From Clostridia bacterium (lineage in GTDB: Bacteria > Bacillota > Clostridia > Christensenellales > Borkfalkiaceae), in the NCBI GenBank assembly GCA_017545865.1, contig JAFWXO010000021.1, positions 1 through 56,302 of the forward strand: 56,302 nt of DNA, given 5' to 3'. The position numbers were made by a program, and so were the translations under genes. The first letter of the stretch is position 1, and the number at the start of each line of letters is the position of its first letter. Shown here piece by piece: positions 1 through 56,302 of the stretch. The notes beneath the pieces were generated by a model, which was not told the DNA's origin, ran no database searches, and saw only the letters and a list, made by a program, of their open reading frames with translations.

Positions 1-1
1 C

Positions 2-307
2 TCACTATTTACAAACGGTAATCTTAAAATTGATTATGCCGCAGGTTGCGCGTATATCAATGGCAACGAGTTACATTTAACACCTATTGAATACAAATTG
101 CTATGTTTGCTTTCTCAAAACGTAGGAAAAGTTCTCACCCATACCTTTATAACGCAAAAGATTTGGGGCGCGGCTTGGGAAAGCAACGTTGCGTCATTGC
201 GTGTATTTATGGCAACGCTTCGAAAGAAGATTGAAATAGAACCAGATTCTCCACAGTATATTCAAACGCATATCGGCGTGGGATATAGAATGATGAGAAT
301 AGAATAA
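2..307 (+). CDS. Response regulator, OmpR/KdpE type, C-terminal part (5' truncated)
   Basis: The reading frame is open from base 2 to the TAA at 305-307 and is cut by the window edge. It encodes the winged-helix DNA-binding domain of an OmpR-family response regulator. Family features visible are a TPIEYKLL-like strand/helix start, GKVLTH, a WG segment, LRVFMATLRKKIE in the recognition helix and the closing GVGYRM hairpin. The LRVxMAxLRKKIE wording resembles KdpE, the potassium-responsive regulator, but the receiver domain lies outside the window, so the signal is unknown. A terminator follows closely, so this is the last gene of its transcript. Confidence 0.85.
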   Translation, partial: SLFTNGNLKIDYAAGCAYINGNELHLTPIEYKLLCLLSQNVGKVLTHTFITQKIWGAAWESNVASLRVFMATLRKKIEIEPDSPQYIQTHIGVGYRMMRIE

Positions 308-377
308 TATTACAGTTGTAAAAGTAAAAAATACACAAACTCAAGAAATTAAAGTAGATGTTTCGTCGAAAAATTAA

Positions 378-408
378 GCAACAGCCCACGCGGGTTGTTG
401 CTTTTTTA
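378..408 (+). terminator. Rho-independent terminator after the response regulator
   Basis: A 10-bp stem GCAACAGCCC / GGGTTGTTGC (one G-U pair) with loop ACGC is followed by six T residues. It ends the transcript of the truncated response regulator. Confidence 0.85.
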
Positions 409-437
409 TTGACTACAAATAATAATAATGATATAAT
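409..437 (+). promoter_or_regulatory. Sigma-A-like promoter for the YwaF-like gene
   Basis: A -35 box TTGACT (409-414) and a -10 box TATAAT (432-437) are separated by 17 bases. The promoter starts right behind the preceding terminator. The predicted start of transcription near 444 leaves a short leader holding the AAGGAGA ribosome binding site. Confidence 0.75.
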
Positions 438-463
438 CTCATAGTAATACTAAGGAGAAAATT

Positions 464-1225
464 ATGTCAGATAGAAATCATATTTTATTTACCGTAATAT
501 CGTTTTCAATGATTATAATAGGCAACGTACTTGCAAAACTATTTATTAAAAACGATAAGAATAAAAAACTCGTACTTAAAATTTCAGCTATTTTAACCGT
601 TATTATTCATTTTAGCAGTTTATACGTTGACTTTTTCTCGGGAAAAGAGCCTAGCGTTGAAGATTCAATGCTTCTTCCTATATATCCGTGTAACGTTGCT
701 ATGTGGGTGCTTTTGATATTTGCGTTTATGAAAAACACCGAAAGCAAGATTTATAAATTCCTTGCCGTAGTATCGTTCTACTTAGGAATTATCGGTGGAA
801 TACTCGGTATCGTTATAAATGAGATTTATATAGATAATCCAAACCTTGCCGATTGGGGAGTGTTGAAAGGTTTATTAAGTCACTCGACCATGCTTTTCGG
901 TTGCGTATACGTAGTAGTAGGCGGGTTCTTAAAACCAAGAGTTTCAAATATAATTTACGTCTTCTTTGGGCTAATAATGCTCGTTGCCGACGGTGGCTTA
1001 ATGATACTACTTCACGTTATTTTCAAACTTGATCCGCCAAACGCTATGTATCTATTAGAAAAGCCGTTTGAAGCAATTCCTTGGATAAACGTTGTAACGA
1101 TAGGCATTTTAGCGTTAGCGTTAATCTTCTCAGTTTTAGCCTTAGTTGAACAACTTGCGCTTAAAAAAGAAGATAGGTGGTATACCAAATTAAAAGCGTT
1201 AATAGAAAGTAAAAAAGCGAAGTAA
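464..1225 (+). CDS. YwaF/TMEM164-like integral membrane protein
   Basis: A 253-residue, strongly hydrophobic protein with about seven predicted membrane segments. The segment LLPIYPCNVAMW in the second or third helix, and a later LSHSTMLFGCVY segment, resemble the TIGR02206/YwaF (TMEM164) family of unknown function. AAGGAGA ends six bases before the ATG, and a good promoter lies at 409-437, so it is probably transcribed alone. A hairpin with a T run overlaps its stop codon. No catalytic role can be assigned from the sequence. The family call rests on the membrane pattern and the PCNVAMW-type motif, so moderate confidence is appropriate. Confidence 0.65.
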   Translation: MSDRNHILFTVISFSMIIIGNVLAKLFIKNDKNKKLVLKISAILTVIIHFSSLYVDFFSGKEPSVEDSMLLPIYPCNVAMWVLLIFAFMKNTESKIYKFLAVVSFYLGIIGGILGIVINEIYIDNPNLADWGVLKGLLSHSTMLFGCVYVVVGGFLKPRVSNIIYVFFGLIMLVADGGLMILLHVIFKLDPPNAMYLLEKPFEAIPWINVVTIGILALALIFSVLALVEQLALKKEDRWYTKLKALIESKKAK

Positions 1226-1243
1226 AAACTTCGCTTTTTTTTA
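1211..1243. terminator. Bidirectional terminator between convergent genes
   Basis: The stem AAGCGAAGT / ACTTCGCTT with loop AAAA has an A run on its left and a T run on its right. It can terminate both the plus-strand membrane-protein gene and the minus-strand phosphodiesterase gene. Confidence 0.8.
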
Positions 1244-1247
1244 ATTG

Positions 1248-2000
1248 TTAAAATTTCTTTTCGCCGAACTTTGAAAGGGTTGGAACGTCTTTTTCAAAAA
1301 TGATATTATCCGCGTATTTATCGGCAATTTTAATATCTTCTTCCGTCTTTACAGTCCAAGCGATAACCTTGTATCTTCCCGTTCTTTTGTAACTTACGGG
1401 TATATCTTGAACTCGTAAAGATAAGAAGTTAAATTTAATGTAAAATTTAAACGCAAATCTATGAATTAAGGCGTTTATTATCCACGGCGCAAGTTTACTT
1501 GGTTCTCTCGTTACGAGCACGCCTGCAATAAACTTTGGCGCAAGTTTAGTCATGCGGTAAACGATTTGCGGATTGAAACTTTGAACTGCAAACTTACCTT
1601 TGTAGTTTTTAAGTTCTTCAACTACTAGTTTTTCAATCCCAGATCTTTTTTGATGCTTAACTTCAACTAGAATAGGAGTTCTGCCATCAACTAAGTCTAA
1701 AAACTCTCTAAACGTTAGGATAGGGTATTCTTTTCCCATGGGGCGAAGTGATTTAACTTCTTCGTAAGTTAATTCTCTAATATCTCTATCAACACCGCAA
1801 ACTCTTTTTAAATTATTGTCGTGATAAACGACTAAAACGTTATCGATAGTCATTTGCACGTCCATTTCAATTCCGTAGCCGAGTTCGATTGCCTTTTCAA
1901 ACGCAGGCGCGGTGTTTTCGGGGAAGTTTTCATCGAATAAACCGCGGTGGGTTATAGGGGTTTGGTAAAGCCATTTGTCGTCGTAATTTTTTGATTTCAT
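1248..2000 (-). CDS. Glycerophosphodiester phosphodiesterase family protein
   Basis: A 250-residue GDPD/PLC-like TIM-barrel enzyme. It is expected to hydrolyse glycerophosphodiesters to sn-glycerol 3-phosphate and an alcohol, in phospholipid turnover. Signature residues are visible: the HRG motif at residues 18-20, Glu45 and Asp47 (EMDV) as metal ligands, and His60 in the YHD motif. There is no signal peptide, so it acts in the cytoplasm like UgpQ. The length matches the short bacterial forms. It is transcribed alone, divergently from lepA. AGGTGA lies upstream of the ATG. Substrate specificity cannot be told. Confidence 0.88.
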   Translation of the reverse strand: MKSKNYDDKWLYQTPITHRGLFDENFPENTAPAFEKAIELGYGIEMDVQMTIDNVLVVYHDNNLKRVCGVDRDIRELTYEEVKSLRPMGKEYPILTFREFLDLVDGRTPILVEVKHQKRSGIEKLVVEELKNYKGKFAVQSFNPQIVYRMTKLAPKFIAGVLVTREPSKLAPWIINALIHRFAFKFYIKFNFLSLRVQDIPVSYKRTGRYKVIAWTVKTEEDIKIADKYADNIIFEKDVPTLSKFGEKKF

Positions 2001-2025
2001 ATTTCACCTATAATTGCTACAATAT

Positions 2026-2053
2026 ATTTTAACATATTTTATAAAATTTGCAA
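2026..2053 (-). promoter_or_regulatory. Promoter for the phosphodiesterase gene
   Basis: On the minus strand a TTGCAA -35 (plus coordinates 2048-2053) and a TAAAAT -10 (2026-2031) are 16 bases apart, with TG one base before the -10. It lies back to back with the lepA promoter. Confidence 0.5.
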
Positions 2054-2062
2054 GCGCTGTAC

Positions 2063-2100
2063 TTGAAAATTTTGTAATATTATGGTATAGTTATACCATA
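2063..2100 (+). promoter_or_regulatory. lepA promoter with palindromic operator-like site
   Basis: A -35 TTGAAA (2063-2068) and a -10 TATAGT (2086-2091) have a 17-base spacer. The -10 is embedded in a perfect inverted repeat TATGGTAT / ATACCATA with spacer AGTT (2081-2100), which looks like a repressor site rather than a terminator because no T run follows. Confidence 0.6.
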
Positions 2101-2153
2101 CTGGAAGATTGTCGCGCAGTTTTTTACTGTAAGCGTTACAATAAAAGGAATTT

Positions 2154-3971
2154 ATGAGCGAAATCCGTAAAGAAAATATTAGAAATTTTTGTATTATAGC
2201 GCATATCGACCACGGCAAAAGCACCCTTGCAGACCGCCTTATTGAAATGACTGGGCAAGTTGCCGAGCGCGATATGGAGCAACAACTTCTCGATTCAATG
2301 GACTTAGAGCGTGAAAGGGGAATTACTATCAAACTCACTCCCGTTCGCATGCTTTACAAGGCAAAAAATGGCGAAGAGTATATCTTTAACCTTATCGACA
2401 CCCCCGGCCACGTTGACTTTACTTACGAAGTTTCTCGTTCGCTTAAAGCGTGCGAAGGCGCAATACTTATAGTCGACGCATCTCAAGGTATTCAAGCGCA
2501 AACGCTTGCAAACGTTTACTTAGCGCTTGATAGCAATTTAGAGATTATGCCCGTTATCAATAAAATTGACCTTCCTTCCGCCGACCCCGACTCTGTTGGC
2601 AAAGAGATTGAAGACGTTATCGGGCTTGACGGCGCAAATGCTCCGAGAATTTCTGCTAAAACGGGCATCAATATCGAAGAAGTTTTAGAAAGAATAGTAA
2701 CTGATATCCCTGCGCCAAAATGTAATGACGGCGCACCGCTTAAAGCGCTTATATTCGATAGTTATTACGATAACTTTAAAGGGGTTATCTTATTCGTAAG
2801 GGTGGTTGACGGTGAAGTAAAACCAGGCACTAAGATTAAAACCTTTATGTCCGATAAGACGTTTGACGTTGTTGAAGTTGGCACTTTCAATCCCGATTTA
2901 AGACCTAAAAACACTCTTTCTTCGGGTGAAGTTGGTTATATTGCAGCGTCAATCAAGTCAATTTCCGATATTGAAGTTGGCGATACCGTTTACGACGTTG
3001 AAAACCCAACGAGCGAACCGCTCCCTGGATATAAAAAGGCTCAACCCGTGGTGTTTAGCGGTATTTATCCGCTTGACGGGTCTAAGTTTAACGACCTTAA
3101 AGAAGCGCTTTTAAAACTTAAACTTAACGATGCGTCTTTAACGTTTGAACCCGATCACTCAACGGCGCTCGGCTTTGGCTTTAGATGTGGCTTTTTGGGC
3201 CTACTTCACATGGAAATTATCCAAGAAAGGCTTGAAAGAGAGTTTGGGCTTGATATTATAACGACCGCTCCGTCGGTTTCGTATATCGTTCATAAGACTG
3301 ACGGTGAAGTGTTAACGGTTGAAAACCCAACAAAACTTCCGCCCGTTGTTGAAATTGAGTATAACGAAGAGCCTATTATTTCGGCAAGTATTTACACGCC
3401 CCCCGATTACGTTGGCGCAATTATGGAACTTTGCCAAGAAAAGCGTGGCGTTATGAAAGATATGAGTTATATCGACGATAAGCGTGTTAAACTCAACTAT
3501 GAACTTCCGCTTAACGAAATCGTGTTCGACTTTTTTGACGGGCTTAAATCGAGAACGCGCGGTTACGCGTCCTTTGACTACGAAGTTTCGGGATATAAGC
3601 GTTCTGACCTTGTTAAACTCGATATGCTTTTAAACGGCGAGATTTGCGATGCGCTCTCTATTATCGTTCATAAAGATAAGGCTTACGCTAGGGGTAGAGC
3701 GATTGCGGAAAAATTAAAAGAAGCAATTCCCCGCCAAATGTTTGAAATTCCCGTTCAAGCGGCGGTTGGCGGTAAGGTTATCGCAAGAGAAACGGTTAAG
3801 GCGCTTAGAAAAGACGTTTTGGCTAAGTGTTACGGCGGTGATATTACGAGAAAGAAAAAACTTCTTGAAAAGCAAAAAGAAGGCAAAAAGAAAATGCGTA
3901 AACTCGGTAGCGTAGAAATACCGTCCGAAGCGTTTATGTCCATTTTAAAAATTGATTCAAGCGATAAATAA
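2154..3971 (+). CDS. lepA: Elongation factor 4 (LepA)
   Basis: This 605-residue translational GTPase binds ribosomes and promotes back-translocation or assembly-related remodelling. The GTPase domain is complete: AHIDHGKST (P-loop), RERGITI (switch I), DTPGHVDF and NKIDLP. It is followed by domain II, the EF-G-like domains and the LepA-specific C-terminal domain ending in [19 protein letters not shown]. The length equals the family norm. AAAGGA precedes the ATG. The gene heads a probable operon with hemW eight bases downstream and dnaE overlapping hemW. lepA-hemW adjacency is common in Firmicutes. Confidence 0.97.
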
Positions 3972-3979
3972 GGTGCTAT

Positions 3980-5101
3980 ATGGCTGGTATATATATTCAC
4001 GTTCCATTTTGCAAACAAAAGTGCTCGTATTGCGACTTTGCGTCATTTCCAAAAGAAATAGGCAAGGCGGAAGCGTATTTTGCCTGCCTTTACAAAGAGT
4101 TAAAGGCAAGGGGTTTGCAACTTAAAGATAAAAAATTTAATACCGTTTATTTTGGTGGTGGAACGCCGAGTTTCGTTGAACCAAAATATATATACGGCGC
4201 TCTAAAACAAGTTTTGACTTGTTTTAACGTTGATAAAAACGCAGAGATTACTTTGGAAGTAAACCCCAGCACTATCGACGAGCAAAAATTAAAAGTATAT
4301 AAAAACGCGGGTATCAACCGTTTTAGCGTGGGGCTTCAAACTGCAAACGATAACACGCTTTATTCAATTAACCGTATTCACACGGTAGAAGATTTTAAAA
4401 AAGCGATAGAACTTTTAAAAGATTATAACGTTTCGGTCGACGTTATGATAGGGCTTCCTAACGAAACGGTTAGTGACGTTCAAAACACTTTAGATTTGGC
4501 AACTTCTTATCCGCAAGTAAAACACGTTTCAGTTTACGCTTTAAAGGCGGAAGAAGGAACGCCAATGTTCACAAGATATTTAAACGGCGAACTTTTATCC
4601 GACGATGAAGTTGCCGATATTTACGACTTTGTTGTAAAGTATTTATATGGTAAAGGCTACGAGCGTTATGAAGTTTCAAACTTTGCCAAAAGTGGTTATG
4701 AATCTAAGCATAACAAAAACTACTGGGCAAGGGGAGAATATATCGGCGTTGGAGTTGGCGCATCTTCGTTCATAAACGATAGGCGTTTCACTAACACCGA
4801 AAGTATCGACGAGTACGTTCACGCCGTATTAAACGGCAAGGTGGCGGAAGTTTTCTCTGAAGAAGTTACGGGCGATGATGCAAAAGCGGAATACGCTATG
4901 CTTAATTTGAGAACTTCAAAGGGAATTTCATTTAGCGAATATCGTTCCATTTTCGGTACGGAATTTATAGTAGACTTTAGTAAAGCCATAAAAGGCAATT
5001 CAAACTATTTAGATAAAACGGCTGACGGGTTGAAGATTAAAGACGAGTATTTATACGTTCAAAACTCAATCTTAGTTGATTTTATCTCGGAGAAACAATG
5101 A
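3980..5101 (+). CDS. hemW: HemW-like radical SAM protein (heme chaperone)
   Basis: A 373-residue radical SAM protein of the HemN/HemW family. The N-terminus has the CxxxCxxC cluster at residues 11, 15 and 18 (CKQKCSYC), then FGGGTPS for SAM binding, EVNPST, and SVGLQ. Members beside lepA are HemW, which inserts heme into respiratory proteins and lacks coproporphyrinogen oxidase activity. The CxxxCxxC lacks the extra cysteine typical of true HemN (CxxxCxxCxC), supporting HemW. The gene follows lepA by eight bases and overlaps dnaE by four (ATGA). Confidence 0.9.
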   Translation: MAGIYIHVPFCKQKCSYCDFASFPKEIGKAEAYFACLYKELKARGLQLKDKKFNTVYFGGGTPSFVEPKYIYGALKQVLTCFNVDKNAEITLEVNPSTIDEQKLKVYKNAGINRFSVGLQTANDNTLYSINRIHTVEDFKKAIELLKDYNVSVDVMIGLPNETVSDVQNTLDLATSYPQVKHVSVYALKAEEGTPMFTRYLNGELLSDDEVADIYDFVVKYLYGKGYERYEVSNFAKSGYESKHNKNYWARGEYIGVGVGASSFINDRRFTNTESIDEYVHAVLNGKVAEVFSEEVTGDDAKAEYAMLNLRTSKGISFSEYRSIFGTEFIVDFSKAIKGNSNYLDKTADGLKIKDEYLYVQNSILVDFISEKQ

Positions 5102-8100
5102 AAGAATTCGTTCACTTACATCTTCACACCGAATATTCTCTCCTTGACGGTATGGCGACCATTAAAAAGGTTGTCAAGCGCGCCAAGGAACTTGGCATGC
5201 CTGCAATCGCAATGACCGACCACGGCAATATGTACGGCGCAGTGCAGTTTTTTGACGCTTGTACCTCCGCTGGTATCAAGGCTATTTTCGGCACGGAGTT
5301 TTACGTTTGTGACGATCATTTAGTAAAGGGAAAAATCAAGACTGACGACGTTGACGGGTATAAAGATAGAAGGCATTTAGTTTTGCTTGCAAAAGATGAA
5401 ACGGGTTACAAAACCTTATCTTTACTCAACGCCATCGCTTTCCGTGACGGTTATTACTATAAGCCGAGAATCGACTTAAAGCTTTTAAAGGAACACCACG
5501 AAGGGCTTATTTGTTTATCGGCTTGTCTTGGCGGTGATATTCCGCAAGCAATTCTTTCTCACGATAACGAAAGAGCGGAAAAACTCGTAGAGTTTTTCAA
5601 AGATACCTTCGGCGATGATTTTTACTTAGAACTTCAAAATCAAGGCTTAGAAGAGCAAGCATACGTTAACCCTGCAATTAGGGCGCTTGCTAAAAAATAC
5701 GGCGTTAAAACGGTGGTTACTAACGACGTGCATTACGTTAATAAGGAAGACGCCGTTGTTCAAGACGTTTTAATGTGCGTTCAAACGGGCGTTAAGATTG
5801 ACACGCCAAACCGCATGAAAATGCCGTGTGATGAGTTCTATTTAAAGTCGTACGATGAACTTTTACAAGTTTTCCCAAACGATCTTGACGCTTTAGACAC
5901 GACTATTGAGATTGCAAATAAATGTAATTTCGCATTTACTTACGGTCAATATAAATTCCCGCACTATATCCCTGAAAACGGTCAAACTCCTATGGAGTTT
6001 ATAAGAAGTTTAATTGACGCTGGCATTAAGAAAAAATACGGCGAAGAAACGGAAGAAATTCGCGAACGTATTGAAATGGAACTCGGCGTTATTTCAAAGC
6101 AGGGCTTTATTGAATATTACCTTATCGTTTGGGATTATATCTTCAACGCTCGAAAAATGGGTATATCGGTAGGTCCTGGGCGTGGTTCGGGCGCAGGCTC
6201 AATCGTTGCTTACCTTATCGATATAACGGACATTGATCCTTTAAAATACGGGCTTTATTTCGAGCGTTTCTTAAACTCCGAGCGTGTTTCCGCGCCCGAC
6301 TTTGACGTTGACTTTGAAGATTCACGCCGTCAAGAAGTTATTGATTACGTAAGGCGCAAATACGGCGAAAACACCGTTGCCAAAATCGTTACTTTCGGCA
6401 CGATGGCAGCAAAGAACGCCGTAAAGGACGTTGGTAGAGTTTTAAACGTTCCCTATAACGAAATGGATAGGGTAACGAAAGCGTTACCAAGCAAAGTTGT
6501 AAAGGGTGGAAGAACTTTTGAACTTAAACGCCCAAATATTTTAGAAAAAGCGTTCGGATTTTACCAACCGAGCGAAAAGGAACTTAAAGAAGGTATTACG
6601 AGTGATAGTTACGCCGTTCCCGAACTCGTTGAAATGTATAACGAGAGCGCGGAGATTAAAAGAGTTATCGACGTTGCTATGAAACTTGAAGACGCGCCCC
6701 GTCAATCAAGCACCCACGCTTGCGGTGTTATTATAGGCGCAGATATTCTTGATAGGCACATGCCACTTTCGAGAAACGGCGATGATATCACCACTCAATA
6801 CACGGGTGTTGAACTTGAACATCTCGGATTTTTGAAGATGGACTTTTTGGGGCTTAGAAACTTATCCGATATTAAGATGGCGATAGAATACGTTAAGGAA
6901 AACCACGGGGTTGACGTTGTTTTCGATAGAAACGGTTACGATGATGAAAAGGTTTACGATCTTATCTCGTCTGGTAACACTACCGCCATATTCCAAATAG
7001 AATCAAGCGGGTTTAAAGACTTCTTGTCAAGGCTTAAACCCAACTGCCTTGAAGATATAATCGCTGCGGTGTCTTTATACCGCCCAGGTCCTATGGACTC
7101 GATAGGCAAGTTTATAAAATCTAAACATAATCCCGAAACTATTAAATACGCTCACCCCCTTTTAGAGCCTATTTTAAAGCAAACTTACGGTTGTATCGTT
7201 TACCAAGAACAAGTTATGAGAATCGTTCAAGACTTGGCAGGGTATACCTTAGGTCAAGCGGATAACGTAAGGCGTATGATGGGTAAGAAAAAGGTTGCCG
7301 AAATGGAAAAGGAAGAAACGGTTTTCATTTACGGCAAGCCCGAAAGCGTTGATAAGTCAGGCAAAGTTCAACGCGCGATTGACGGTTGCTTAAAGCGTGG
7401 CGTTCCCGAAAACGTTGCAAAGCAAATTTGGGCGGAAATGAAGGACTTTGCAAAGTACGCTTTCAACAAATCACACGCTGCGGCGTATTCGCTCGTAACG
7501 TACCAAACGGCGTACTTAAAAACCTATTACGAGCCTGAATTTTTAACTGCGGTACTCAATAACCGCATCACGAACATTGAAGAAATCACTAACTACGTTT
7601 CCTACGCTAAGGAAGAAAAAGTTCCCGTTTTACCGCCCGATATTAACGAAAGTAAAACGTATTTCTCCGTTAAAAACGGCATTATTCGCTTTGGTTTAGC
7701 GGCGGTTAAGGGCGTTGGCGTTTCGGTTATTGACGAGATTATCAAAGAAAGAGAACAAAACGGCAAGTTCGTATCCTTTGAAGATTTTGCAATGCGCTGT
7801 ATTCATCACGTTAACAAGCGTTTGGTTGAAAACCTTATCTACGCTGGCGCGTTTGACTGCTTTGGCGTGTATAGAAGTAGGCTTATCGGCGTGTATGAAG
7901 ACGTTTTAGATAAGGCGCAAGCAATAACTAAAGAGCGCGAAAGCGATCAAATGAGTTTCTTTGAACTTCTCGGCGAGCCTGAAAAGATTGAAGTAATTTA
8001 TCCCAACGTTTCCGAATACGATCAAAAAGAAAAACTCGTGTTTGAAAAGAACGTTTTAGGCGTTTACGTTTCAGGCCACCCCTTAGAGCAGTATAAAGAC

Positions 8101-8709
8101 CGCTTAAAGAAATATTCCTTCTCAACGGCGCTCCTTTTATCCAAGGAAGAAGACGAAGACGGCGAAGTCGTTTATACCGACGTTACCGACGGAACTCTCG
8201 TTACCATGTGCGGTATACTCACGGGCGTTAAAAAAGTTTCAACCAAATCTGGTCAATTTATGAGCGTTTTAACGGTTGAAGACTTGTATGGGCCGATTGA
8301 GTGCGTAATGTTTCCGAAAGTTCACGAAAAGTATAGAAATAAAGTTGAACAAGACGATATCGTTGAAATAAAGGGTAAAATTCAAATAAAAGACGGCAGA
8401 GAACCGAGTATTATGGTTGAATCTATCGAACCTATAATTGACGCTTTGCAAGAGAAAAAGACTGATAAACCGCAAGAAATCGTTAAGAAAGAGTGTTTAG
8501 GCTTAAAACTTGACGACGGGGTTGACGTTGAAACGATTATTTCAGACCTTGAAGAAATTTTATCAGCATACCCCGGCGATATTGACGTTTACGTTAAAGC
8601 GGGGGATAAAAAGTTTAAGTGCGGTATGACTGTTCGCAACTGTAAAGGGCTCGTTTCCGAACTTAGTTCGATAGTAGACCCAAAAAATATTATATTTTTT
8701 GCAAAATAA
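5098..8709 (+). CDS. dnaE: DNA polymerase III subunit alpha, DnaE type
   Basis: A 1203-residue replicative polymerase subunit. The N-terminal PHP domain begins HLHLHTEYSLLDG with metal-binding histidines. The polymerase core has GPGRGSGAGS and PDFDVDFED near residue 400 (catalytic aspartates). The later parts are a tandem helix-hairpin-helix, FAKYAFNKSHAAAYS, and a C-terminal OB fold (VTMCGILTGVKK). There is no DnaQ-like exonuclease insertion, so it is the DnaE and not the PolC type. It is intact, with no intein. The ATG overlaps the hemW stop, suggesting translational coupling. Confidence 0.97.
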   Translation: MKEFVHLHLHTEYSLLDGMATIKKVVKRAKELGMPAIAMTDHGNMYGAVQFFDACTSAGIKAIFGTEFYVCDDHLVKGKIKTDDVDGYKDRRHLVLLAKDETGYKTLSLLNAIAFRDGYYYKPRIDLKLLKEHHEGLICLSACLGGDIPQAILSHDNERAEKLVEFFKDTFGDDFYLELQNQGLEEQAYVNPAIRALAKKYGVKTVVTNDVHYVNKEDAVVQDVLMCVQTGVKIDTPNRMKMPCDEFYLKSYDELLQVFPNDLDALDTTIEIANKCNFAFTYGQYKFPHYIPENGQTPMEFIRSLIDAGIKKKYGEETEEIRERIEMELGVISKQGFIEYYLIVWDYIFNARKMGISVGPGRGSGAGSIVAYLIDITDIDPLKYGLYFERFLNSERVSAPDFDVDFEDSRRQEVIDYVRRKYGENTVAKIVTFGTMAAKNAVKDVGRVLNVPYNEMDRVTKALPSKVVKGGRTFELKRPNILEKAFGFYQPSEKELKEGITSDSYAVPELVEMYNESAEIKRVIDVAMKLEDAPRQSSTHACGVIIGADILDRHMPLSRNGDDITTQYTGVELEHLGFLKMDFLGLRNLSDIKMAIEYVKENHGVDVVFDRNGYDDEKVYDLISSGNTTAIFQIESSGFKDFLSRLKPNCLEDIIAAVSLYRPGPMDSIGKFIKSKHNPETIKYAHPLLEPILKQTYGCIVYQEQVMRIVQDLAGYTLGQADNVRRMMGKKKVAEMEKEETVFIYGKPESVDKSGKVQRAIDGCLKRGVPENVAKQIWAEMKDFAKYAFNKSHAAAYSLVTYQTAYLKTYYEPEFLTAVLNNRITNIEEITNYVSYAKEEKVPVLPPDINESKTYFSVKNGIIRFGLAAVKGVGVSVIDEIIKEREQNGKFVSFEDFAMRCIHHVNKRLVENLIYAGAFDCFGVYRSRLIGVYEDVLDKAQAITKERESDQMSFFELLGEPEKIEVIYPNVSEYDQKEKLVFEKNVLGVYVSGHPLEQYKDRLKKYSFSTALLLSKEEDEDGEVVYTDVTDGTLVTMCGILTGVKKVSTKSGQFMSVLTVEDLYGPIECVMFPKVHEKYRNKVEQDDIVEIKGKIQIKDGREPSIMVESIEPIIDALQEKKTDKPQEIVKKECLGLKLDDGVDVETIISDLEEILSAYPGDIDVYVKAGDKKFKCGMTVRNCKGLVSELSSIVDPKNIIFFAK

Positions 8710-8722
8710 GTAGATTATTTAG

Positions 8723-8756
8723 TTAAACTGTGCTAAACTAATAACGTTCAGTTTAA
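8723..8756 (+). promoter_or_regulatory. Inverted repeat and extended -10 upstream of pfkA
   Basis: TTAAACTG (8723-8730) and CAGTTTAA (8749-8756) form perfect 8-base arms around a TGCTAAACT extended -10 element (8731-8739). This may be the pfkA promoter with an operator or leader hairpin. No convincing -35 is seen. Confidence 0.35.
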
Positions 8757-8770
8757 ATTTGGAGAAAATT

Positions 8771-9733
8771 ATGAAGAAATTAGCGATTTTAACAAGTGGT
8801 GGCGATGCTCCCGGTATGAACGCTTGCGTTAGAGCGTGCGTAAGATACGCTATCGCAAAGGATATTGACGTTTACGGTATTGAAAGAGGTTACGCAGGGC
8901 TCATTGCAAATAAAATCAATTTTATGAGCACTCGTTCCGTTTCGGATATCGTTCATCGTGGCGGTACTGTTTTAAAAACTGCAAGATGCCCTGAGTTTAA
9001 AGAGGTTGAGTATCAAGAACAGGCTGCTGAAACTTTACAGGCTTACGGTATTGATAGCCTTATCGTTATCGGTGGTGACGGGTCTTTCCGTGGCGCTAAA
9101 GATTTATCCGATAACTGCGGTATTAACGTTGTTGGTATTCCCGCAACTATTGATAACGACTTAGCGTATACCGATTTCACTATCGGTTTTGACACGGCTG
9201 TTAACACCGTTTTAAACGCAATAAATAGCCTTAGAGATACTATGGGTTCTCACGAACGTGTTTCTATGCTTGAAGTAATGGGTAGAAAGTGCGGTGATAT
9301 CGCTCTTTACGCATCGCTTGCCGGTGGCGCTGAATTTTGTTTAACGCCCGAAGTTCCGTTCGATATTAAAGAGATTTCAAAAACTTTAGTAAAGAGCCGT
9401 AAGCGTGGTAAAACTTCAAATATGATTATTTTTGCCGAAGGCGCAGGCGATAGGGAAGCAATTTGCAAGGAACTTGAAGATCTTACGGGCTTATCCGTTA
9501 AAACAACCACTCTTGGTTACGTTCAACGCGGTGGCGCTCCCACTATGGCGGATAGAGTTTTGGCGGCTCGTATGGCTGTTAAGGCAGTTGATCTTATGAT
9601 TGAAGGCAAAACTAATAGAGCAGTTGGTATAAAAGATAATCAAATATTCGATATGGATATTAGCGAAGCGTTATCCGTTAAACACAACTTTAACGAAGAA
9701 CTCTATAACGTTATGAACATTTTAGCAAGATAA
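8771..9733 (+). CDS. pfkA: ATP-dependent 6-phosphofructokinase
   Basis: This 320-residue enzyme phosphorylates fructose 6-phosphate to the 1,6-bisphosphate. The N-terminus LAILTSGGDAPGMN is the nucleotide-binding start, and IGGDGSFRGA keeps the glycine that favours ATP. PATIDNDL and MLEVMGR(K)CGD contribute substrate residues. The ATG at 8771 has GGAGAA five bases upstream and gives the family-standard length. An in-frame TTG twelve bases earlier is less likely. Position 124 of the E. coli numbering is Ala, where ATP enzymes usually have Gly and PPi enzymes have Lys. Confidence 0.93.
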   Translation: MKKLAILTSGGDAPGMNACVRACVRYAIAKDIDVYGIERGYAGLIANKINFMSTRSVSDIVHRGGTVLKTARCPEFKEVEYQEQAAETLQAYGIDSLIVIGGDGSFRGAKDLSDNCGINVVGIPATIDNDLAYTDFTIGFDTAVNTVLNAINSLRDTMGSHERVSMLEVMGRKCGDIALYASLAGGAEFCLTPEVPFDIKEISKTLVKSRKRGKTSNMIIFAEGAGDREAICKELEDLTGLSVKTTTLGYVQRGGAPTMADRVLAARMAVKAVDLMIEGKTNRAVGIKDNQIFDMDISEALSVKHNFNEELYNVMNILAR

Positions 9734-9765
9734 AAATTTATTTTACAAATAAAGGAGATAAAATA

Positions 9766-11019
9766 ATGAAAAATTTAGTTGGCGCAGCAATGTTTGCGCA
9801 ATCTGGTGGCCCTACTTCAGTTATTAACGCGAGTGCGGCAGGCGTATTTATCGAAGCGTTAAAGCAAGATAAAATTACCGCTGTTTACGGTGCGGTACAC
9901 GGTATTAAAGGTGTTTTAGAAGAAGACTTCTACGACATTTCTAAAGAAGATGAAAAAGAACTTTTACTTTTAAAGAACACCCCGTCTTCAGCGCTTGGCT
10001 CGGTTAGATATAAACTTAAAGACGCTAAGAAGGACGATACCGATTATAAGCGTATCGTTGAAGTGTTCAAAAAGTACAATATTCGTTACTTCTTCTACAA
10101 CGGCGGTAACGACAGTATGGATACTTGTAACAAGATTTCTAAATACATTAAGAAATCTGGTTGGGATTGCAACGTAATCGGTGTTCCCAAGACTATCGAT
10201 AACGACCTTTTTGGTACTGATCACTGTCCTGGTTTTGCTTCTGCTGCAAAATATATTGCAACAACCGTTATGGAAGTTTGCTTAGACGCTAAGGTTTACG
10301 ATACTCCGATGATTTGCGTTATCGAAGCAATGGGTAGAAATGCTGGTTGGCTTACTGCATCTTCAGTTCTCGCTGGTTATAAGGGTTTAGGTCCTGACCT
10401 TGTTTACCTTCCTGAAGTGGCTTTCGATATTACTAAATTCGTTGCAGACGTTAAAGGCGTTCTCGCTAAGAACAACAACAAATGTATCGTAGTTGTTTCC
10501 GAAGGTATTAAGGATAAAGACGGCAAGCTCGTTTGCGAATCCGTTGGCGCTGTTGCAAGAGATAGCTTTGGCCACGCTCAACTCGGTGGCGTTGCTGCAA
10601 CCCTTGCTAATATCTTAAAAGAAGAAACCGGTTACAAAACGAGAGCAGTTGAACTTTCACTTATGCAAAGATGCGCCGCTCACCTTGCTTCTAAGACGGA
10701 CGTTGAAGAAACGTTTAGAGCAGGTCGCGAAGCGGTTAAGGCAGCAGTTCGCGGTACGACTGATAAGATGGTTGTTTACAAACGTGAACAAGATAAGAAC
10801 GGTAACTACAAGTGCAAATACTCTTTAGTTAACCTTAAACTTGCAGCGAACACCGAAAAGACCGTTCCGCTTGAATGGATTATTAACGACGGAACTTACA
10901 TTTCTGACGAGTTCGTTACTTACGCTCTTCCTCTTATTCAAGGCGAAGCAAAAGCGCCCGTTGAAGATGGTCTTCCGAGATTTGCTAAACTTAAAAAAGT
11001 TCAAGCAGGCAAGAAGTAA
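9766..11019 (+). CDS. pfp: Diphosphate-fructose-6-phosphate 1-phosphotransferase
   Basis: A 417-residue phosphofructokinase of the longer clade. NGGNDSMDTC carries Asp where ATP enzymes have Gly104, and VPKTIDNDL carries Lys at the 124 position. These two changes are the known marks of pyrophosphate-dependent enzymes, which work reversibly in glycolysis and gluconeogenesis. The remaining core is intact (MGRNAGW, GYVQRG counterpart LSLMQRCA). AAAGGAGAT gives a strong ribosome binding site. It lies 32 bases after pfkA and is probably co-transcribed. A strong terminator follows. Confidence 0.88.
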   Translation: MKNLVGAAMFAQSGGPTSVINASAAGVFIEALKQDKITAVYGAVHGIKGVLEEDFYDISKEDEKELLLLKNTPSSALGSVRYKLKDAKKDDTDYKRIVEVFKKYNIRYFFYNGGNDSMDTCNKISKYIKKSGWDCNVIGVPKTIDNDLFGTDHCPGFASAAKYIATTVMEVCLDAKVYDTPMICVIEAMGRNAGWLTASSVLAGYKGLGPDLVYLPEVAFDITKFVADVKGVLAKNNNKCIVVVSEGIKDKDGKLVCESVGAVARDSFGHAQLGGVAATLANILKEETGYKTRAVELSLMQRCAAHLASKTDVEETFRAGREAVKAAVRGTTDKMVVYKREQDKNGNYKCKYSLVNLKLAANTEKTVPLEWIINDGTYISDEFVTYALPLIQGEAKAPVEDGLPRFAKLKKVQAGKK

Positions 11020-11028
11020 TAAAATGAA

Positions 11029-11055
11029 AAAACTCCGCAATTTGCGGAGTTTTTT
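11029..11055 (+). terminator. Terminator after the phosphofructokinase pair
   Basis: A stem AAAACTCCGC / GCGGAGTTTT around loop AATTT, with continuing T residues. Confidence 0.85.
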
Positions 11056-11072
11056 AAATTTATTCTAAATTA

Positions 11073-12146
11073 TTATAAAATTGTTTTATAAATCATTTCA
11101 ACGATTTTTAAGTGTTCGTTAAACACGTTTGGCCAGTTGCGAACGTGCATGCCGATAGTAACGGTAACGCCGTTTTTTAAGTCAACCAAACCGTAACTTC
11201 CCGCAGCGCCGTCCCAACCGAATTCTCCAACGGGCAAGCCGAAGTTTGTTGGAACTTTTCTAACTCTAACACCTAAGCCGTAACCGTAATCATTTCCTTG
11301 AATACAGGTAAAAGAGTTTTTAACTTCAAACTCCATGCAAGTGTCAGTCGTTAAAGTTTTAATCGTATCAAAACTTATAATCTTTCCGCTTGCAAGCGCG
11401 GTTAAAAACTTTGAATAATCTTCAACCGTGCTTTTTAGTCCACCGCCACCGCTTTCGTAAGTTTTATCGTTCGCCCATTTTGCTTCTGGTGGGGGAAAGG
11501 GGATAATCTTGCCGTCGTTTGCCAAAAACAAAGGCTCAAAGCCTTTATCGTCAAACTTGAAAGTTGAGTTTTTCATCTCTAATGGCGAGAATATATTTTG
11601 CTGAGTGAAATCTGAAAATTTAACACCGCTTGCAACTTCGATAACCGCCCCCAAAACGTCGTGACATAAACTATATTTAAACTTCGTGCCGGGCTCAAAA
11701 TTCAAAGGGTATTTGACTAACTGTTTAACAATATCTATTACCGTTGCGTTTGGATTTTTTTCAAATTCTTCCATTACCGCAGGCTTTTCTTCAAACAAGT
11801 AATCAAGCCCAGCGGACATAGTTAATAAGTGTTTGATAGTAATTGCTTTTTGGGGTTTTACTTTAACGCCGTTTTTAATTAAGAACACGTCGTTAAAACA
11901 GGGGAGATACTTGGAAACTTCGTCTTCAAGCGAAATTATTCCCCTTTCAACGAGTAGCATTGTGGAAACCGCCGTTATTACTTTTGAGCAAGAATACATA
12001 TAGAGTTTTTCTTTGCCCGTTGCCGTATTCGTTGCATTGTTAAAGTAACGGAAAACTTCTTTTCCGTTTTTTGTAACCAAAACGTCAAAATATGGAATTC
12101 CCTTTTCTTTGATAACTACGTTATCAATATAATTTTTCACGTCCAT
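11073..12146 (-). CDS. Beta-lactamase-fold serine hydrolase (PF00144 type)
   Basis: A 357-residue protein of the class C beta-lactamase/esterase fold. The SxxK motif is S52-C-S-K55 in YMYSCSKVITA. The second motif is KYSLCHDVLGAVIEV, with Tyr in place but Leu instead of Asn as the third residue, as seen in many clostridial esterase-like members. A late GYGLGVRV and FGWDGAAGSYGLVD correspond to the HxG/KTG region. No signal peptide is present, so it is probably cytoplasmic and not a drug-resistance beta-lactamase. The natural substrate is unknown. It lies upstream of no other minus-strand gene within its transcript. Confidence 0.8.
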   Translation of the reverse strand: MDVKNYIDNVVIKEKGIPYFDVLVTKNGKEVFRYFNNATNTATGKEKLYMYSCSKVITAVSTMLLVERGIISLEDEVSKYLPCFNDVFLIKNGVKVKPQKAITIKHLLTMSAGLDYLFEEKPAVMEEFEKNPNATVIDIVKQLVKYPLNFEPGTKFKYSLCHDVLGAVIEVASGVKFSDFTQQNIFSPLEMKNSTFKFDDKGFEPLFLANDGKIIPFPPPEAKWANDKTYESGGGGLKSTVEDYSKFLTALASGKIISFDTIKTLTTDTCMEFEVKNSFTCIQGNDYGYGLGVRVRKVPTNFGLPVGEFGWDGAAGSYGLVDLKNGVTVTIGMHVRNWPNVFNEHLKIVEMIYKTIL

Positions 12147-12155
12147 TTTAGAAAA

Positions 12156-12186
12156 GAAAAACGGAGTTAAACTCCGTTTTTTTAAT
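12156..12186 (-). terminator. Terminator after gdhA
   Basis: The inverted repeat AAACGGAGT / ACTCCGTTT around TTAA has T-rich sequence on the minus-strand 3' side. It sits just past the gdhA stop and upstream of the hydrolase gene. Confidence 0.75.
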
Positions 12187-12190
12187 TTTA

Positions 12191-13693
<1,503 letters not shown>

Positions 13694-13695
13694 CT

Positions 13696-14394
13696 ATGGA
13701 AAAGAGAATTATCGCCATCGGTGGGGGCGACATGAAGGAAAAAACCACCCTTAAAATCGACGAGTATATTGCAAGGCTTGCAAAAGTTCACGCTGGGGAT
13801 AAACGAGCTTACGGTTTGTATATAGGCACGGCATCTCACGATTTTATGCCAGCTTTTAATACTTTTAGAAAAACTTACACTTCGGTTTTTGATATTAAAG
13901 CGGACTGTTTACTACTTGAAAACGTTGAAACGAGCGATGAGAGAATTGATGAAAAGATTGCAAAGGCAGATTTTATCTACGTTTCGGGTGGAGATACGTT
14001 ATATATGCTTAAAAAGTGGAAGGAAAGAGGGCTTATCGATAAGCTTATCTCCGCTTACGAGCGTGGCGTTATAATAACGGGCAGGTCGGCAGGCGCTATT
14101 TGTTGGTTTGAAACTATGTATACCGACAGTGAGATTTTAAACGGAGATAGCAACGAGTATAAACTCTATAACGGCTTAGGCGTTTTAAAAGGCGTTTGTT
14201 CTCCCCACTTTAATTTAAGAGAAGAAGATTTAACAAAAGCGATTATTGACAATAATTTAAGCGAAGTTTACGCTATTGAAGATAATTCGGCAATAGAATT
14301 TGTGAACGGTGAATTTAGTAAAAGCTTGTCAAGTGGCGGTCAAAGTTATATTATTTGTAATATAAACGGTCAAGTTCACAAAAAAATACTTTAA
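13696..14394 (+). CDS. Peptidase S51 family protein (PepE-like)
   Basis: A 232-residue protein of the dipeptidase E/cyanophycinase family. The N-terminal IIAIGGGDM strand and the nucleophile elbow GRSAGAICW (Ser131) match the S51 Ser-His-Glu hydrolases. VSGGDTLYMLKKW is the conserved segment before it. Members cleave Asp-X dipeptides or related isopeptides. No Shine-Dalgarno sequence precedes the ATG; an extended -10 lies directly upstream, so translation may be leaderless. A later ATG at 13732 would remove the first beta strand and is unlikely. The two-component operon follows after 65 bases. Confidence 0.82.
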   Translation: MEKRIIAIGGGDMKEKTTLKIDEYIARLAKVHAGDKRAYGLYIGTASHDFMPAFNTFRKTYTSVFDIKADCLLLENVETSDERIDEKIAKADFIYVSGGDTLYMLKKWKERGLIDKLISAYERGVIITGRSAGAICWFETMYTDSEILNGDSNEYKLYNGLGVLKGVCSPHFNLREEDLTKAIIDNNLSEVYAIEDNSAIEFVNGEFSKSLSSGGQSYIICNINGQVHKKIL

Positions 14395-14432
14395 TTTCAC
14401 GCTGATTTCACACGTATGGTTTACCATATAGT
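14395..14432 (+). promoter_or_regulatory. Direct-repeat and palindrome control region of the two-component operon
   Basis: TTTCAC occurs at 14395-14400 and 14406-14411, an 11-base period typical of OmpR/PhoB-family dimers on DNA. A palindrome TATGGT-TT-ACCATA follows (14415-14428), and TATAGT (14427-14432) is a possible -10. The layout suggests autoregulation by the encoded regulator. Confidence 0.45.
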
Positions 14433-14459
14433 TACAGTCTATTATAAAGGTGGATTATT

Positions 14460-15131
14460 ATGAAAAGATTACTTGTAGTTGACGATGAAGAAAAGATAAG
14501 AGAAGTCATTAAAGAATACGCTGAGTTTGAAGGCTACGAAGCCGTTGAAGCGTGTGACGGTATGGAAGCGGTTAAGCTTGCAAAAGAAGAAGATTTCGAT
14601 CTTGTTATTATGGATATAATGATGCCCAGGCTCGACGGGTTTTCTGCGGTTAAAGAACTTAGAAAGGTTAAAGACGTTCCCGTTATTATGCTTTCGGCAA
14701 GAACTGAAGAATACGATAAACTTTTTGGTTTTGAACTCGGCGCGGATGATTACGTTGTTAAGCCTTTTTCGCCAAAGGAACTTATGGCGAGAGTTAACGC
14801 CGTGTTAAAGCGCAAAGATTCTTCGGTGTCGGGTATTGTTGACGAAGTTAAATTCGGTGGCTTAGTTATCGATTTTGCAGGTCGCAACGTTTACGTTGAC
14901 GGGGAAAAGGTTGCTCTTACTCCTAAGGAATATGATCTTTTAAATTATTTCGTTAAAAACGTTGGAATTGCTCTTTCTCGCGAAAGGCTTTTAAGAGAAG
15001 TTTGGAGTTACGATTATTACGGCGATGATAGAACGGTTGACACTCATATTAAAATGCTCCGTTCAAGCATAAAAGAATACCGCAAATATATAGTTACTTT
15101 AAGAGGAGTAGGTTATAAATTCGAACCGTGA
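14460..15131 (+). CDS. OmpR-family response regulator
   Basis: A 223-residue two-component regulator. The receiver domain has VVDDEEKI (acidic pocket), phosphorylatable Asp52 in IMDIMMPRLDG, the SAR switch segment and the DDYVVKPF lysine. A winged-helix domain follows from about residue 128, with LTPKEYDLL, RTVDTHIKMLRSSIKEY and RGVGYKFE. AAAGGTGG precedes the ATG. It overlaps the kinase gene by four bases. The recognition helix is of the general PhoB/ResD/WalR type, so the signal is not evident from sequence alone. Confidence 0.93.
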   Translation: MKRLLVVDDEEKIREVIKEYAEFEGYEAVEACDGMEAVKLAKEEDFDLVIMDIMMPRLDGFSAVKELRKVKDVPVIMLSARTEEYDKLFGFELGADDYVVKPFSPKELMARVNAVLKRKDSSVSGIVDEVKFGGLVIDFAGRNVYVDGEKVALTPKEYDLLNYFVKNVGIALSRERLLREVWSYDYYGDDRTVDTHIKMLRSSIKEYRKYIVTLRGVGYKFEP

Positions 15132-16567
15132 AAAAGAATTCTTCGTTAAACAAACTGCGCAATAGAGTTTGGTTATATTTCGTTGCATTTACCGTCTTGC
15201 TAATATTTTTAATTTGGCTTTTACAGACGGTATTTTTCGAATACAATTATCAATCCGTTCGCGGTAGCACTATGAATATGTATGCCGATTTGCTTGTTGA
15301 AGACGTTCAAGAAGAGGGCGAAGTGCGTTTAAACCACGTTACACCGCTTACCGATTCCGGTATTGAAGTTTTGCACGTTAAACAAATCAACGATGACGAT
15401 ATAAGGGTTAAATATCCCAAAAACGTAATACTCGGCACGTCTGATTACGAGTTTATTTTCTCAATAGTAAACTACTTAAACGTTGAAGATAAACTTTCAG
15501 TAACCGGTGAAACGAGAATTTCAACGGGTACGATGGTCTTTTATACTGCAAGAAAAATCGATTTAGGCGTATCTGACGAGTATTTAATACTTTCAACGTC
15601 AATGGCATCGGTAGAAGACGCCGTTCAAGTGCTTAGAAAGCAACTTATTAGCGTTGCAATAATAGTAATTTTAATATCGTTATTCGTTTCTTTCGTGGTG
15701 GCGGAAAAAATTTCACGCCCGATAGACGATATGAGCGCAATGGCATACAAGTGGTCTAAGGGCGATGAATCGGTGCTTTTTGAAGGTGGCGCGTATACCG
15801 AAATTGATGAACTTGCAAACGCGCTTAACAAAGCCAAAAGCGAAGTTAACAAATCTAATAAACTTCAGCGAGATTTAATGGCTAACGTTTCGCACGATCT
15901 TAAAACGCCACTCACGATGATTAAAGCGTACGCCGAGATGATAAAGGATATTTCAGGTGACGTTAAGGAAAAAAGAGATAAACATACCCAAGTTATCATT
16001 GAAGAATCTGATAGGCTTGCGCTACTCGTAAACGATATTTTAAACTTATCCAAACTTCAATCGCAAACTTACGAACTTAACAATAAAAAAGTAAACCTTT
16101 CTATGCTCGTTGAATCCGTTTTGTATCGGTTTGATGCGGTTGTTATGGAAAAGGGTTATAAAATTGAACGAACTATTGAAAAAGACGTTGTTGTTTTCGT
16201 TGATGAAAGCAAGATTGAAGAAGTTATCTATAACTTAGTTGGCAACGCTATTAACTATTCGGGCGAAGGGAAAACTGTAAAAGTGTTCTTATCGCGTGAG
16301 GGGGAAAACGTTTCACTTGAAATTTTAGACGACGGCAAGGGGATTGACGGTGAAAAAATCCAAACCATTTGGGAAAAATATTTAAGATATTCCGAAACTC
16401 ATCATAGAGCGGTTAAAGGTACTGGGCTCGGCTTGTCTATCGTAAAGGCAATACTTGACGCGCACAACCTTGATTACGGCGTTATTAGTAAAGAGGGTGT
16501 TGGAAGTAACTTCTACGTAATTTTTAAAGTTTTACCAGACGAGTTAGGGGGTGAAACTGATGAATAA
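15128..16567 (+). CDS. Membrane sensor histidine kinase
   Basis: A 479-residue kinase starting with GTG inside the regulator's stop region. Membrane segments lie near residues 16-36 and 173-195 and flank an extracytoplasmic sensing domain of about 135 residues. A HAMP segment follows (SRPIDDMSAMAYKWSKGDES). The H-box is ANVSHDLKTPL with His256. The N-box LVGNAINYS, DDGKGIDGE and GTGLGLSIVKAI complete the ATPase domain. The sensor domain has no recognisable PAS or cache motif that I can name. It is the cognate partner of the upstream regulator. Confidence 0.93.
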   Translation: MKKNSSLNKLRNRVWLYFVAFTVLLIFLIWLLQTVFFEYNYQSVRGSTMNMYADLLVEDVQEEGEVRLNHVTPLTDSGIEVLHVKQINDDDIRVKYPKNVILGTSDYEFIFSIVNYLNVEDKLSVTGETRISTGTMVFYTARKIDLGVSDEYLILSTSMASVEDAVQVLRKQLISVAIIVILISLFVSFVVAEKISRPIDDMSAMAYKWSKGDESVLFEGGAYTEIDELANALNKAKSEVNKSNKLQRDLMANVSHDLKTPLTMIKAYAEMIKDISGDVKEKRDKHTQVIIEESDRLALLVNDILNLSKLQSQTYELNNKKVNLSMLVESVLYRFDAVVMEKGYKIERTIEKDVVVFVDESKIEEVIYNLVGNAINYSGEGKTVKVFLSREGENVSLEILDDGKGIDGEKIQTIWEKYLRYSETHHRAVKGTGLGLSIVKAILDAHNLDYGVISKEGVGSNFYVIFKVLPDELGGETDE

Positions 16568-17579
16568 CGATTTATTAAGACTAAATAACGTTACAGCCCA
16601 AACTGATACAAGCGTTAATAAATATTCCGTTAAATCGGCGCAAAAGAAAAAAACTTCTCGATCGGAAGGAAATTCCGCGCTTAGCCTTATTATTGACGAG
16701 GTTTACGACGGGGATTCGGGCTTGATTTATACCGAGCGCGTTAAAAAACCAAAAATTATCGATTCAATAGCCTTTTCGTTCGTGTATTTAGTGGTAATAA
16801 TGGCGTTTATGCTTTTCGTTGAAGCTAAAGCGAGTTTATTCACTATTTACGTTTTGGCGATAATTTCGGCAATATTAGTACCCGTTTCACTCGTATATTT
16901 TTTCTACCGTCTTGACGTTAGGGGCAGGTTGAAATTTTCAAGCATAATTTACTTGGTTTCGGTTGGCTTCGTAGTTTACGTTTTTATTGATTTCATATTT
17001 AGAAGATTCGTTGGCGAAACGCTTTCTTTTTATATGTACGTTATAACGATTAGAAGTGCAGTTGAACTTTTAAGCATAGTATTGATCTCAGTTTTCGTAA
17101 TTAAAAACAAAACTAAATGTCCACGGATGACGGCTATTTTAATTGCTTGCGCAGTTTCTTCGGGGTTTGCAGTAGCGGAAGCGTTGTCAGGCAATCTATC
17201 GGCAATGTTCGTTAGCGTTGAAGTGCATCAATTAGGGTCAAGCGTTGGCGCAATACTCAATATGAACTCCTTCATTCAAAGATCTGCAACCAACCTTTTA
17301 AATCAAATTGCAGACACGGCTTTCCTTCAACCTTTAATGTTCGTAATGCTCATTACCATTTTAGTTGAAATTTTGGTTAACGACGAGTGGTCGCTGAGAA
17401 AAAGGTCCGTTACCATTGTGTTTACGTTTTTGTTTTGCGCGGTAACTCATGCGCTCACAAATATTAGCACCCCGTTTAACGCTTTATCGATATTATATAA
17501 CGTTGTTTCAATAGCGTTCACGTTATATTTGTTTGGCAAAATGCTCAACAACGCTATCAAAGCAGAAAAATACGAATAA
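16560..17579 (+). CDS. PrsW-like polytopic membrane protein
   Basis: A 339-residue protein with a hydrophilic N-terminal stretch of about 65 residues and eight or so membrane segments. Several features recall the PrsW intramembrane protease family: YFFYRLD after the second helix, a Glu in SAVELLS (about residue 169), GFAVAEAL (Glu near 207, compare the GFAxxEN motif) and THALTN (His near 297, compare CHALxG). The first motif keeps one Glu rather than the usual EE pair. The ATG at 16560 has TAGGGGG upstream and overlaps the kinase by eight bases, so it belongs to the two-component operon. The PrsW assignment is tentative. Confidence 0.5.
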   Translation: MNNDLLRLNNVTAQTDTSVNKYSVKSAQKKKTSRSEGNSALSLIIDEVYDGDSGLIYTERVKKPKIIDSIAFSFVYLVVIMAFMLFVEAKASLFTIYVLAIISAILVPVSLVYFFYRLDVRGRLKFSSIIYLVSVGFVVYVFIDFIFRRFVGETLSFYMYVITIRSAVELLSIVLISVFVIKNKTKCPRMTAILIACAVSSGFAVAEALSGNLSAMFVSVEVHQLGSSVGAILNMNSFIQRSATNLLNQIADTAFLQPLMFVMLITILVEILVNDEWSLRKRSVTIVFTFLFCAVTHALTNISTPFNALSILYNVVSIAFTLYLFGKMLNNAIKAEKYE

Positions 17580-17608
17580 AATACGGCGATTTCCGCCGTA
17601 TTTTTTTG
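17579..17608 (+). terminator. Terminator of the two-component operon
   Basis: A stem ATACGGCG / CGCCGTAT with loop ATTTC, then seven T residues. Confidence 0.85.
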
Positions 17609-17667
17609 TATTTCAATAAAAAACGCTTGCCGAAAAGTAAAAATAATGATAAAATGCTTAGGTAAAC

Positions 17668-17742
17668 GGCCTCATGGTCAAGAGGTTAAGACGTTGCCCT
17701 CTCAAGGCAAAATCAGGGGTTCAATTCCCCTTGGGGCTACCA
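17668..17742 (+). tRNA. tRNA-Glu (CTC anticodon)
   Basis: The cloverleaf can be drawn by eye. The acceptor stem is GGCCTCA / TGGGGCT with two wobble pairs. The D arm is present, and the anticodon stem is TTGCC / GGCAA around loop CTCTCAA, with anticodon CTC at 17701-17703. The T arm is GGGG-TTCAATT-CCCC, and CCA is encoded at 17740-17742. The layout follows bacterial tRNA-Glu closely. It is the isoacceptor reading GAG; the usual TTC species is not in the window. Confidence 0.93.
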
Positions 17743-17745
17743 AAC

Positions 17746-17782
17746 AAAAAAGCAAACCGCTTATATGGTTTGCTTTTTTTTG
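17746..17782 (+). terminator. Terminator after tRNA-Glu
   Basis: A long stem AAAAAGCAAACC / GGTTTGCTTTTT around an 8-base loop, followed by T residues. Confidence 0.85.
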
Positions 17783-17829
17783 TTTATTAAACTATGGTGG
17801 GGAATTGAACGGGTTGGTAGTTATTTTTA

Positions 17830-18558
17830 TTATAGCAATTCGTTTTTTTCGGGCATATATTTGTGGTAGCGTTTGGGCATATAATTTTTCATAAGTTTTT
17901 CGTTTGATCGTTCTTTTATAAAAATTGAATCGTAATAGGTTTTAAACAGTTTTGAAAATTCGTCGTCAATATCAAGCGGAGTTATTTTTTCTCTAACCGT
18001 TTTAGTTTTTCCGTCGGCGTGGGCGGAAATAACGTTATGGTTTAAATCGTGCAGTATAAACGGCATCGTTTTATACCTTGCAATAAAGTGGGGGAGAATT
18101 AGAGTGTTTATATCGTTATCTGGGAAGTACTTTGCGTAATAAACGCCGTTATCAGCCTTAGAAAAGCGGATAAAACCCTTAAACCTATGCGCTTCGAGTT
18201 GAACTTGCGATACTAGTCTATCAAAGTTAAAAACGTCAATCTCAGTATATTTATCGTAAATGCATTTGCCTGCGTTTATAGTCTTAACAACGTAATTAAA
18301 AATTACGGTGTGCTTTGCAGGGTCACCGCTCCGTATTGCGATAAAAATTCTTTCTACTTCCTTTTTCGGTAATATTTTATAAAGTTTATTGAAAACTCGT
18401 TCTGCCTTTTCACAGTCGGTTGAAACTTCAATAAGTTCTTCGCCGAGTTCAAGTTGCACGTCGCCATCCGTTAGGGCAGACGGGAATTTTTTTGTGAGAT
18501 AAGAGTTGAAAATTGCGGTAAAAATGCCGTCAATACTTCCGTCTATTAAATAAATCAT
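17830..18558 (-). CDS. TIGR03915/DUF4130-like DNA metabolism protein, radical-SAM partner
   Basis: A 242-residue protein recognised as the SAM_7_link (TIGR03915) type by its size, its start MIYLIDGSIDGIFTAIF, and its strict pairing with the radical SAM gene upstream, whose stop it overlaps by four bases. Segments such as VSQVQLEAHRFKGFIRF and YYAKYFPDNDINTLILPHF are typical. The molecular activity is unknown in the family. Association with uracil-DNA-glycosylase-like domains in other genomes suggests DNA repair or modification. The SOS-type promoter of the operon supports a DNA damage role here. Confidence 0.78.
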   Translation of the reverse strand: MIYLIDGSIDGIFTAIFNSYLTKKFPSALTDGDVQLELGEELIEVSTDCEKAERVFNKLYKILPKKEVERIFIAIRSGDPAKHTVIFNYVVKTINAGKCIYDKYTEIDVFNFDRLVSQVQLEAHRFKGFIRFSKADNGVYYAKYFPDNDINTLILPHFIARYKTMPFILHDLNHNVISAHADGKTKTVREKITPLDIDDEFSKLFKTYYDSIFIKERSNEKLMKNYMPKRYHKYMPEKNELL

Positions 18559-19799
18559 AATTCCCCCGTTAAAACCGAAGTTGTTATCGACGGCGAAGAA
18601 AATAGCGAAAGTTGTTCCGCGCTTTCCGCCGTCACGTTTAATCTTAGTGATTGTGATATTGTGTTTTCCTTCATTGATCCAAAGAATTTTCCGCTCAAAG
18701 TTATAAAATGGATAGCCCTTTTTAAAGAGATTTTCATTTTTTCAAGGTCTTCAAGCGAAAGCCTTCCGTACCGCCTTGCCGAAATTATTTTATAGGCGCT
18801 TTTTATACCTATTCCAGGTATTCTAATTAGTTCTTCAAGCGACGCGGTGTTCACGTCCATAGGGAAAAATTCAGGGTGTTTTAGCGCCCATGCGCACTTG
18901 GGGTCGTAATCTATTGAAAGGTTTTCGTTCTCCTTTAAAAGTTCGCTAACTTTAAACCCGTAAAATCGGATGAGCCAGTCGGCTTGATAAAGCCTATGTT
19001 CTCTTAAAAGCCCAGTTGGCTCGCTCGGTAAAAGGTGTGATGAAACAACGGGAACGTAAGATGAAAAATACACGCGTTTAAGGGCAAATTTGCCGTATAA
19101 CGCCTGTGTTAAATTTAATATTTGCCCGTCTTTTTCAGGGCTTGCCCCAACTATAAGTTGGGTGGTTTGCCCAGCGGGTAAAAATCGGCTTTTAAACGAT
19201 TGCCGTTCGGCTTTTTCTTCCTTCAATAAACTGATAGGAGTAATGATGTTTTTCTTGGTTTTTTGCGGGGCTAAAAGCCTTAAACTCGGCTCGCTTGGAA
19301 GTTCCACGTTAAAACTCATCCTATCAACGAATTCGCCCGCTCTCATAACGAGTTTTTGATCTGCGCCAGGTATTCCTTTTAAGTGAATATATCCGTGAAA
19401 TCCATATAGTTTTCTAAGTTTTATAACCGTTTCAAGAAGCAGTTCCATAGTGTAGTCTGGATTTTTATAAACGGCGGAAGATAAAAACAAGCCTTCAATA
19501 TAATTTCGCTTGTAAAATTCCATAGTAAGTTCGCAAATCTCGGTAGGGGTGGCGATTGCTCTCGGCGTGTCGTTAGACCGCCTATTTTGACAATACGCGC
19601 AGTCGTAAACGCAAACGTTCGTCATCAAGAGTTTTAGTAGCGAAACGCACCTTCCGTCTTTAGTAAAAGAGTGGCAAATTCCCGCTTGATAGGCGTTGCC
19701 TATACCGCCTTTATTTTTGCGATTGCTCCCTGATGACGAGCAAGAAACGTCAAACTTAGCAGCGTCTGATAAAATTTGCAGTTTTTCAGCGGTAATCAT
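18555..19799 (-). CDS. Putative DNA modification/repair radical SAM protein (TIGR03916-like)
   Basis: A 414-residue radical SAM protein. CVYDCAYC gives the CxxxCxxC iron-sulfur motif near residues 68-75. LFLSSAVYKNPD and FVDRMSFNVELPSE follow in the SAM barrel. The C-terminal part contains a helix-hairpin-helix, NTASLEELIRIPGIGIKSA, a DNA-binding module. This architecture matches the family always found with TIGR03915 partners. The reaction is not established. AGGAGAAAG precedes the ATG. The operon is transcribed from a consensus promoter flanked by two LexA-like boxes. Confidence 0.85.
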   Translation of the reverse strand: MITAEKLQILSDAAKFDVSCSSSGSNRKNKGGIGNAYQAGICHSFTKDGRCVSLLKLLMTNVCVYDCAYCQNRRSNDTPRAIATPTEICELTMEFYKRNYIEGLFLSSAVYKNPDYTMELLLETVIKLRKLYGFHGYIHLKGIPGADQKLVMRAGEFVDRMSFNVELPSEPSLRLLAPQKTKKNIITPISLLKEEKAERQSFKSRFLPAGQTTQLIVGASPEKDGQILNLTQALYGKFALKRVYFSSYVPVVSSHLLPSEPTGLLREHRLYQADWLIRFYGFKVSELLKENENLSIDYDPKCAWALKHPEFFPMDVNTASLEELIRIPGIGIKSAYKIISARRYGRLSLEDLEKMKISLKRAIHFITLSGKFFGSMKENTISQSLRLNVTAESAEQLSLFSSPSITTSVLTGEL

Positions 19800-19816
19800 A
19801 ACTTTCTCCTAAAACA

Positions 19817-19871
19817 CGAACATTTGTTCATATTATATAATAGATAAACACAAAAGTCAAACGTTTGTTCG
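19817..19871 (-). promoter_or_regulatory. Promoter of the radical-SAM pair with two LexA-like (SOS) boxes
   Basis: On the minus strand TTGACT (plus 19855-19860) and TATAAT (19832-19837) are exactly 17 bases apart. CGAACAAACGTTTG (plus 19858-19871) overlaps the -35. TGAACAAATGTTCG (plus 19817-19830) lies just downstream of the -10, at the expected start of transcription. Both fit the Firmicutes SOS consensus CGAACRNRYGTTYC with one and two mismatches. Binding at either site would block RNA polymerase. Confidence 0.8.
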
Positions 19872-19913
19872 TATTTTTATAAATAAATTTATACGCGAAG
19901 AACTGATAAAAGA

Positions 19914-19942
19914 TTGACAAGTGAGCGCATTAAGATTAAAAT
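19914..19942 (+). promoter_or_regulatory. aspS promoter
   Basis: TTGACA (19914-19919) and TAAAAT (19937-19942) with a 17-base spacer. The predicted start near 19949 rules out the in-frame codons at 19945 and favours the ATG at 19984. Confidence 0.75.
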
Positions 19943-19983
19943 AGTTGTTAGTAAATAATATTTTTATTCATTTGGAGATTTTT

Positions 19984-21786
19984 ATGGCTGAACTTATGGG
20001 TAACTTACGCCGTACCAACTACTGTGGTTCTTTCACGATTGAAAGCGCTGGTAGTGAAGTGGTTGTTTGCGGTTGGGTTCAAAAAAGAAGAAATTTAGGT
20101 AGTTTAATTTTCGTTGACTTAAGAGATAAAACGGGTATCGTTCAAGTCGTTTTTGATAGTTCTGTTACGAGTGACCTTTTTGAAAAGGCAAGTTCTTTAC
20201 GTTCAGAATTTGTTTGTATGGTTAAGGGTACGGTTCGTGAAAGAGAAAATAAGACGGATAAAATTAAGACTGGCGCTATTGAAATTTTAGCGAGCGAACT
20301 TAAAGTTTTATCCGAAGCGGATACCACTCCGTTTGAAATCGTTGACGATACGGACGTTAACGAGAATTTAAGGCTCAAGTATAGATATCTTGACCTTAGA
20401 AGACCTACTTTGCAAAATAATCTTTTCGTGCGCCACAAAGTTTGCAAGGCTACGAGAAACTATCTTGATTCGCTTGACTTTACGGAAATTGAAACTCCGA
20501 TGCTTGGCAAGTCTTCTCCCGAAGGCGCGAGAGAATATCTCGTTCCGTCGAGAATTCACCCAACTTGTTTCTACGCGTTGCCTCAATCCCCGCAACTTTA
20601 CAAGCAACTTTTAATGGTTTCGGGTTTTGATAGATATTATCAAATTGCTAAATGTTTCCGTGACGAAGATTTAAGAGCAAACCGCCAACCTGAATTTACT
20701 CAAATCGATATTGAAATGAGTTTCGTTGAAAGAATTGAAGACGTTTTATATCCTATCGAAGGTTTAGTAAAATCTATTTTCAAAGAAACTATCGGTCTTG
20801 ATTTAGGCGAAGGTCACTTCCGCCAAATGCCTTATCGTGAAGCGATGGAGCGTTTTGGTTCTGATAAGCCTGACACTCGTTTTGGCTTAGAACTCGTTGA
20901 CGTTTCGGATATTGCTAAAAAGGTTGATTTCAAAGTGTTTAGCGATGCTCTCGCTATTGACGGTGTTATTAAGGGTAGCGTTAGGGCTATCAACGCCAAG
21001 GGCTTTGCATCAAAACTTTCAAGAAAGGATATCGACGGTTTAGTTGAATTCGTTAAAACCTTAGGCGCTAAGGGTTTAGCGTGGCTTTCTTATCCCGTTG
21101 GTGGGGAAATTAAAGGCTCGTTCCTTAAATTTTTATCGGAAGAAAACGTTAAAGAACTTTCTGAAAGACTTAACTTTGAAGAAGGCGACGTATTGTTCTT
21201 TGCAGCAGATAAAGATTACGTTGTTTTCAACACCTTGGGCGGTTTAAGACTTCACCTTGGCGAAAAGTACGGTCTTATCGATAAAGATACTTACGATATT
21301 TTATGGGTGACTGAATTCCCGATGTTTGATTACAGCGAAGAAGAAGATCGCTTTGTAGCCGTTCACCATCCGTTCACGTCGCCTATGGATGAAGACTTTG
21401 AACTTTGTTCAACCGAGCCTATGAAGGCAAGGGCAAAGGCTTACGATATCGTTATTAACGGTCAAGAAGCCGGCGGTGGTACGGTTAGAATTCACAGAAG
21501 GGAAGTTCAAGAAAAGATGTTCTCTATCTTAGGCTTTACCCCTGAAGATATTAAGGAAAGATTTGGTTTCTTCGTTGACGCGTTCCGTTACGGCGCTCCT
21601 CCGCACGGTGGTTTAGCGCTCGGTCTTGATAGACTCGTTATGCTTCTTACAAAAACCGATTCTATCAAAGAAGTTATCGCGTTCCCCAAAGTTCAAACTG
21701 CATCTTGTTTAATGACTGGCGCGCCTGACTTAGTTGAAGAAAAGCAACTTCGTGAACTTCACGTTCAATCTATTGAAAGGAAATAA
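19984..21786 (+). CDS. aspS: Aspartate-tRNA ligase
   Basis: A 600-residue class II aminoacyl-tRNA synthetase. The N-terminal OB fold (VVVCGWVQKRRNLGSLIFVDLRD) reads the anticodon. Motif 2 is FRDEDLRANRQPEFTQIDIE, and motif 3 lies in GLALGLDRLVMLL. The GAD insertion domain of bacterial-type enzymes is present between them. GGAG stands seven bases before the ATG. Whether it is discriminating or also charges tRNA-Asn cannot be told, but an asnS gene lies 2.5 kb downstream, so a strictly Asp-specific enzyme is plausible. Two SGNH genes follow closely. Confidence 0.96.
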   Translation: MAELMGNLRRTNYCGSFTIESAGSEVVVCGWVQKRRNLGSLIFVDLRDKTGIVQVVFDSSVTSDLFEKASSLRSEFVCMVKGTVRERENKTDKIKTGAIEILASELKVLSEADTTPFEIVDDTDVNENLRLKYRYLDLRRPTLQNNLFVRHKVCKATRNYLDSLDFTEIETPMLGKSSPEGAREYLVPSRIHPTCFYALPQSPQLYKQLLMVSGFDRYYQIAKCFRDEDLRANRQPEFTQIDIEMSFVERIEDVLYPIEGLVKSIFKETIGLDLGEGHFRQMPYREAMERFGSDKPDTRFGLELVDVSDIAKKVDFKVFSDALAIDGVIKGSVRAINAKGFASKLSRKDIDGLVEFVKTLGAKGLAWLSYPVGGEIKGSFLKFLSEENVKELSERLNFEEGDVLFFAADKDYVVFNTLGGLRLHLGEKYGLIDKDTYDILWVTEFPMFDYSEEEDRFVAVHHPFTSPMDEDFELCSTEPMKARAKAYDIVINGQEAGGGTVRIHRREVQEKMFSILGFTPEDIKERFGFFVDAFRYGAPPHGGLALGLDRLVMLLTKTDSIKEVIAFPKVQTASCLMTGAPDLVEEKQLRELHVQSIERK

Positions 21787-21790
21787 AATT

Positions 21791-22390
21791 ATGAAACTTG
21801 TGTTTTTCGGCGATTCGGTAACCGATGCAAAACACGATATAAATAGCGACTACCCAAACTTAAATTTAGGTTTGGGTTACGTTCTTTTTGCTAAAGCAAA
21901 ACTCGTTGAAAACGGCTATGATTTTAGCGTGGTTAATCGCGGTATTGCAGGTCAATGCACTAAAGAACTTATCGAAAGGTTCGAGCGTGACGTTGTTTCT
22001 GAACAACCTGACGTTTTGACTATGCTCGTTGGCGCTAACGATTTTTGGTTTGGGCTTGATTTGTTTAGGGAAAGATACGAAACTTTAATTTCTCTTTTTA
22101 AAGAGCGTTTGCCAAACACAAAAGTTATTTTAATGCAACCTTTCGTATTAAAAGGTTATCACTCGGATAGTAGAAACGGCGTTTATCACAAAATTAGAGA
22201 GTACGCTAAAATCGTTGACGAGATAGCTGAAAAATACGGTTATCCTTACGTTGAACTTCAAAAACTTCTTGACGAAGAGGCTCAAAAGGTTGGAGAAGAA
22301 GCGCTTTTATACGATGGTATTCATCCAAACGTTTACGGCGCTAAGTTTTTAGCGGATAAATGGTTTGAAGTTTTTAGGAGTATATTATGA
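21791..22390 (+). CDS. SGNH/GDSL-family hydrolase 1
   Basis: A 199-residue hydrolase with block I FFGDSVTDA (Ser nucleophile), block II around NRGIAGQ (Gly), block III LVGANDFWFG (Asn) and block V DGIHPNVYG (Asp and His). These are the four SGNH blocks. No signal peptide is present, so an intracellular esterase or acyl-carbohydrate deacetylase role is likely. AAAGGAAA precedes the ATG at 21791, five bases after the aspS stop. It overlaps the second hydrolase gene by four bases. The two proteins are related and probably arose by tandem duplication. Confidence 0.88.
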   Translation: MKLVFFGDSVTDAKHDINSDYPNLNLGLGYVLFAKAKLVENGYDFSVVNRGIAGQCTKELIERFERDVVSEQPDVLTMLVGANDFWFGLDLFRERYETLISLFKERLPNTKVILMQPFVLKGYHSDSRNGVYHKIREYAKIVDEIAEKYGYPYVELQKLLDEEAQKVGEEALLYDGIHPNVYGAKFLADKWFEVFRSIL

Positions 22391-23019
22391 AAATAGTTTT
22401 TTTAGGTGATTCTATAACCGACGCAGGTCGCAACTCAACTCATTATATGCCTAACTTCAAGTTGGGCTATGGTTACGTGTTCTTATTAAAGTCTGCGCTT
22501 AGCAAAAAAGACCCTTTGAAATACGAAGTTGTAAACGTTGGTATTAGCGGTAATAGAATAGTTGACTTACTTGCAAGAATTAAGCGTGACGTATGGAATG
22601 AAAATCCAGACGTTATTAGTATTTTGGTCGGTGTGAACGACGTTTGGCACGAAATTCAAAACCAAAACGGCGTTGAAATCGATAGATTTGAAAAATACTA
22701 TCGCGATATTATTGAAGAAAGTAAAAAGAGATTTCCTAATTGTAAACTCATAATACTTGAACCTTTCGTTTTAGAAGGCGAAGCAACTCAAGGCAAATAT
22801 AACGAGTTTTTAGAAGTTAAAGAATATGCAAAAGTCGTTAGAAAACTTGCGAGCGAATACGAAATTCCGCTCGTTGAATTGCAAGAAGAGTTTGACCGTT
22901 TAAGTGAAAAGTACGGTGTTAAACCGCTTTTATGGGACGGTGTTCATCCCGACGTTTTCGGCGCAACCGTAATTGCGGATAAGTGGATGGAAGTTTTCAA
23001 TAAAGAAATAGATAATTAA
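22387..23019 (+). CDS. SGNH/GDSL-family hydrolase 2
   Basis: A 210-residue paralogue of the preceding gene. It keeps FLGDSITDAGR, NVGISGNR, LVGVNDVWHE and DGVHPDVFG, so all SGNH catalytic blocks are intact. It is cytoplasmic by lack of a signal sequence. The ATG overlaps the preceding stop (ATGA), which predicts translational coupling and perhaps a hetero-oligomer or complementary substrate range. The substrate is unknown. Confidence 0.88.
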   Translation: MKIVFLGDSITDAGRNSTHYMPNFKLGYGYVFLLKSALSKKDPLKYEVVNVGISGNRIVDLLARIKRDVWNENPDVISILVGVNDVWHEIQNQNGVEIDRFEKYYRDIIEESKKRFPNCKLIILEPFVLEGEATQGKYNEFLEVKEYAKVVRKLASEYEIPLVELQEEFDRLSEKYGVKPLLWDGVHPDVFGATVIADKWMEVFNKEIDN

Positions 23020-23025
23020 GTTTAA

Positions 23026-23052
23026 GCCTTCGGAATTTCCGAAGGTTTTTTC
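23026..23052 (+). terminator. Terminator of the aspS-SGNH operon
   Basis: A stem CCTTCGGAA / TTCCGAAGG with minimal loop, followed by TTTTTT. Confidence 0.8.
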
Positions 23053-23100
23053 GTATACAAAAACTTTTTTCGGTCAATAATACCAAAGGAGGTTTTTATT

Positions 23101-23700
23101 ATGGAACTTATTAACAGCAAAACTTACGAAAATTTAAAAAAGGCGTATATTGCCGAGTGTTCGGCAAGAACGAGATACGAGTTTGTAGAATACGGTCAAA
23201 GGGCGGCGGGTTACGAAGGTTTAGCGCAAATTACCGATAAAATTGCATATCAAGAATTCAATCACGCCCGTATGCTTTACACTCACATTGAAGATGCGAC
23301 TAAAGGCGTTATCGACAACGAGCAAATTTCAGTTACTTTGCCTTTTAGGCAAAAGTGGGATATCGTTGAGAACTTAAAGTTTACCGCTGAAGACGAAGAC
23401 GATGAGGCTAAATTTTATCAAAAAGCGGTTAAAACGGCTAAGGAAGAAGGTTTCCCAGCAATTGCGGCTCTGTTTGAAATGATAAGAAAAGTTGAACTTA
23501 AACACAAAAAGATATTCTTATTCCTTTACGAAAAAATGAAAGATAAAAAGCTATTTAACAGCGATAAGGAAAGAGAGTGGGTTTGCCCAGCTTGCGGTAA
23601 TTCCGTTAAGGCGACTACCGCTCCTGAAAAATGCCCGCTATGTATGGCAAAGCGTGAAACTTTTAAAATTGCGCTCCCTAAAGAACTTATGGATTTTTAA
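23101..23700 (+). CDS. Rubrerythrin family protein
   Basis: A 199-residue non-heme diiron protein for peroxide detoxification in anaerobes. The ferritin-like domain carries the ECSARTRYEF and EFNHARM ligands, and a second pair in EVELKH-like KVELKHKK. The C-terminal rubredoxin-like domain has CPAC and CPLC (residues about 160 and 178), which bind one iron. AAAGGAGG is a near-perfect ribosome binding site. The strong site and single-gene arrangement suit high expression under oxidative stress. The spacing between its metal sites is slightly longer than in classical rubrerythrin. Confidence 0.9.
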   Translation: MELINSKTYENLKKAYIAECSARTRYEFVEYGQRAAGYEGLAQITDKIAYQEFNHARMLYTHIEDATKGVIDNEQISVTLPFRQKWDIVENLKFTAEDEDDEAKFYQKAVKTAKEEGFPAIAALFEMIRKVELKHKKIFLFLYEKMKDKKLFNSDKEREWVCPACGNSVKATTAPEKCPLCMAKRETFKIALPKELMDF

Positions 23701-23709
23701 CGGTGAATT

Positions 23710-23820
23710 ATGTCAAGCGATAAAGTGAAAAATCTCGATGAAAAAGAATATCTAGCGTTTATAAAGGAACTCGTTGGCGACGATGAGGTTGAAGTTTTAG
23801 AACCGCAAAAAAAAGACTAA
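23710..23820 (+). CDS. Possible 36-residue acidic small protein
   Basis: A short frame opens nine bases after the rubrerythrin stop (ATG at 23710, GGTGA upstream) and ends at TAA 23820. It begins MSSDKVKNLDEKEYLAFIKE and is acidic with a Glu/Asp-rich end. Codon use resembles its neighbours. No homologue is recognised. The close spacing makes translation plausible, but a chance frame cannot be excluded. Confidence 0.4.
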   Translation: MSSDKVKNLDEKEYLAFIKELVGDDEVEVLEPQKKD

Positions 23821-23830
23821 AAGCATACCC

Positions 23831-24197
23831 TTAGCCGAGTCCCTACAAGGGATTCGGCAACTAAATAAATCCGTAAACGGATTTGTGAGATTTGCCTAAC
23901 GGCAAGTGATATTGCTAACGCAGTGATATCTTGCTACGCAAGGTTTTGGATTTATTTAATATCACTTTGGCTTTGCCAAAATAACACTGTTTACCCTGTA
24001 AACAATACCACTTTTAGCCATGAGGCTAAAAATATAACTGCCAAGGCAGTTGGCGTTCGCTAACGCTCGGCTAAACTTATGAAACTTAATTATTTTCGTA
24101 TAAAAAGCCCACTATATTTGCACTTGCAAAACGTAGTGGGTTATACTTTTGGTTTTGTTTAACTTCTACAAGTAATACCCTAATGGGTATGTTTTTT
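23831..24197. repeat. Dense hairpin array in a gene-free interval
   Basis: About twelve short inverted repeats follow each other with few unpaired bases. They include GCCGAGTCCC/GGGATTCGGC (23834-23858), AAATCCG/CGGATTT (23867-23884), TTGCC/GGCAA (23892-23905), CTTGC/GCAAG (23930-23942), TTTGGC/GCCAAA (23966-23980), TGTTTAC/GTAAACA (23988-24004), TTTTAGCC/GGCTAAAA (24012-24031), AACTGCC/GGCAGTT (24036-24051), GCGTT/AACGC (24053-24066) and CCCACTA/TAGTGGG (24108-24140). Longer arms enclose them: TTAGCCGAG/CTCGGCTAA (23831-23839, 24066-24074) and TAAATAAATCC/GGATTTATTTA (23862-23872, 23948-23958). Three AGTGATAT/ATATCACT copies are interspersed. No gene above 36 residues is seen. I do not recognise the element. 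Confidence 0.8.
24175..24197 (+). terminator. Terminator at the end of the hairpin array
   Basis: ATACCC-TAAT-GGGTAT followed by G and six T residues. It would stop transcription running through rubrerythrin and the array before asnS. Confidence 0.6.
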
Positions 24198-24279
24198 CGT
24201 TTACGCACAATATATGGTGTAAAAATCTTTAAAATTGTTAAAAAAATATTCTCAAACGGTAGCAAAATGAAAAAAAATA

Positions 24280-24288
24280 TGTTATAAT
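24280..24288 (+). promoter_or_regulatory. asnS extended -10 promoter
   Basis: TGTTATAAT at 24280-24288 is an extended -10. The -35 region is poor. The surrounding 24200-24324 is AT-rich and shows no T-box element. Confidence 0.5.
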
Positions 24289-24324
24289 TTATAAAATTAT
24301 AATTTTTAATTTCAAGGTGTTTTT

Positions 24325-25722
24325 ATGCTTAAAAGAATTTGTGTTAAAGAAATTTATCAAAACAGCGAAGTTTACGGTGGCAAAGAAGTAACCGTTGCAG
24401 GTTGGGCTCGTACTATTCGTGATAGTAAGGCGTTCGGCTTTATCGAACTTAACGACGGTAGCTTTTTTAAGAGCGTTCAAATAGTTTTTGAAAGGGCAAA
24501 AGTTGGCAACTACGATGAGATTGCAAAGCAAAACGTAGGCGCGTCTTTGATTATAAAAGGCAAGGTTATTTTAACTCCCGATGCAAAACAACCTTTTGAA
24601 ATCAACGCTAGTGAAATTGCAGTTGAAGGTACTTCAACTCCCGATTATCCTTTACAAAAAAAGCGCCACTCCGTTGAATATTTAAGAGAAATTGCATATC
24701 TCCGCCCAAGAACTAATATGTTCAGCGCCGTGTTTAGAGTGAGAAGTGAAGCGGCTTTTGCAATTCACGAATATTTTAATCAAAACGGTTTCGTTTACGT
24801 TCACACTCCGCTTATCACGGGTTCTGACTGTGAAGGCGCGGGCGCTATGTTCCAAGTAACCACGCTTGACCTTAACAATATTCCCAAAACTGAAGACGGT
24901 TCGGTTGACTACAAGCAAGACTTTTTTGAAAAGCCTGCAAGTTTAACGGTTTCCGGTCAACTTTCCGCTGAAGCGTACGCGCTTGCATTTGGCAAGGTTT
25001 ACACTTTTGGCCCAACGTTTAGAGCAGAGCGTTCAAACACCGCTCGCCACGCATCTGAATTTTGGATGATTGAGCCTGAAATGGCGTTTTGCGATCTTCA
25101 AGGGGATATGGACGTTGCTGAAGGTATGGTTAAATACGTTATTAAGCACATTATGAAAACTTGCAAAGAAGAACTTGAATTCTTCAACAATTTTGTGGAC
25201 AAGGGCTTGCTTGAAAGACTTAACAACGTTATTTCAAACGATTTCGTAAGGCTTACTTACACCGAAGCGATTGAAATTTTATCGCCTGTTAAGGATAGAT
25301 TTGAATATCCCGTTTACTGGGGTTGCGATCTTCAATCTGAACACGAAAGATATATCACTGAAGAAATTTTCAAAAAACCCGTGTTCTTAACCGATTACCC
25401 CAAGGAAATCAAGGCTTTCTATATGAGGCTTAACGACGATGGCAAGACCGTTGCCGCATCCGACCTTTTAGTTCCAGGTATCGGCGAACTTGTTGGCGGA
25501 TCTCAAAGAGAAGAACGTGAAGACGTTTTAAGGGCGAGAATTAACGAACTTGGGCTTAAAGAACAAGATTACGACTGGTATATCAATTTAAGAAAGTTTG
25601 GTGGTACTAAGCACGCTGGTTTCGGTCTTGGTTTTGAAAGAATGGTTATGTATCTTACGGGTATTGCAAATATTCGTGACGCTATTCCGTTCCCGAGAAC
25701 AGTTTCAAATCTTGAATTCTAA
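24325..25722 (+). CDS. asnS: Asparagine-tRNA ligase
   Basis: A 465-residue class II synthetase. The OB-fold domain starts [12 protein letters not shown], and [20 protein letters not shown] marks motif 1. [26 protein letters not shown] is the AsnRS-type active-site segment, where archaeal-like AspRS has a similar QSPQ region. [13 protein letters not shown] and [13 protein letters not shown] (motif 3) complete the site. The length and HAEFWM(I/V)EPE wording favour AsnRS over AspRS. It forms a cluster with plsX eleven bases downstream. Confidence 0.95.
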
Positions 25723-25733
25723 GGAGATTTATT

Positions 25734-26756
25734 ATGAAAATATTATTAGACGCGTTTGGCGGAGATAATTCCCCGGGCGAGATTATAAAAGGCGCGGTTG
25801 ATTACGTTAAGGAAGGCGGTGTAGCCGAAGTTTGTTTAGTAGGCAAGGAAGACGTTATTAAGCAAATTATCAAAGAAAACGGTTATAGCGATAAAAACTT
25901 ATCCTTTTTAAACGCAACCGAAGTTATCACTTGCGAAGAAGCGCCAACCGAAGCGTTCAAGAAAAAACCCGATTCTTCAATTACCGTTGGTATGAAGGCT
26001 TTAAAAACGGGTGAATACGGCGCTTTCGTTTCCGCTGGTTCAACGGGCGCAGTTTTAACCGCAGGCGTTTTAGTTGCTGGTAGGCTTAAAGGCGTTAAAA
26101 GACCTGGTATGGGAACTATTATGCCAACCGTTAAAGGTAGTCCAACTTTCTTTATGGATTGTGGCGCAAACGCTGAGTGCAAGCCTGAATTTTTAGTTCA
26201 ATTCGCTATTATAGGCGACGTTTATATGAAGAAGGTTTACGGTGTTAAAAATCCGAGAATCGGTCTTTTATGTAACGGAACGGAAGAAGAAAAGGGCAAC
26301 GCTTTCACTCACTCCGTTTATAACGCTTTAAAACAAGTTGAAGGTATTAACTTCATCGGCAACGTTGAAGGTAGAGATATTGTTTCCGGCGCTTGTGACG
26401 TTGTTGTTACAGACGGTTTTAGCGGTAACGTAGCAGTAAAATCAATCGAAGGTGCTGCAAAAGTTATTATGGCGGTGCTTAAGAGAAACGTTATGGCTTC
26501 TTTAAAGGCAAAAATCGGTTTCTTATTTATGAAAAAGGCGTTTAAGAAAACGGTTAAAGAAATTGACTATAATAACCGTGGCGGTGCGGTATTCCTTGGC
26601 GTAAACGGTGTTATTTGCAAGGCGCACGGCTCGTCGAAAGCGCCTGCAATTAAAGCATCGTTATTCCAAGCGGAAACTGCGGTTAAAAACGATATTAAAT
26701 CTGAAATCATCGCAAGGCTTACCGATGAAAAATTAAGCCTTATCAAATACGAATAA
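25734..26756 (+). CDS. plsX: Phosphate acyltransferase PlsX
   Basis: A 340-residue enzyme that makes acyl-phosphate from acyl-ACP for PlsY in phospholipid synthesis. The start ILLDAFGGDNSPGEIIKGA, the GSTGAVL segment, FMDCGANAECKPE and VVTDGFSGNV are diagnostic. It is a peripheral membrane protein in studied species. AAGGAG precedes the ATG. It ends one base before the rnc start codon. In many Firmicutes acpP lies between plsX and rnc; here it does not. Confidence 0.95.
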   Translation: MKILLDAFGGDNSPGEIIKGAVDYVKEGGVAEVCLVGKEDVIKQIIKENGYSDKNLSFLNATEVITCEEAPTEAFKKKPDSSITVGMKALKTGEYGAFVSAGSTGAVLTAGVLVAGRLKGVKRPGMGTIMPTVKGSPTFFMDCGANAECKPEFLVQFAIIGDVYMKKVYGVKNPRIGLLCNGTEEEKGNAFTHSVYNALKQVEGINFIGNVEGRDIVSGACDVVVTDGFSGNVAVKSIEGAAKVIMAVLKRNVMASLKAKIGFLFMKKAFKKTVKEIDYNNRGGAVFLGVNGVICKAHGSSKAPAIKASLFQAETAVKNDIKSEIIARLTDEKLSLIKYE

Positions 26757-26757
26757 T

Positions 26758-27429
26758 ATGATTTTTAATTTAACTGAAGTTCAAAAAAGGATAGGTTACG
26801 ATTTTAAAGACAGTAATTTATTAAGGGTTGCTTTCACTCACGCATCTTTTTCCAACGAGAAAAAGGGGGAACAAAACAACGAAAGGCTTGAGTTTTTAGG
26901 CGATAGCGTTTTAGGTTTTGTGGTTGCCGACTATCTCTACAACAAAAGTGGGGCAGACGAAGGCGATATGACTGAAAATAAGCAACTTATAGTATCTTTC
27001 AAGCCTTTAAGCGGAGCGTGCAAGCGATTAAAACTTAGTGAGCATTTAATCGTTGGAGAAAATGTTACCGTAACTGAAAAACTTCAAGAAAATTTAATAG
27101 AAGCGGTTATCGGCGCTATTTATTTAGACGGCGGTATTGAACAAGCCAAAAAGTTTATTTATAATAACATTATAAATAAGATTAAACTTAAATCAAATAG
27201 CGAGCCTATTGATTACAAAAGTAAACTAAACGAACTTGCATCTAAAAAACGTTTTAGCGTTACTTACGAAACGGTTGCTAAAAAGGGGCTTGATAACGAT
27301 CCAACTCACACCATTCAACTTTTAATTGACGGTAAAAAGTTGGTTTCCTCAACTGCAAAGGGGAAAAAGCAAAATGCAGAGCAACTTTGCGCTAAAAAAG
27401 CGCTTGAAATTTTAAAAAAGAAAAAATAA
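26758..27429 (+). CDS. rnc: Ribonuclease III
   Basis: A 223-residue double-strand-specific endoribonuclease. NNERLEFLGDSVLGFVVADYLY is the signature motif with the metal-binding Glu and Asp. ENLIEAVIGAIYLDGG carries the second acidic cluster. A dsRNA-binding domain fills residues 150-223 (YKSKLNELASKKRFSVTYE and KKQNAEQLCAKKALE). The plsX-rnc-smc-ftsY order is classical for Firmicutes, and spacing is tight, so all four are probably co-transcribed. Confidence 0.96.
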   Translation: MIFNLTEVQKRIGYDFKDSNLLRVAFTHASFSNEKKGEQNNERLEFLGDSVLGFVVADYLYNKSGADEGDMTENKQLIVSFKPLSGACKRLKLSEHLIVGENVTVTEKLQENLIEAVIGAIYLDGGIEQAKKFIYNNIINKIKLKSNSEPIDYKSKLNELASKKRFSVTYETVAKKGLDNDPTHTIQLLIDGKKLVSSTAKGKKQNAEQLCAKKALEILKKKK

Positions 27430-27448
27430 AACAAAAAACGGGTAAACA

Positions 27449-30400
27449 ATGCTTAATTTCGAAAGAATAGAACTGCTCGGCTTTAAGTCGTTTGCAGACA
27501 AAGTTAAAATCGACCTTTTAGACGGTATTACCGCCATAGTAGGTCCTAACGGTTGCGGTAAGAGTAACGTTGCCGATGCTATCAGATGGGTTCTTGGCGA
27601 ACAATCGGCAAAAACCTTGCGTGGCTCGTCTATGCAAGACGTTATTTTTAGCGGTACTCAATCGCGAAAGTCGTTATCGTACTGCGAAGTTTCGCTTTAC
27701 TTTAACAATACCGATAAACTTTTCCCAAGTTTAGAGTATAACGAAGTCGTAATGACGAGAAAACTCTATCGTAGTGGCGAAAGCGAATATTATCTCAACC
27801 GTCAACCTTGCCGTATGAAAGACCTTATTGACGCGCTCCACGAGTGTGGCGTTAGTAAAGAAGGTTATACCATTATCGGTCAAGGTAAAGTATCGGAAAT
27901 TTTGTCAAGCAAACCTGAAGATAGAAGGGCAATTTTCGAAGAAGCGGTTGGTATTGCTAAAACCAAGCGTGATAGAAAGGAAACGATGTCTAAACTTTCA
28001 AGGACTAACGACAATATTACCCGTGTTTCCGATATTATCACCGAGCGTGAACGCCAACTTGAACCGCTTAGAAAACAAGCGGAAAAAACCCGTGCTAACC
28101 GCGCTCTTTCCGAACAACTTAAATTCCACGAAATTAACACTTACTTATATAAATACGAAAACGCAAGCGAAACTAAGCGTAAAATCAACGATAGAATAGT
28201 TGGCTTAACTGAAGAAATTGAAGCGAGAAAGAAAGAACTTAACGAAACCGTTCTTTTATACAACAAGCACCAAGAAGAAATCAAGAGTGCAGACGATTTT
28301 TTAAGAGCGCTCGGCAACGAGATTACCGACCGTTCAGTAGATCTTGAAAAACAATCGGGCGAAGCGAAAGTCTTTGCGGAAAAAGCGTCGTTTTTCCGTT
28401 CGGAAAACGAGCGTTTAGACAATGAAAACAAGTTAGGCGAAGCAAAGATTGAAGAAAATAAAACTGCGCTTACCGATAAGAAAAATTATTCCGCAACTTG
28501 CAATAAAGAGATTGATGATTTAACTAAAAAATCAACGGAAATTAGCAAGAAAATAGCCTCTTTAACGGCGGAAATTAGCAAGGGTGAAGACTTGGCTGAA
28601 TCCGTTCAAAACCAAGTTATAAAGAGCGTTGAATCGCTTGCCGATATCAATAAAAACTTAGGCGCGTTATCTTCTGAGCAAACGGTTATTTCAACTCAAC
28701 AAAAAGCAATCGTTGAAAAGGTAAACTCGCTCGTTGATAAATATACTGCTTTGTCGGTTGAAAACGAGCAAAATAAAGCCGAAGTTAAAACTTTAGAAGA
28801 GTTTATTGAAACTACTAAAGCATCGGTTAAAGATAGAGAAGAAAGCATTTCTTCTACTAACAAATACTTAGAAAGCGTTGACAATAAGATTTACGCTTTA
28901 AAAACTAAACTTACCGGCGAAGAAACGAGTTTAAAACTCTATCAAGGGCTTAAAAACTCCTTTGAAGGTTATTCTCACTCCGTTAAGAGTTTGATGAACG
29001 CTTCAAAATCTAACGCAGAACTAGCAAAGAAGATAAAAGGCGTTGTAGCGTCTATCATTTCTACTGACAAAAAGTATGAAACTGCTATTGAAACGGCAAT
29101 TGGTGGCGCTCTCCAAAACGTTGTAACCGATAATCCGAGCGACGCTGAGTTTGTTATAAACTACCTTAAGCGTACTGACGGCGGTAGGGTAACTATTCTC
29201 CCCGTAACTTCCGTAAAACCGAGATTTAACGGCTCGGAAATTTTATCCGCATCAAAAGAACGTGGTTCGCTTGGCTTTGCAAACGAACTCGTTAAGTACG
29301 ACGGGTATTTCGAGAACGTTATTATGCACCTTCTCGGAAACACTTTGATTTGCGATACCTTGCAAGAAGCAACTCAAATTGCTAAAAAATATAAGTTTGC
29401 TTTTAAAATCGTTACGCTTGACGGTGACGTGTTGTCGCAATCTGGTTCAATGACGGGTGGTTCAAGAAGAAAGAGTGACGGTAACTTGTTAGGTGTTGAC
29501 CGTCAACTTGAAGAATTGCAACAGGCGATCGATAAAGACAATAAAGATATTGCAATTTTAACTGCAAACAAGAACAATCTTTTAAGCCAAGTTAACGAAG
29601 ATGTTGAACTTTTAAATAAAGAAAATTTTGCTCTTAACGAAGCAAAACAAAAAGTTCTTTCTCTTAGAGAGAAAATCAATTCAAGCGAAAGCATTTTAGC
29701 CGAAACTCAAAAAGAAATTGAAAAGAATAAAGACGATATTGCCGTTATTAGCAACCGTCTTAGCGAAATTTCAATGGCGTATAGCGATATTGAGGCGGGC
29801 AACGAAAAAATCAACAAGGAAAAGGAAAATGCTTCAAGAGAACAATCTGAGCATCGTGAACTTTTCCAAGAACTTAGAAAGCAACGTGACGACGTTTTAA
29901 GAGAAAACACTGAAGTTCAAGCAAAACTTTCCTATCTCCGTTCGGAAATTTCGTCTGCAAGCGCCGAAATCGAGCGTTTAACCGCCGAAATTGAAACGGT
30001 TAAGGAAAATATCGCAAAGAACGAGCAAACCCGCGAAAACAACCTTAAAATCATTGAAAACTTAACGAGAAAAGCCGAGCAAGTTGCTCTTTCGGCTGAA
30101 GATAAGCAAGTTCTTGAAGATTTGCGCCGTCAACAAGCGGAATTTGACAAGAAGAAGGAAAAACTTAACGAACTCGTTGCGCAAGATAACTTAAAGCGTG
30201 AAGTTTTACAAGCGGATATTGATAAAAACACCGAAAAACGCGCCAATGAAGACGTAAACTACGCAAAAGTTGACTCTGAACTTGAGTTTATGAGCCAAAA
30301 TATCTTCACCGAATATCAATTAACGTACGAAACGTGTAAACCGCTTAGGGATGAAAATTATGAAATTGCAACGTCGCATCAAGAAATTTCTTCCTTAAAG

Positions 30401-31045
30401 CGCAAGATTGCAGCGCTTGGTTCTATTAACCCGAACGCTATTGAAGAGTATAACGAACTTAGCGAATCTTATAACGAACTCGTTTCTCAACGTGACGATC
30501 TTTACAAGGCGCAAGACGATCTTCAAAAGGTTATTGACGACTTGACTAAGGAAATGACCTTAACCTTTAACGACGGGTTTAAGACTATTAGAAGTAACTT
30601 TACAAAGATATTCAAAGAACTTTTCGGCGGTGGTACTGCAGACCTTATCGTTGAAGAAAGCACGACTGGAGATCCGCTTGACGCAGGCATTGAAATCGTT
30701 GCCGAACCCCCGGGAAAGAAACTTCAAAAGATTTCTCTTTTATCCGGTGGCGAAATGTCGCTTACGGCGATTGCAATATTGTTTGCAATATTGAGATTGC
30801 GCCCGATGCCGTTCTGCGTGCTTGACGAAATTGAAGCGGCGCTTGACGATGCTAACGTTGCAAGGTTTGCAAAATACCTTAAAAACTTCTCTAAAGAAAC
30901 TCAATTTATTTGTATTACTCACAAAAAAGTTACGATGGAAAACGCTGACGGTTTATTCGGTGTAACCATGCCAGAAAAGGGCGTTTCGAGCATCGTTTCC
31001 GTTAAGCTTAAAGACGCTATCGATATGGAAGGAATTAAAAAATAA
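27449..31045 (+). CDS. smc: Chromosome segregation protein SMC
   Basis: A 1198-residue SMC ATPase of the condensin complex. Walker A is GPNGCGKSN at residues 32-40. Two long coiled coils surround a hinge at about 510-640 (AIGGALQNVV, SGSMTGGSRRK). The C-terminal head has LLSGGEMSLTAIAILFAIL (signature) and FCVLDEIEAALDDANV (Walker B). Length matches the family. The stop overlaps the ftsY start by one base (TAATG). The signature has Met-Ser where many SMCs have Arg-Ala after GGE; this probably has little effect. Confidence 0.97.
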   Translation: MLNFERIELLGFKSFADKVKIDLLDGITAIVGPNGCGKSNVADAIRWVLGEQSAKTLRGSSMQDVIFSGTQSRKSLSYCEVSLYFNNTDKLFPSLEYNEVVMTRKLYRSGESEYYLNRQPCRMKDLIDALHECGVSKEGYTIIGQGKVSEILSSKPEDRRAIFEEAVGIAKTKRDRKETMSKLSRTNDNITRVSDIITERERQLEPLRKQAEKTRANRALSEQLKFHEINTYLYKYENASETKRKINDRIVGLTEEIEARKKELNETVLLYNKHQEEIKSADDFLRALGNEITDRSVDLEKQSGEAKVFAEKASFFRSENERLDNENKLGEAKIEENKTALTDKKNYSATCNKEIDDLTKKSTEISKKIASLTAEISKGEDLAESVQNQVIKSVESLADINKNLGALSSEQTVISTQQKAIVEKVNSLVDKYTALSVENEQNKAEVKTLEEFIETTKASVKDREESISSTNKYLESVDNKIYALKTKLTGEETSLKLYQGLKNSFEGYSHSVKSLMNASKSNAELAKKIKGVVASIISTDKKYETAIETAIGGALQNVVTDNPSDAEFVINYLKRTDGGRVTILPVTSVKPRFNGSEILSASKERGSLGFANELVKYDGYFENVIMHLLGNTLICDTLQEATQIAKKYKFAFKIVTLDGDVLSQSGSMTGGSRRKSDGNLLGVDRQLEELQQAIDKDNKDIAILTANKNNLLSQVNEDVELLNKENFALNEAKQKVLSLREKINSSESILAETQKEIEKNKDDIAVISNRLSEISMAYSDIEAGNEKINKEKENASREQSEHRELFQELRKQRDDVLRENTEVQAKLSYLRSEISSASAEIERLTAEIETVKENIAKNEQTRENNLKIIENLTRKAEQVALSAEDKQVLEDLRRQQAEFDKKKEKLNELVAQDNLKREVLQADIDKNTEKRANEDVNYAKVDSELEFMSQNIFTEYQLTYETCKPLRDENYEIATSHQEISSLKRKIAALGSINPNAIEEYNELSESYNELVSQRDDLYKAQDDLQKVIDDLTKEMTLTFNDGFKTIRSNFTKIFKELFGGGTADLIVEESTTGDPLDAGIEIVAEPPGKKLQKISLLSGGEMSLTAIAILFAILRLRPMPFCVLDEIEAALDDANVARFAKYLKNFSKETQFICITHKKVTMENADGLFGVTMPEKGVSSIVSVKLKDAIDMEGIKK

Positions 31046-31941
31046 TGGGATTTTTTTCAAAACTTGCAAGTTCGCTTAAAAAAACTAAAGATAAAATCGC
31101 CGATACTTTTTCAAGGGTTTTTTCCATTGATAGAATAGGTGAAGAGTTTTACGATGAACTTTTAGACGCGCTCGTTTCTTCCGATTTATCCGTTAATTTT
31201 GCTATGGAAATAGTTGACGAACTTAGGGAAACTATGATTGAAGGTAGCGTTAAGGATAAAGACTTTGTAGTTCAAACGTTAAAGGATACTTTGATTGAAA
31301 AGTGTAGCGATGCGGGGGAATTTGAAGTTGAATATCCAACCGTTATTATGATGGTTGGCGTTAACGGCGTTGGCAAAACCACAACGATAGGCAAACTTGC
31401 TAATTACTATAAGCAAAAAGGTAAAACCGTTACCTTATGCGCAGCGGATACCTTCCGCGCGGCGGCAAGCGATCAACTTACCGAGTGGGCAAATAGAAGT
31501 GACGTTAGAATTATTAAGCACTCCGAAGGCGCAGACCCTTCAGCCGTTGTGTTTGACGCTATCACTTCCGCTAAGGCGAAGGGGACTGACGTTTTGATTA
31601 TTGATACTGCAGGTAGACTTCACGTTAAGTCAAACCTTATGGAAGAACTCAAAAAGATGAGTAGAGTGGTTGAGCGTGAATACCCCGAAGCGCAATTTTT
31701 AAAACTTATAGTTTTAGATGCGACGACTGGTCAAAACGCATCAAGCCAAGTTGAAACGTTTGATAACGCTATCGGGCTTGACGGCGTTGTGCTTACTAAA
31801 CTTGACGGTACTGCAAAAGGCGGTTTCGTCTTATCAATGCTTAGTGAAAACTGCGTTCCCGTTGCCTACGTTGGCGTTGGTGAAAAACTCGGCGACTTAG
31901 AAGAATTTAACCTTGAAGAATTCGTTGACGGGTTATTTTAA
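31045..31941 (+). CDS. ftsY: Signal recognition particle receptor FtsY
   Basis: A 298-residue SRP GTPase that receives the SRP-ribosome complex at the membrane. The short N-terminus (about 20 residues, MGFFSKLASSLKKTKDK) is amphipathic and membrane-binding, lacking the long acidic domain of E. coli. The NG domain has GVNGVGKTTTIGKLA, DTFRAAASDQL, DTAGRLH and TKLDGTAKGG. It is translationally coupled to smc. A terminator follows. Confidence 0.96.
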   Translation: MGFFSKLASSLKKTKDKIADTFSRVFSIDRIGEEFYDELLDALVSSDLSVNFAMEIVDELRETMIEGSVKDKDFVVQTLKDTLIEKCSDAGEFEVEYPTVIMMVGVNGVGKTTTIGKLANYYKQKGKTVTLCAADTFRAAASDQLTEWANRSDVRIIKHSEGADPSAVVFDAITSAKAKGTDVLIIDTAGRLHVKSNLMEELKKMSRVVEREYPEAQFLKLIVLDATTGQNASSQVETFDNAIGLDGVVLTKLDGTAKGGFVLSMLSENCVPVAYVGVGEKLGDLEEFNLEEFVDGLF

Positions 31942-31960
31942 AAAATATTATCGGTGTCAA

Positions 31961-31988
31961 GTAAAAATGCTTGACACCTTTGTTTTTT
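31961..31988 (+). terminator. Terminator after ftsY, overlapping the next promoter
   Basis: GGTGTCAAG / CTTGACACC around TAAAAATG, then TTTGTTTTTTT. The right arm contains the TTGACA of the following promoter. Confidence 0.8.
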
Positions 31989-31999
31989 TGTTGTAGAAT
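31971..31999 (+). promoter_or_regulatory. Promoter of ylxM-ffh
   Basis: TTGACA (31971-31976) and TAGAAT (31994-31999), 17-base spacer. Transcription should begin near 32006, only some six bases before the ylxM ATG. Confidence 0.75.
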
Positions 32000-32011
32000 A
32001 GGCTTGTAGTT

Positions 32012-32305
32012 ATGGATATTTACGATTTTTCTGAACTTTTTTCTATATATAAAAGTTTGTTGACCGTAAAACAAGCGGATATTTTTTCGCTTCATATCGA
32101 GTGTGACTTATCTTTAGGGGAGATTTCTGAAATTAACGGTATTTCTCGCCAAGGCGTGAGTGACACTATAAACAAAACGAAAGAAATTTTGCTTTCATAC
32201 GAAGAAAAACTTGGGTTACTTAGCAAAAAACGTGAACTTTTAAAAATCGCAGAGAAAGTTGACGGGGAGATTTCTACTCAAATTAAACGCGTTATAGGGG
32301 ATTGA
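32012..32305 (+). CDS. ylxM: YlxM-like SRP-associated helix-turn-helix protein
   Basis: A 97-residue protein of the UPF0122 family. The sigma-factor-like helix-turn-helix LSLGEISEINGISRQGVSDT is clear. In streptococci YlxM binds SRP RNA and Ffh and modulates the SRP GTPases. It lies one base before ffh. No ribosome binding site is convincing, and the promoter allows only a very short leader, so initiation may be near-leaderless. Confidence 0.9.
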   Translation: MDIYDFSELFSIYKSLLTVKQADIFSLHIECDLSLGEISEINGISRQGVSDTINKTKEILLSYEEKLGLLSKKRELLKIAEKVDGEISTQIKRVIGD

Positions 32306-32306
32306 A

Positions 32307-33635
32307 ATGGCAAACGTTTTTAGTGGACTTAGTGAAAAATTAAATCACGTTTTTACTAAACTTACCAAACGCGGAACGCTCACGGAACTTGAAATCAAGC
32401 AAGCGATGCGTGAGATTAGAATTGCCCTTTTGGAAGCAGACGTTAACCTTTTGGTTGCAAAAGATTTCGTTAACAAGGTTAGTGAAAAGGCGCTTGGTCA
32501 AGCGGTTTTAAAGAGTTTAAGCCCAACTCAACAAGTTATTAAAATCGTTTCGGAAGAACTTACTGAACTTATGGGTAGCACGAATAGCAAACTCTTAGTT
32601 TCAAGCGAACTTCCAACGGTTATTATGATGTGCGGTTTGCAAGGCGCAGGTAAAACAACGTTATCAGGTAAACTTGCGTTGCACCTTAAAAAGTCGGGCA
32701 AAAAACCCTTGCTTTGCGCTTGTGATATTTATCGCCCCGCAGCTATCAATCAATTAAAAGTAGTTGGTTCTCAAGCGGGCGTTGAAGTTTATGAAGAAGG
32801 CGTTAAAAACCCTGTAACTATCGCAAAAAATGCGGTTAAATACGCTAAGCAATACGGGTTTGATACCGTGATTGTAGATACGGCTGGTAGACTTCATATT
32901 GATGAAGAATTGATGCAAGAACTTATCGATATTTCATCTGAAGTAAAGCCTACTGAAATTTTATTAACCGTTGACTCAATGACCGGTCAAGATGCGGTTA
33001 ACGTTGCAAAATCGTTTAACGAAAAACTTGAAATTACAGGTTGCGTTTTAACTAAGCTTGACGGCGATACCCGCGGTGGCGCGTGCTTATCCGTTAAAGC
33101 GGTAACGGGAAAACCCATTAAGTTTGCAAGCGTTGGCGAAAAACTTCAAGACTTAGAGCCCTTCTATCCCGACCGTATGGCAAAGCGAATCTTGGGTATG
33201 GGTGACGTGTTGTCGCTTATAGAAAAGGCGCAAGAAGTCGTAACCGAAGAGGACGCTAGAAAACTTGAAAAGAAAATGAAGGAAAATTCATTTACTTTAG
33301 AAGATTTCTTAGAGCAGTTTGAAATGGTTAAAAAGATGGGTGGCGTAGGCGATATAATGAATATGCTCCCAGGTATGGGTATGGGCAAACTCAAAGGCGT
33401 TAAAGTTGGCGAGGTTGACGAGAAGAGAATTGAACGCCAAAAAGCGATAATTTGCTCAATGACTAAAAAAGAACGCCGTGATCCGTCGCTTCTTAACTAT
33501 TCGAGAAAAAATAGAATTGCATCGGGCAGTGGAACGACCGTTCAAGAGATAAACCAACTTTTAAAGCAGTTTGATCAAACCAAACAACTTATGAAACAGT
33601 TTAAAGGTGGCAAAAAGAGATTGCCCTTTATGTAA
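32307..33635 (+). CDS. ffh: Signal recognition particle protein Ffh
   Basis: A 442-residue SRP54 GTPase that binds signal peptides emerging from ribosomes. The N domain is followed by GLQGAGKTTLSGKLA, DIYRPAAINQL, DTAGRLHIDEE and TKLDGDTRGG. The methionine-rich M domain covers about residues 300-442 (NMLPGMGMGK and SGTTVQEINQLLKQF), binding SRP RNA. GGGGA before the ATG can serve as ribosome binding site. It works with FtsY, encoded 370 bases upstream. Confidence 0.97.
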   Translation: MANVFSGLSEKLNHVFTKLTKRGTLTELEIKQAMREIRIALLEADVNLLVAKDFVNKVSEKALGQAVLKSLSPTQQVIKIVSEELTELMGSTNSKLLVSSELPTVIMMCGLQGAGKTTLSGKLALHLKKSGKKPLLCACDIYRPAAINQLKVVGSQAGVEVYEEGVKNPVTIAKNAVKYAKQYGFDTVIVDTAGRLHIDEELMQELIDISSEVKPTEILLTVDSMTGQDAVNVAKSFNEKLEITGCVLTKLDGDTRGGACLSVKAVTGKPIKFASVGEKLQDLEPFYPDRMAKRILGMGDVLSLIEKAQEVVTEEDARKLEKKMKENSFTLEDFLEQFEMVKKMGGVGDIMNMLPGMGMGKLKGVKVGEVDEKRIERQKAIICSMTKKERRDPSLLNYSRKNRIASGSGTTVQEINQLLKQFDQTKQLMKQFKGGKKRLPFM

Positions 33636-33696
33636 TAAACAACGCTAAACGCGTAAAAATAAATAAATAATAATTAAAATTTCGGAGGAAATAAAA

Positions 33697-33993
33697 ATGG
33701 CAGTAAAAATGAGATTAACCAGACTTGGTGATAAGGGTAACGCTTTATACAGAATAGTCGTTGTTGATTCCAGAGTAGCAAGAGACGGTAAGTATATTGA
33801 AAAGATTGGTCACTACAATCCTAACACCGATCCTGCAGAAGTAGTAGTAGACGTTGAAAAGGCAAAAAAATGGATTGCTAACGGCGTTCAACCGACTGAA
33901 ACGGTTAAAAACCTTCTTGTAAAAGCAGGTGTTATCGAAAAATCGGAAAAACTTTCTCCTTCTAAGACTAACCCCAAGAAGAAAAAGAAGTAA
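33697..33993 (+). CDS. rpsP: Small ribosomal subunit protein bS16
   Basis: A 98-residue S16 with the normal start VKMRLTRLGDKGNALYRIVV and the IGHYNP segment, plus a lysine-rich tail. GGAGGAAAT is a strong ribosome binding site. It starts the conserved rpsP-khpA-rimM-trmD cluster. The 61-base gap behind ffh shows no terminator, so read-through from ffh is possible. Confidence 0.96.
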   Translation: MAVKMRLTRLGDKGNALYRIVVVDSRVARDGKYIEKIGHYNPNTDPAEVVVDVEKAKKWIANGVQPTETVKNLLVKAGVIEKSEKLSPSKTNPKKKKK

Positions 33994-34008
33994 TTTAAGG
34001 AGTAAGAA

Positions 34009-34251
34009 ATGCTCGAACTCGTTAAATATATAGTAGAAAGATTTGCCGAAAAGAAGGACGAAATCGACTATATCGTAGCGGAAGATGGTAACTTAGTTAG
34101 CATCACCGTCGTTTTAGATGAGAGCGATATGGGTAAGGTAATCGGCCGCCAAGGCAAACTTGCAAAAGCGCTTAGAACGATCGTTAGATTAGCAAGCGCT
34201 AAAGAAAACAAAAAATATAACGTTGAAATAAAGGCTAAGGGAGAAATTTAA
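34009..34251 (+). CDS. khpA: KH-domain RNA-binding protein KhpA
   Basis: An 80-residue single KH domain. MGKVIGRQGKLAKALR provides the GxxG loop that grips RNA. KhpA partners with KhpB/Jag in studied Gram-positive bacteria to control cell-division and envelope mRNAs; no khpB is in the window. TAAGGAG precedes the ATG. Its place between rpsP and rimM is the standard one. Confidence 0.93.
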   Translation: MLELVKYIVERFAEKKDEIDYIVAEDGNLVSITVVLDESDMGKVIGRQGKLAKALRTIVRLASAKENKKYNVEIKAKGEI

Positions 34252-34272
34252 CAAAATTTCTCTCGTCTTTTT

Positions 34273-34776
34273 ATGGAAAAAATTATTTGTTTATCAGTAG
34301 TTAAGCCCCAAGGCATTAAAGGCGAGTTAAAAGCCAAAATTCTTGCCGACGGGTTTAACTCAATTAAAAACGTTAAAAAGTTATACGACCAAAATGGCAA
34401 AGAGTATTCCGTTTCAAAAATTCGCGATGCTTTCGGCGGTTTTGCGTTCGTAACGCTTACTGAAGTCGTAACGAGAAACGACGCGGAGTTATTCCGTGGC
34501 GTTGATTTTTTCGTGGAAAAATCTCAAATCAACAAGGCAAGTGACGAGTATTTTATAGCCGATATTATCGGGCTTGAAGTTATCGTTGACGGCGTTTTTG
34601 AAGGTAGGGTTACTGACGTTATCTCCGCAAACGTAGATATGATTGAAGTAACGAACGGATGCAAAAAATGGTATTTCCCGCACTTAAAATCGTTAAACGT
34701 TGTTTTTGATTTTAACAGCGGTAAACTTTTAGTTGAAAAAGACAAACTCGACGGGGTAAGATTTAATGAAGATTGA
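34273..34776 (+). CDS. rimM: Ribosome maturation factor RimM
   Basis: A 167-residue protein that assists 30S head assembly together with S19. The N-terminal barrel begins LSVVKPQGIKGELKAK and contains GVDFFVEK. The PRC-barrel half runs from about residue 90 (DEYFIADIIGLEVIVDG) to the PHLKSLN segment. It overlaps trmD by eleven bases, implying coupled translation. Confidence 0.93.
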   Translation: MEKIICLSVVKPQGIKGELKAKILADGFNSIKNVKKLYDQNGKEYSVSKIRDAFGGFAFVTLTEVVTRNDAELFRGVDFFVEKSQINKASDEYFIADIIGLEVIVDGVFEGRVTDVISANVDMIEVTNGCKKWYFPHLKSLNVVFDFNSGKLLVEKDKLDGVRFNED

Positions 34777-35434
34777 TATTTTAACGCTTTTTCCCGAAAT
34801 GTTTGCGCCTTTATACGAAAGTATTATAGGTAGAGCGCAAAAAGCGGGTAAAGTTGAAATAAAACTTCACGATATTAGAGAATATTCGTTAAATAAGCAC
34901 AAGAAGTGTGACGATTATCCCTTTGGCGGTGGCGCAGGTATGGTAATGATGCCACAGCCCGTTTTCGATGCCATAAACGCAGTCGATCCCGACCATAAGG
35001 CAAAGCGAATTTACACTTCGCCACGCGGTAAAACCTTATCTCAAACTATGGTTAAAGACTTGGCAACGCGCGAAAATTTGCTTATTTTATGCGGTCATTA
35101 CGAAGGTTTAGACGAGAGAATTATCGAACTCTGCATTGATGAAGAAGTTTCTATCGGCGATTACGTTTTAACTGGTGGGGAACTTCCCGCTATGGTTATG
35201 GTTGACTCCGTTTGCCGTTACGTTGACGGGGTTATCGCTAAAGAATCTCTCTCCGAAGAAAGTTTTTCGGAAGGGCTTTTAGAATATCCGCAATACACTC
35301 GTCCACAAGAGTTTATGGGGCTTAAAGTTCCCGAAGTTTTAACTTCGGGAAATCACGCCGAAGTTGACAAGTGGCGAAAGGAAAAATCATTAGAACTCAC
35401 AAAAAAATATCGCCCCGATTTATTAGAGAAATAA
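34766..35434 (+). CDS. trmD: tRNA (guanine-37-N1)-methyltransferase TrmD
   Basis: A 222-residue SPOUT methyltransferase that makes m1G37 and prevents frameshifting. MKIDILTLFPEMF is the universal start. FGGGAGMVMMPQP, GHYEGLDERI and SIGDYVLTGGELPAMVM form the knotted SAM site. It is a little shorter than E. coli TrmD because the C-terminal helix ends early; all catalytic segments are present. Confidence 0.96.
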   Translation: MKIDILTLFPEMFAPLYESIIGRAQKAGKVEIKLHDIREYSLNKHKKCDDYPFGGGAGMVMMPQPVFDAINAVDPDHKAKRIYTSPRGKTLSQTMVKDLATRENLLILCGHYEGLDERIIELCIDEEVSIGDYVLTGGELPAMVMVDSVCRYVDGVIAKESLSEESFSEGLLEYPQYTRPQEFMGLKVPEVLTSGNHAEVDKWRKEKSLELTKKYRPDLLEK

Positions 35435-35436
35435 TT

Positions 35437-36264
35437 ATGCATTTACAATGGTTTCCCGGTCACATGACCAAAGCGCTTAGAATGATGGAAGAAGAGGTGA
35501 AACTTTGCGACGGTATCGTAATGGTGCTTGATGCAAGGTGTCCTTTTGCATGCCTTAACAAAAAACTCAACGGCGTTTTTGGTAGCAAACCAGTAGTTTA
35601 TGCTCTCAACAAAAGCGATATGGTTTCAAACAGCGATATAAAGGCGGTTACCGAGCAGTTCGTAAAGGACGGTAAGACAGTTGTTTCCGTTGTTGGAACT
35701 GATGAAAAGAGCGGTGTAAGGCTTTATACCGCCATTTTAAACGCTTTAAGCGAAGTAAGGGAAAAGTATAAACAAAAGGGTGTTAACAAGCCTTTAAGGG
35801 TTATGGTAGCGGGAATACCAAACACTGGTAAATCAACGCTTATTAACCTTTTATGTGGAAATAAACGCGCTAAAACGGGCGATAAAGCGGGCGTTACCAA
35901 AGATAAACAGTGGGTTAGAATTAAAGAACTTGAACTTTTGGATACCCCTGGTACTACGCCACCTTCTTTTGAAAGCCAAACTTACGCCGAGTATTTGGCT
36001 TTCGTTGGCTCTATTAACGACGATATTATTGACTTTATTGAACTTTCCGTAGACCTTATTAAGTATTTAGTTGAAAATTATAAGGGAACGCTTAACACCG
36101 TTTACAAAGTAAACGAAGACGCTGAGCCTTATGAAATTTTCACTCAAATTGCAACCCGCCGTGGAGCGATAAAAAGGGGTGGGGAGATTGATGAAGAGAG
36201 AGCGTCGAGCCTAATTATATCAGACCTTAGAAAAGGTAAACTTGGAAAGGTGTATTTCAAATGA
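35437..36264 (+). CDS. rbgA: Ribosome biogenesis GTPase RbgA (YlqF)
   Basis: A 275-residue circularly permuted GTPase for late 50S assembly. QWFPGHMTKALRMM is the hallmark start. The G motifs occur in permuted order: ALNKSDM (G4), then GIPNTGKSTLINLL (G1) and LDTPGTTPP (G3). The ATG at 35437 stands two bases after the trmD stop. An upstream in-frame extension overlaps trmD and lacks conservation. It overlaps rnhB by four bases. Confidence 0.94.
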   Translation: MHLQWFPGHMTKALRMMEEEVKLCDGIVMVLDARCPFACLNKKLNGVFGSKPVVYALNKSDMVSNSDIKAVTEQFVKDGKTVVSVVGTDEKSGVRLYTAILNALSEVREKYKQKGVNKPLRVMVAGIPNTGKSTLINLLCGNKRAKTGDKAGVTKDKQWVRIKELELLDTPGTTPPSFESQTYAEYLAFVGSINDDIIDFIELSVDLIKYLVENYKGTLNTVYKVNEDAEPYEIFTQIATRRGAIKRGGEIDEERASSLIISDLRKGKLGKVYFK

Positions 36265-36869
36265 AAATTTACGAGCCAAAACTTGAATATGAAAAAGATT
36301 GCCTTTCAAAAGGTTTAAAATATATTGCCGGGGTTGACGAAGTGGGTAGAGGTCCGCTTGCTGGCCCTGTTGTTTGCGCTTCGGTAATAATGGATTTAAA
36401 CGATATTATCGAAGGGATTGACGATAGCAAGAAAGTTTCCGCCAAAAAGCGTGAAAAACTTTACGAACTTATCAAAGAAAAGGCGATTTCTTATTGTATA
36501 TGCGAGATTTCCCCTGAAGAAATTGATGAAATCAACATATTAAACGCCACTAAAAAATGTATGAAAAACGCCGTTGAAGGTCTTTCCATTACGCCTGACG
36601 TCGTTTTGATTGACGCTGTTGAACTTAATTTAAAAGTTCCAACCGTTTCAATAATAAAAGGCGATCTTAAAAGTTACACGATAGGCGCGGCTTCTATTCT
36701 TGCAAAGGTTTACCGTGATAAACTTATGGAAGAATACGCTAAACAATATCCAGATTACGGTTTTGAAAGAAACGCTGGTTACGGCACTAAAGAGCATATT
36801 GATAAAATAAAGGAGATAGGGCCTTGCAAGATTCACCGAAGAACCTTTATAAAAAACTTTTGGGGTTAA
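36261..36869 (+). CDS. rnhB: Ribonuclease HII
   Basis: A 202-residue RNase HII that removes ribonucleotides from DNA. YIAGVDEVGRGPLAGPVV carries the first catalytic Asp-Glu pair. VLIDAV and SIIKGDLKSYTIGAASILAKVYRD hold further acidic and substrate residues. The last 46 bases overlap the yraN frame, as judged from the TTG start there. Confidence 0.95.
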   Translation: MKIYEPKLEYEKDCLSKGLKYIAGVDEVGRGPLAGPVVCASVIMDLNDIIEGIDDSKKVSAKKREKLYELIKEKAISYCICEISPEEIDEINILNATKKCMKNAVEGLSITPDVVLIDAVELNLKVPTVSIIKGDLKSYTIGAASILAKVYRDKLMEEYAKQYPDYGFERNAGYGTKEHIDKIKEIGPCKIHRRTFIKNFWG

Positions 36870-37183
36870 AAGGCGAAAAAATAGCCGAAAAAGCCTTAAA
36901 AAAGCAAGGGTATAAGGTTTTATTAAACAACTACGTTACGCCCTTTGGCGAAGCCGATTTAGTTTGTGAAAAGAACGGCTCGCTTTTTTTCGTTGAAGTT
37001 AAAACGAGAACTTCAAATAAGTTTGGAACTCCCGCTCAAGCGGTAGATTATAAAAAACAAAAAAAATATAGAGATATTGCTTCGTATTATTTAAACTCAA
37101 AAAAGTTAAGCGACGTTTCAGTTTCGTTTATCGTGGTTGAAGTGTTAAACGATGAAGTTAATATCATAGCGGATGCATTTTAA
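36824..37183 (+). CDS. yraN: UPF0102 family YraN-like protein
   Basis: A 119-residue restriction-endonuclease-fold protein. FGEADLVCEK and FVEVKTRTSNKFG give the ExD...ExK pattern. AVDYKKQKKYRDIASYY follows. Its start is TTG, chosen because AGGAG (36811-36815) lies eight bases upstream and inside rnhB. Family members accompany rnhB in many genomes and have a poorly defined role in DNA processing. Confidence 0.88.
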   Translation: MQDSPKNLYKKLLGLKGEKIAEKALKKQGYKVLLNNYVTPFGEADLVCEKNGSLFFVEVKTRTSNKFGTPAQAVDYKKQKKYRDIASYYLNSKKLSDVSVSFIVVEVLNDEVNIIADAF

Positions 37184-38310
37184 TGAAGATAACCGTTTCA
37201 GCCCCGTCTGGCTTAGAAGGCGTGGTAAAAAGAGAACTTTATAATTTAACCGAACAAGAAAGCCAAGCAATAAGCGGTAGGCTTACGATTGACGGGGATG
37301 TTTACACCGTTGCAAAGTTAAATCTCAATTTAAGAACTGCAAGCAGGGTGTATATAACGATAGGTTCTTTTAAAGCGGAAACCTTTGACGAACTGTTTGA
37401 TAATCTTTTAAAGTTAGATTTTGAAAACTATTTAGATAAATGCTCAAAAATCTCGGTTTTTTCGAATATTTTTGAATCTAAACTAAATTCTTTACAAGCC
37501 GTTTCTTCCGTTTCTAAAAAGGCGATTTGCAAAAGGCTTGAAAGCGAATATAAATGCAAACTTAAAGAAAGTGGTTTCGAGCATAAAATTGAACTTAATA
37601 TAAGGCGTGATTTCGTTACGGTTAACTTAAACACGTCTGGCGAACCGTTGCATAAGCGCGGTTATAGAACTTCGGTTGGCGATGCGCCTATCAAAGAAAA
37701 CGTTGCCTCGTGTTTACTCGATCTTTCCGTTTGGAACAAAAACAAAATTTTAGTAGACCCATTTTGCGGTAGCGGAACTATTCTTATTGAAGCGGGTATG
37801 ATACTCAAAAATATCCCGTCTGGGCTTAATCGAGATTTTGATTTTTTGCACTTTGAAAAGTTTGACACGAGTTTTTATGCTCAGATGATTGAAGACGCAA
37901 AGAGTAAAATCGTAAAGGTGGATAAGCCAACGTTATTTGGGCTTGATATTGAAGAAAGCCAAATTAAACTTGCAAGGGCTCACGCTAAAAAGGCAGGGGT
38001 AGCGGACGCTATTTTATTTGAAGTTAAAGATATGCGCGAGTTCACTTCAAAAACTTCTTACGGCGTTATCGTTACAAATCCGCCTTACGGTGAGAGAATT
38101 TCCGATAGAAACCAAGTTGTTAAACTCTATCGCGATTACGGTAAAGTTTACAGTTTGCTTAACGAGTGGTCGGCATTTACTATAACGCCCGTTAGCGATT
38201 TTGAGCGTTTATTTGGCAAAAAAGCAGTAAAAAAGCGCAAAATTTATAATGGAAAGTTAGAGTGTTACTATTATTCCGTTCTTGGAGCAAAACCGCCTAA
38301 AAAAATTTAA
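37183..38310 (+). CDS. THUMP-domain rRNA methyltransferase (RlmL/YpsC-like)
   Basis: A 375-residue methyltransferase. The N-terminal part (residues 45-155) is a THUMP domain for RNA binding. LVDPFCGSGTILIEAG near residue 190 is the SAM motif I. VTNPPYGERISD near 298 is the NPPY catalytic motif of N2-guanine methyltransferases, as in the m2G2445 half of RlmL. It starts on the yraN stop (TAATG). This is the YpsC-like single-domain form. Confidence 0.9.
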   Translation: MKITVSAPSGLEGVVKRELYNLTEQESQAISGRLTIDGDVYTVAKLNLNLRTASRVYITIGSFKAETFDELFDNLLKLDFENYLDKCSKISVFSNIFESKLNSLQAVSSVSKKAICKRLESEYKCKLKESGFEHKIELNIRRDFVTVNLNTSGEPLHKRGYRTSVGDAPIKENVASCLLDLSVWNKNKILVDPFCGSGTILIEAGMILKNIPSGLNRDFDFLHFEKFDTSFYAQMIEDAKSKIVKVDKPTLFGLDIEESQIKLARAHAKKAGVADAILFEVKDMREFTSKTSYGVIVTNPPYGERISDRNQVVKLYRDYGKVYSLLNEWSAFTITPVSDFERLFGKKAVKKRKIYNGKLECYYYSVLGAKPPKKI

Positions 38311-38328
38311 AAAACGGCGTTAAATTGC

Positions 38329-38357
38329 TTGCAATAATATAAAAACTATGCTAAAAT
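38329..38357 (+). promoter_or_regulatory. rplS promoter
   Basis: TTGCAA (38329-38334) and TAAAAT (38352-38357), 17-base spacer, with TGC before the -10. Confidence 0.65.
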
Positions 38358-38364
38358 ATGAAAA

Positions 38365-38424
38365 GACTTCGGGTGGTCCTCTTAAAGTTGTAATGAACAC
38401 CGCGTAATTATGGAGGTATAAGTC
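38365..38424 (+). promoter_or_regulatory. Candidate structured leader of rplS
   Basis: The 60-base leader can fold. GACTT (38365-38369) pairs with AAGTC (38420-38424), TCCTC (38377-38381) can pair with the GGAGG of the ribosome binding site, and GGTG with CACC. This resembles an autogenous L19 leader in layout, but a match to the known L19 leader motif was not verified. Confidence 0.4.
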
Positions 38425-38769
38425 ATGACGATAATTGAACAAATCAACAATGAAAACGTAAAAAAAGAAGTTCCTTCCTTTAACGTTGGTGATACTGTTA
38501 AGGTATCGGTTAAAGTTATTGAAGGTACGAGAGAAAGAATTCAAGCGTACGAAGGCGTTGTTATCGCTAAACGCGGTGGCTCTATCAGCGAAACCTTTAC
38601 CGTAAGAAGAATTAGCTTCGGTGTAGGCGTTGAAAGAACTTTCCCCCTTCATTCGCCCAAGATTGCCGATATCAAGGTTGTTAAGAAAGGTGCGGTTAGA
38701 CGTGCTAAACTTTACTATCTTAGAAACCTTACCGGTAAGGCAGCAAAAGTTAAAGAAGTTATTCGTTAA
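38425..38769 (+). CDS. rplS: Large ribosomal subunit protein bL19
   Basis: A 114-residue L19 with [49 protein letters not shown] and [17 protein letters not shown], all standard. TGGAGG precedes the ATG. In many Firmicutes it follows trmD directly; here four genes lie between, and it has its own promoter and terminator. Confidence 0.97.
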
Positions 38770-38775
38770 TTCAAA

Positions 38776-38800
38776 GGCGCGTCAGTTTGACGCGCTTTTT
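38776..38800 (+). terminator. Terminator after rplS
   Basis: GCGCGTCA / TGACGCGC with a 3-base loop and TTTTT. Confidence 0.85.
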
Positions 38801-38821
38801 GCTTTAAAATAAAAGGTTATT

Positions 38822-39742
38822 ATGAAAGTTTATAATTCAATTTTAGAACTCGTTGGAAATACTCCGCTTATTAGGCTTAGCCGTTTGGAACAAAAATTAG
38901 GCTTAAAGTCAAATTTATACGCTAAGGTTGAAAGTTTTAACCCTGCCGGCAGTATTAAAGATAGAGTTGCAAAAAACATAATAGAAACGGCTGAAGATAG
39001 CGGTCAATTAAAACAAGGCGCAACGGTAATTGAGCCAACGAGTGGCAACACGGGTATCGGGTTAGCGCTCGTTTGCCTTTTAAAAGGCTATAAAGTTATT
39101 TTAACTATGCCTGAAAATATGAGTGTTGAACGCCAAAAACTCCTTCGCGCTTACGGTGCGGAAATCGTTTTAACCGATAAGTCGCTCGGTATGAAAGGCG
39201 CGATTGACAAGGCAAACGAACTTTCAAAAACCATTGAAAACTCTTTTATTGCAGGGCAGTTTGAAAACCAAGCAAACCCCGAAACCCACTATAAAACAAC
39301 TGCCGTTGAAATCTACGACTCGTTAGATGGAAACGTTGATTTTTTAGTTGCGGGCGTTGGCACGGGTGGAACGTTAACGGGTATCGGCAAATACCTTAAA
39401 GAGAAAAATAACGGTGTTTCAATCGTTGCGGTAGAGCCAAGTTCAAGCGCAGTTTTATCTGGCGAAAAAGCAGGTGTTCACGGGCTTCAAGGCATAGGCG
39501 CGGGCTTTATTCCCAAAACGCTTGACACGTCAATTTACGACGTTGTAGTAAAAGTAACGGAAGATAGCGCTTATTATTACGCTAACTTGCTTGCTAAAAC
39601 AGAAGGAATACTCGCGGGAATTTCTTCGGGTGCAAGCCTTTGCGCCGCCGTTGAAACGGCTATTCAAGTTAAAAACAAAAACGTTGTTGTTATTCTTCCC
39701 GACGGCGGAGAAAAATATTTATCAACTGATTTATATAAGTAG
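38822..39742 (+). CDS. cysK: Cysteine synthase
   Basis: A 306-residue PLP enzyme of the O-acetylserine sulfhydrylase type. LVGNTPLIRL is the start motif. SFNPAGSIKDRVAKN holds the Schiff-base lysine, EPTSGNTGIGLA the substrate loop, and GVGTGGTLTGIGKYLK the phosphate cradle. GISSGAS near the C-terminus completes the cofactor site. The length is that of CysK rather than cystathionine beta-synthase. AAAGG precedes the ATG. Confidence 0.94.
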   Translation: MKVYNSILELVGNTPLIRLSRLEQKLGLKSNLYAKVESFNPAGSIKDRVAKNIIETAEDSGQLKQGATVIEPTSGNTGIGLALVCLLKGYKVILTMPENMSVERQKLLRAYGAEIVLTDKSLGMKGAIDKANELSKTIENSFIAGQFENQANPETHYKTTAVEIYDSLDGNVDFLVAGVGTGGTLTGIGKYLKEKNNGVSIVAVEPSSSAVLSGEKAGVHGLQGIGAGFIPKTLDTSIYDVVVKVTEDSAYYYANLLAKTEGILAGISSGASLCAAVETAIQVKNKNVVVILPDGGEKYLSTDLYK

Positions 39743-39753
39743 AGGGTATAATT

Positions 39754-40653
39754 GTGAAACTTTGTACGACAACAGGCGATTTTTCTTTGCACGCAAATAG
39801 TGATTTTGATAAACTTTTAGAAATTTCGATTGCTGGATTTAAATACGTAGATTTAAGCATGTACGCAAACGAAGCGAGCGCGTATATGCACGACGGTTGG
39901 CGTGAATGCATTAAAAAGTTAAAAGATTATGCTGATAGTTTAGGTGTAAAATTCGTTCAAGCGCATTCGCCTGCGTTTGAAACGTTAGAAACTTTAGATC
40001 CGAATGAAAATTGGCAAGAAAAGTTTGAGCAAACTCTTCGTTCTATTGAAATTTGCAAAGAATTAGATATTCCCTATACGGTAATTCACGCTGGGGTAAA
40101 ACGCAATTCTTCTAAAGAAGAAACTTTTGAACTTAATAAGAAATTCTACGATTTATTATTGCCAACGATTGAAGAAACTGGAGTTACGGTACTCGTTGAA
40201 AACGTTGGCATAAACGACAATAACGGAAGGTATTATCTTAGTTCTGGCAAGCGCCTTGCTGAATTTATAGATTATTACGATCATCCGCTTTTAAAGGCCT
40301 GTTATGATTTTGGGCACGGTAACGTTTTTAAAAATTATCACGACGACTTAACTTGCTTGGGTAAAAGATTAAAGGCGATACATTATAACGATAACAACGG
40401 CATTAGCGATATGCACACGATACCGTTTTTATCAACGATAAATAACGACGAGGCTATTAGGGCGTTAATAGGCATTGGTTATAATGGTTATTTCACTTTT
40501 GAGTGTACGGGCATGATTCAATCAAACGTTAAAAAGTTTGATAACCTTAAAGGAATAGGTAACGCTTCTATTGACGTTATAAGGGCGTATGAAAAGGCGT
40601 TATATCAAACGGGCAAATATTTGCTTTCGGCGTATAACGTGTTTGAAGAATAA
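39754..40653 (+). CDS. Xylose-isomerase-like TIM barrel protein
   Basis: A 299-residue protein of the AP-endonuclease-2/sugar isomerase fold. Metal ligands are suggested by FVQAHSP, YTVIHAGVK, VLVENVG (Glu), CYDFGHG (Asp and His), AIHYNDNNG and FTFECTG (Glu). Members are sugar or hydroxy-acid isomerases and epimerases. The true substrate is unknown. It starts with GTG, preceded by AGAGGG, eleven bases after cysK. Confidence 0.8.
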   Translation: MKLCTTTGDFSLHANSDFDKLLEISIAGFKYVDLSMYANEASAYMHDGWRECIKKLKDYADSLGVKFVQAHSPAFETLETLDPNENWQEKFEQTLRSIEICKELDIPYTVIHAGVKRNSSKEETFELNKKFYDLLLPTIEETGVTVLVENVGINDNNGRYYLSSGKRLAEFIDYYDHPLLKACYDFGHGNVFKNYHDDLTCLGKRLKAIHYNDNNGISDMHTIPFLSTINNDEAIRALIGIGYNGYFTFECTGMIQSNVKKFDNLKGIGNASIDVIRAYEKALYQTGKYLLSAYNVFEE

Positions 40654-40654
40654 A

Positions 40655-40684
40655 AAAATCTCACCGAATTTGGTGAGATTTTCT
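40655..40684. terminator. Terminator shared by convergent genes
   Basis: AAAATCTCACC / GGTGAGATTTT around GAATTT, with an A run on the left and T run on the right, so it can act for the isomerase-like gene and thiT. Confidence 0.85.
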
Positions 40685-40686
40685 TT

Positions 40687-41340
40687 TTACTTAAAAAGTA
40701 AGTTTTCTCTGAACGCCTTTGTTCGAGAGAAGGGAATAATGAATAAAAGCGCAACGAGCATATCGGGTAAGATATACGCTGCATTGTAGCATAACGAGTA
40801 AATAAAAGAACTGTCTGCTGGGAAACCTTCGTAAACGTAGCCGTGCTTAAAGTAAATAATGCCTGAAATAAGGTGCATTGTAAATCTTAAAGCGAAGAAT
40901 AAAACCGTGCCAAGCGTGAGGGATAAAGTTTTTTCTTTAATAACCTTTTTGAACACGCCCGCAAAACATACCACCGAGAACGCGAAAACGTAATCGAGAA
41001 AGAACGTTAGCGGAGTGAGTATCCAAGGCGAAGTTATAAACTGAAGCAAACTGTTTGCAAAACCTGCAACGAGTCCTAAGTAAATTCCGTAGTGATAAGC
41101 AACGAGAATTACGGGGACTAAACTGAAAAAAGTTATACTTCCGCCGAACGGTAGCTCAACTTTCAAAAAAGAAAGGGTGGTTGTTAGCGCAACAGCAAGC
41201 GCGATAACCGTAATCTTCTTCGTGTCAAGCGACGATTTTGTTTTTCCGATAATAAATAGTAGCGCGAACGTTACTAAAATTACCGCGACCGAAATCATTA
41301 CGACAAGGTCAGTTGTGTCAAGTGCTAATAAGTTGTACAT
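40687..41340 (-). CDS. thiT: Thiamine ECF-transporter substrate-binding protein ThiT
   Basis: A 217-residue membrane protein with six or so helices. GGSITFFSLVPVILVAYHYGIYLGLVAGF and LDYVFAFSVVCFAGVFKK match ThiT, the S component that binds thiamine and uses the shared ECF module (not in the window). An additional N-terminal helix of about 40 residues precedes the usual start. AGGAGG lies before the ATG. A TPP riboswitch upstream supports the assignment strongly. Confidence 0.92.
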   Translation of the reverse strand: MYNLLALDTTDLVVMISVAVILVTFALLFIIGKTKSSLDTKKITVIALAVALTTTLSFLKVELPFGGSITFFSLVPVILVAYHYGIYLGLVAGFANSLLQFITSPWILTPLTFFLDYVFAFSVVCFAGVFKKVIKEKTLSLTLGTVLFFALRFTMHLISGIIYFKHGYVYEGFPADSSFIYSLCYNAAYILPDMLVALLFIIPFSRTKAFRENLLFK

Positions 41341-41358
41341 AAAATCCTCCTACAATAG

Positions 41359-41382
41359 AAAAAGCGCCGAGAATTCGGGCGT
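41359..41382 (-). terminator. Expression-platform terminator of the TPP riboswitch
   Basis: On the minus strand CGCCCGA-ATTC-TCGGCG, with one bulged C, is followed by CTTTTT just before the thiT ribosome binding site. TPP binding would favour termination. Confidence 0.6.
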
Positions 41383-41392
41383 AGCACAAAAA

Positions 41393-41468
41393 ATAATCCA
41401 TCTTCCATTCCTGAATTACCAGGTCAGGTTCAAAGGGTATAATCTCAGCCGTAGCACCCCTGCGTTCT
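41393..41468 (-). promoter_or_regulatory. TPP riboswitch (THI element)
   Basis: Minus-strand conserved blocks are GGGGTGCT, GGCTGAGAT (pyrimidine sensor), ACCCTTTGAACCTGA and CTGGTAATTCAGGAATGG. They occur in the order and spacing of the TPP aptamer. It controls thiT. Confidence 0.95.
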
Positions 41469-41527
41469 ATTGTAACTTAAATATATAACTTACTAAAAAA
41501 AATGTCAAGCAAATTTTAATATCGCTA

Positions 41528-41556
41528 TTGTAAAAATTATAAAGTTATGATATTAT
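41528..41556 (+). promoter_or_regulatory. Promoter upstream of yfbR
   Basis: TTGTAA (41528-41533) and TATTAT (41551-41556), 17-base spacer. It may also drive the lipoprotein array. Confidence 0.55.
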
Positions 41557-41572
41557 CATAATAGGTGTTTTT

Positions 41573-42151
41573 ATGAAATATGATTTTTTTGCATATCTGA
41601 ATAGGATGAAGTATATAAAACGTTGGTCGCTAATGCGTTCGCTCGATAGTGAAAACGTTTTAGAGCATACCGCTCAAGTTTCGGTTATTGCCCACGCGCT
41701 TGCCGAGATTAAAAACAAGTATTTCGGCGGTAAGGTTGACGTTTTGAAGGTTGTTTTATACTCACAGTATCACGAAACGGGTGAAGTTATCACGGGTGAT
41801 TTACCAACGCCTATTAAATATTTCAATAAAGAGATAAATCACGCGTATAAAGATATTGAGCTTGGCGCAAGCAAAAAACTTTTATCAACTCTCCCTGAAG
41901 AATTGAGGGTGGTTTACGAGCCTTACGTTATACCTGACGAGGAATCGGAAGAATATAAGATTATGAAATGCGCAGATAAGATTTCCGCTTATATTAAGTG
42001 CGTTGAAGAAATTAAGTCTGGTAACGCCGAGTTTAAAAAGGCAAAGGAAAATATTTTAAAAGAAATAAACAAGTGCGAAAGAGAAGAAGTTAAGTTTTTC
42101 ATGAAGAACGTTGCTCCAGTATATCTTTGTTCTCTTGACGAATTGGAGTAA
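41573..42151 (+). CDS. yfbR: YfbR-like 5'-deoxynucleotidase (HD domain)
   Basis: A 192-residue HD-domain phosphohydrolase. LEHTAQVSVIAHALA gives the first metal histidine, and YHETGEVITGDLPTPIKYFN the HE/TGD motif typical of YfbR. CADKISAYIKCVEEI supplies the last Asp. YfbR dephosphorylates deoxynucleoside 5'-monophosphates. It precedes the lipoprotein array by one base, with GGAG of the next gene inside its end; a functional link is not obvious. Confidence 0.88.
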   Translation: MKYDFFAYLNRMKYIKRWSLMRSLDSENVLEHTAQVSVIAHALAEIKNKYFGGKVDVLKVVLYSQYHETGEVITGDLPTPIKYFNKEINHAYKDIELGASKKLLSTLPEELRVVYEPYVIPDEESEEYKIMKCADKISAYIKCVEEIKSGNAEFKKAKENILKEINKCEREEVKFFMKNVAPVYLCSLDELE

Positions 42152-42152
42152 T

Positions 42153-43220
42153 ATGAAAAAGATTTTAGTTTTATTTTTAACCTTAATAACCTTGTTTTCG
42201 CTCGTTGCTTGCGCTGGTGGCGGAGATGAAGGCGGAGATGCCGATAACGGCAAGCCAAGGTATGAAACCGAATACACGTTTGATGAAACTCATCACTGGC
42301 GTGAACAAATTAACGGTTACGGCAAAACCGATTATGAAGAGCATGAAAATTATCAAGGTAGGTGCGAGTGCGGTATGTATTTCGACTGTACTCATATGCT
42401 TGATTTTAGAAAGATTAAACTTGGCAACGTTGAAGGATATATGGTAACGGGGTATAAAGACGAAGACTATTTTGGCGCTAACTTGTATCTTCATTATGAC
42501 GTTCCAACTCATTATCAAGGCGAAGATGATGAAGAACCTTTACCCGTAATTTCACTTGGGCCTGGTGCGTTTAGCGTTGGAACGGTAAACGCCGTTAATT
42601 ATAACGACGTTCCTATCTTATCAGTTAAACTTCACGAAGGTTTACTTGAAATTCAAGACTGGTGCTTTAAAGGCTCTGAAATTACAGAACTTATTATTCC
42701 CGATTCAGTAACTAACGAATATCACACCGTTTGGGGTGGAAATCAATACGGCATTATTTATAATATTTGCGGTGGTTGTATGTACCTTAAGCGTTTCGTT
42801 ATGGGTTCAGGCTTAAAAGTTTTAGGCTCGTATAACTTTGGAAACAGCGTTGAAGAAGTTGTTATCGGATCTTCAGTTGAAGTTATCAATTTTAGAGCGT
42901 TTTACGAGATTTACAATCTTAAATATCTCGTTATTCCCGCAAGCGTGAAGTATATTCCCGAAGGATCGGTTAGCGGTGGTAATTACGGTAACGTTCCGGT
43001 AGTTTCGTTATTGCCAACGAGCGTGCATATTCCCATCTATCTTGAAATTACGAGGGAAGAGTATAACGCTCTTGTAGTTCCACTTCGTGATAGAGACGTG
43101 GAAGGAAATATTTTAAACCCGATTTCCGAAGGTTTTGTTGAAGGTTGGCAATCTTATAACGATCTTTACTTTAAGGGTGAGTGGGAATACGGGGAAGACG
43201 GTAAACCACGTTTAATTTAA
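42153..43220 (+). CDS. LRR lipoprotein 1 (BspA-type repeats)
   Basis: A 355-residue predicted lipoprotein. Signal peptide with lipobox LVAC (Cys20), then an acidic Gly-rich linker. A conserved N-terminal module follows: HHWREQINGYGKTDYEEH, then GRCECGMYF. The middle part has LRR_5/BspA-type repeats (LSVKLHEGLLEIQDWCFKGS, ELIIPDSV, EVVIGSSVEVINFRAF, YLVIPASVKYIPEGS). The end module EGWQSYNDLYFKGEWEYGED is shared with its neighbours. The ATG at 42153 with GGAG upstream fits a signal peptide; an earlier in-frame start overlaps yfbR. It is likely surface-anchored; the ligand is unknown. Confidence 0.88.
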   Translation: MKKILVLFLTLITLFSLVACAGGGDEGGDADNGKPRYETEYTFDETHHWREQINGYGKTDYEEHENYQGRCECGMYFDCTHMLDFRKIKLGNVEGYMVTGYKDEDYFGANLYLHYDVPTHYQGEDDEEPLPVISLGPGAFSVGTVNAVNYNDVPILSVKLHEGLLEIQDWCFKGSEITELIIPDSVTNEYHTVWGGNQYGIIYNICGGCMYLKRFVMGSGLKVLGSYNFGNSVEEVVIGSSVEVINFRAFYEIYNLKYLVIPASVKYIPEGSVSGGNYGNVPVVSLLPTSVHIPIYLEITREEYNALVVPLRDRDVEGNILNPISEGFVEGWQSYNDLYFKGEWEYGEDGKPRLI

Positions 43221-43239
43221 AGGATAAATAAATTTTACT

Positions 43240-44214
43240 ATGAAAAAACTATTGAACGTTATTCTGTGTTTAACAATTTTATTCTCGCTCGTTGCTTGCG
43301 CTGGTGGTGACGACGATGGCGTTAGCGGTGGAAACGACCCCGTTTATTCTGACGTTTTGTCCTATGACGAGAACGGGCACTGGTACGCTCAGTTAAACGG
43401 AAGTGGAAAGAAAGGTTACGAAGAGCATAGCAACAATATGGGTAGGTGTGAGTGCGGTAAATACTTTGAAACTGATGACGTTTTGTATGAACTTCACTAC
43501 GTTTTAGATGGTGACGTTCCTAATTTTTATTACGTTGCGGTTAGGTATTTAAGTGAAAACTATCTCCCAGACCTTCATATTGAAATTCCCGCGTATCATT
43601 GTCAATCGGTGGCGTACGACTATGAAGACCCAGACGTTGAGCCCGATCCTATCATTGAAGAATTCGCAGAAGAAATACCTTATCCCGTTTTAGAAATTGC
43701 ATCTAACGCATTTAAAAACTCGGGAATTGAGTCAATTAAACTTAACGAAGGTTTAAAAAAGATAGGTGGCGGAGCGTTTGCCAAAACGTTTATTGATGAA
43801 TTGATTATTCCCGATTCCGTCAAAGGTACTATCTATAACGTTTGTGGTGATTGCGTTAACTTAAAAAAAGTTGTAATAGGCGAAGGCATTACTATAATGG
43901 ACGGTTATAACTTTTCAGGTTGCGGTCAACTTAGAGACGTTAAAATCGGTTCAAACGTAACCGAAATTCAAAGAAGGAATTTCTATGCTTGTAAGAGTAT
44001 TCGCTATCTCGTTCTTCCAAAATCTGTAATTTCTATCCCTGAAGACGAGATTTATGCGGGCGCTGTTGGTAAATACGTTACTATGAATAACCTTTTCCAA
44101 GGTGGAAATCCACCCGCGCTTGGTATTTTCCTTGAAATAACCAAGGAAGAATACGAAGATATTTTAATTCCTTTAAGGGTTAGAGACGATAAAACGGGGC
44201 TTGTTTTAGATTAA
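43240..44214 (+). CDS. LRR lipoprotein 2, truncated by in-frame stop
   Basis: A 324-residue lipoprotein (lipobox LVAC, Cys20) with the same N-terminal HW...CECG module and BspA-type repeats (ESIKLNEGLKKIGGGAF, DVKIGSNVTEIQRRNF, YLVLPKSVISIPEDEI). It stops at TAA 44212-44214, although the conserved C-terminal module continues in the same frame to 44355. A direct repeat ACGGGGCTT (44194-44202, 44218-44226), 24 bases apart, surrounds the stop and suggests that a small in-frame duplication introduced it. The protein may still fold because the LRR part is complete. Confidence 0.82.
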   Translation: MKKLLNVILCLTILFSLVACAGGDDDGVSGGNDPVYSDVLSYDENGHWYAQLNGSGKKGYEEHSNNMGRCECGKYFETDDVLYELHYVLDGDVPNFYYVAVRYLSENYLPDLHIEIPAYHCQSVAYDYEDPDVEPDPIIEEFAEEIPYPVLEIASNAFKNSGIESIKLNEGLKKIGGGAFAKTFIDELIIPDSVKGTIYNVCGDCVNLKKVVIGEGITIMDGYNFSGCGQLRDVKIGSNVTEIQRRNFYACKSIRYLVLPKSVISIPEDEIYAGAVGKYVTMNNLFQGGNPPALGIFLEITKEEYEDILIPLRVRDDKTGLVLD

Positions 44215-44355
44215 GTAACGGGGCTTCCTATTCCTCACGCTGATCTTCAATTAACCACTTATGGTTTTTGCGAAGGTTGGAATTACGGTAGCGAACTTTA
44301 TTTTAAAGGCGAGTGGATATATGATGAAAACGGCGAACCTAAACCGATAGTATAA
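44215..44355 (+). pseudogene. Detached C-terminal module of LRR lipoprotein 2
   Basis: The frame after the stop reads VTGLPIPHADLQLTTYGFCE and then GWNYGSELYFKGEWIYDENG, ending at TAA 44353-44355. It matches the end module of the paralogues, so the upstream stop is a lesion or an internal end. Confidence 0.75.
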
Positions 44356-44369
44356 GGTAGGAAGCGCGT

Positions 44370-45386
44370 GTGAAAAAAATTATATTAGCACTTTTAATTG
44401 CAATTATATCTTTACAACTTTTCGGTTGCGCCAGCGATGACGCGGAAAAGGAAGAAACGCCTGTCTACGCCGAAGTTTATACTGTGAACGACGATTATCA
44501 TTGGAGAGCGCAATTAAACGGAACGGGTAGGACGGACTATGCTGAACATGAAAACTATAAAGGCAAATGCGTTTGCGGTAAGTATTACGATTCTTCTGAA
44601 GTATTAACGTATAGAAAAGTTACTATTTTAGGCGAGGAAGGGTTAGAAGTTTCGGCTTATGATAAAACTTCAAGCGTAATTCACGTTGAGATTCCTGCTT
44701 ATCACGAGTTTAACGGCGAAACTTTGCCCGTTTTACAAATAGGAGGAAGTTGTTTTGCAGATTCGGCGCTTAAGTCTATCAAACTTAACGAAGGTTTGAT
44801 TTACATAAACAAGCAAGCCTTTAGAAATACTTTTATTGAAGAAATCGTTATTCCCAACAGCGTTAAAGGGTCAAATCCTTTAGATTATTTAAAGAGCGGC
44901 GGGTTATACAACACTTTTGGCGGTTGTTCAAACTTAAAACGAGTCGTTATGGGTAATGGAATTGAAGTTTTGGGTGGATACGTTTTTTCAAGTTGTAAAA
45001 ATCTATCCGAAATAACGCTTAGTTCAAATTTAAGCCAAATTGGCAATAGAGATTTTTACGAGTGTAAAGAACTTAAAGAAATCGTTATTCCGTCAACGCT
45101 TATTTATATGCCAGAAAGTGAAATATACGCTCCTGCGGTTGAAAAAATAGTAACGCTTAACGTAAAATTTAATTATGCGAGAAGTATCTATCTCAATATT
45201 ACTAAGCAAGACCTTATAGATTTAACCGTACCTTTGTATAACAGGGATATAGTAACGGGAGAGAAAATCCCCGATAATATTCAAAGAAATCCAGGATATT
45301 GTGAAGGTTGGGCAGGTTTTGCAGACTTATATTATCTTGGCGAGTGGATTTATGATGAAAACGGCAAACCAAAGCCGATTATTTGA
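44370..45386 (+). CDS. LRR lipoprotein 3
   Basis: A 338-residue lipoprotein beginning with GTG, preceded by AGGTAGGAAG. The lipobox is LFGC (Cys20). The N-terminal module reads YHWRAQLNGTGRTDYAEH and GKCVCGKYY. The repeats include KSIKLNEGLIYINKQAF, RVVMGNGIEVLGGYVF and EITLSSNLSQIGNRDF. The end module GYCEGWAGFADLYYLGEW is intact. It forms with genes 4-6 the closely related core of the array. Confidence 0.87.
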   Translation: MKKIILALLIAIISLQLFGCASDDAEKEETPVYAEVYTVNDDYHWRAQLNGTGRTDYAEHENYKGKCVCGKYYDSSEVLTYRKVTILGEEGLEVSAYDKTSSVIHVEIPAYHEFNGETLPVLQIGGSCFADSALKSIKLNEGLIYINKQAFRNTFIEEIVIPNSVKGSNPLDYLKSGGLYNTFGGCSNLKRVVMGNGIEVLGGYVFSSCKNLSEITLSSNLSQIGNRDFYECKELKEIVIPSTLIYMPESEIYAPAVEKIVTLNVKFNYARSIYLNITKQDLIDLTVPLYNRDIVTGEKIPDNIQRNPGYCEGWAGFADLYYLGEWIYDENGKPKPII

Positions 45387-45396
45387 TAGGTGATTT

Positions 45397-46413
45397 ATGA
45401 AAAAGATTTTATTAACTTTGTTAATAGCAGTTATATCTTTACAACTCTTTGGCTGTATGGGTGGTGGAGATAATGAAGTTAAACCCGAATATTCAAGCGT
45501 TTATTCTATGAACGACAATTATCACTGGAGAGCGCAAACTAACGGTACTGGTAGAACCGATTACGCCGCTCATAAAAACGACAAGGGTAAATGTGTTTGC
45601 GGTAAGTATTACGATTCATCTTCCGTTTTAACTTATACCAAGAAAACTATCGACGGCGAACTTGCTTACGAAGTTTCGGCTTATGATAAAAATTCCGATA
45701 TAGTTCACGTTGAAATTCCGTCCGTATATAAGGCTCAAGGCGATGCTCAACCACTTCCCGTTTTAGTAATAGCGGAAGGTTGTTTCAAAGCGTCTGAACT
45801 TAGGTCTATCAAACTTAACGAAGGTTTAAGATATATTAACCGCACGGCTTTTAGTTCAACTTTTATCACCGAAATTGATATTCCCGATTCGGTTTTAGGT
45901 CAACAAAAGAGCGTTTATCCGTATAGCGGTGGTTTATATAACACTTTCGGCGAGTGCGGATCGTTAGTTAGGGTAAAAATAGGCAACGGTGTTTCAATTA
46001 TTGAAAGCCACACTTTTGCAAGTTGTAAAAACCTTAGTGAAGTTGAACTTGGTAGTAGTGTTACAACAATCGGTATTAGAGCGTTCTACGAGTGCAAATC
46101 TCTTAATGAAATCGTTCTTCCTGAAAGTGTAAATTATATTCCCGAAGGCGAAATTTTCACTCCTGCGGTAGGTTATATCACTTCACTCAATAGATGCTTT
46201 ACTTACGCAAGTAGGATATATATGAATATCACTAAAGAAGAACTTAGAGATCTTACCGTTCCCCTTTACGAAAGAGATAGAGTAACTGGCGAAGTTATTC
46301 CCGATAATATTCAAAGAAACCCCGGTTTCTGTGAAGGCTGGGCAGGCATGGCTGACATTATTTATAAAGGCGAGTGGAAATACGACCAAAACGGAAAACC
46401 CGTTGAAATTTAA
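45397..46413 (+). CDS. LRR lipoprotein 4
   Basis: A 338-residue lipoprotein, lipobox LFGC (Cys20). The N-terminal module is YHWRAQTNGTGRTDYAAH with GKCVCGKYY. Repeats include RSIKLNEGLRYINRTAF, RVKIGNGVSIIESHTF and EVELGSSVTTIGIRAF. The end module is GFCEGWAGMADIIYKGEW. It shares a 46-base identical block with gene 5 in the last repeat, while its signal peptide resembles that of gene 3. Confidence 0.87.
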   Translation: MKKILLTLLIAVISLQLFGCMGGGDNEVKPEYSSVYSMNDNYHWRAQTNGTGRTDYAAHKNDKGKCVCGKYYDSSSVLTYTKKTIDGELAYEVSAYDKNSDIVHVEIPSVYKAQGDAQPLPVLVIAEGCFKASELRSIKLNEGLRYINRTAFSSTFITEIDIPDSVLGQQKSVYPYSGGLYNTFGECGSLVRVKIGNGVSIIESHTFASCKNLSEVELGSSVTTIGIRAFYECKSLNEIVLPESVNYIPEGEIFTPAVGYITSLNRCFTYASRIYMNITKEELRDLTVPLYERDRVTGEVIPDNIQRNPGFCEGWAGMADIIYKGEWKYDQNGKPVEI

Positions 46414-46429
46414 TTTTTAAGGTTTATTT

Positions 46430-47440
46430 ATGAAGAAATTATTGTTAATTTTACTTATTTCGTTATTTAGCGTGCAATTATTCGGTTGCGCGGGCGGTGG
46501 CGAAACTGAAGTTGAACCCGAATATTCAACTGTTTATTCATTAAACGACGATTATCACTGGAGAGCGCAAACTAACGGTGACGGGCGCACCGATTACGCT
46601 CCGCACGAAAACGACGATGGTAAATGTGTTTGCGGAAAGTATTTTGACGCGTCAGAAGCGTTAACTTATAGCGTTGTTACGATTGACGGCGTTAAAGGGT
46701 TGGAAGTTTCTGCGTACGATAAAAATTCTTCTATCGTTCACGTTGAAGTTCCGGCATTTCACGATTTTAACGGCGAAACTTTACCCGTTTTACAAATTGC
46801 TCAAAATTGTTTCTCGGCGTCTTCGCTTAGATCGATTAAACTTAACGAAGGGTTAATTTACGTTAATAAAGGCTCTTTCACGTCAACTTTTATTGAAGAA
46901 TTTATCTTCCCCGATAGCGTTAAAGGTCAATCTCCGTCAATTTGGCCAGGTCACGGCGGTTTAGACACTGTGTTTTACGATTGCGCAAGTTTAAAACGCG
47001 TTGTGTTAGGTGACGGCATTAAAATTTTAGGCGGTTACGTTTTTGCTAACTGTAAAAACCTTAGCGAAGTTGTTTTCGGCAATAATATTGAAGAAATTTG
47101 GGTTAGAGCGTTCTACGAGTGCAAATCTCTTAATGAAATCGTTCTTCCAAAAAGTTTAGTTTATATTCAAGAAGGCGATATTTACGATAAAAACGTTGGT
47201 AAAATAGTAAGTTTAAATAGAATGTTTCCTTATGCAAGTACAATATATTTAGATATAACCAAAGAAGAATATAGAGCGCTTGTAGTTCCGCTTTTTGAAA
47301 GGGACGTTGTTACTGGTGAAATTATCCCCGATAACATCCAAAGAAAACCCGGATATTGCGAAGGTTGGGCTGGTATGGCAGACGTTTTGTGTAAAGGCGA
47401 GTGGACTTACGATCAAAACGGAAAACCCGTTGAAATTTAA
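46430..47440 (+). CDS. LRR lipoprotein 5
   Basis: A 336-residue lipoprotein, lipobox LFGC (Cys20). The N-terminal module is YHWRAQTNGDGRTDYAPH and GKCVCGKYF. Repeats include RSIKLNEGLIYVNKGSF and EVVFGNNIEEIWVRAF. The end is GYCEGWAGMADVLCKGEW. Its signal region shares 41 identical bases with gene 6, and its last repeat shares 46 with gene 4, a mosaic pattern. Confidence 0.87.
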   Translation: MKKLLLILLISLFSVQLFGCAGGGETEVEPEYSTVYSLNDDYHWRAQTNGDGRTDYAPHENDDGKCVCGKYFDASEALTYSVVTIDGVKGLEVSAYDKNSSIVHVEVPAFHDFNGETLPVLQIAQNCFSASSLRSIKLNEGLIYVNKGSFTSTFIEEFIFPDSVKGQSPSIWPGHGGLDTVFYDCASLKRVVLGDGIKILGGYVFANCKNLSEVVFGNNIEEIWVRAFYECKSLNEIVLPKSLVYIQEGDIYDKNVGKIVSLNRMFPYASTIYLDITKEEYRALVVPLFERDVVTGEIIPDNIQRKPGYCEGWAGMADVLCKGEWTYDQNGKPVEI

Positions 47441-47456
47441 AATTTTAGGATATTTT

Positions 47457-48470
47457 ATGAAGAAATTATTTTTAATCTTACTTATTTCGTTATTTAGCGT
47501 GCAATTATTCGGTTGCGCAGGCGGTGGAGATGCGGAAGTAAAGCCCGTTTATTCTGAAAGTTATTCTATGAACGATGATTATCACTGGAGAGCGCAAACT
47601 AACGGCGCTGGTAGAACTGATTACGCCGAGCACGAAAACAAAGGCGGTATGTGTGTTTGCGGAAAGTATTTTGATGCATCAGAGGCTCTTACTTACGGTA
47701 TAGTAACGATTGACGGTGTTAAAGGGTTAGAGGTTTCCGCATACGATAAAGAATCTTCTATCGTTCACGTTGAAATTCCCGCTTATCACACCTATAGCGG
47801 TGAAACTTTGCCCGTTTTGCAAATAGCGGCTAAATGTTTCTCGGGCTCTTCGCTTAGGTCGATAAAACTCAACGAAGGCTTAATTTATATAAACAACCAA
47901 GTGTTTACAAATACATTTATTGAAGAAGTTATTATTCCAAATAGCGTTAAAGGCGCTTCGCCTAACGCTTGGCCGTACACGGGTGGGCTTTACAACACTT
48001 TCGGCGGTTGTTTAAGTTTAAAACGCGTTGTTATGGGTAACGGCGTTGAAAAGTTGAGCGGTCACGTTTTTTCATCTTGTAAAAACCTTACTGAAGTTAT
48101 TTTGAGTGAGAATTTAAAAGAAATTGGCAATAGAGATTTTTACGAATGCAAAGAACTTAAAACAATAGTTTTACCCGAATCTTTAGTTTACGTTCCCGAA
48201 TCGGAAATTTACTCTCCCGAAGTTGAAAAAATCGTTACGCTTCATAGAAAGTTTACTTACACTAAAGAAATTTTCCTTAACATAACGAAAGAACAACTTA
48301 GAGCTATGACCGTTCCCCTTTATGAAAGAGATAGGGTAACCGGCGAAGTTATTCCCGACAATATTCAAAGAAACCCTGGTTGGTGCGAGGGTTGGGCTGG
48401 CCTTGCAGACGTTTATTACGTTGGCGAATGGCATTATGACCAAAACGGGAAACCCGTTCCAAACAAATAA
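47457..48470 (+). CDS. LRR lipoprotein 6
   Basis: A 337-residue lipoprotein starting at ATG 47457 (TTTTAGGA upstream); the longer in-frame extension runs through gene 5 and lacks a signal peptide start. Lipobox LFGC (Cys20). The N-terminal module is YHWRAQTNGAGRTDYAEH and GMCVCGKYF. Repeats include RSIKLNEGLIYINNQVF and EVILSENLKEIGNRDF, the latter like gene 3. The end is GWCEGWAGLADVYYVGEW. Confidence 0.87.
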   Translation: MKKLFLILLISLFSVQLFGCAGGGDAEVKPVYSESYSMNDDYHWRAQTNGAGRTDYAEHENKGGMCVCGKYFDASEALTYGIVTIDGVKGLEVSAYDKESSIVHVEIPAYHTYSGETLPVLQIAAKCFSGSSLRSIKLNEGLIYINNQVFTNTFIEEVIIPNSVKGASPNAWPYTGGLYNTFGGCLSLKRVVMGNGVEKLSGHVFSSCKNLTEVILSENLKEIGNRDFYECKELKTIVLPESLVYVPESEIYSPEVEKIVTLHRKFTYTKEIFLNITKEQLRAMTVPLYERDRVTGEVIPDNIQRNPGWCEGWAGLADVYYVGEWHYDQNGKPVPNK

Positions 48471-48486
48471 TTATTAAGGCGAGATT

Positions 48487-49533
48487 ATGAGAAGATTTAT
48501 ATTATTTTTAACGATTTTATCGGTTATTTTAAGTTTTGGTTTAGTTGGTTGTAAAGGCTCTGACGACGGCTCTGATTCAGCTAAAGTTTACAACGATTTT
48601 TACTCTTACAACGATACTCATCACTGGAGAAGAGAAGTTAATGGAACTGGTCAAACAGACTACGCCGAGCACGAAAATAACGGTGGAAAATGTAAATGCG
48701 GAATGTATTACACCTGCGCCGATTTAACGTACACTTTAGGTACTGTTAACGGGCTTTATGGCTATATTGTAAGCGCTTATAACGGCGCGGATGAAAACGC
48801 TTTCGTTCATATTGAAATACCTGCTTATTACAACGGCGAAAAAGTTGTTTCAATTGCTAATAATTTATTTTCAAAGTTGGCGCACCCTGACTACAAGTCT
48901 ATCAAATCTATAAAGATAAACGAAGGTGTTAACTTTATCGGAAAAGGCGCGTTTGCGGGTACGGATATAGAAGAAATTATTATTCCAAATTCCGTTTACG
49001 GTGGAAATGAAAAAGGCAGTGGGCTTGAAGATATTTGTAACGGTTGCGCTAAGCTAAAAAGGGCGGTTATCGGTAGCAGTTTATATACACTTGATAAAGG
49101 CTCGTTTAAAGATTGCGTTTTACTTGAAGATTTAGTTATTGAAAATGGCGTTTATGCAATTAAACAAGGCGCTTTCGACGGTTGTTTAAAACTTAAACAA
49201 GTTGTTATTCCAAACACGTTAAGTTCAATTCCCGAAAGCAGTGTTTACGATGAAACGGCAGGTAAATTCGTTTCTAAAAAGGTGCTTTTCCCTTACGCTG
49301 AGAAAATTTATCTTGCTATGTCGCAAAGCGAATTTTATTTAAAGTGGATAAAGGTTAGAGATCGCGATGCAACAACTGGTTATCCTAAGGATATTACCGA
49401 TAAATTCGTTCATCCAAGCGAATACGTTGGAACAGATTTCGGCTTAGTTGACGGTTGGATGGGTGATGCCGAATATTATTTCCAAGAAGATTGGTATAGA
49501 GATTTAGTTACGGGCGAAATTATCACGAGATAA
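48487..49533 (+). CDS. LRR lipoprotein 7 (divergent)
   Basis: A 348-residue lipoprotein with lipobox LVGC (Cys22). It keeps the N-terminal module HHWRREVNGTGQTDYAEH and GKCKCGMYY, and BspA-type repeats KSIKINEGVNFIGKGAF, RAVIGSSLYTLDKGSF and DLVIENGVYAIKQGAF. The end module diverges (LVDGWMGDAEYYFQEDWYRD). It is the last gene of the array and has a terminator 30 bases downstream. Confidence 0.86.
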   Translation: MRRFILFLTILSVILSFGLVGCKGSDDGSDSAKVYNDFYSYNDTHHWRREVNGTGQTDYAEHENNGGKCKCGMYYTCADLTYTLGTVNGLYGYIVSAYNGADENAFVHIEIPAYYNGEKVVSIANNLFSKLAHPDYKSIKSIKINEGVNFIGKGAFAGTDIEEIIIPNSVYGGNEKGSGLEDICNGCAKLKRAVIGSSLYTLDKGSFKDCVLLEDLVIENGVYAIKQGAFDGCLKLKQVVIPNTLSSIPESSVYDETAGKFVSKKVLFPYAEKIYLAMSQSEFYLKWIKVRDRDATTGYPKDITDKFVHPSEYVGTDFGLVDGWMGDAEYYFQEDWYRDLVTGEIITR

Positions 49534-49562
49534 CTAAAAGTATAAAATTTAATGAACTCAAA

Positions 49563-49596
49563 AAATAACTCGAAGTTTTTCGGGTTATATTTTTTG
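49563..49596 (+). terminator. Terminator of the lipoprotein array
   Basis: ATAACTCGAA / TTCGGGTTAT (one wobble) around GTTT, followed by ATTTTTT. Confidence 0.8.
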
Positions 49597-49626
49597 AAAA
49601 AAAGGGTTTTTTATATATTTTTGATA

Positions 49627-49655
49627 TTGACTTTTAGTTGTGATTATATTAAAAT
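49627..49655 (+). promoter_or_regulatory. rny promoter
   Basis: TTGACT (49627-49632) and TAAAAT (49650-49655), 17-base spacer. A leader of about 95 bases follows, with no clear structure seen. Confidence 0.65.
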
Positions 49656-49757
49656 ATAATTGTATATGATTTAAAGTGGGCGTATGTGTGGTTTAGGTTT
49701 AAATTTCACTGCGTTTTCTCATAAAAATATATAAATAATTTATAGGAGGGTAACCGT

Positions 49758-51356
49758 ATGTTACAAAACGCAACCTTCCTGTTACTTGCTTTAAGTCCGA
49801 TAATCGTTGGAATTATCGGCGGTGTTGCCGGCTTATTAGTTGGAATCGGAGTTTACTCCGTTATTGCAAATATTTCACGCAAAAACAAAATATCTTCTAC
49901 CGAGAGATTGGTAGCGGAAATGAAAGCTAACGCGGAAAATGAGTGTAAAGCGATTAAAAAAGACGCTATCGTTGAAGTTAAGGAACAGGAATTAAGACTC
50001 AGAAACGAATTTGAAAAAGAAACGAGAGAAAAGAGAGCAGAACTTCAAAAAATGGAGCAACGCTTAAACCAAAAAGACGAAATTCTTAATAAGAAAGACG
50101 TTACTTTGTTAAAGCGCACCGAAGAAGTTGAAGCGTTGTCGAGAACTTTAGAGAAAAAGCAAGCCGAGGCTGACGAACTTATCGTTAAACTCGAAACTCA
50201 ACACGAAGTTTTCGTTCAAGAACTTGAAAGAGTTGCTCAAATGACTCAAGAAGAAGCAAAGAACGTCATTATGGAAGACGTTAAGGAAGAAGCGCGCAGA
50301 GAAGTTGCAGGCTTCGTTCGCAACGCCGAACAACAAGCGAAGGATGAAGCTGACAAGAAGGCAAAAGAAATTATTTCTCTTGCAATTCAACGTTGCGCGG
50401 TAGATCAAAGTAACGAACTCACCGTTACGAGTATTTCAATCCCGAACGACGATATGAAGGCAAGGCTCATCGGTCGTGAAGGTAGAAATATTACCGCCCT
50501 TGAAAACGCAACCGGTATTCGCCTTATAATTGACGATACGCCTGAAGTTGTTGTAGCGTCTGGCTTTGATCCCGTTCGCCGTGAAGTTGCAAGGCGTTCG
50601 CTTGAAAAACTTATTGCAGACGGTAGAATTCAACCCACCCGTATTGAAGAAACGGTTGAAAAAACTAAAAAAGAGCTTGACGCTATTATTAAAGAAGCTG
50701 GCGAAAGCGCAACCTTTGAAACGGGCGTTTATAACGTTCATCCCGAACTTATCAAAATACTTGGTAAACTAAAATTTAGAACGAGTTACGGTCAAAACGT
50801 TTTAAAACACTCTTTAGAAGTTTCTCGCCTTGCGGGTTTAATGGCTCAAGAACTCGGCGTTGATATCAACGTTGCAAAACGCGGTGGTTTATTGCACGAT
50901 ATCGGTAAAGCGGTTGACTTTGAAAATGAAGGTACTCACATCGCTCTCGGTGTTGAACTTGCTAAAAAGTTCAAAGAAAACAAGTTCGTTATCAACTGTA
51001 TTGAATCTCACCACGGTGACGTTGAGCCCAAGTGTATTGAAGCGGTTTTAGTTCAAGCGGCAGACGCGATTTCCGGCGTTAGACCTGGCGCTCGTAAAGA
51101 AATTGAATCGAGTTACGTTAAGCGTTTAGAGCAACTTGAAGAACTTGCAACGGACTTTAAGGGCGTTGAAAAGGCTTACGCTATCCAAGCGGGTAGAGAA
51201 GTTAGAGTTATCGTTAAACCTGAACAAATTGACGATAGCCAAGCGTTATTCCTTGCTAAAGATATTGCTAAAAAGATTGAAGAAACTATGGAATATCCCG
51301 GTCAAATTAAGGTTAACGTTATTAGAGAATCAAGAAGCGTTGAATACGCTAAATAA
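49758..51356 (+). CDS. rny: Ribonuclease Y
   Basis: A 532-residue membrane-anchored endoribonuclease that initiates mRNA decay. An N-terminal membrane helix ([20 protein letters not shown]) is followed by a long Glu/Lys-rich coiled coil to about residue 210, a KH domain ([18 protein letters not shown]) and an HD domain ([21 protein letters not shown]). The length is standard. GGAGGG precedes the ATG. Confidence 0.96.
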
Positions 51357-51361
51357 TTATG

Positions 51362-51386
51362 AAGACACCTTTCAAAAGGTGTCTTT
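51362..51386 (+). other. Stem-loop between rny and the glycoside hydrolase-like gene
   Basis: AAGACACCTTT / AAAGGTGTCTT makes a perfect long stem, but only TTT precedes AAAATAC, so it may be a weak terminator or processing site. Confidence 0.5.
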
Positions 51387-51408
51387 AAAATACTTTAAGG
51401 AGAAAATT

Positions 51409-53472
51409 ATGGCAGATTTTGATTTTAGAAAGAAACTTAAAGACTTTCATCCCAAAAATATTAGAAAAGACGTTGCTGTTTTAGAAGGCGAAATTTCTCT
51501 TCCCAACTGCGTTGCTCTTGTTAAAACGGATAACGTTGTTATCAACAACGCTTTAAAGGATATGAGAAAGTTTTTAAAATCAGCTTTCGATATTATGGGC
51601 GAGATTGACGATAGCGCTCACGGTTTTAAACTCGTTACTGAAATTTCTTCAGTTTTATCTAAAGATAAAAAGACTTATACTATAAGCGTTACCGACGATG
51701 AAATTAAAGTTGTTGGCGAGAGTGATAGAACCGTTGCTCAAGGTATATATTATCTTGAATTTTTAATGTTTGAAAAGAAGTCACCTATACTTAAAAAGGG
51801 CGATATTACCGTTAATTTACCATATTCTCCGCGTATGGTTCACTCCGCGTACGGCTATGATGATTTCCCCGATGAATACCTTCAAAACATCGCTCGTTAC
51901 GGTTATGACGCTATTTTATTGTTCACTAAAGGCGTTAACCTTTCTCCCGCTGGCGAACTCAGTTTTAAAGATCACGTTGAAAGAGCGTCAAAATTCGGTT
52001 TAGACGTTTACGTTTACGCAGCGTTTGGTAATTTCATCGATATTTATGCAGATAACGCCGAAGAAGAATTTGATAAAACTTACGGCGCGGTATTTAAAGA
52101 GTGCCCCGGTCTTAAAGGTATAACCTTAGTTGGCGAGTCGGTTGAATTTAAGAGCCGTGACCCAAGAGTTGCTCCGCACTCAATCAAGCAAAAGCCTGCC
52201 GATAATTTAGGAACGGGTGTTCCAACTCCGGGTTGGTTTCCGTGTAACGACTATCCAAAGTGGATAGATATGGTTAAAAATTCTATTAGAAAATACAATC
52301 CTAACGCTGACGTTGTGTTCTGGTCGTATAACTGGGGTTGGGCGCCTGAAAAGGAAAGAGTTGAACTTATCAACAATCTTCCAAAAGATATTTCTTTAAA
52401 CGTTACCTTTGAAATGTTTGAACATTACGATATGATGGGCTCTGACCAAATGGTAACCGACTATTCTATCGTTAGGGCAGAACCGGGCAAATATTTCTTA
52501 AGCGAAGCGAAAGCCGCTAAGGAAAACGGTATTAGACTTTACGCTATGAGTAACACCGCTGGTAGAACTTGGGACTTTGGTACTATTCCTTATATGCCTT
52601 TCCCCGTTCAATGGTTAAAGCGCTTTAATGAAATTAACAAGGCTAAAAACAATTACGGGCTTTGCGGTTTAATGGAAGGCCATCACTACGGCGCTTTCCC
52701 AAGCTTTATTTCAAGGCTTGCTCAACTTACCTTTATGTTTGAAGATAAGCCCGAAGAAAATTTAAGAAGAGTTTACAACGCTTATTTTGAAAACTCAAGC
52801 GATGAACTTATCGACGCGTTTGAAGATATTAGCAAGGCGATAACCTTCCTTCCGCCGTCGGTTGAAGAACAATACGGTCCGTGTAGAAACGGCACGGCTT
52901 ACCCCCTTTGTTTGGCAACTTCTAAAAAACCGCCAAGACTTGAAAACGTTGTTTCTGGCGATGCTTTCTGGCCCGGTTTCTACGGTCAGTTTGAAGAAAA
53001 TCTCGGCGTGTTTGACTTAGGTATTCCTTACGGTTTAAGGCATAAACAAGAAGTTAAAATGCTTAAAGAAATGCGCAGACTTTTAGGTTTGGGCATCAAA
53101 AAACTTAAAGCAATTCAAGGCAAAAACAAAGAGCTTTTAACCGTTATCAATATGTGCGAATATATTCTTTGCTGTGTAAGCACTGTTATTAACGTTAAGG
53201 CGTTCTACGAACAAAGGGTTGCTCTCAAACTTTGCGATAGCCCCAAGAAAATGCTTGATATTTGCGCTAAGATTAGAAAGATTGCCGAAACTGAAATTGC
53301 AAACGCTGAAAAGAGTTTGAAATTCGTTCGCAGAGATAGTTCTCTTGGCTTTGAAGCATCTCAAGGTTACGTTGGTGGCGAAGAGAGAATTCTTTGGAAA
53401 ATCAAGCAAGTTAACTATATGCTCAAAACTGAACTAGGCTTCTATGAAAGAGAGGCAAAGGCTCACTTATAA
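51409..53472 (+). CDS. Putative glycoside hydrolase (GH20/GH67-like architecture)
   Basis: A 687-residue protein without signal peptide. The N-terminal 130 residues look like the alpha/beta domain before hexosaminidase and glucuronidase barrels (ending GESDRTVAQGIYYLEFLMFE). A TIM-barrel-like part follows with HSAYGYDDFPDEYL, ITLVGESVEF, VVFWSYNWGW, VTFEMFEHYD and GLCGLMEGHHYGAFPSF, holding several candidate catalytic acids. The C-terminal third is helical. AAGGAGAAAATT precedes the ATG; the longer in-frame extension overlaps rny. It may act on imported oligosaccharides. The precise family is not certain. Confidence 0.55.
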   Translation: MADFDFRKKLKDFHPKNIRKDVAVLEGEISLPNCVALVKTDNVVINNALKDMRKFLKSAFDIMGEIDDSAHGFKLVTEISSVLSKDKKTYTISVTDDEIKVVGESDRTVAQGIYYLEFLMFEKKSPILKKGDITVNLPYSPRMVHSAYGYDDFPDEYLQNIARYGYDAILLFTKGVNLSPAGELSFKDHVERASKFGLDVYVYAAFGNFIDIYADNAEEEFDKTYGAVFKECPGLKGITLVGESVEFKSRDPRVAPHSIKQKPADNLGTGVPTPGWFPCNDYPKWIDMVKNSIRKYNPNADVVFWSYNWGWAPEKERVELINNLPKDISLNVTFEMFEHYDMMGSDQMVTDYSIVRAEPGKYFLSEAKAAKENGIRLYAMSNTAGRTWDFGTIPYMPFPVQWLKRFNEINKAKNNYGLCGLMEGHHYGAFPSFISRLAQLTFMFEDKPEENLRRVYNAYFENSSDELIDAFEDISKAITFLPPSVEEQYGPCRNGTAYPLCLATSKKPPRLENVVSGDAFWPGFYGQFEENLGVFDLGIPYGLRHKQEVKMLKEMRRLLGLGIKKLKAIQGKNKELLTVINMCEYILCCVSTVINVKAFYEQRVALKLCDSPKKMLDICAKIRKIAETEIANAEKSLKFVRRDSSLGFEASQGYVGGEERILWKIKQVNYMLKTELGFYEREAKAHL

Positions 53473-53480
53473 TCAATTAA

Positions 53481-53508
53481 AAAACACGGCAAATCGCCGT
53501 GTTTTTTT
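53481..53508 (+). terminator. Terminator after the glycoside hydrolase-like gene
   Basis: AAAACACGGC / GCCGTGTTTT around AAATC, with further T residues. Confidence 0.85.
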
Positions 53509-53652
53509 GTGTGTAAAAATTTTAATAACAACGTTATTTTTGTTTGCGTCTTGAAAAAATTTATGTTAATATGTATGTAGGGTAATTTGAAGTTTTTTGT
53601 TATAAAATGCAAAAAATTTGTCCTTTATTTTTAATAAAATTATCAGATTTTG

Positions 53653-53680
53653 TTTAAAATCTATTTAAATTTGCGTTCAA
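53653..53680 (+). promoter_or_regulatory. 11-base direct repeats upstream of nptA
   Basis: TTTAAA at 53653-53658 and 53664-53669 and GTTCAA at 53675-53680 lie at a strict 11-base period. A TATAAA at 53692-53697 could be the -10. This resembles a PhoP/PhoB-type box, but the AT-rich background weakens it. Confidence 0.35.
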
Positions 53681-53725
53681 TAATATTTATTTATAAATAT
53701 TTTACTATATTTTAAGGAGAAAATC

Positions 53726-55465
53726 ATGACTATTTTTAACGTTTTATCGTTAATAGGCGGTATCTCGCTTTTCCTTTTCGGTATGAACATAATGGGTTCA
53801 TCACTTGAAAGGCGTGCGGGCGCAGGACTTCGCGGGCTTTTAGGTAAACTCACCACAAACCGATTTGCAGGGTTTATGACGGGGCTTGGCGTTACTGCAA
53901 TTATTCAAAGTTCCGCCGCTACTACGGTAATGGTCGTTGGTTTCGTAAACTCAGGGCTTATGAGTTTGCATCAATCAATCGGTGTTATTATGGGCGCTAA
54001 CGTTGGCACTACCGTTACCGCTTGGTTGTTATCTTTAACGGGTATTCAAGGCGAGAGCATATTTATCCAAATGCTCAATCCTAAAAACTTCTCGGCTATC
54101 TTAGCTCTTATCGGCGCGATTTTATATGTGTTTATGAAAAACGATAAGAGAAAGAGCGAAGGTTTAATTCTTTTAGGTTTCGCAACGCTTATTTTCGGTA
54201 TGAATTCTATGACTACCGCCGTTGCACCCCTTCAAAATGAAGAGTGGTTTAGAAACTTGTTTATTATGTTCCAAAATCCGTTACTCGGCGTTTTATTCGG
54301 CGCGCTCGTAACGGCGGCAATTCAATCTTCTTCGGCTTCAGTTGGTATGCTTCAAGCGTTATCGGCAACGGGCGCGGTTACGGTTGGAACTGCAATTCCT
54401 ATTATAATGGGTCAAAACATCGGTACTTGCCTTACGGCTATGTTATCTTCGGTTGGCGCAAACAAAAACGCAAGGCGCGCATCACTTATTCACTTATCCT
54501 TTAACGTTATAGGAACTACTTTCTGGCTCGTTGTATTTATGCTTATTAAGTGGATATTTAGTCCGATGATTTTAAGTGCTGGCGCAAATCAATTCAATAT
54601 TGCAGTTATTCACTCATTGTTTAATATTGCTTGCACGCTTTTAATGTTACCGCTTGGTAAACTTCTTGAAAAGATTGCAATTAAACTTATTCCTGACGCT
54701 AAGCAAGAAGAAAAGAACGCGCTTTTAGACGAAAGACTTTTAAAAACCCCTGCGCTTGCTTTATCGGCGAGCAGAAAGTTAGCGGTTGAAATGGCTACCG
54801 TATCCGTAAATTCAATTTATAAAGCGCTTGACGTTGTTAAAGAATATTCTGCGGAAAAATGCAAAGAAATTCGTGAAGACGAAGATAAAACCGACTATTA
54901 CGAAGATATTTTAGGAACTTATCTTTTAAAACTTAGCGCAACTCAGTTGAGTGACGCTGACTCTAAAGAAGCGGCTAAACTTTTAAATATTATAGGTGAC
55001 TGCGAACGTATTGCGGATCATAGTATAAACCTTATCGAATCTGCTGAAGAACTCCACGAAAAAGGTATTGTATTTAGTGACGTTGCTACTTTAGACTTTG
55101 AAAATATTTCAAAAGCCGTTACTGAAACGTTAGAACTTTCACTAAAAGCCTTTATAGAAAACGACTTACAATCCGCGTTTAACGTTGACCCGCTTGAAGA
55201 AGTTGTTGATATCTTAAAGGAAAATTATAGAAAAGGTCACATTGAAAGGATGCAACAAGGCAAGTGTACCGTTGAAGCGGGCTTCGTTTGGTCGGATCTT
55301 CTTACCAACCTTGAAAGAATTTCAGACCACTGTTCAAACATTGCAGGCGCAATCCTTGATAATGAAAATATGAATTATCACCAGTACGTTAAGGATGAAG
55401 AGTCCGGCGAAGAATTCAAGGCTAAATTTGAATTATATTGCGATAAATATCTTGCTAAGGTGTGA
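53726..55465 (+). CDS. Na/Pi symporter family protein with PhoU-like domain
   Basis: A 579-residue transporter (NptA/YjbB type). Two inverted PF02690 repeats carry the QSSAATTVMVVGF and QSSSASVGMLQAL motifs, which form the phosphate site in the family. About eight membrane helices fill residues 1-315. A cytoplasmic PhoU-like helical domain covers about 340-579 (GDCERIADHSINL, LERISDHCSNIAGA). AAGGAG precedes the ATG. mgsA starts two bases after the stop, so the two are one operon. Confidence 0.9.
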   Translation: MTIFNVLSLIGGISLFLFGMNIMGSSLERRAGAGLRGLLGKLTTNRFAGFMTGLGVTAIIQSSAATTVMVVGFVNSGLMSLHQSIGVIMGANVGTTVTAWLLSLTGIQGESIFIQMLNPKNFSAILALIGAILYVFMKNDKRKSEGLILLGFATLIFGMNSMTTAVAPLQNEEWFRNLFIMFQNPLLGVLFGALVTAAIQSSSASVGMLQALSATGAVTVGTAIPIIMGQNIGTCLTAMLSSVGANKNARRASLIHLSFNVIGTTFWLVVFMLIKWIFSPMILSAGANQFNIAVIHSLFNIACTLLMLPLGKLLEKIAIKLIPDAKQEEKNALLDERLLKTPALALSASRKLAVEMATVSVNSIYKALDVVKEYSAEKCKEIREDEDKTDYYEDILGTYLLKLSATQLSDADSKEAAKLLNIIGDCERIADHSINLIESAEELHEKGIVFSDVATLDFENISKAVTETLELSLKAFIENDLQSAFNVDPLEEVVDILKENYRKGHIERMQQGKCTVEAGFVWSDLLTNLERISDHCSNIAGAILDNENMNYHQYVKDEESGEEFKAKFELYCDKYLAKV

Positions 55466-55467
55466 TT

Positions 55468-55851
55468 ATGAAAGACGTAAAAACGATAGCGCTTATCGCG
55501 CACGATAGTAAAAAACAAGAGATGGTAGACTGGGCTATTGAGAACGTTAATATTTTGAAAAACTATCAACTTTGTGGAACGGGTACTACTTCTAAGCGTA
55601 TTTCCGATGCAACTGGCTTAAAGGTAAAGGGTTATTTATCAGGTCCTTTAGGTGGTGACCAACAAATCGGCGCAAAAGTTGCCGAAGGTGATATTGATTT
55701 AGTTATCTTCCTTTGTGATCCATTGTCCGCTCAACCGCACGATCCAGACGTTAAGGCGCTTCTTAGAATTGCCAACGTTTACAACGTTGCAATCGCAACT
55801 AATCTTGCCACGGCTGACTTTGTTATAAGTTCACCATCGTTTATGAAATAA
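55468..55851 (+). CDS. mgsA: Methylglyoxal synthase
   Basis: A 127-residue enzyme converting dihydroxyacetone phosphate to methylglyoxal plus phosphate. ALIAHDSKKQEMV (His), GTGTTSKRI (phosphate loop), GPLGGDQQIGA and IFLCDPLSAQPHDPDV (catalytic Asp) are diagnostic. The ATG at 55468 has AAGG seven bases upstream; a GTG six bases earlier is possible. Characterised homologues are inhibited by phosphate, so its operon with a phosphate transporter is meaningful. Confidence 0.94.
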   Translation: MKDVKTIALIAHDSKKQEMVDWAIENVNILKNYQLCGTGTTSKRISDATGLKVKGYLSGPLGGDQQIGAKVAEGDIDLVIFLCDPLSAQPHDPDVKALLRIANVYNVAIATNLATADFVISSPSFMK

Positions 55852-55854
55852 AAT

Positions 55855-55884
55855 AAAACGGTTGCACAAGCAACCGTTTTTTTT
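55855..55884 (+). terminator. Terminator after mgsA
   Basis: AAAACGGTTG / CAACCGTTTT around CACAAG, followed by TTTT. Confidence 0.85.
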
Positions 55885-55927
55885 GTTAAAAAAGTATAGG
55901 GTAGTAGAGTGTTTATTAAAAATAAAT

Positions 55928-56179
55928 GCCCGTCAAAGATTGCTTTCGGCAAATGGTTTTGCTTGTGCAAAAGCACCGAACACTTGCGTGTTCTCATTAC
56001 GCTTGGTAAAAATAGGGGAGACGCGATATTGCCCTTCAAGTAAGCCCGTCAAAGTTTGTTTTCGGCAAATGGTTTTGCTAACGCAAAAGCACCGAACACT
56101 GCGTGTTCTTATTGCGCTTGTTAAATAAAAAGTGGTGTACTGATAGCACACCACTTTTTATTTGGCAGGGGAGACGCGA
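55928..56179. repeat. Two-copy palindromic repeat element
   Basis: Unit 1 (55928-56026) and unit 2 (56044-56179) share GCCCGTCAAAG, TTTCGGCAAATGGTTTTGC, GCAAAAGCACCGAACAC, GTGTTCT and AGGGGAGACGCGA in the same order. Each unit contains two hairpins: TTTTGC/GCAAAA within TTCGG/CCGAA, and GAACAC/GTGTTC. Loop bases differ (TTGT versus TAAC; TTGC versus TGC) while stems are kept. Unit 2 has an extra insert of about 37 bases with a 12-bp hairpin. No coding gene is supported in 55885-56302. Confidence 0.8.
56127..56160. terminator. Terminator-like hairpin inside repeat unit 2
   Basis: A perfect 12-bp stem AAAAAGTGGTGT / ACACCACTTTTT around ACTGATAGC. It can function in both directions. Confidence 0.6.
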
Positions 56180-56216
56180 AACTCTAAACACCAAATATAT
56201 GCTTAAATTCAAGATT

Positions 56217-56243
56217 AAAACCACAATATATAGTGGTTTTTTC
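56217..56243 (+). terminator. Terminator before the last regulatory region
   Basis: AAAACCAC / GTGGTTTT around AATATATA, followed by TTC and more T residues. Confidence 0.7.
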
Positions 56244-56249
56244 TTTTAT

Positions 56250-56277
56250 GTCACAATTTAGTCACATTTTGATTAAA
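56250..56277 (+). promoter_or_regulatory. 11-base direct repeats GTCACA at the window end
   Basis: GTCACA at 56250-56255 and 56261-56266, followed by ATTAAA at 56272-56277, all at 11-base spacing. The form resembles an OmpR/PhoB-family box (compare Pho boxes). The controlled gene would lie outside the window. Confidence 0.45.
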
Positions 56278-56302
56278 TTTTGTCAATGATTTTCTTTTTA
56301 TC

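Follow-up and report, generated by a model that had tools for sequence, protein, structure and literature searches.

Hairpin-array elements inserted in terminator loops of Clostridia, and their association with IVP genes

The locus and its hairpin array

The window, i.e. the whole 56,302-nt stretch analyzed here (contig JAFWXO010000021.1 of assembly GCA_017545865.1), derives from a Clostridia bacterium of the Borkfalkiaceae (Christensenellales). Between a rubrerythrin-like gene with small ORFs and asnS it contains a spacer in which almost every base can join a short stem. Perfect hairpins (stem of at least 5 bp, loop of 3–6) number 11 within 23825–24200, 10 of them in the first 350 nt, against a mean of 2.16 (range 0–7) in the other 157 tiles of 350 nt in the window, so that the near-continuous run of hairpins reported in the preliminary description is borne out. 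The array is also unusually stable, with fold z scores of −7.4 (RNA, plus strand), −7.8 (RNA, minus strand) and −7.2 (DNA, plus strand), and none of 100 shuffles is as stable in any of the three folds. All pairings named previously were recovered by a sequence check and a repeat search, including that of AAGTGATATT (23904) with AATATCACTT (23958). At gathering thresholds, a tRNA is the only Rfam match in the window. The features of the spacer are as follows.

23824–23830, plus strand: 5′ arm CATACCC of the host intrinsic terminator, separated from its partner by the element (CATACCC-loop-GGGTATG is intact at the orthologous site of genomes G003, G002 and G007)
23831–24184, plus strand: inserted element, 354 nt between the terminator arms; junctions uncertain, the 5′ one in 23831–23834 and the 3′ one in about 24165–24185
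23834–23858, plus strand: head hairpin GCCGAGTCCC..GGGATTCGGC, at the 5′ end of the element (sequence of copies)
23858–23934, plus strand: match to Rfam RF01706, Gut-1 RNA, 46.6 bits (gathering 50)
23862–23872, plus strand: 5′ arm TAAATAAATCC, with a local partner (23879–23884) or a distal one (23948–23958; repeat search, dual-partner test)
23867–23884, plus strand: local hairpin AAATCC GTAAAC GGATTT, state A (hairpin scan)
23892–23905, plus strand: hairpin TTGCCTAACGGCAA, a stem that covaries among copies (hairpin scan, covariation)
23905–23913, plus strand: linker word AGTGATATT; second copy AGTGATATC at 23922–23930
23913–23922, plus strand: small hairpin TGCTAACGCA, whose outer pair covaries (covariation)
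23930–23942, plus strand: hairpin CTTGCTACGCAAG, covarying (hairpin scan, covariation)
23948–23958, plus strand: distal arm GGATTTATTTA, closing the 5′ domain, state B (repeat search, dual-partner test)
23958–23966, plus strand: inverted linker word AATATCACT; variants at 23980–23988, 24004–24012 and 24032–24039
23966–23980, plus strand: 3′ domain hairpin TTTGGC..GCCAAA (hairpin scan)
23988–24004, plus strand: 3′ domain hairpin TGTTTAC..GTAAACA (hairpin scan)
24012–24031, plus strand: 3′ domain hairpin TTTTAGCC..GGCTAAAA, one of those that vary least between copies, as judged by eye
24036–24074, plus strand: module AACTGCC..GGCAGTTGGCGTTCGCTAACGCTCGGCTAA, optional (7 of the 31 complete copies have it); a related inverted module is present in loci L070, L074 and L078
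24103–24150, plus strand: subterminal terminator-like hairpin AAAAGCCCACTA..TAGTGGGTTATACTTTT
24175–24191, plus strand: 3′ junction ATACCCTAATGGGTATG, with GGGTATG (24185–24191) as the 3′ arm of the host terminator, followed by a T-run (24192–24197)

Unoccupied orthologous sites

The upstream rubrerythrin-like gene was located in seven genomes of the same genus at 67–89% identity (a distant match in G008 was excluded), and the element is absent downstream of all seven orthologs. The corresponding spacer of G003, G002 and G007 is a short terminator, CATACCC-loop-GGGTATG-T run, with a stem identical to that of the window, where the arms of the same terminator, which follows the rubrerythrin and small-ORF genes, are held 354 nt apart. 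G005, G004, G006 and G001 have other short terminators at this place, the next gene in G001 being one other than asnS. Given seven element-free loci and a short intact terminator in relatives, the arrangement is best read as an insertion into the terminator loop. The stretch 23831–24184 is a mobile insertion element in a terminator loop, not a resident RNA gene. A promoter-like TATAAT before asnS lies 3′ of the element and is retained in relatives that lack it, and the element is therefore not an asnS leader. At the window copy, ATACCCTTA/ATACCCTAA is ambiguous as a target-site duplication.

A dispersed family

A DNA search for further copies, as the preliminary description had proposed, found 16 matching stretches at 12 places in the same genome, the window copy included. 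The best other copies are 89 and 87% identical to it over most of the element; since the longer copies are 82–89% identical and short stretches as little as 71%, recent movement is not evident. Matches occur in 14 of 61 genomes (own included), representing 7 of 42 genera and three families of one order, and the copies adjoin unrelated genes. Multiple copies and unoccupied sites, the two marks by which a mobile element is recognized, are both found, and of the natures proposed earlier for the spacer, that of a REP-like mobile element was right in kind, given the dispersed copies, the unoccupied orthologous sites and the insertion into a terminator loop. The linker word AATATCACT occurs 57 times genome-wide compared with 20 for its reversed control. 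Counting of repeated words is too weak as an array detector (the window element scores only 3), and hairpin density and a dual-partner test were used instead.

Reading of the copies gives a common plan. The 5′ part consists of a head hairpin, a AACTAAATAAATCC arm, four hairpins with AGTGATATT-like linkers, and GGATTTATTTA; the 3′ part comprises three or four hairpins on reverse-complement linkers, a spacer, a terminator-like hairpin and a short tail. Head and tail were both recognized at 31 of 66 loci, termed complete copies; the rest are cut by contig ends or miss an end. Heads are of type GCCGA (22 copies), GTCGC (6) or TAGTG (3), and the tail type changes together with the head type, as judged by eye. 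The arms TAAATAAATCC (23862–23872) and GGATTTATTTA (23948–23958), 75 nt apart, had been described as enclosing a group of hairpins, and they recur in 17 of the 31 complete copies; the wider arms TTAGCCGAG and CTCGGCTAA, 226 nt apart, are present in the window as described, but are unconserved among copies. The CTCGGCTA module is found in 7 of the 31 complete copies, three of these seven having other heads, and a 39-nt module occurs in either orientation at different places of the copies, which indicates that units of the element have been shuffled.

Several copies carry additions. In L052, L057, L058 and L066 an extra insert GAACCTGC..GCAGAACCTTGAA is nested in the loop of one array hairpin (L058 is cut before its end), and in L063 and L064 a longer nested hairpin, TTTGAAAAATTTCCTTGCAAAGCAAGATATTTTTCAAA, takes the place of one array hairpin. 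Contigs C10 and C16 of G001 (L273 and L272) are identical over 9.2 kb from the head hairpin on, with differing left flanks; an assembly or strain effect is possible, and this identity was left out of the evidence. A viral origin was considered on the basis of three viral-contig matches of GRCAACTAAATAAATCC and rejected: by eye, L244 and L245 are coding-like and L246 is without hairpins around the match.

Relation to Gut-1 RNA

The preliminary description knew no named family with this layout. Rfam Gut-1 (RF01706) in fact covers the 5′ half of the element (23858–23934) over the full model length, at 46.6 bits and E 5.2e-8, which is just under the gathering threshold of 50 bits, so that the window copy itself stays below the family's own limit. 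The threshold is exceeded at 7 of 20 sister loci and at L105, one of 20 in a set mostly with other linker words (8 of 40 in total), and by none of L165, L166 and L168; the sister copies that pass are homologous to the window element. Gut-1 has the same hairpins and linkers as the window element, but the match ends before the distal arm (23948–23958) and the 3′ domain. It was listed in a 2010 paper, under 'Human gut only', among noncoding RNAs found only in environmental sequences (PMC2864571), whereas the window element is mobile. A search of open-access full texts for 'Gut-1 RNA' found no paper.

Insertion into hairpin loops

Pairing between the two flanks of one copy scores higher (mean 11.05 in the 31 complete copies) than pairing between flanks taken from different copies (8.14, sd 1.63), although some high scores reflect A/T-rich flanks and not terminator stems. 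The own 3′ flank ranks among the top three of 31 in 17 copies, 6th–10th in four and 12th or worse in ten. At L049, L073, L075, L005 and L086, removal of the element would restore a stem of at least seven bases followed by a T run, and at L089 the head hairpin alone sits in a terminator loop. By longest open frames, 20 of the 31 lie between convergent genes. No regular target-site duplication was seen in the 31 copies, the ends of which look, by eye, like imperfect inverted repeats.

The same kind of head hairpin and tail occurs in terminator loops at L258 and L152 around different cargo: an AAA ATPase gene in L258 and a 186-aa gene in L152, whose product has no Pfam match above the cut-off.

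Association with IVP genes

Profile searches for PF05635 (IVP, the 23S rRNA intervening-sequence protein) found 31 genes above the cut-off in 17 of 61 genomes and none in this genome; the window copy itself is without an ORF. IVP genes are present in 8 of 14 element-bearing genomes versus 9 of 47 others, the six element-bearing genomes in which none was found including this one and the high-copy G011. In L109 and L110, from different genera, a PF05635 ORF lies directly 3′ of a AGTGATATT-type array (E 1.7e-29 and 3.1e-29). About 24 of 30 fetched IVP genes are preceded by an array of the same plan, mostly built on different linker words (AATGATG, GATGAAATC, GTATGTAAT, ATGAATTG and more), the assignment of arrays to IVP loci, like that of tails to heads, resting on reading of the printed sequence by eye. 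The IVP genes of L111, L113 and L122 have no array upstream, and L132 and L133 offer too little sequence to judge. A tRNA, 5S or tmRNA gene is contained in 14 of 16 IVP-array loci scanned with Rfam. In L126, an IVP gene with an internal stop adjoins a AGTGATATT-type array, and an rve-type match is close by on the contig.

A scan of a contig collection with 24 IVP proteins gave at least 585 relatives, of which the best 80 were used. The assemblies of these 80 carry the names of Clostridia, of families within them or of Bacillota; many titles point to ruminant gut, and one assembly is Candidatus Ornithoclostridium (Christensenellales). After six loci were dropped as too short, at least five hairpins in 350 nt were found upstream of 55 of 74 IVP genes taken from these best 80 of at least 585, against 7 of 66 downstream regions; for IVP genes of the relatives' genomes the upstream figure is 19 of 29. 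In a phylum-wide sample scored for repeated words, a word is repeated at least four times upstream of 8 of 30 IVP genes versus downstream of 1 of 30. Five plasmid IVP genes have short repeated words upstream, with separate hairpins absent by reading. Among solved structures, the IVP proteins match the chains 2rld and 2gsc, the latter a Xanthomonas protein described as a homopentamer (PMC4990558).

IVP genes were also encountered in other settings. At L300 and L303 (G108:C1:403844 and G182:C40:64178) a PF05635 gene lies inside an RNase P RNA gene, Rfam RNaseP_bact_a being matched over model positions 1–367 spread across 775 nt, and in the phylum sample L293, L298, L302 and L306 have PF05635 genes within 23S rRNA genes, the classical intervening sequence (IVS). 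In L274 (Monoglobus) and L277 (Planktothrix) IVP stands between type I restriction genes or genes with DISARM/BREX names, preceded by short repeated words. In other phyla, tandem short words directly precede IVP in L276 (Bernardetia; TTAGTGA about 15 times) and L275 (Treponema; GGTGAAAGATGAAAG type).

Alternative pairing and covariation

The preliminary description had noted that AAATCC (23867) has two partners, at 23879 and 23948. Both are present, and the dual pairing recurs in 17 of the 31 complete copies. Such arms were sought more widely as 6-base arms with one partner 2–8 nt away and a second 65–95 nt downstream. They were found upstream of IVP in 50 of 102 regions (13 of 28 from relatives and 37 of 74 named loci from the best 80 of at least 585), compared with 5 of 211 controls (1 of 73 downstream regions and 4 of 138 window tiles) and 7 of 1020 first-order resamples. 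Beyond the six selected bases, the distal pairing continues for 2.46 and 3.65 bases on average in the two sets, versus 0.29 in resampled sequence. The 50 dual arms represent 21 different 6-mers, about 17 after merging of shifted readings of one word, and the distance from arm to distal partner is 76–80 nt in 35 of them (81 in the window). Among the complete copies, 19 of 31 have a dual-partner arm, 17 of these being the AAATCC arm with its long outer helix; it is missing from 12 (several of them chimaeras by reading) and from 52 of the 102 upstream regions. In about half of the arrays, then, the mutually exclusive pairing is conserved, while the sequence that forms it is not. The earlier suggestion of a 'switching 3′ region', read as a resident regulator, is unsupported, the element being present at 0 of 7 same-genus orthologous loci.

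Covariation, which the preliminary description had named as a check, was examined in 25 domains of the window's own type, chosen for both outer arms, the outer helix being invariant by this selection. The stems covary: nine pairs show 44 cells changed on both sides, a level reached by 0 of 500 shuffles, against two cells with one-sided changes. However, the number of further pair types (12) is below that of all shuffles (mean 14.7), and covariation alone is no proof of RNA function because cassette exchange or palindrome correction also makes arms change together. The local alternative hairpin is broken in 3 of the 25 domains (L079, L083 and L088). T.G pairs at the stem base are invariant at two places and present in 24 of 25 domains at a third. 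In a first version of a strand test, G.T versus A.C stem mismatches stood at 29 to 4 in complete copies, 31 to 28 before IVP and 23 to 17 downstream; in a stricter version they stood at 22 to 1 and 7 to 3, which is only suggestive because two ancestral pairs, in head and tail, account for most of the 22.

Search for a mobilizing enzyme

Searches of 61 genomes found no Y1 transposase (Y1_Tnp) in this genome (G000) or in G001 and no reverse transcriptase (RVT_1) in this genome, the assembly of which is 94.85% complete; in 16 genomes searched for rve integrase and IS110 Transposase_20, neither was found in this genome or in G001. Y1 is present in the element-bearing G009, G011 and G026, and rve in G005, G011 and G045. 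None of Y1, reverse transcriptase, rve and IS110 is present in all the high-copy genomes (G000, G001, G011 and G045), and they were rejected as a common mobilizer.

Comparison with known systems

The intervening sequences of 23S rRNA replace small tetraloops and may encode S23p/IVP (PMC4990558). Insertion in a hairpin loop is shared by the window element, relatives of which encode PF05635. However, the target is an intrinsic terminator instead of 23S rRNA, and the structure is an array of linked hairpins without an ORF in place of one long stem. The window copy, accordingly, replaces a hairpin loop but neither encodes PF05635 nor lies in rRNA. The functionality and origin of IVP/S23 elements were still called unclear in 2016 (PMC4990558).

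REP/BIME sequences associated with RAYT resemble the window element as short, dispersed extragenic palindromes in several copies; the window element differs in the lack of a Y1 match in the genome, in its longer ordered array with inverted halves and in its loop-specific insertion. Group IIC introns use terminator hairpins as targets, a preference shared with the window element, but reverse transcriptase was not found in this genome and the window has no Rfam intron match. The Avd protein of diversity-generating retroelements is homologous to PF05635 (PMC10053308); no reverse transcriptase was found in this genome. IVP is also named in the legend of a figure about CRISPR-linked genes (PMC10910872). 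In open-access full texts no paper was found on hairpin arrays beside IVP genes, and literature searches on RNase P RNA insertions and terminator-loop elements gave nothing relevant, as judged by title and abstract.

Interpretation

The window element probably belongs, as a non-autonomous member, to a family of IVP-associated insertions that live in hairpin loops, the window copy being, on this reading, an IVP-less derivative that would not move on its own. Its array would serve as the recognition structure, either as RNA made by read-through of the disrupted terminator or as DNA. Rings of IVP may bind the linker words, while the arm that closes either the local hairpin or the whole 5′ domain would switch the array between two shapes, two states that would matter for movement. 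The resulting nucleoprotein may favor further hairpin loops as insertion sites, where the element would be tolerated because its tail hairpin would restore termination. The proposal draws on the copies and unoccupied sites, the loop target, the plan of the array, the association with IVP and the conserved alternative pairing.

It is rather unlikely, though a serious rival, that the element is instead MITE- or REP-like and moved in trans by a conventional end-recognizing transposase, the array being cargo and IVP one cargo among several. What makes it serious is that ends of this kind enclose other genes in L152 and L258, within terminator arms; moreover, head and tail have, by eye, the look of imperfect inverted repeats and vary in concert between types, and 6 of the 14 element-bearing genomes lack a detected IVP gene. 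Against this, no regular target-site duplication was seen, and neither this genome nor G001 has a match to Y1_Tnp, rve or IS110 Transposase_20, nor this genome one to RVT_1, a result confined to these families and to incomplete assemblies.

That mutation alone keeps the hairpins perfect, replication template switching correcting quasi-palindromes in an array without structural function, is improbable. Such correction would suit the excess of double over single stem changes (44 versus 2) with hardly any wobble intermediates, but the distal arm lies outside the local palindrome and yet tracks the local arm through many words, the paired stretch exceeds the selected six bases, and the T.G pairs at stem bases have been left uncorrected. 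That the array is a structured RNA resident at this locus, or a switch regulating the gene on either side (as an attenuator, riboswitch or 3′ processing element), is most improbable of all, since the stable fold, covarying stems, conserved alternative pairing and the listing of Gut-1 by its discoverers as a probable noncoding RNA (PMC2864571) are set against absence from all seven same-genus loci, copies beside unrelated genes and a TATAAT before asnS that lies downstream of the element and is kept in element-free relatives; as a locus-specific regulator, this reading is already contradicted, which does not extend to a trans-acting RNA made by the family.

More broadly, and more tentatively than the reading of the window copy as a member of an IVP-associated family, IVP and the linker-hairpin arrays could be two halves of one unrecognized class of mobile elements. 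Such elements would have neither a conventional transposase nor a reverse transcriptase of their own, would insert into the hairpin loops of terminators and, by extension, of 23S rRNA and RNase P RNA, would use a two-state array as recognition structure, and would be able to carry unrelated genes between hairpin ends. If true, two orphans, Gut-1 RNA and the IVP/S23 elements, would share one explanation, which makes the testable predictions that IVP binds the linker word of its lineage, that the array adopts two states and that insertion is specific for hairpin loops. It would also caution against taking every covarying RNA structure in metagenomes for a regulator, since some can be parts of mobile elements.
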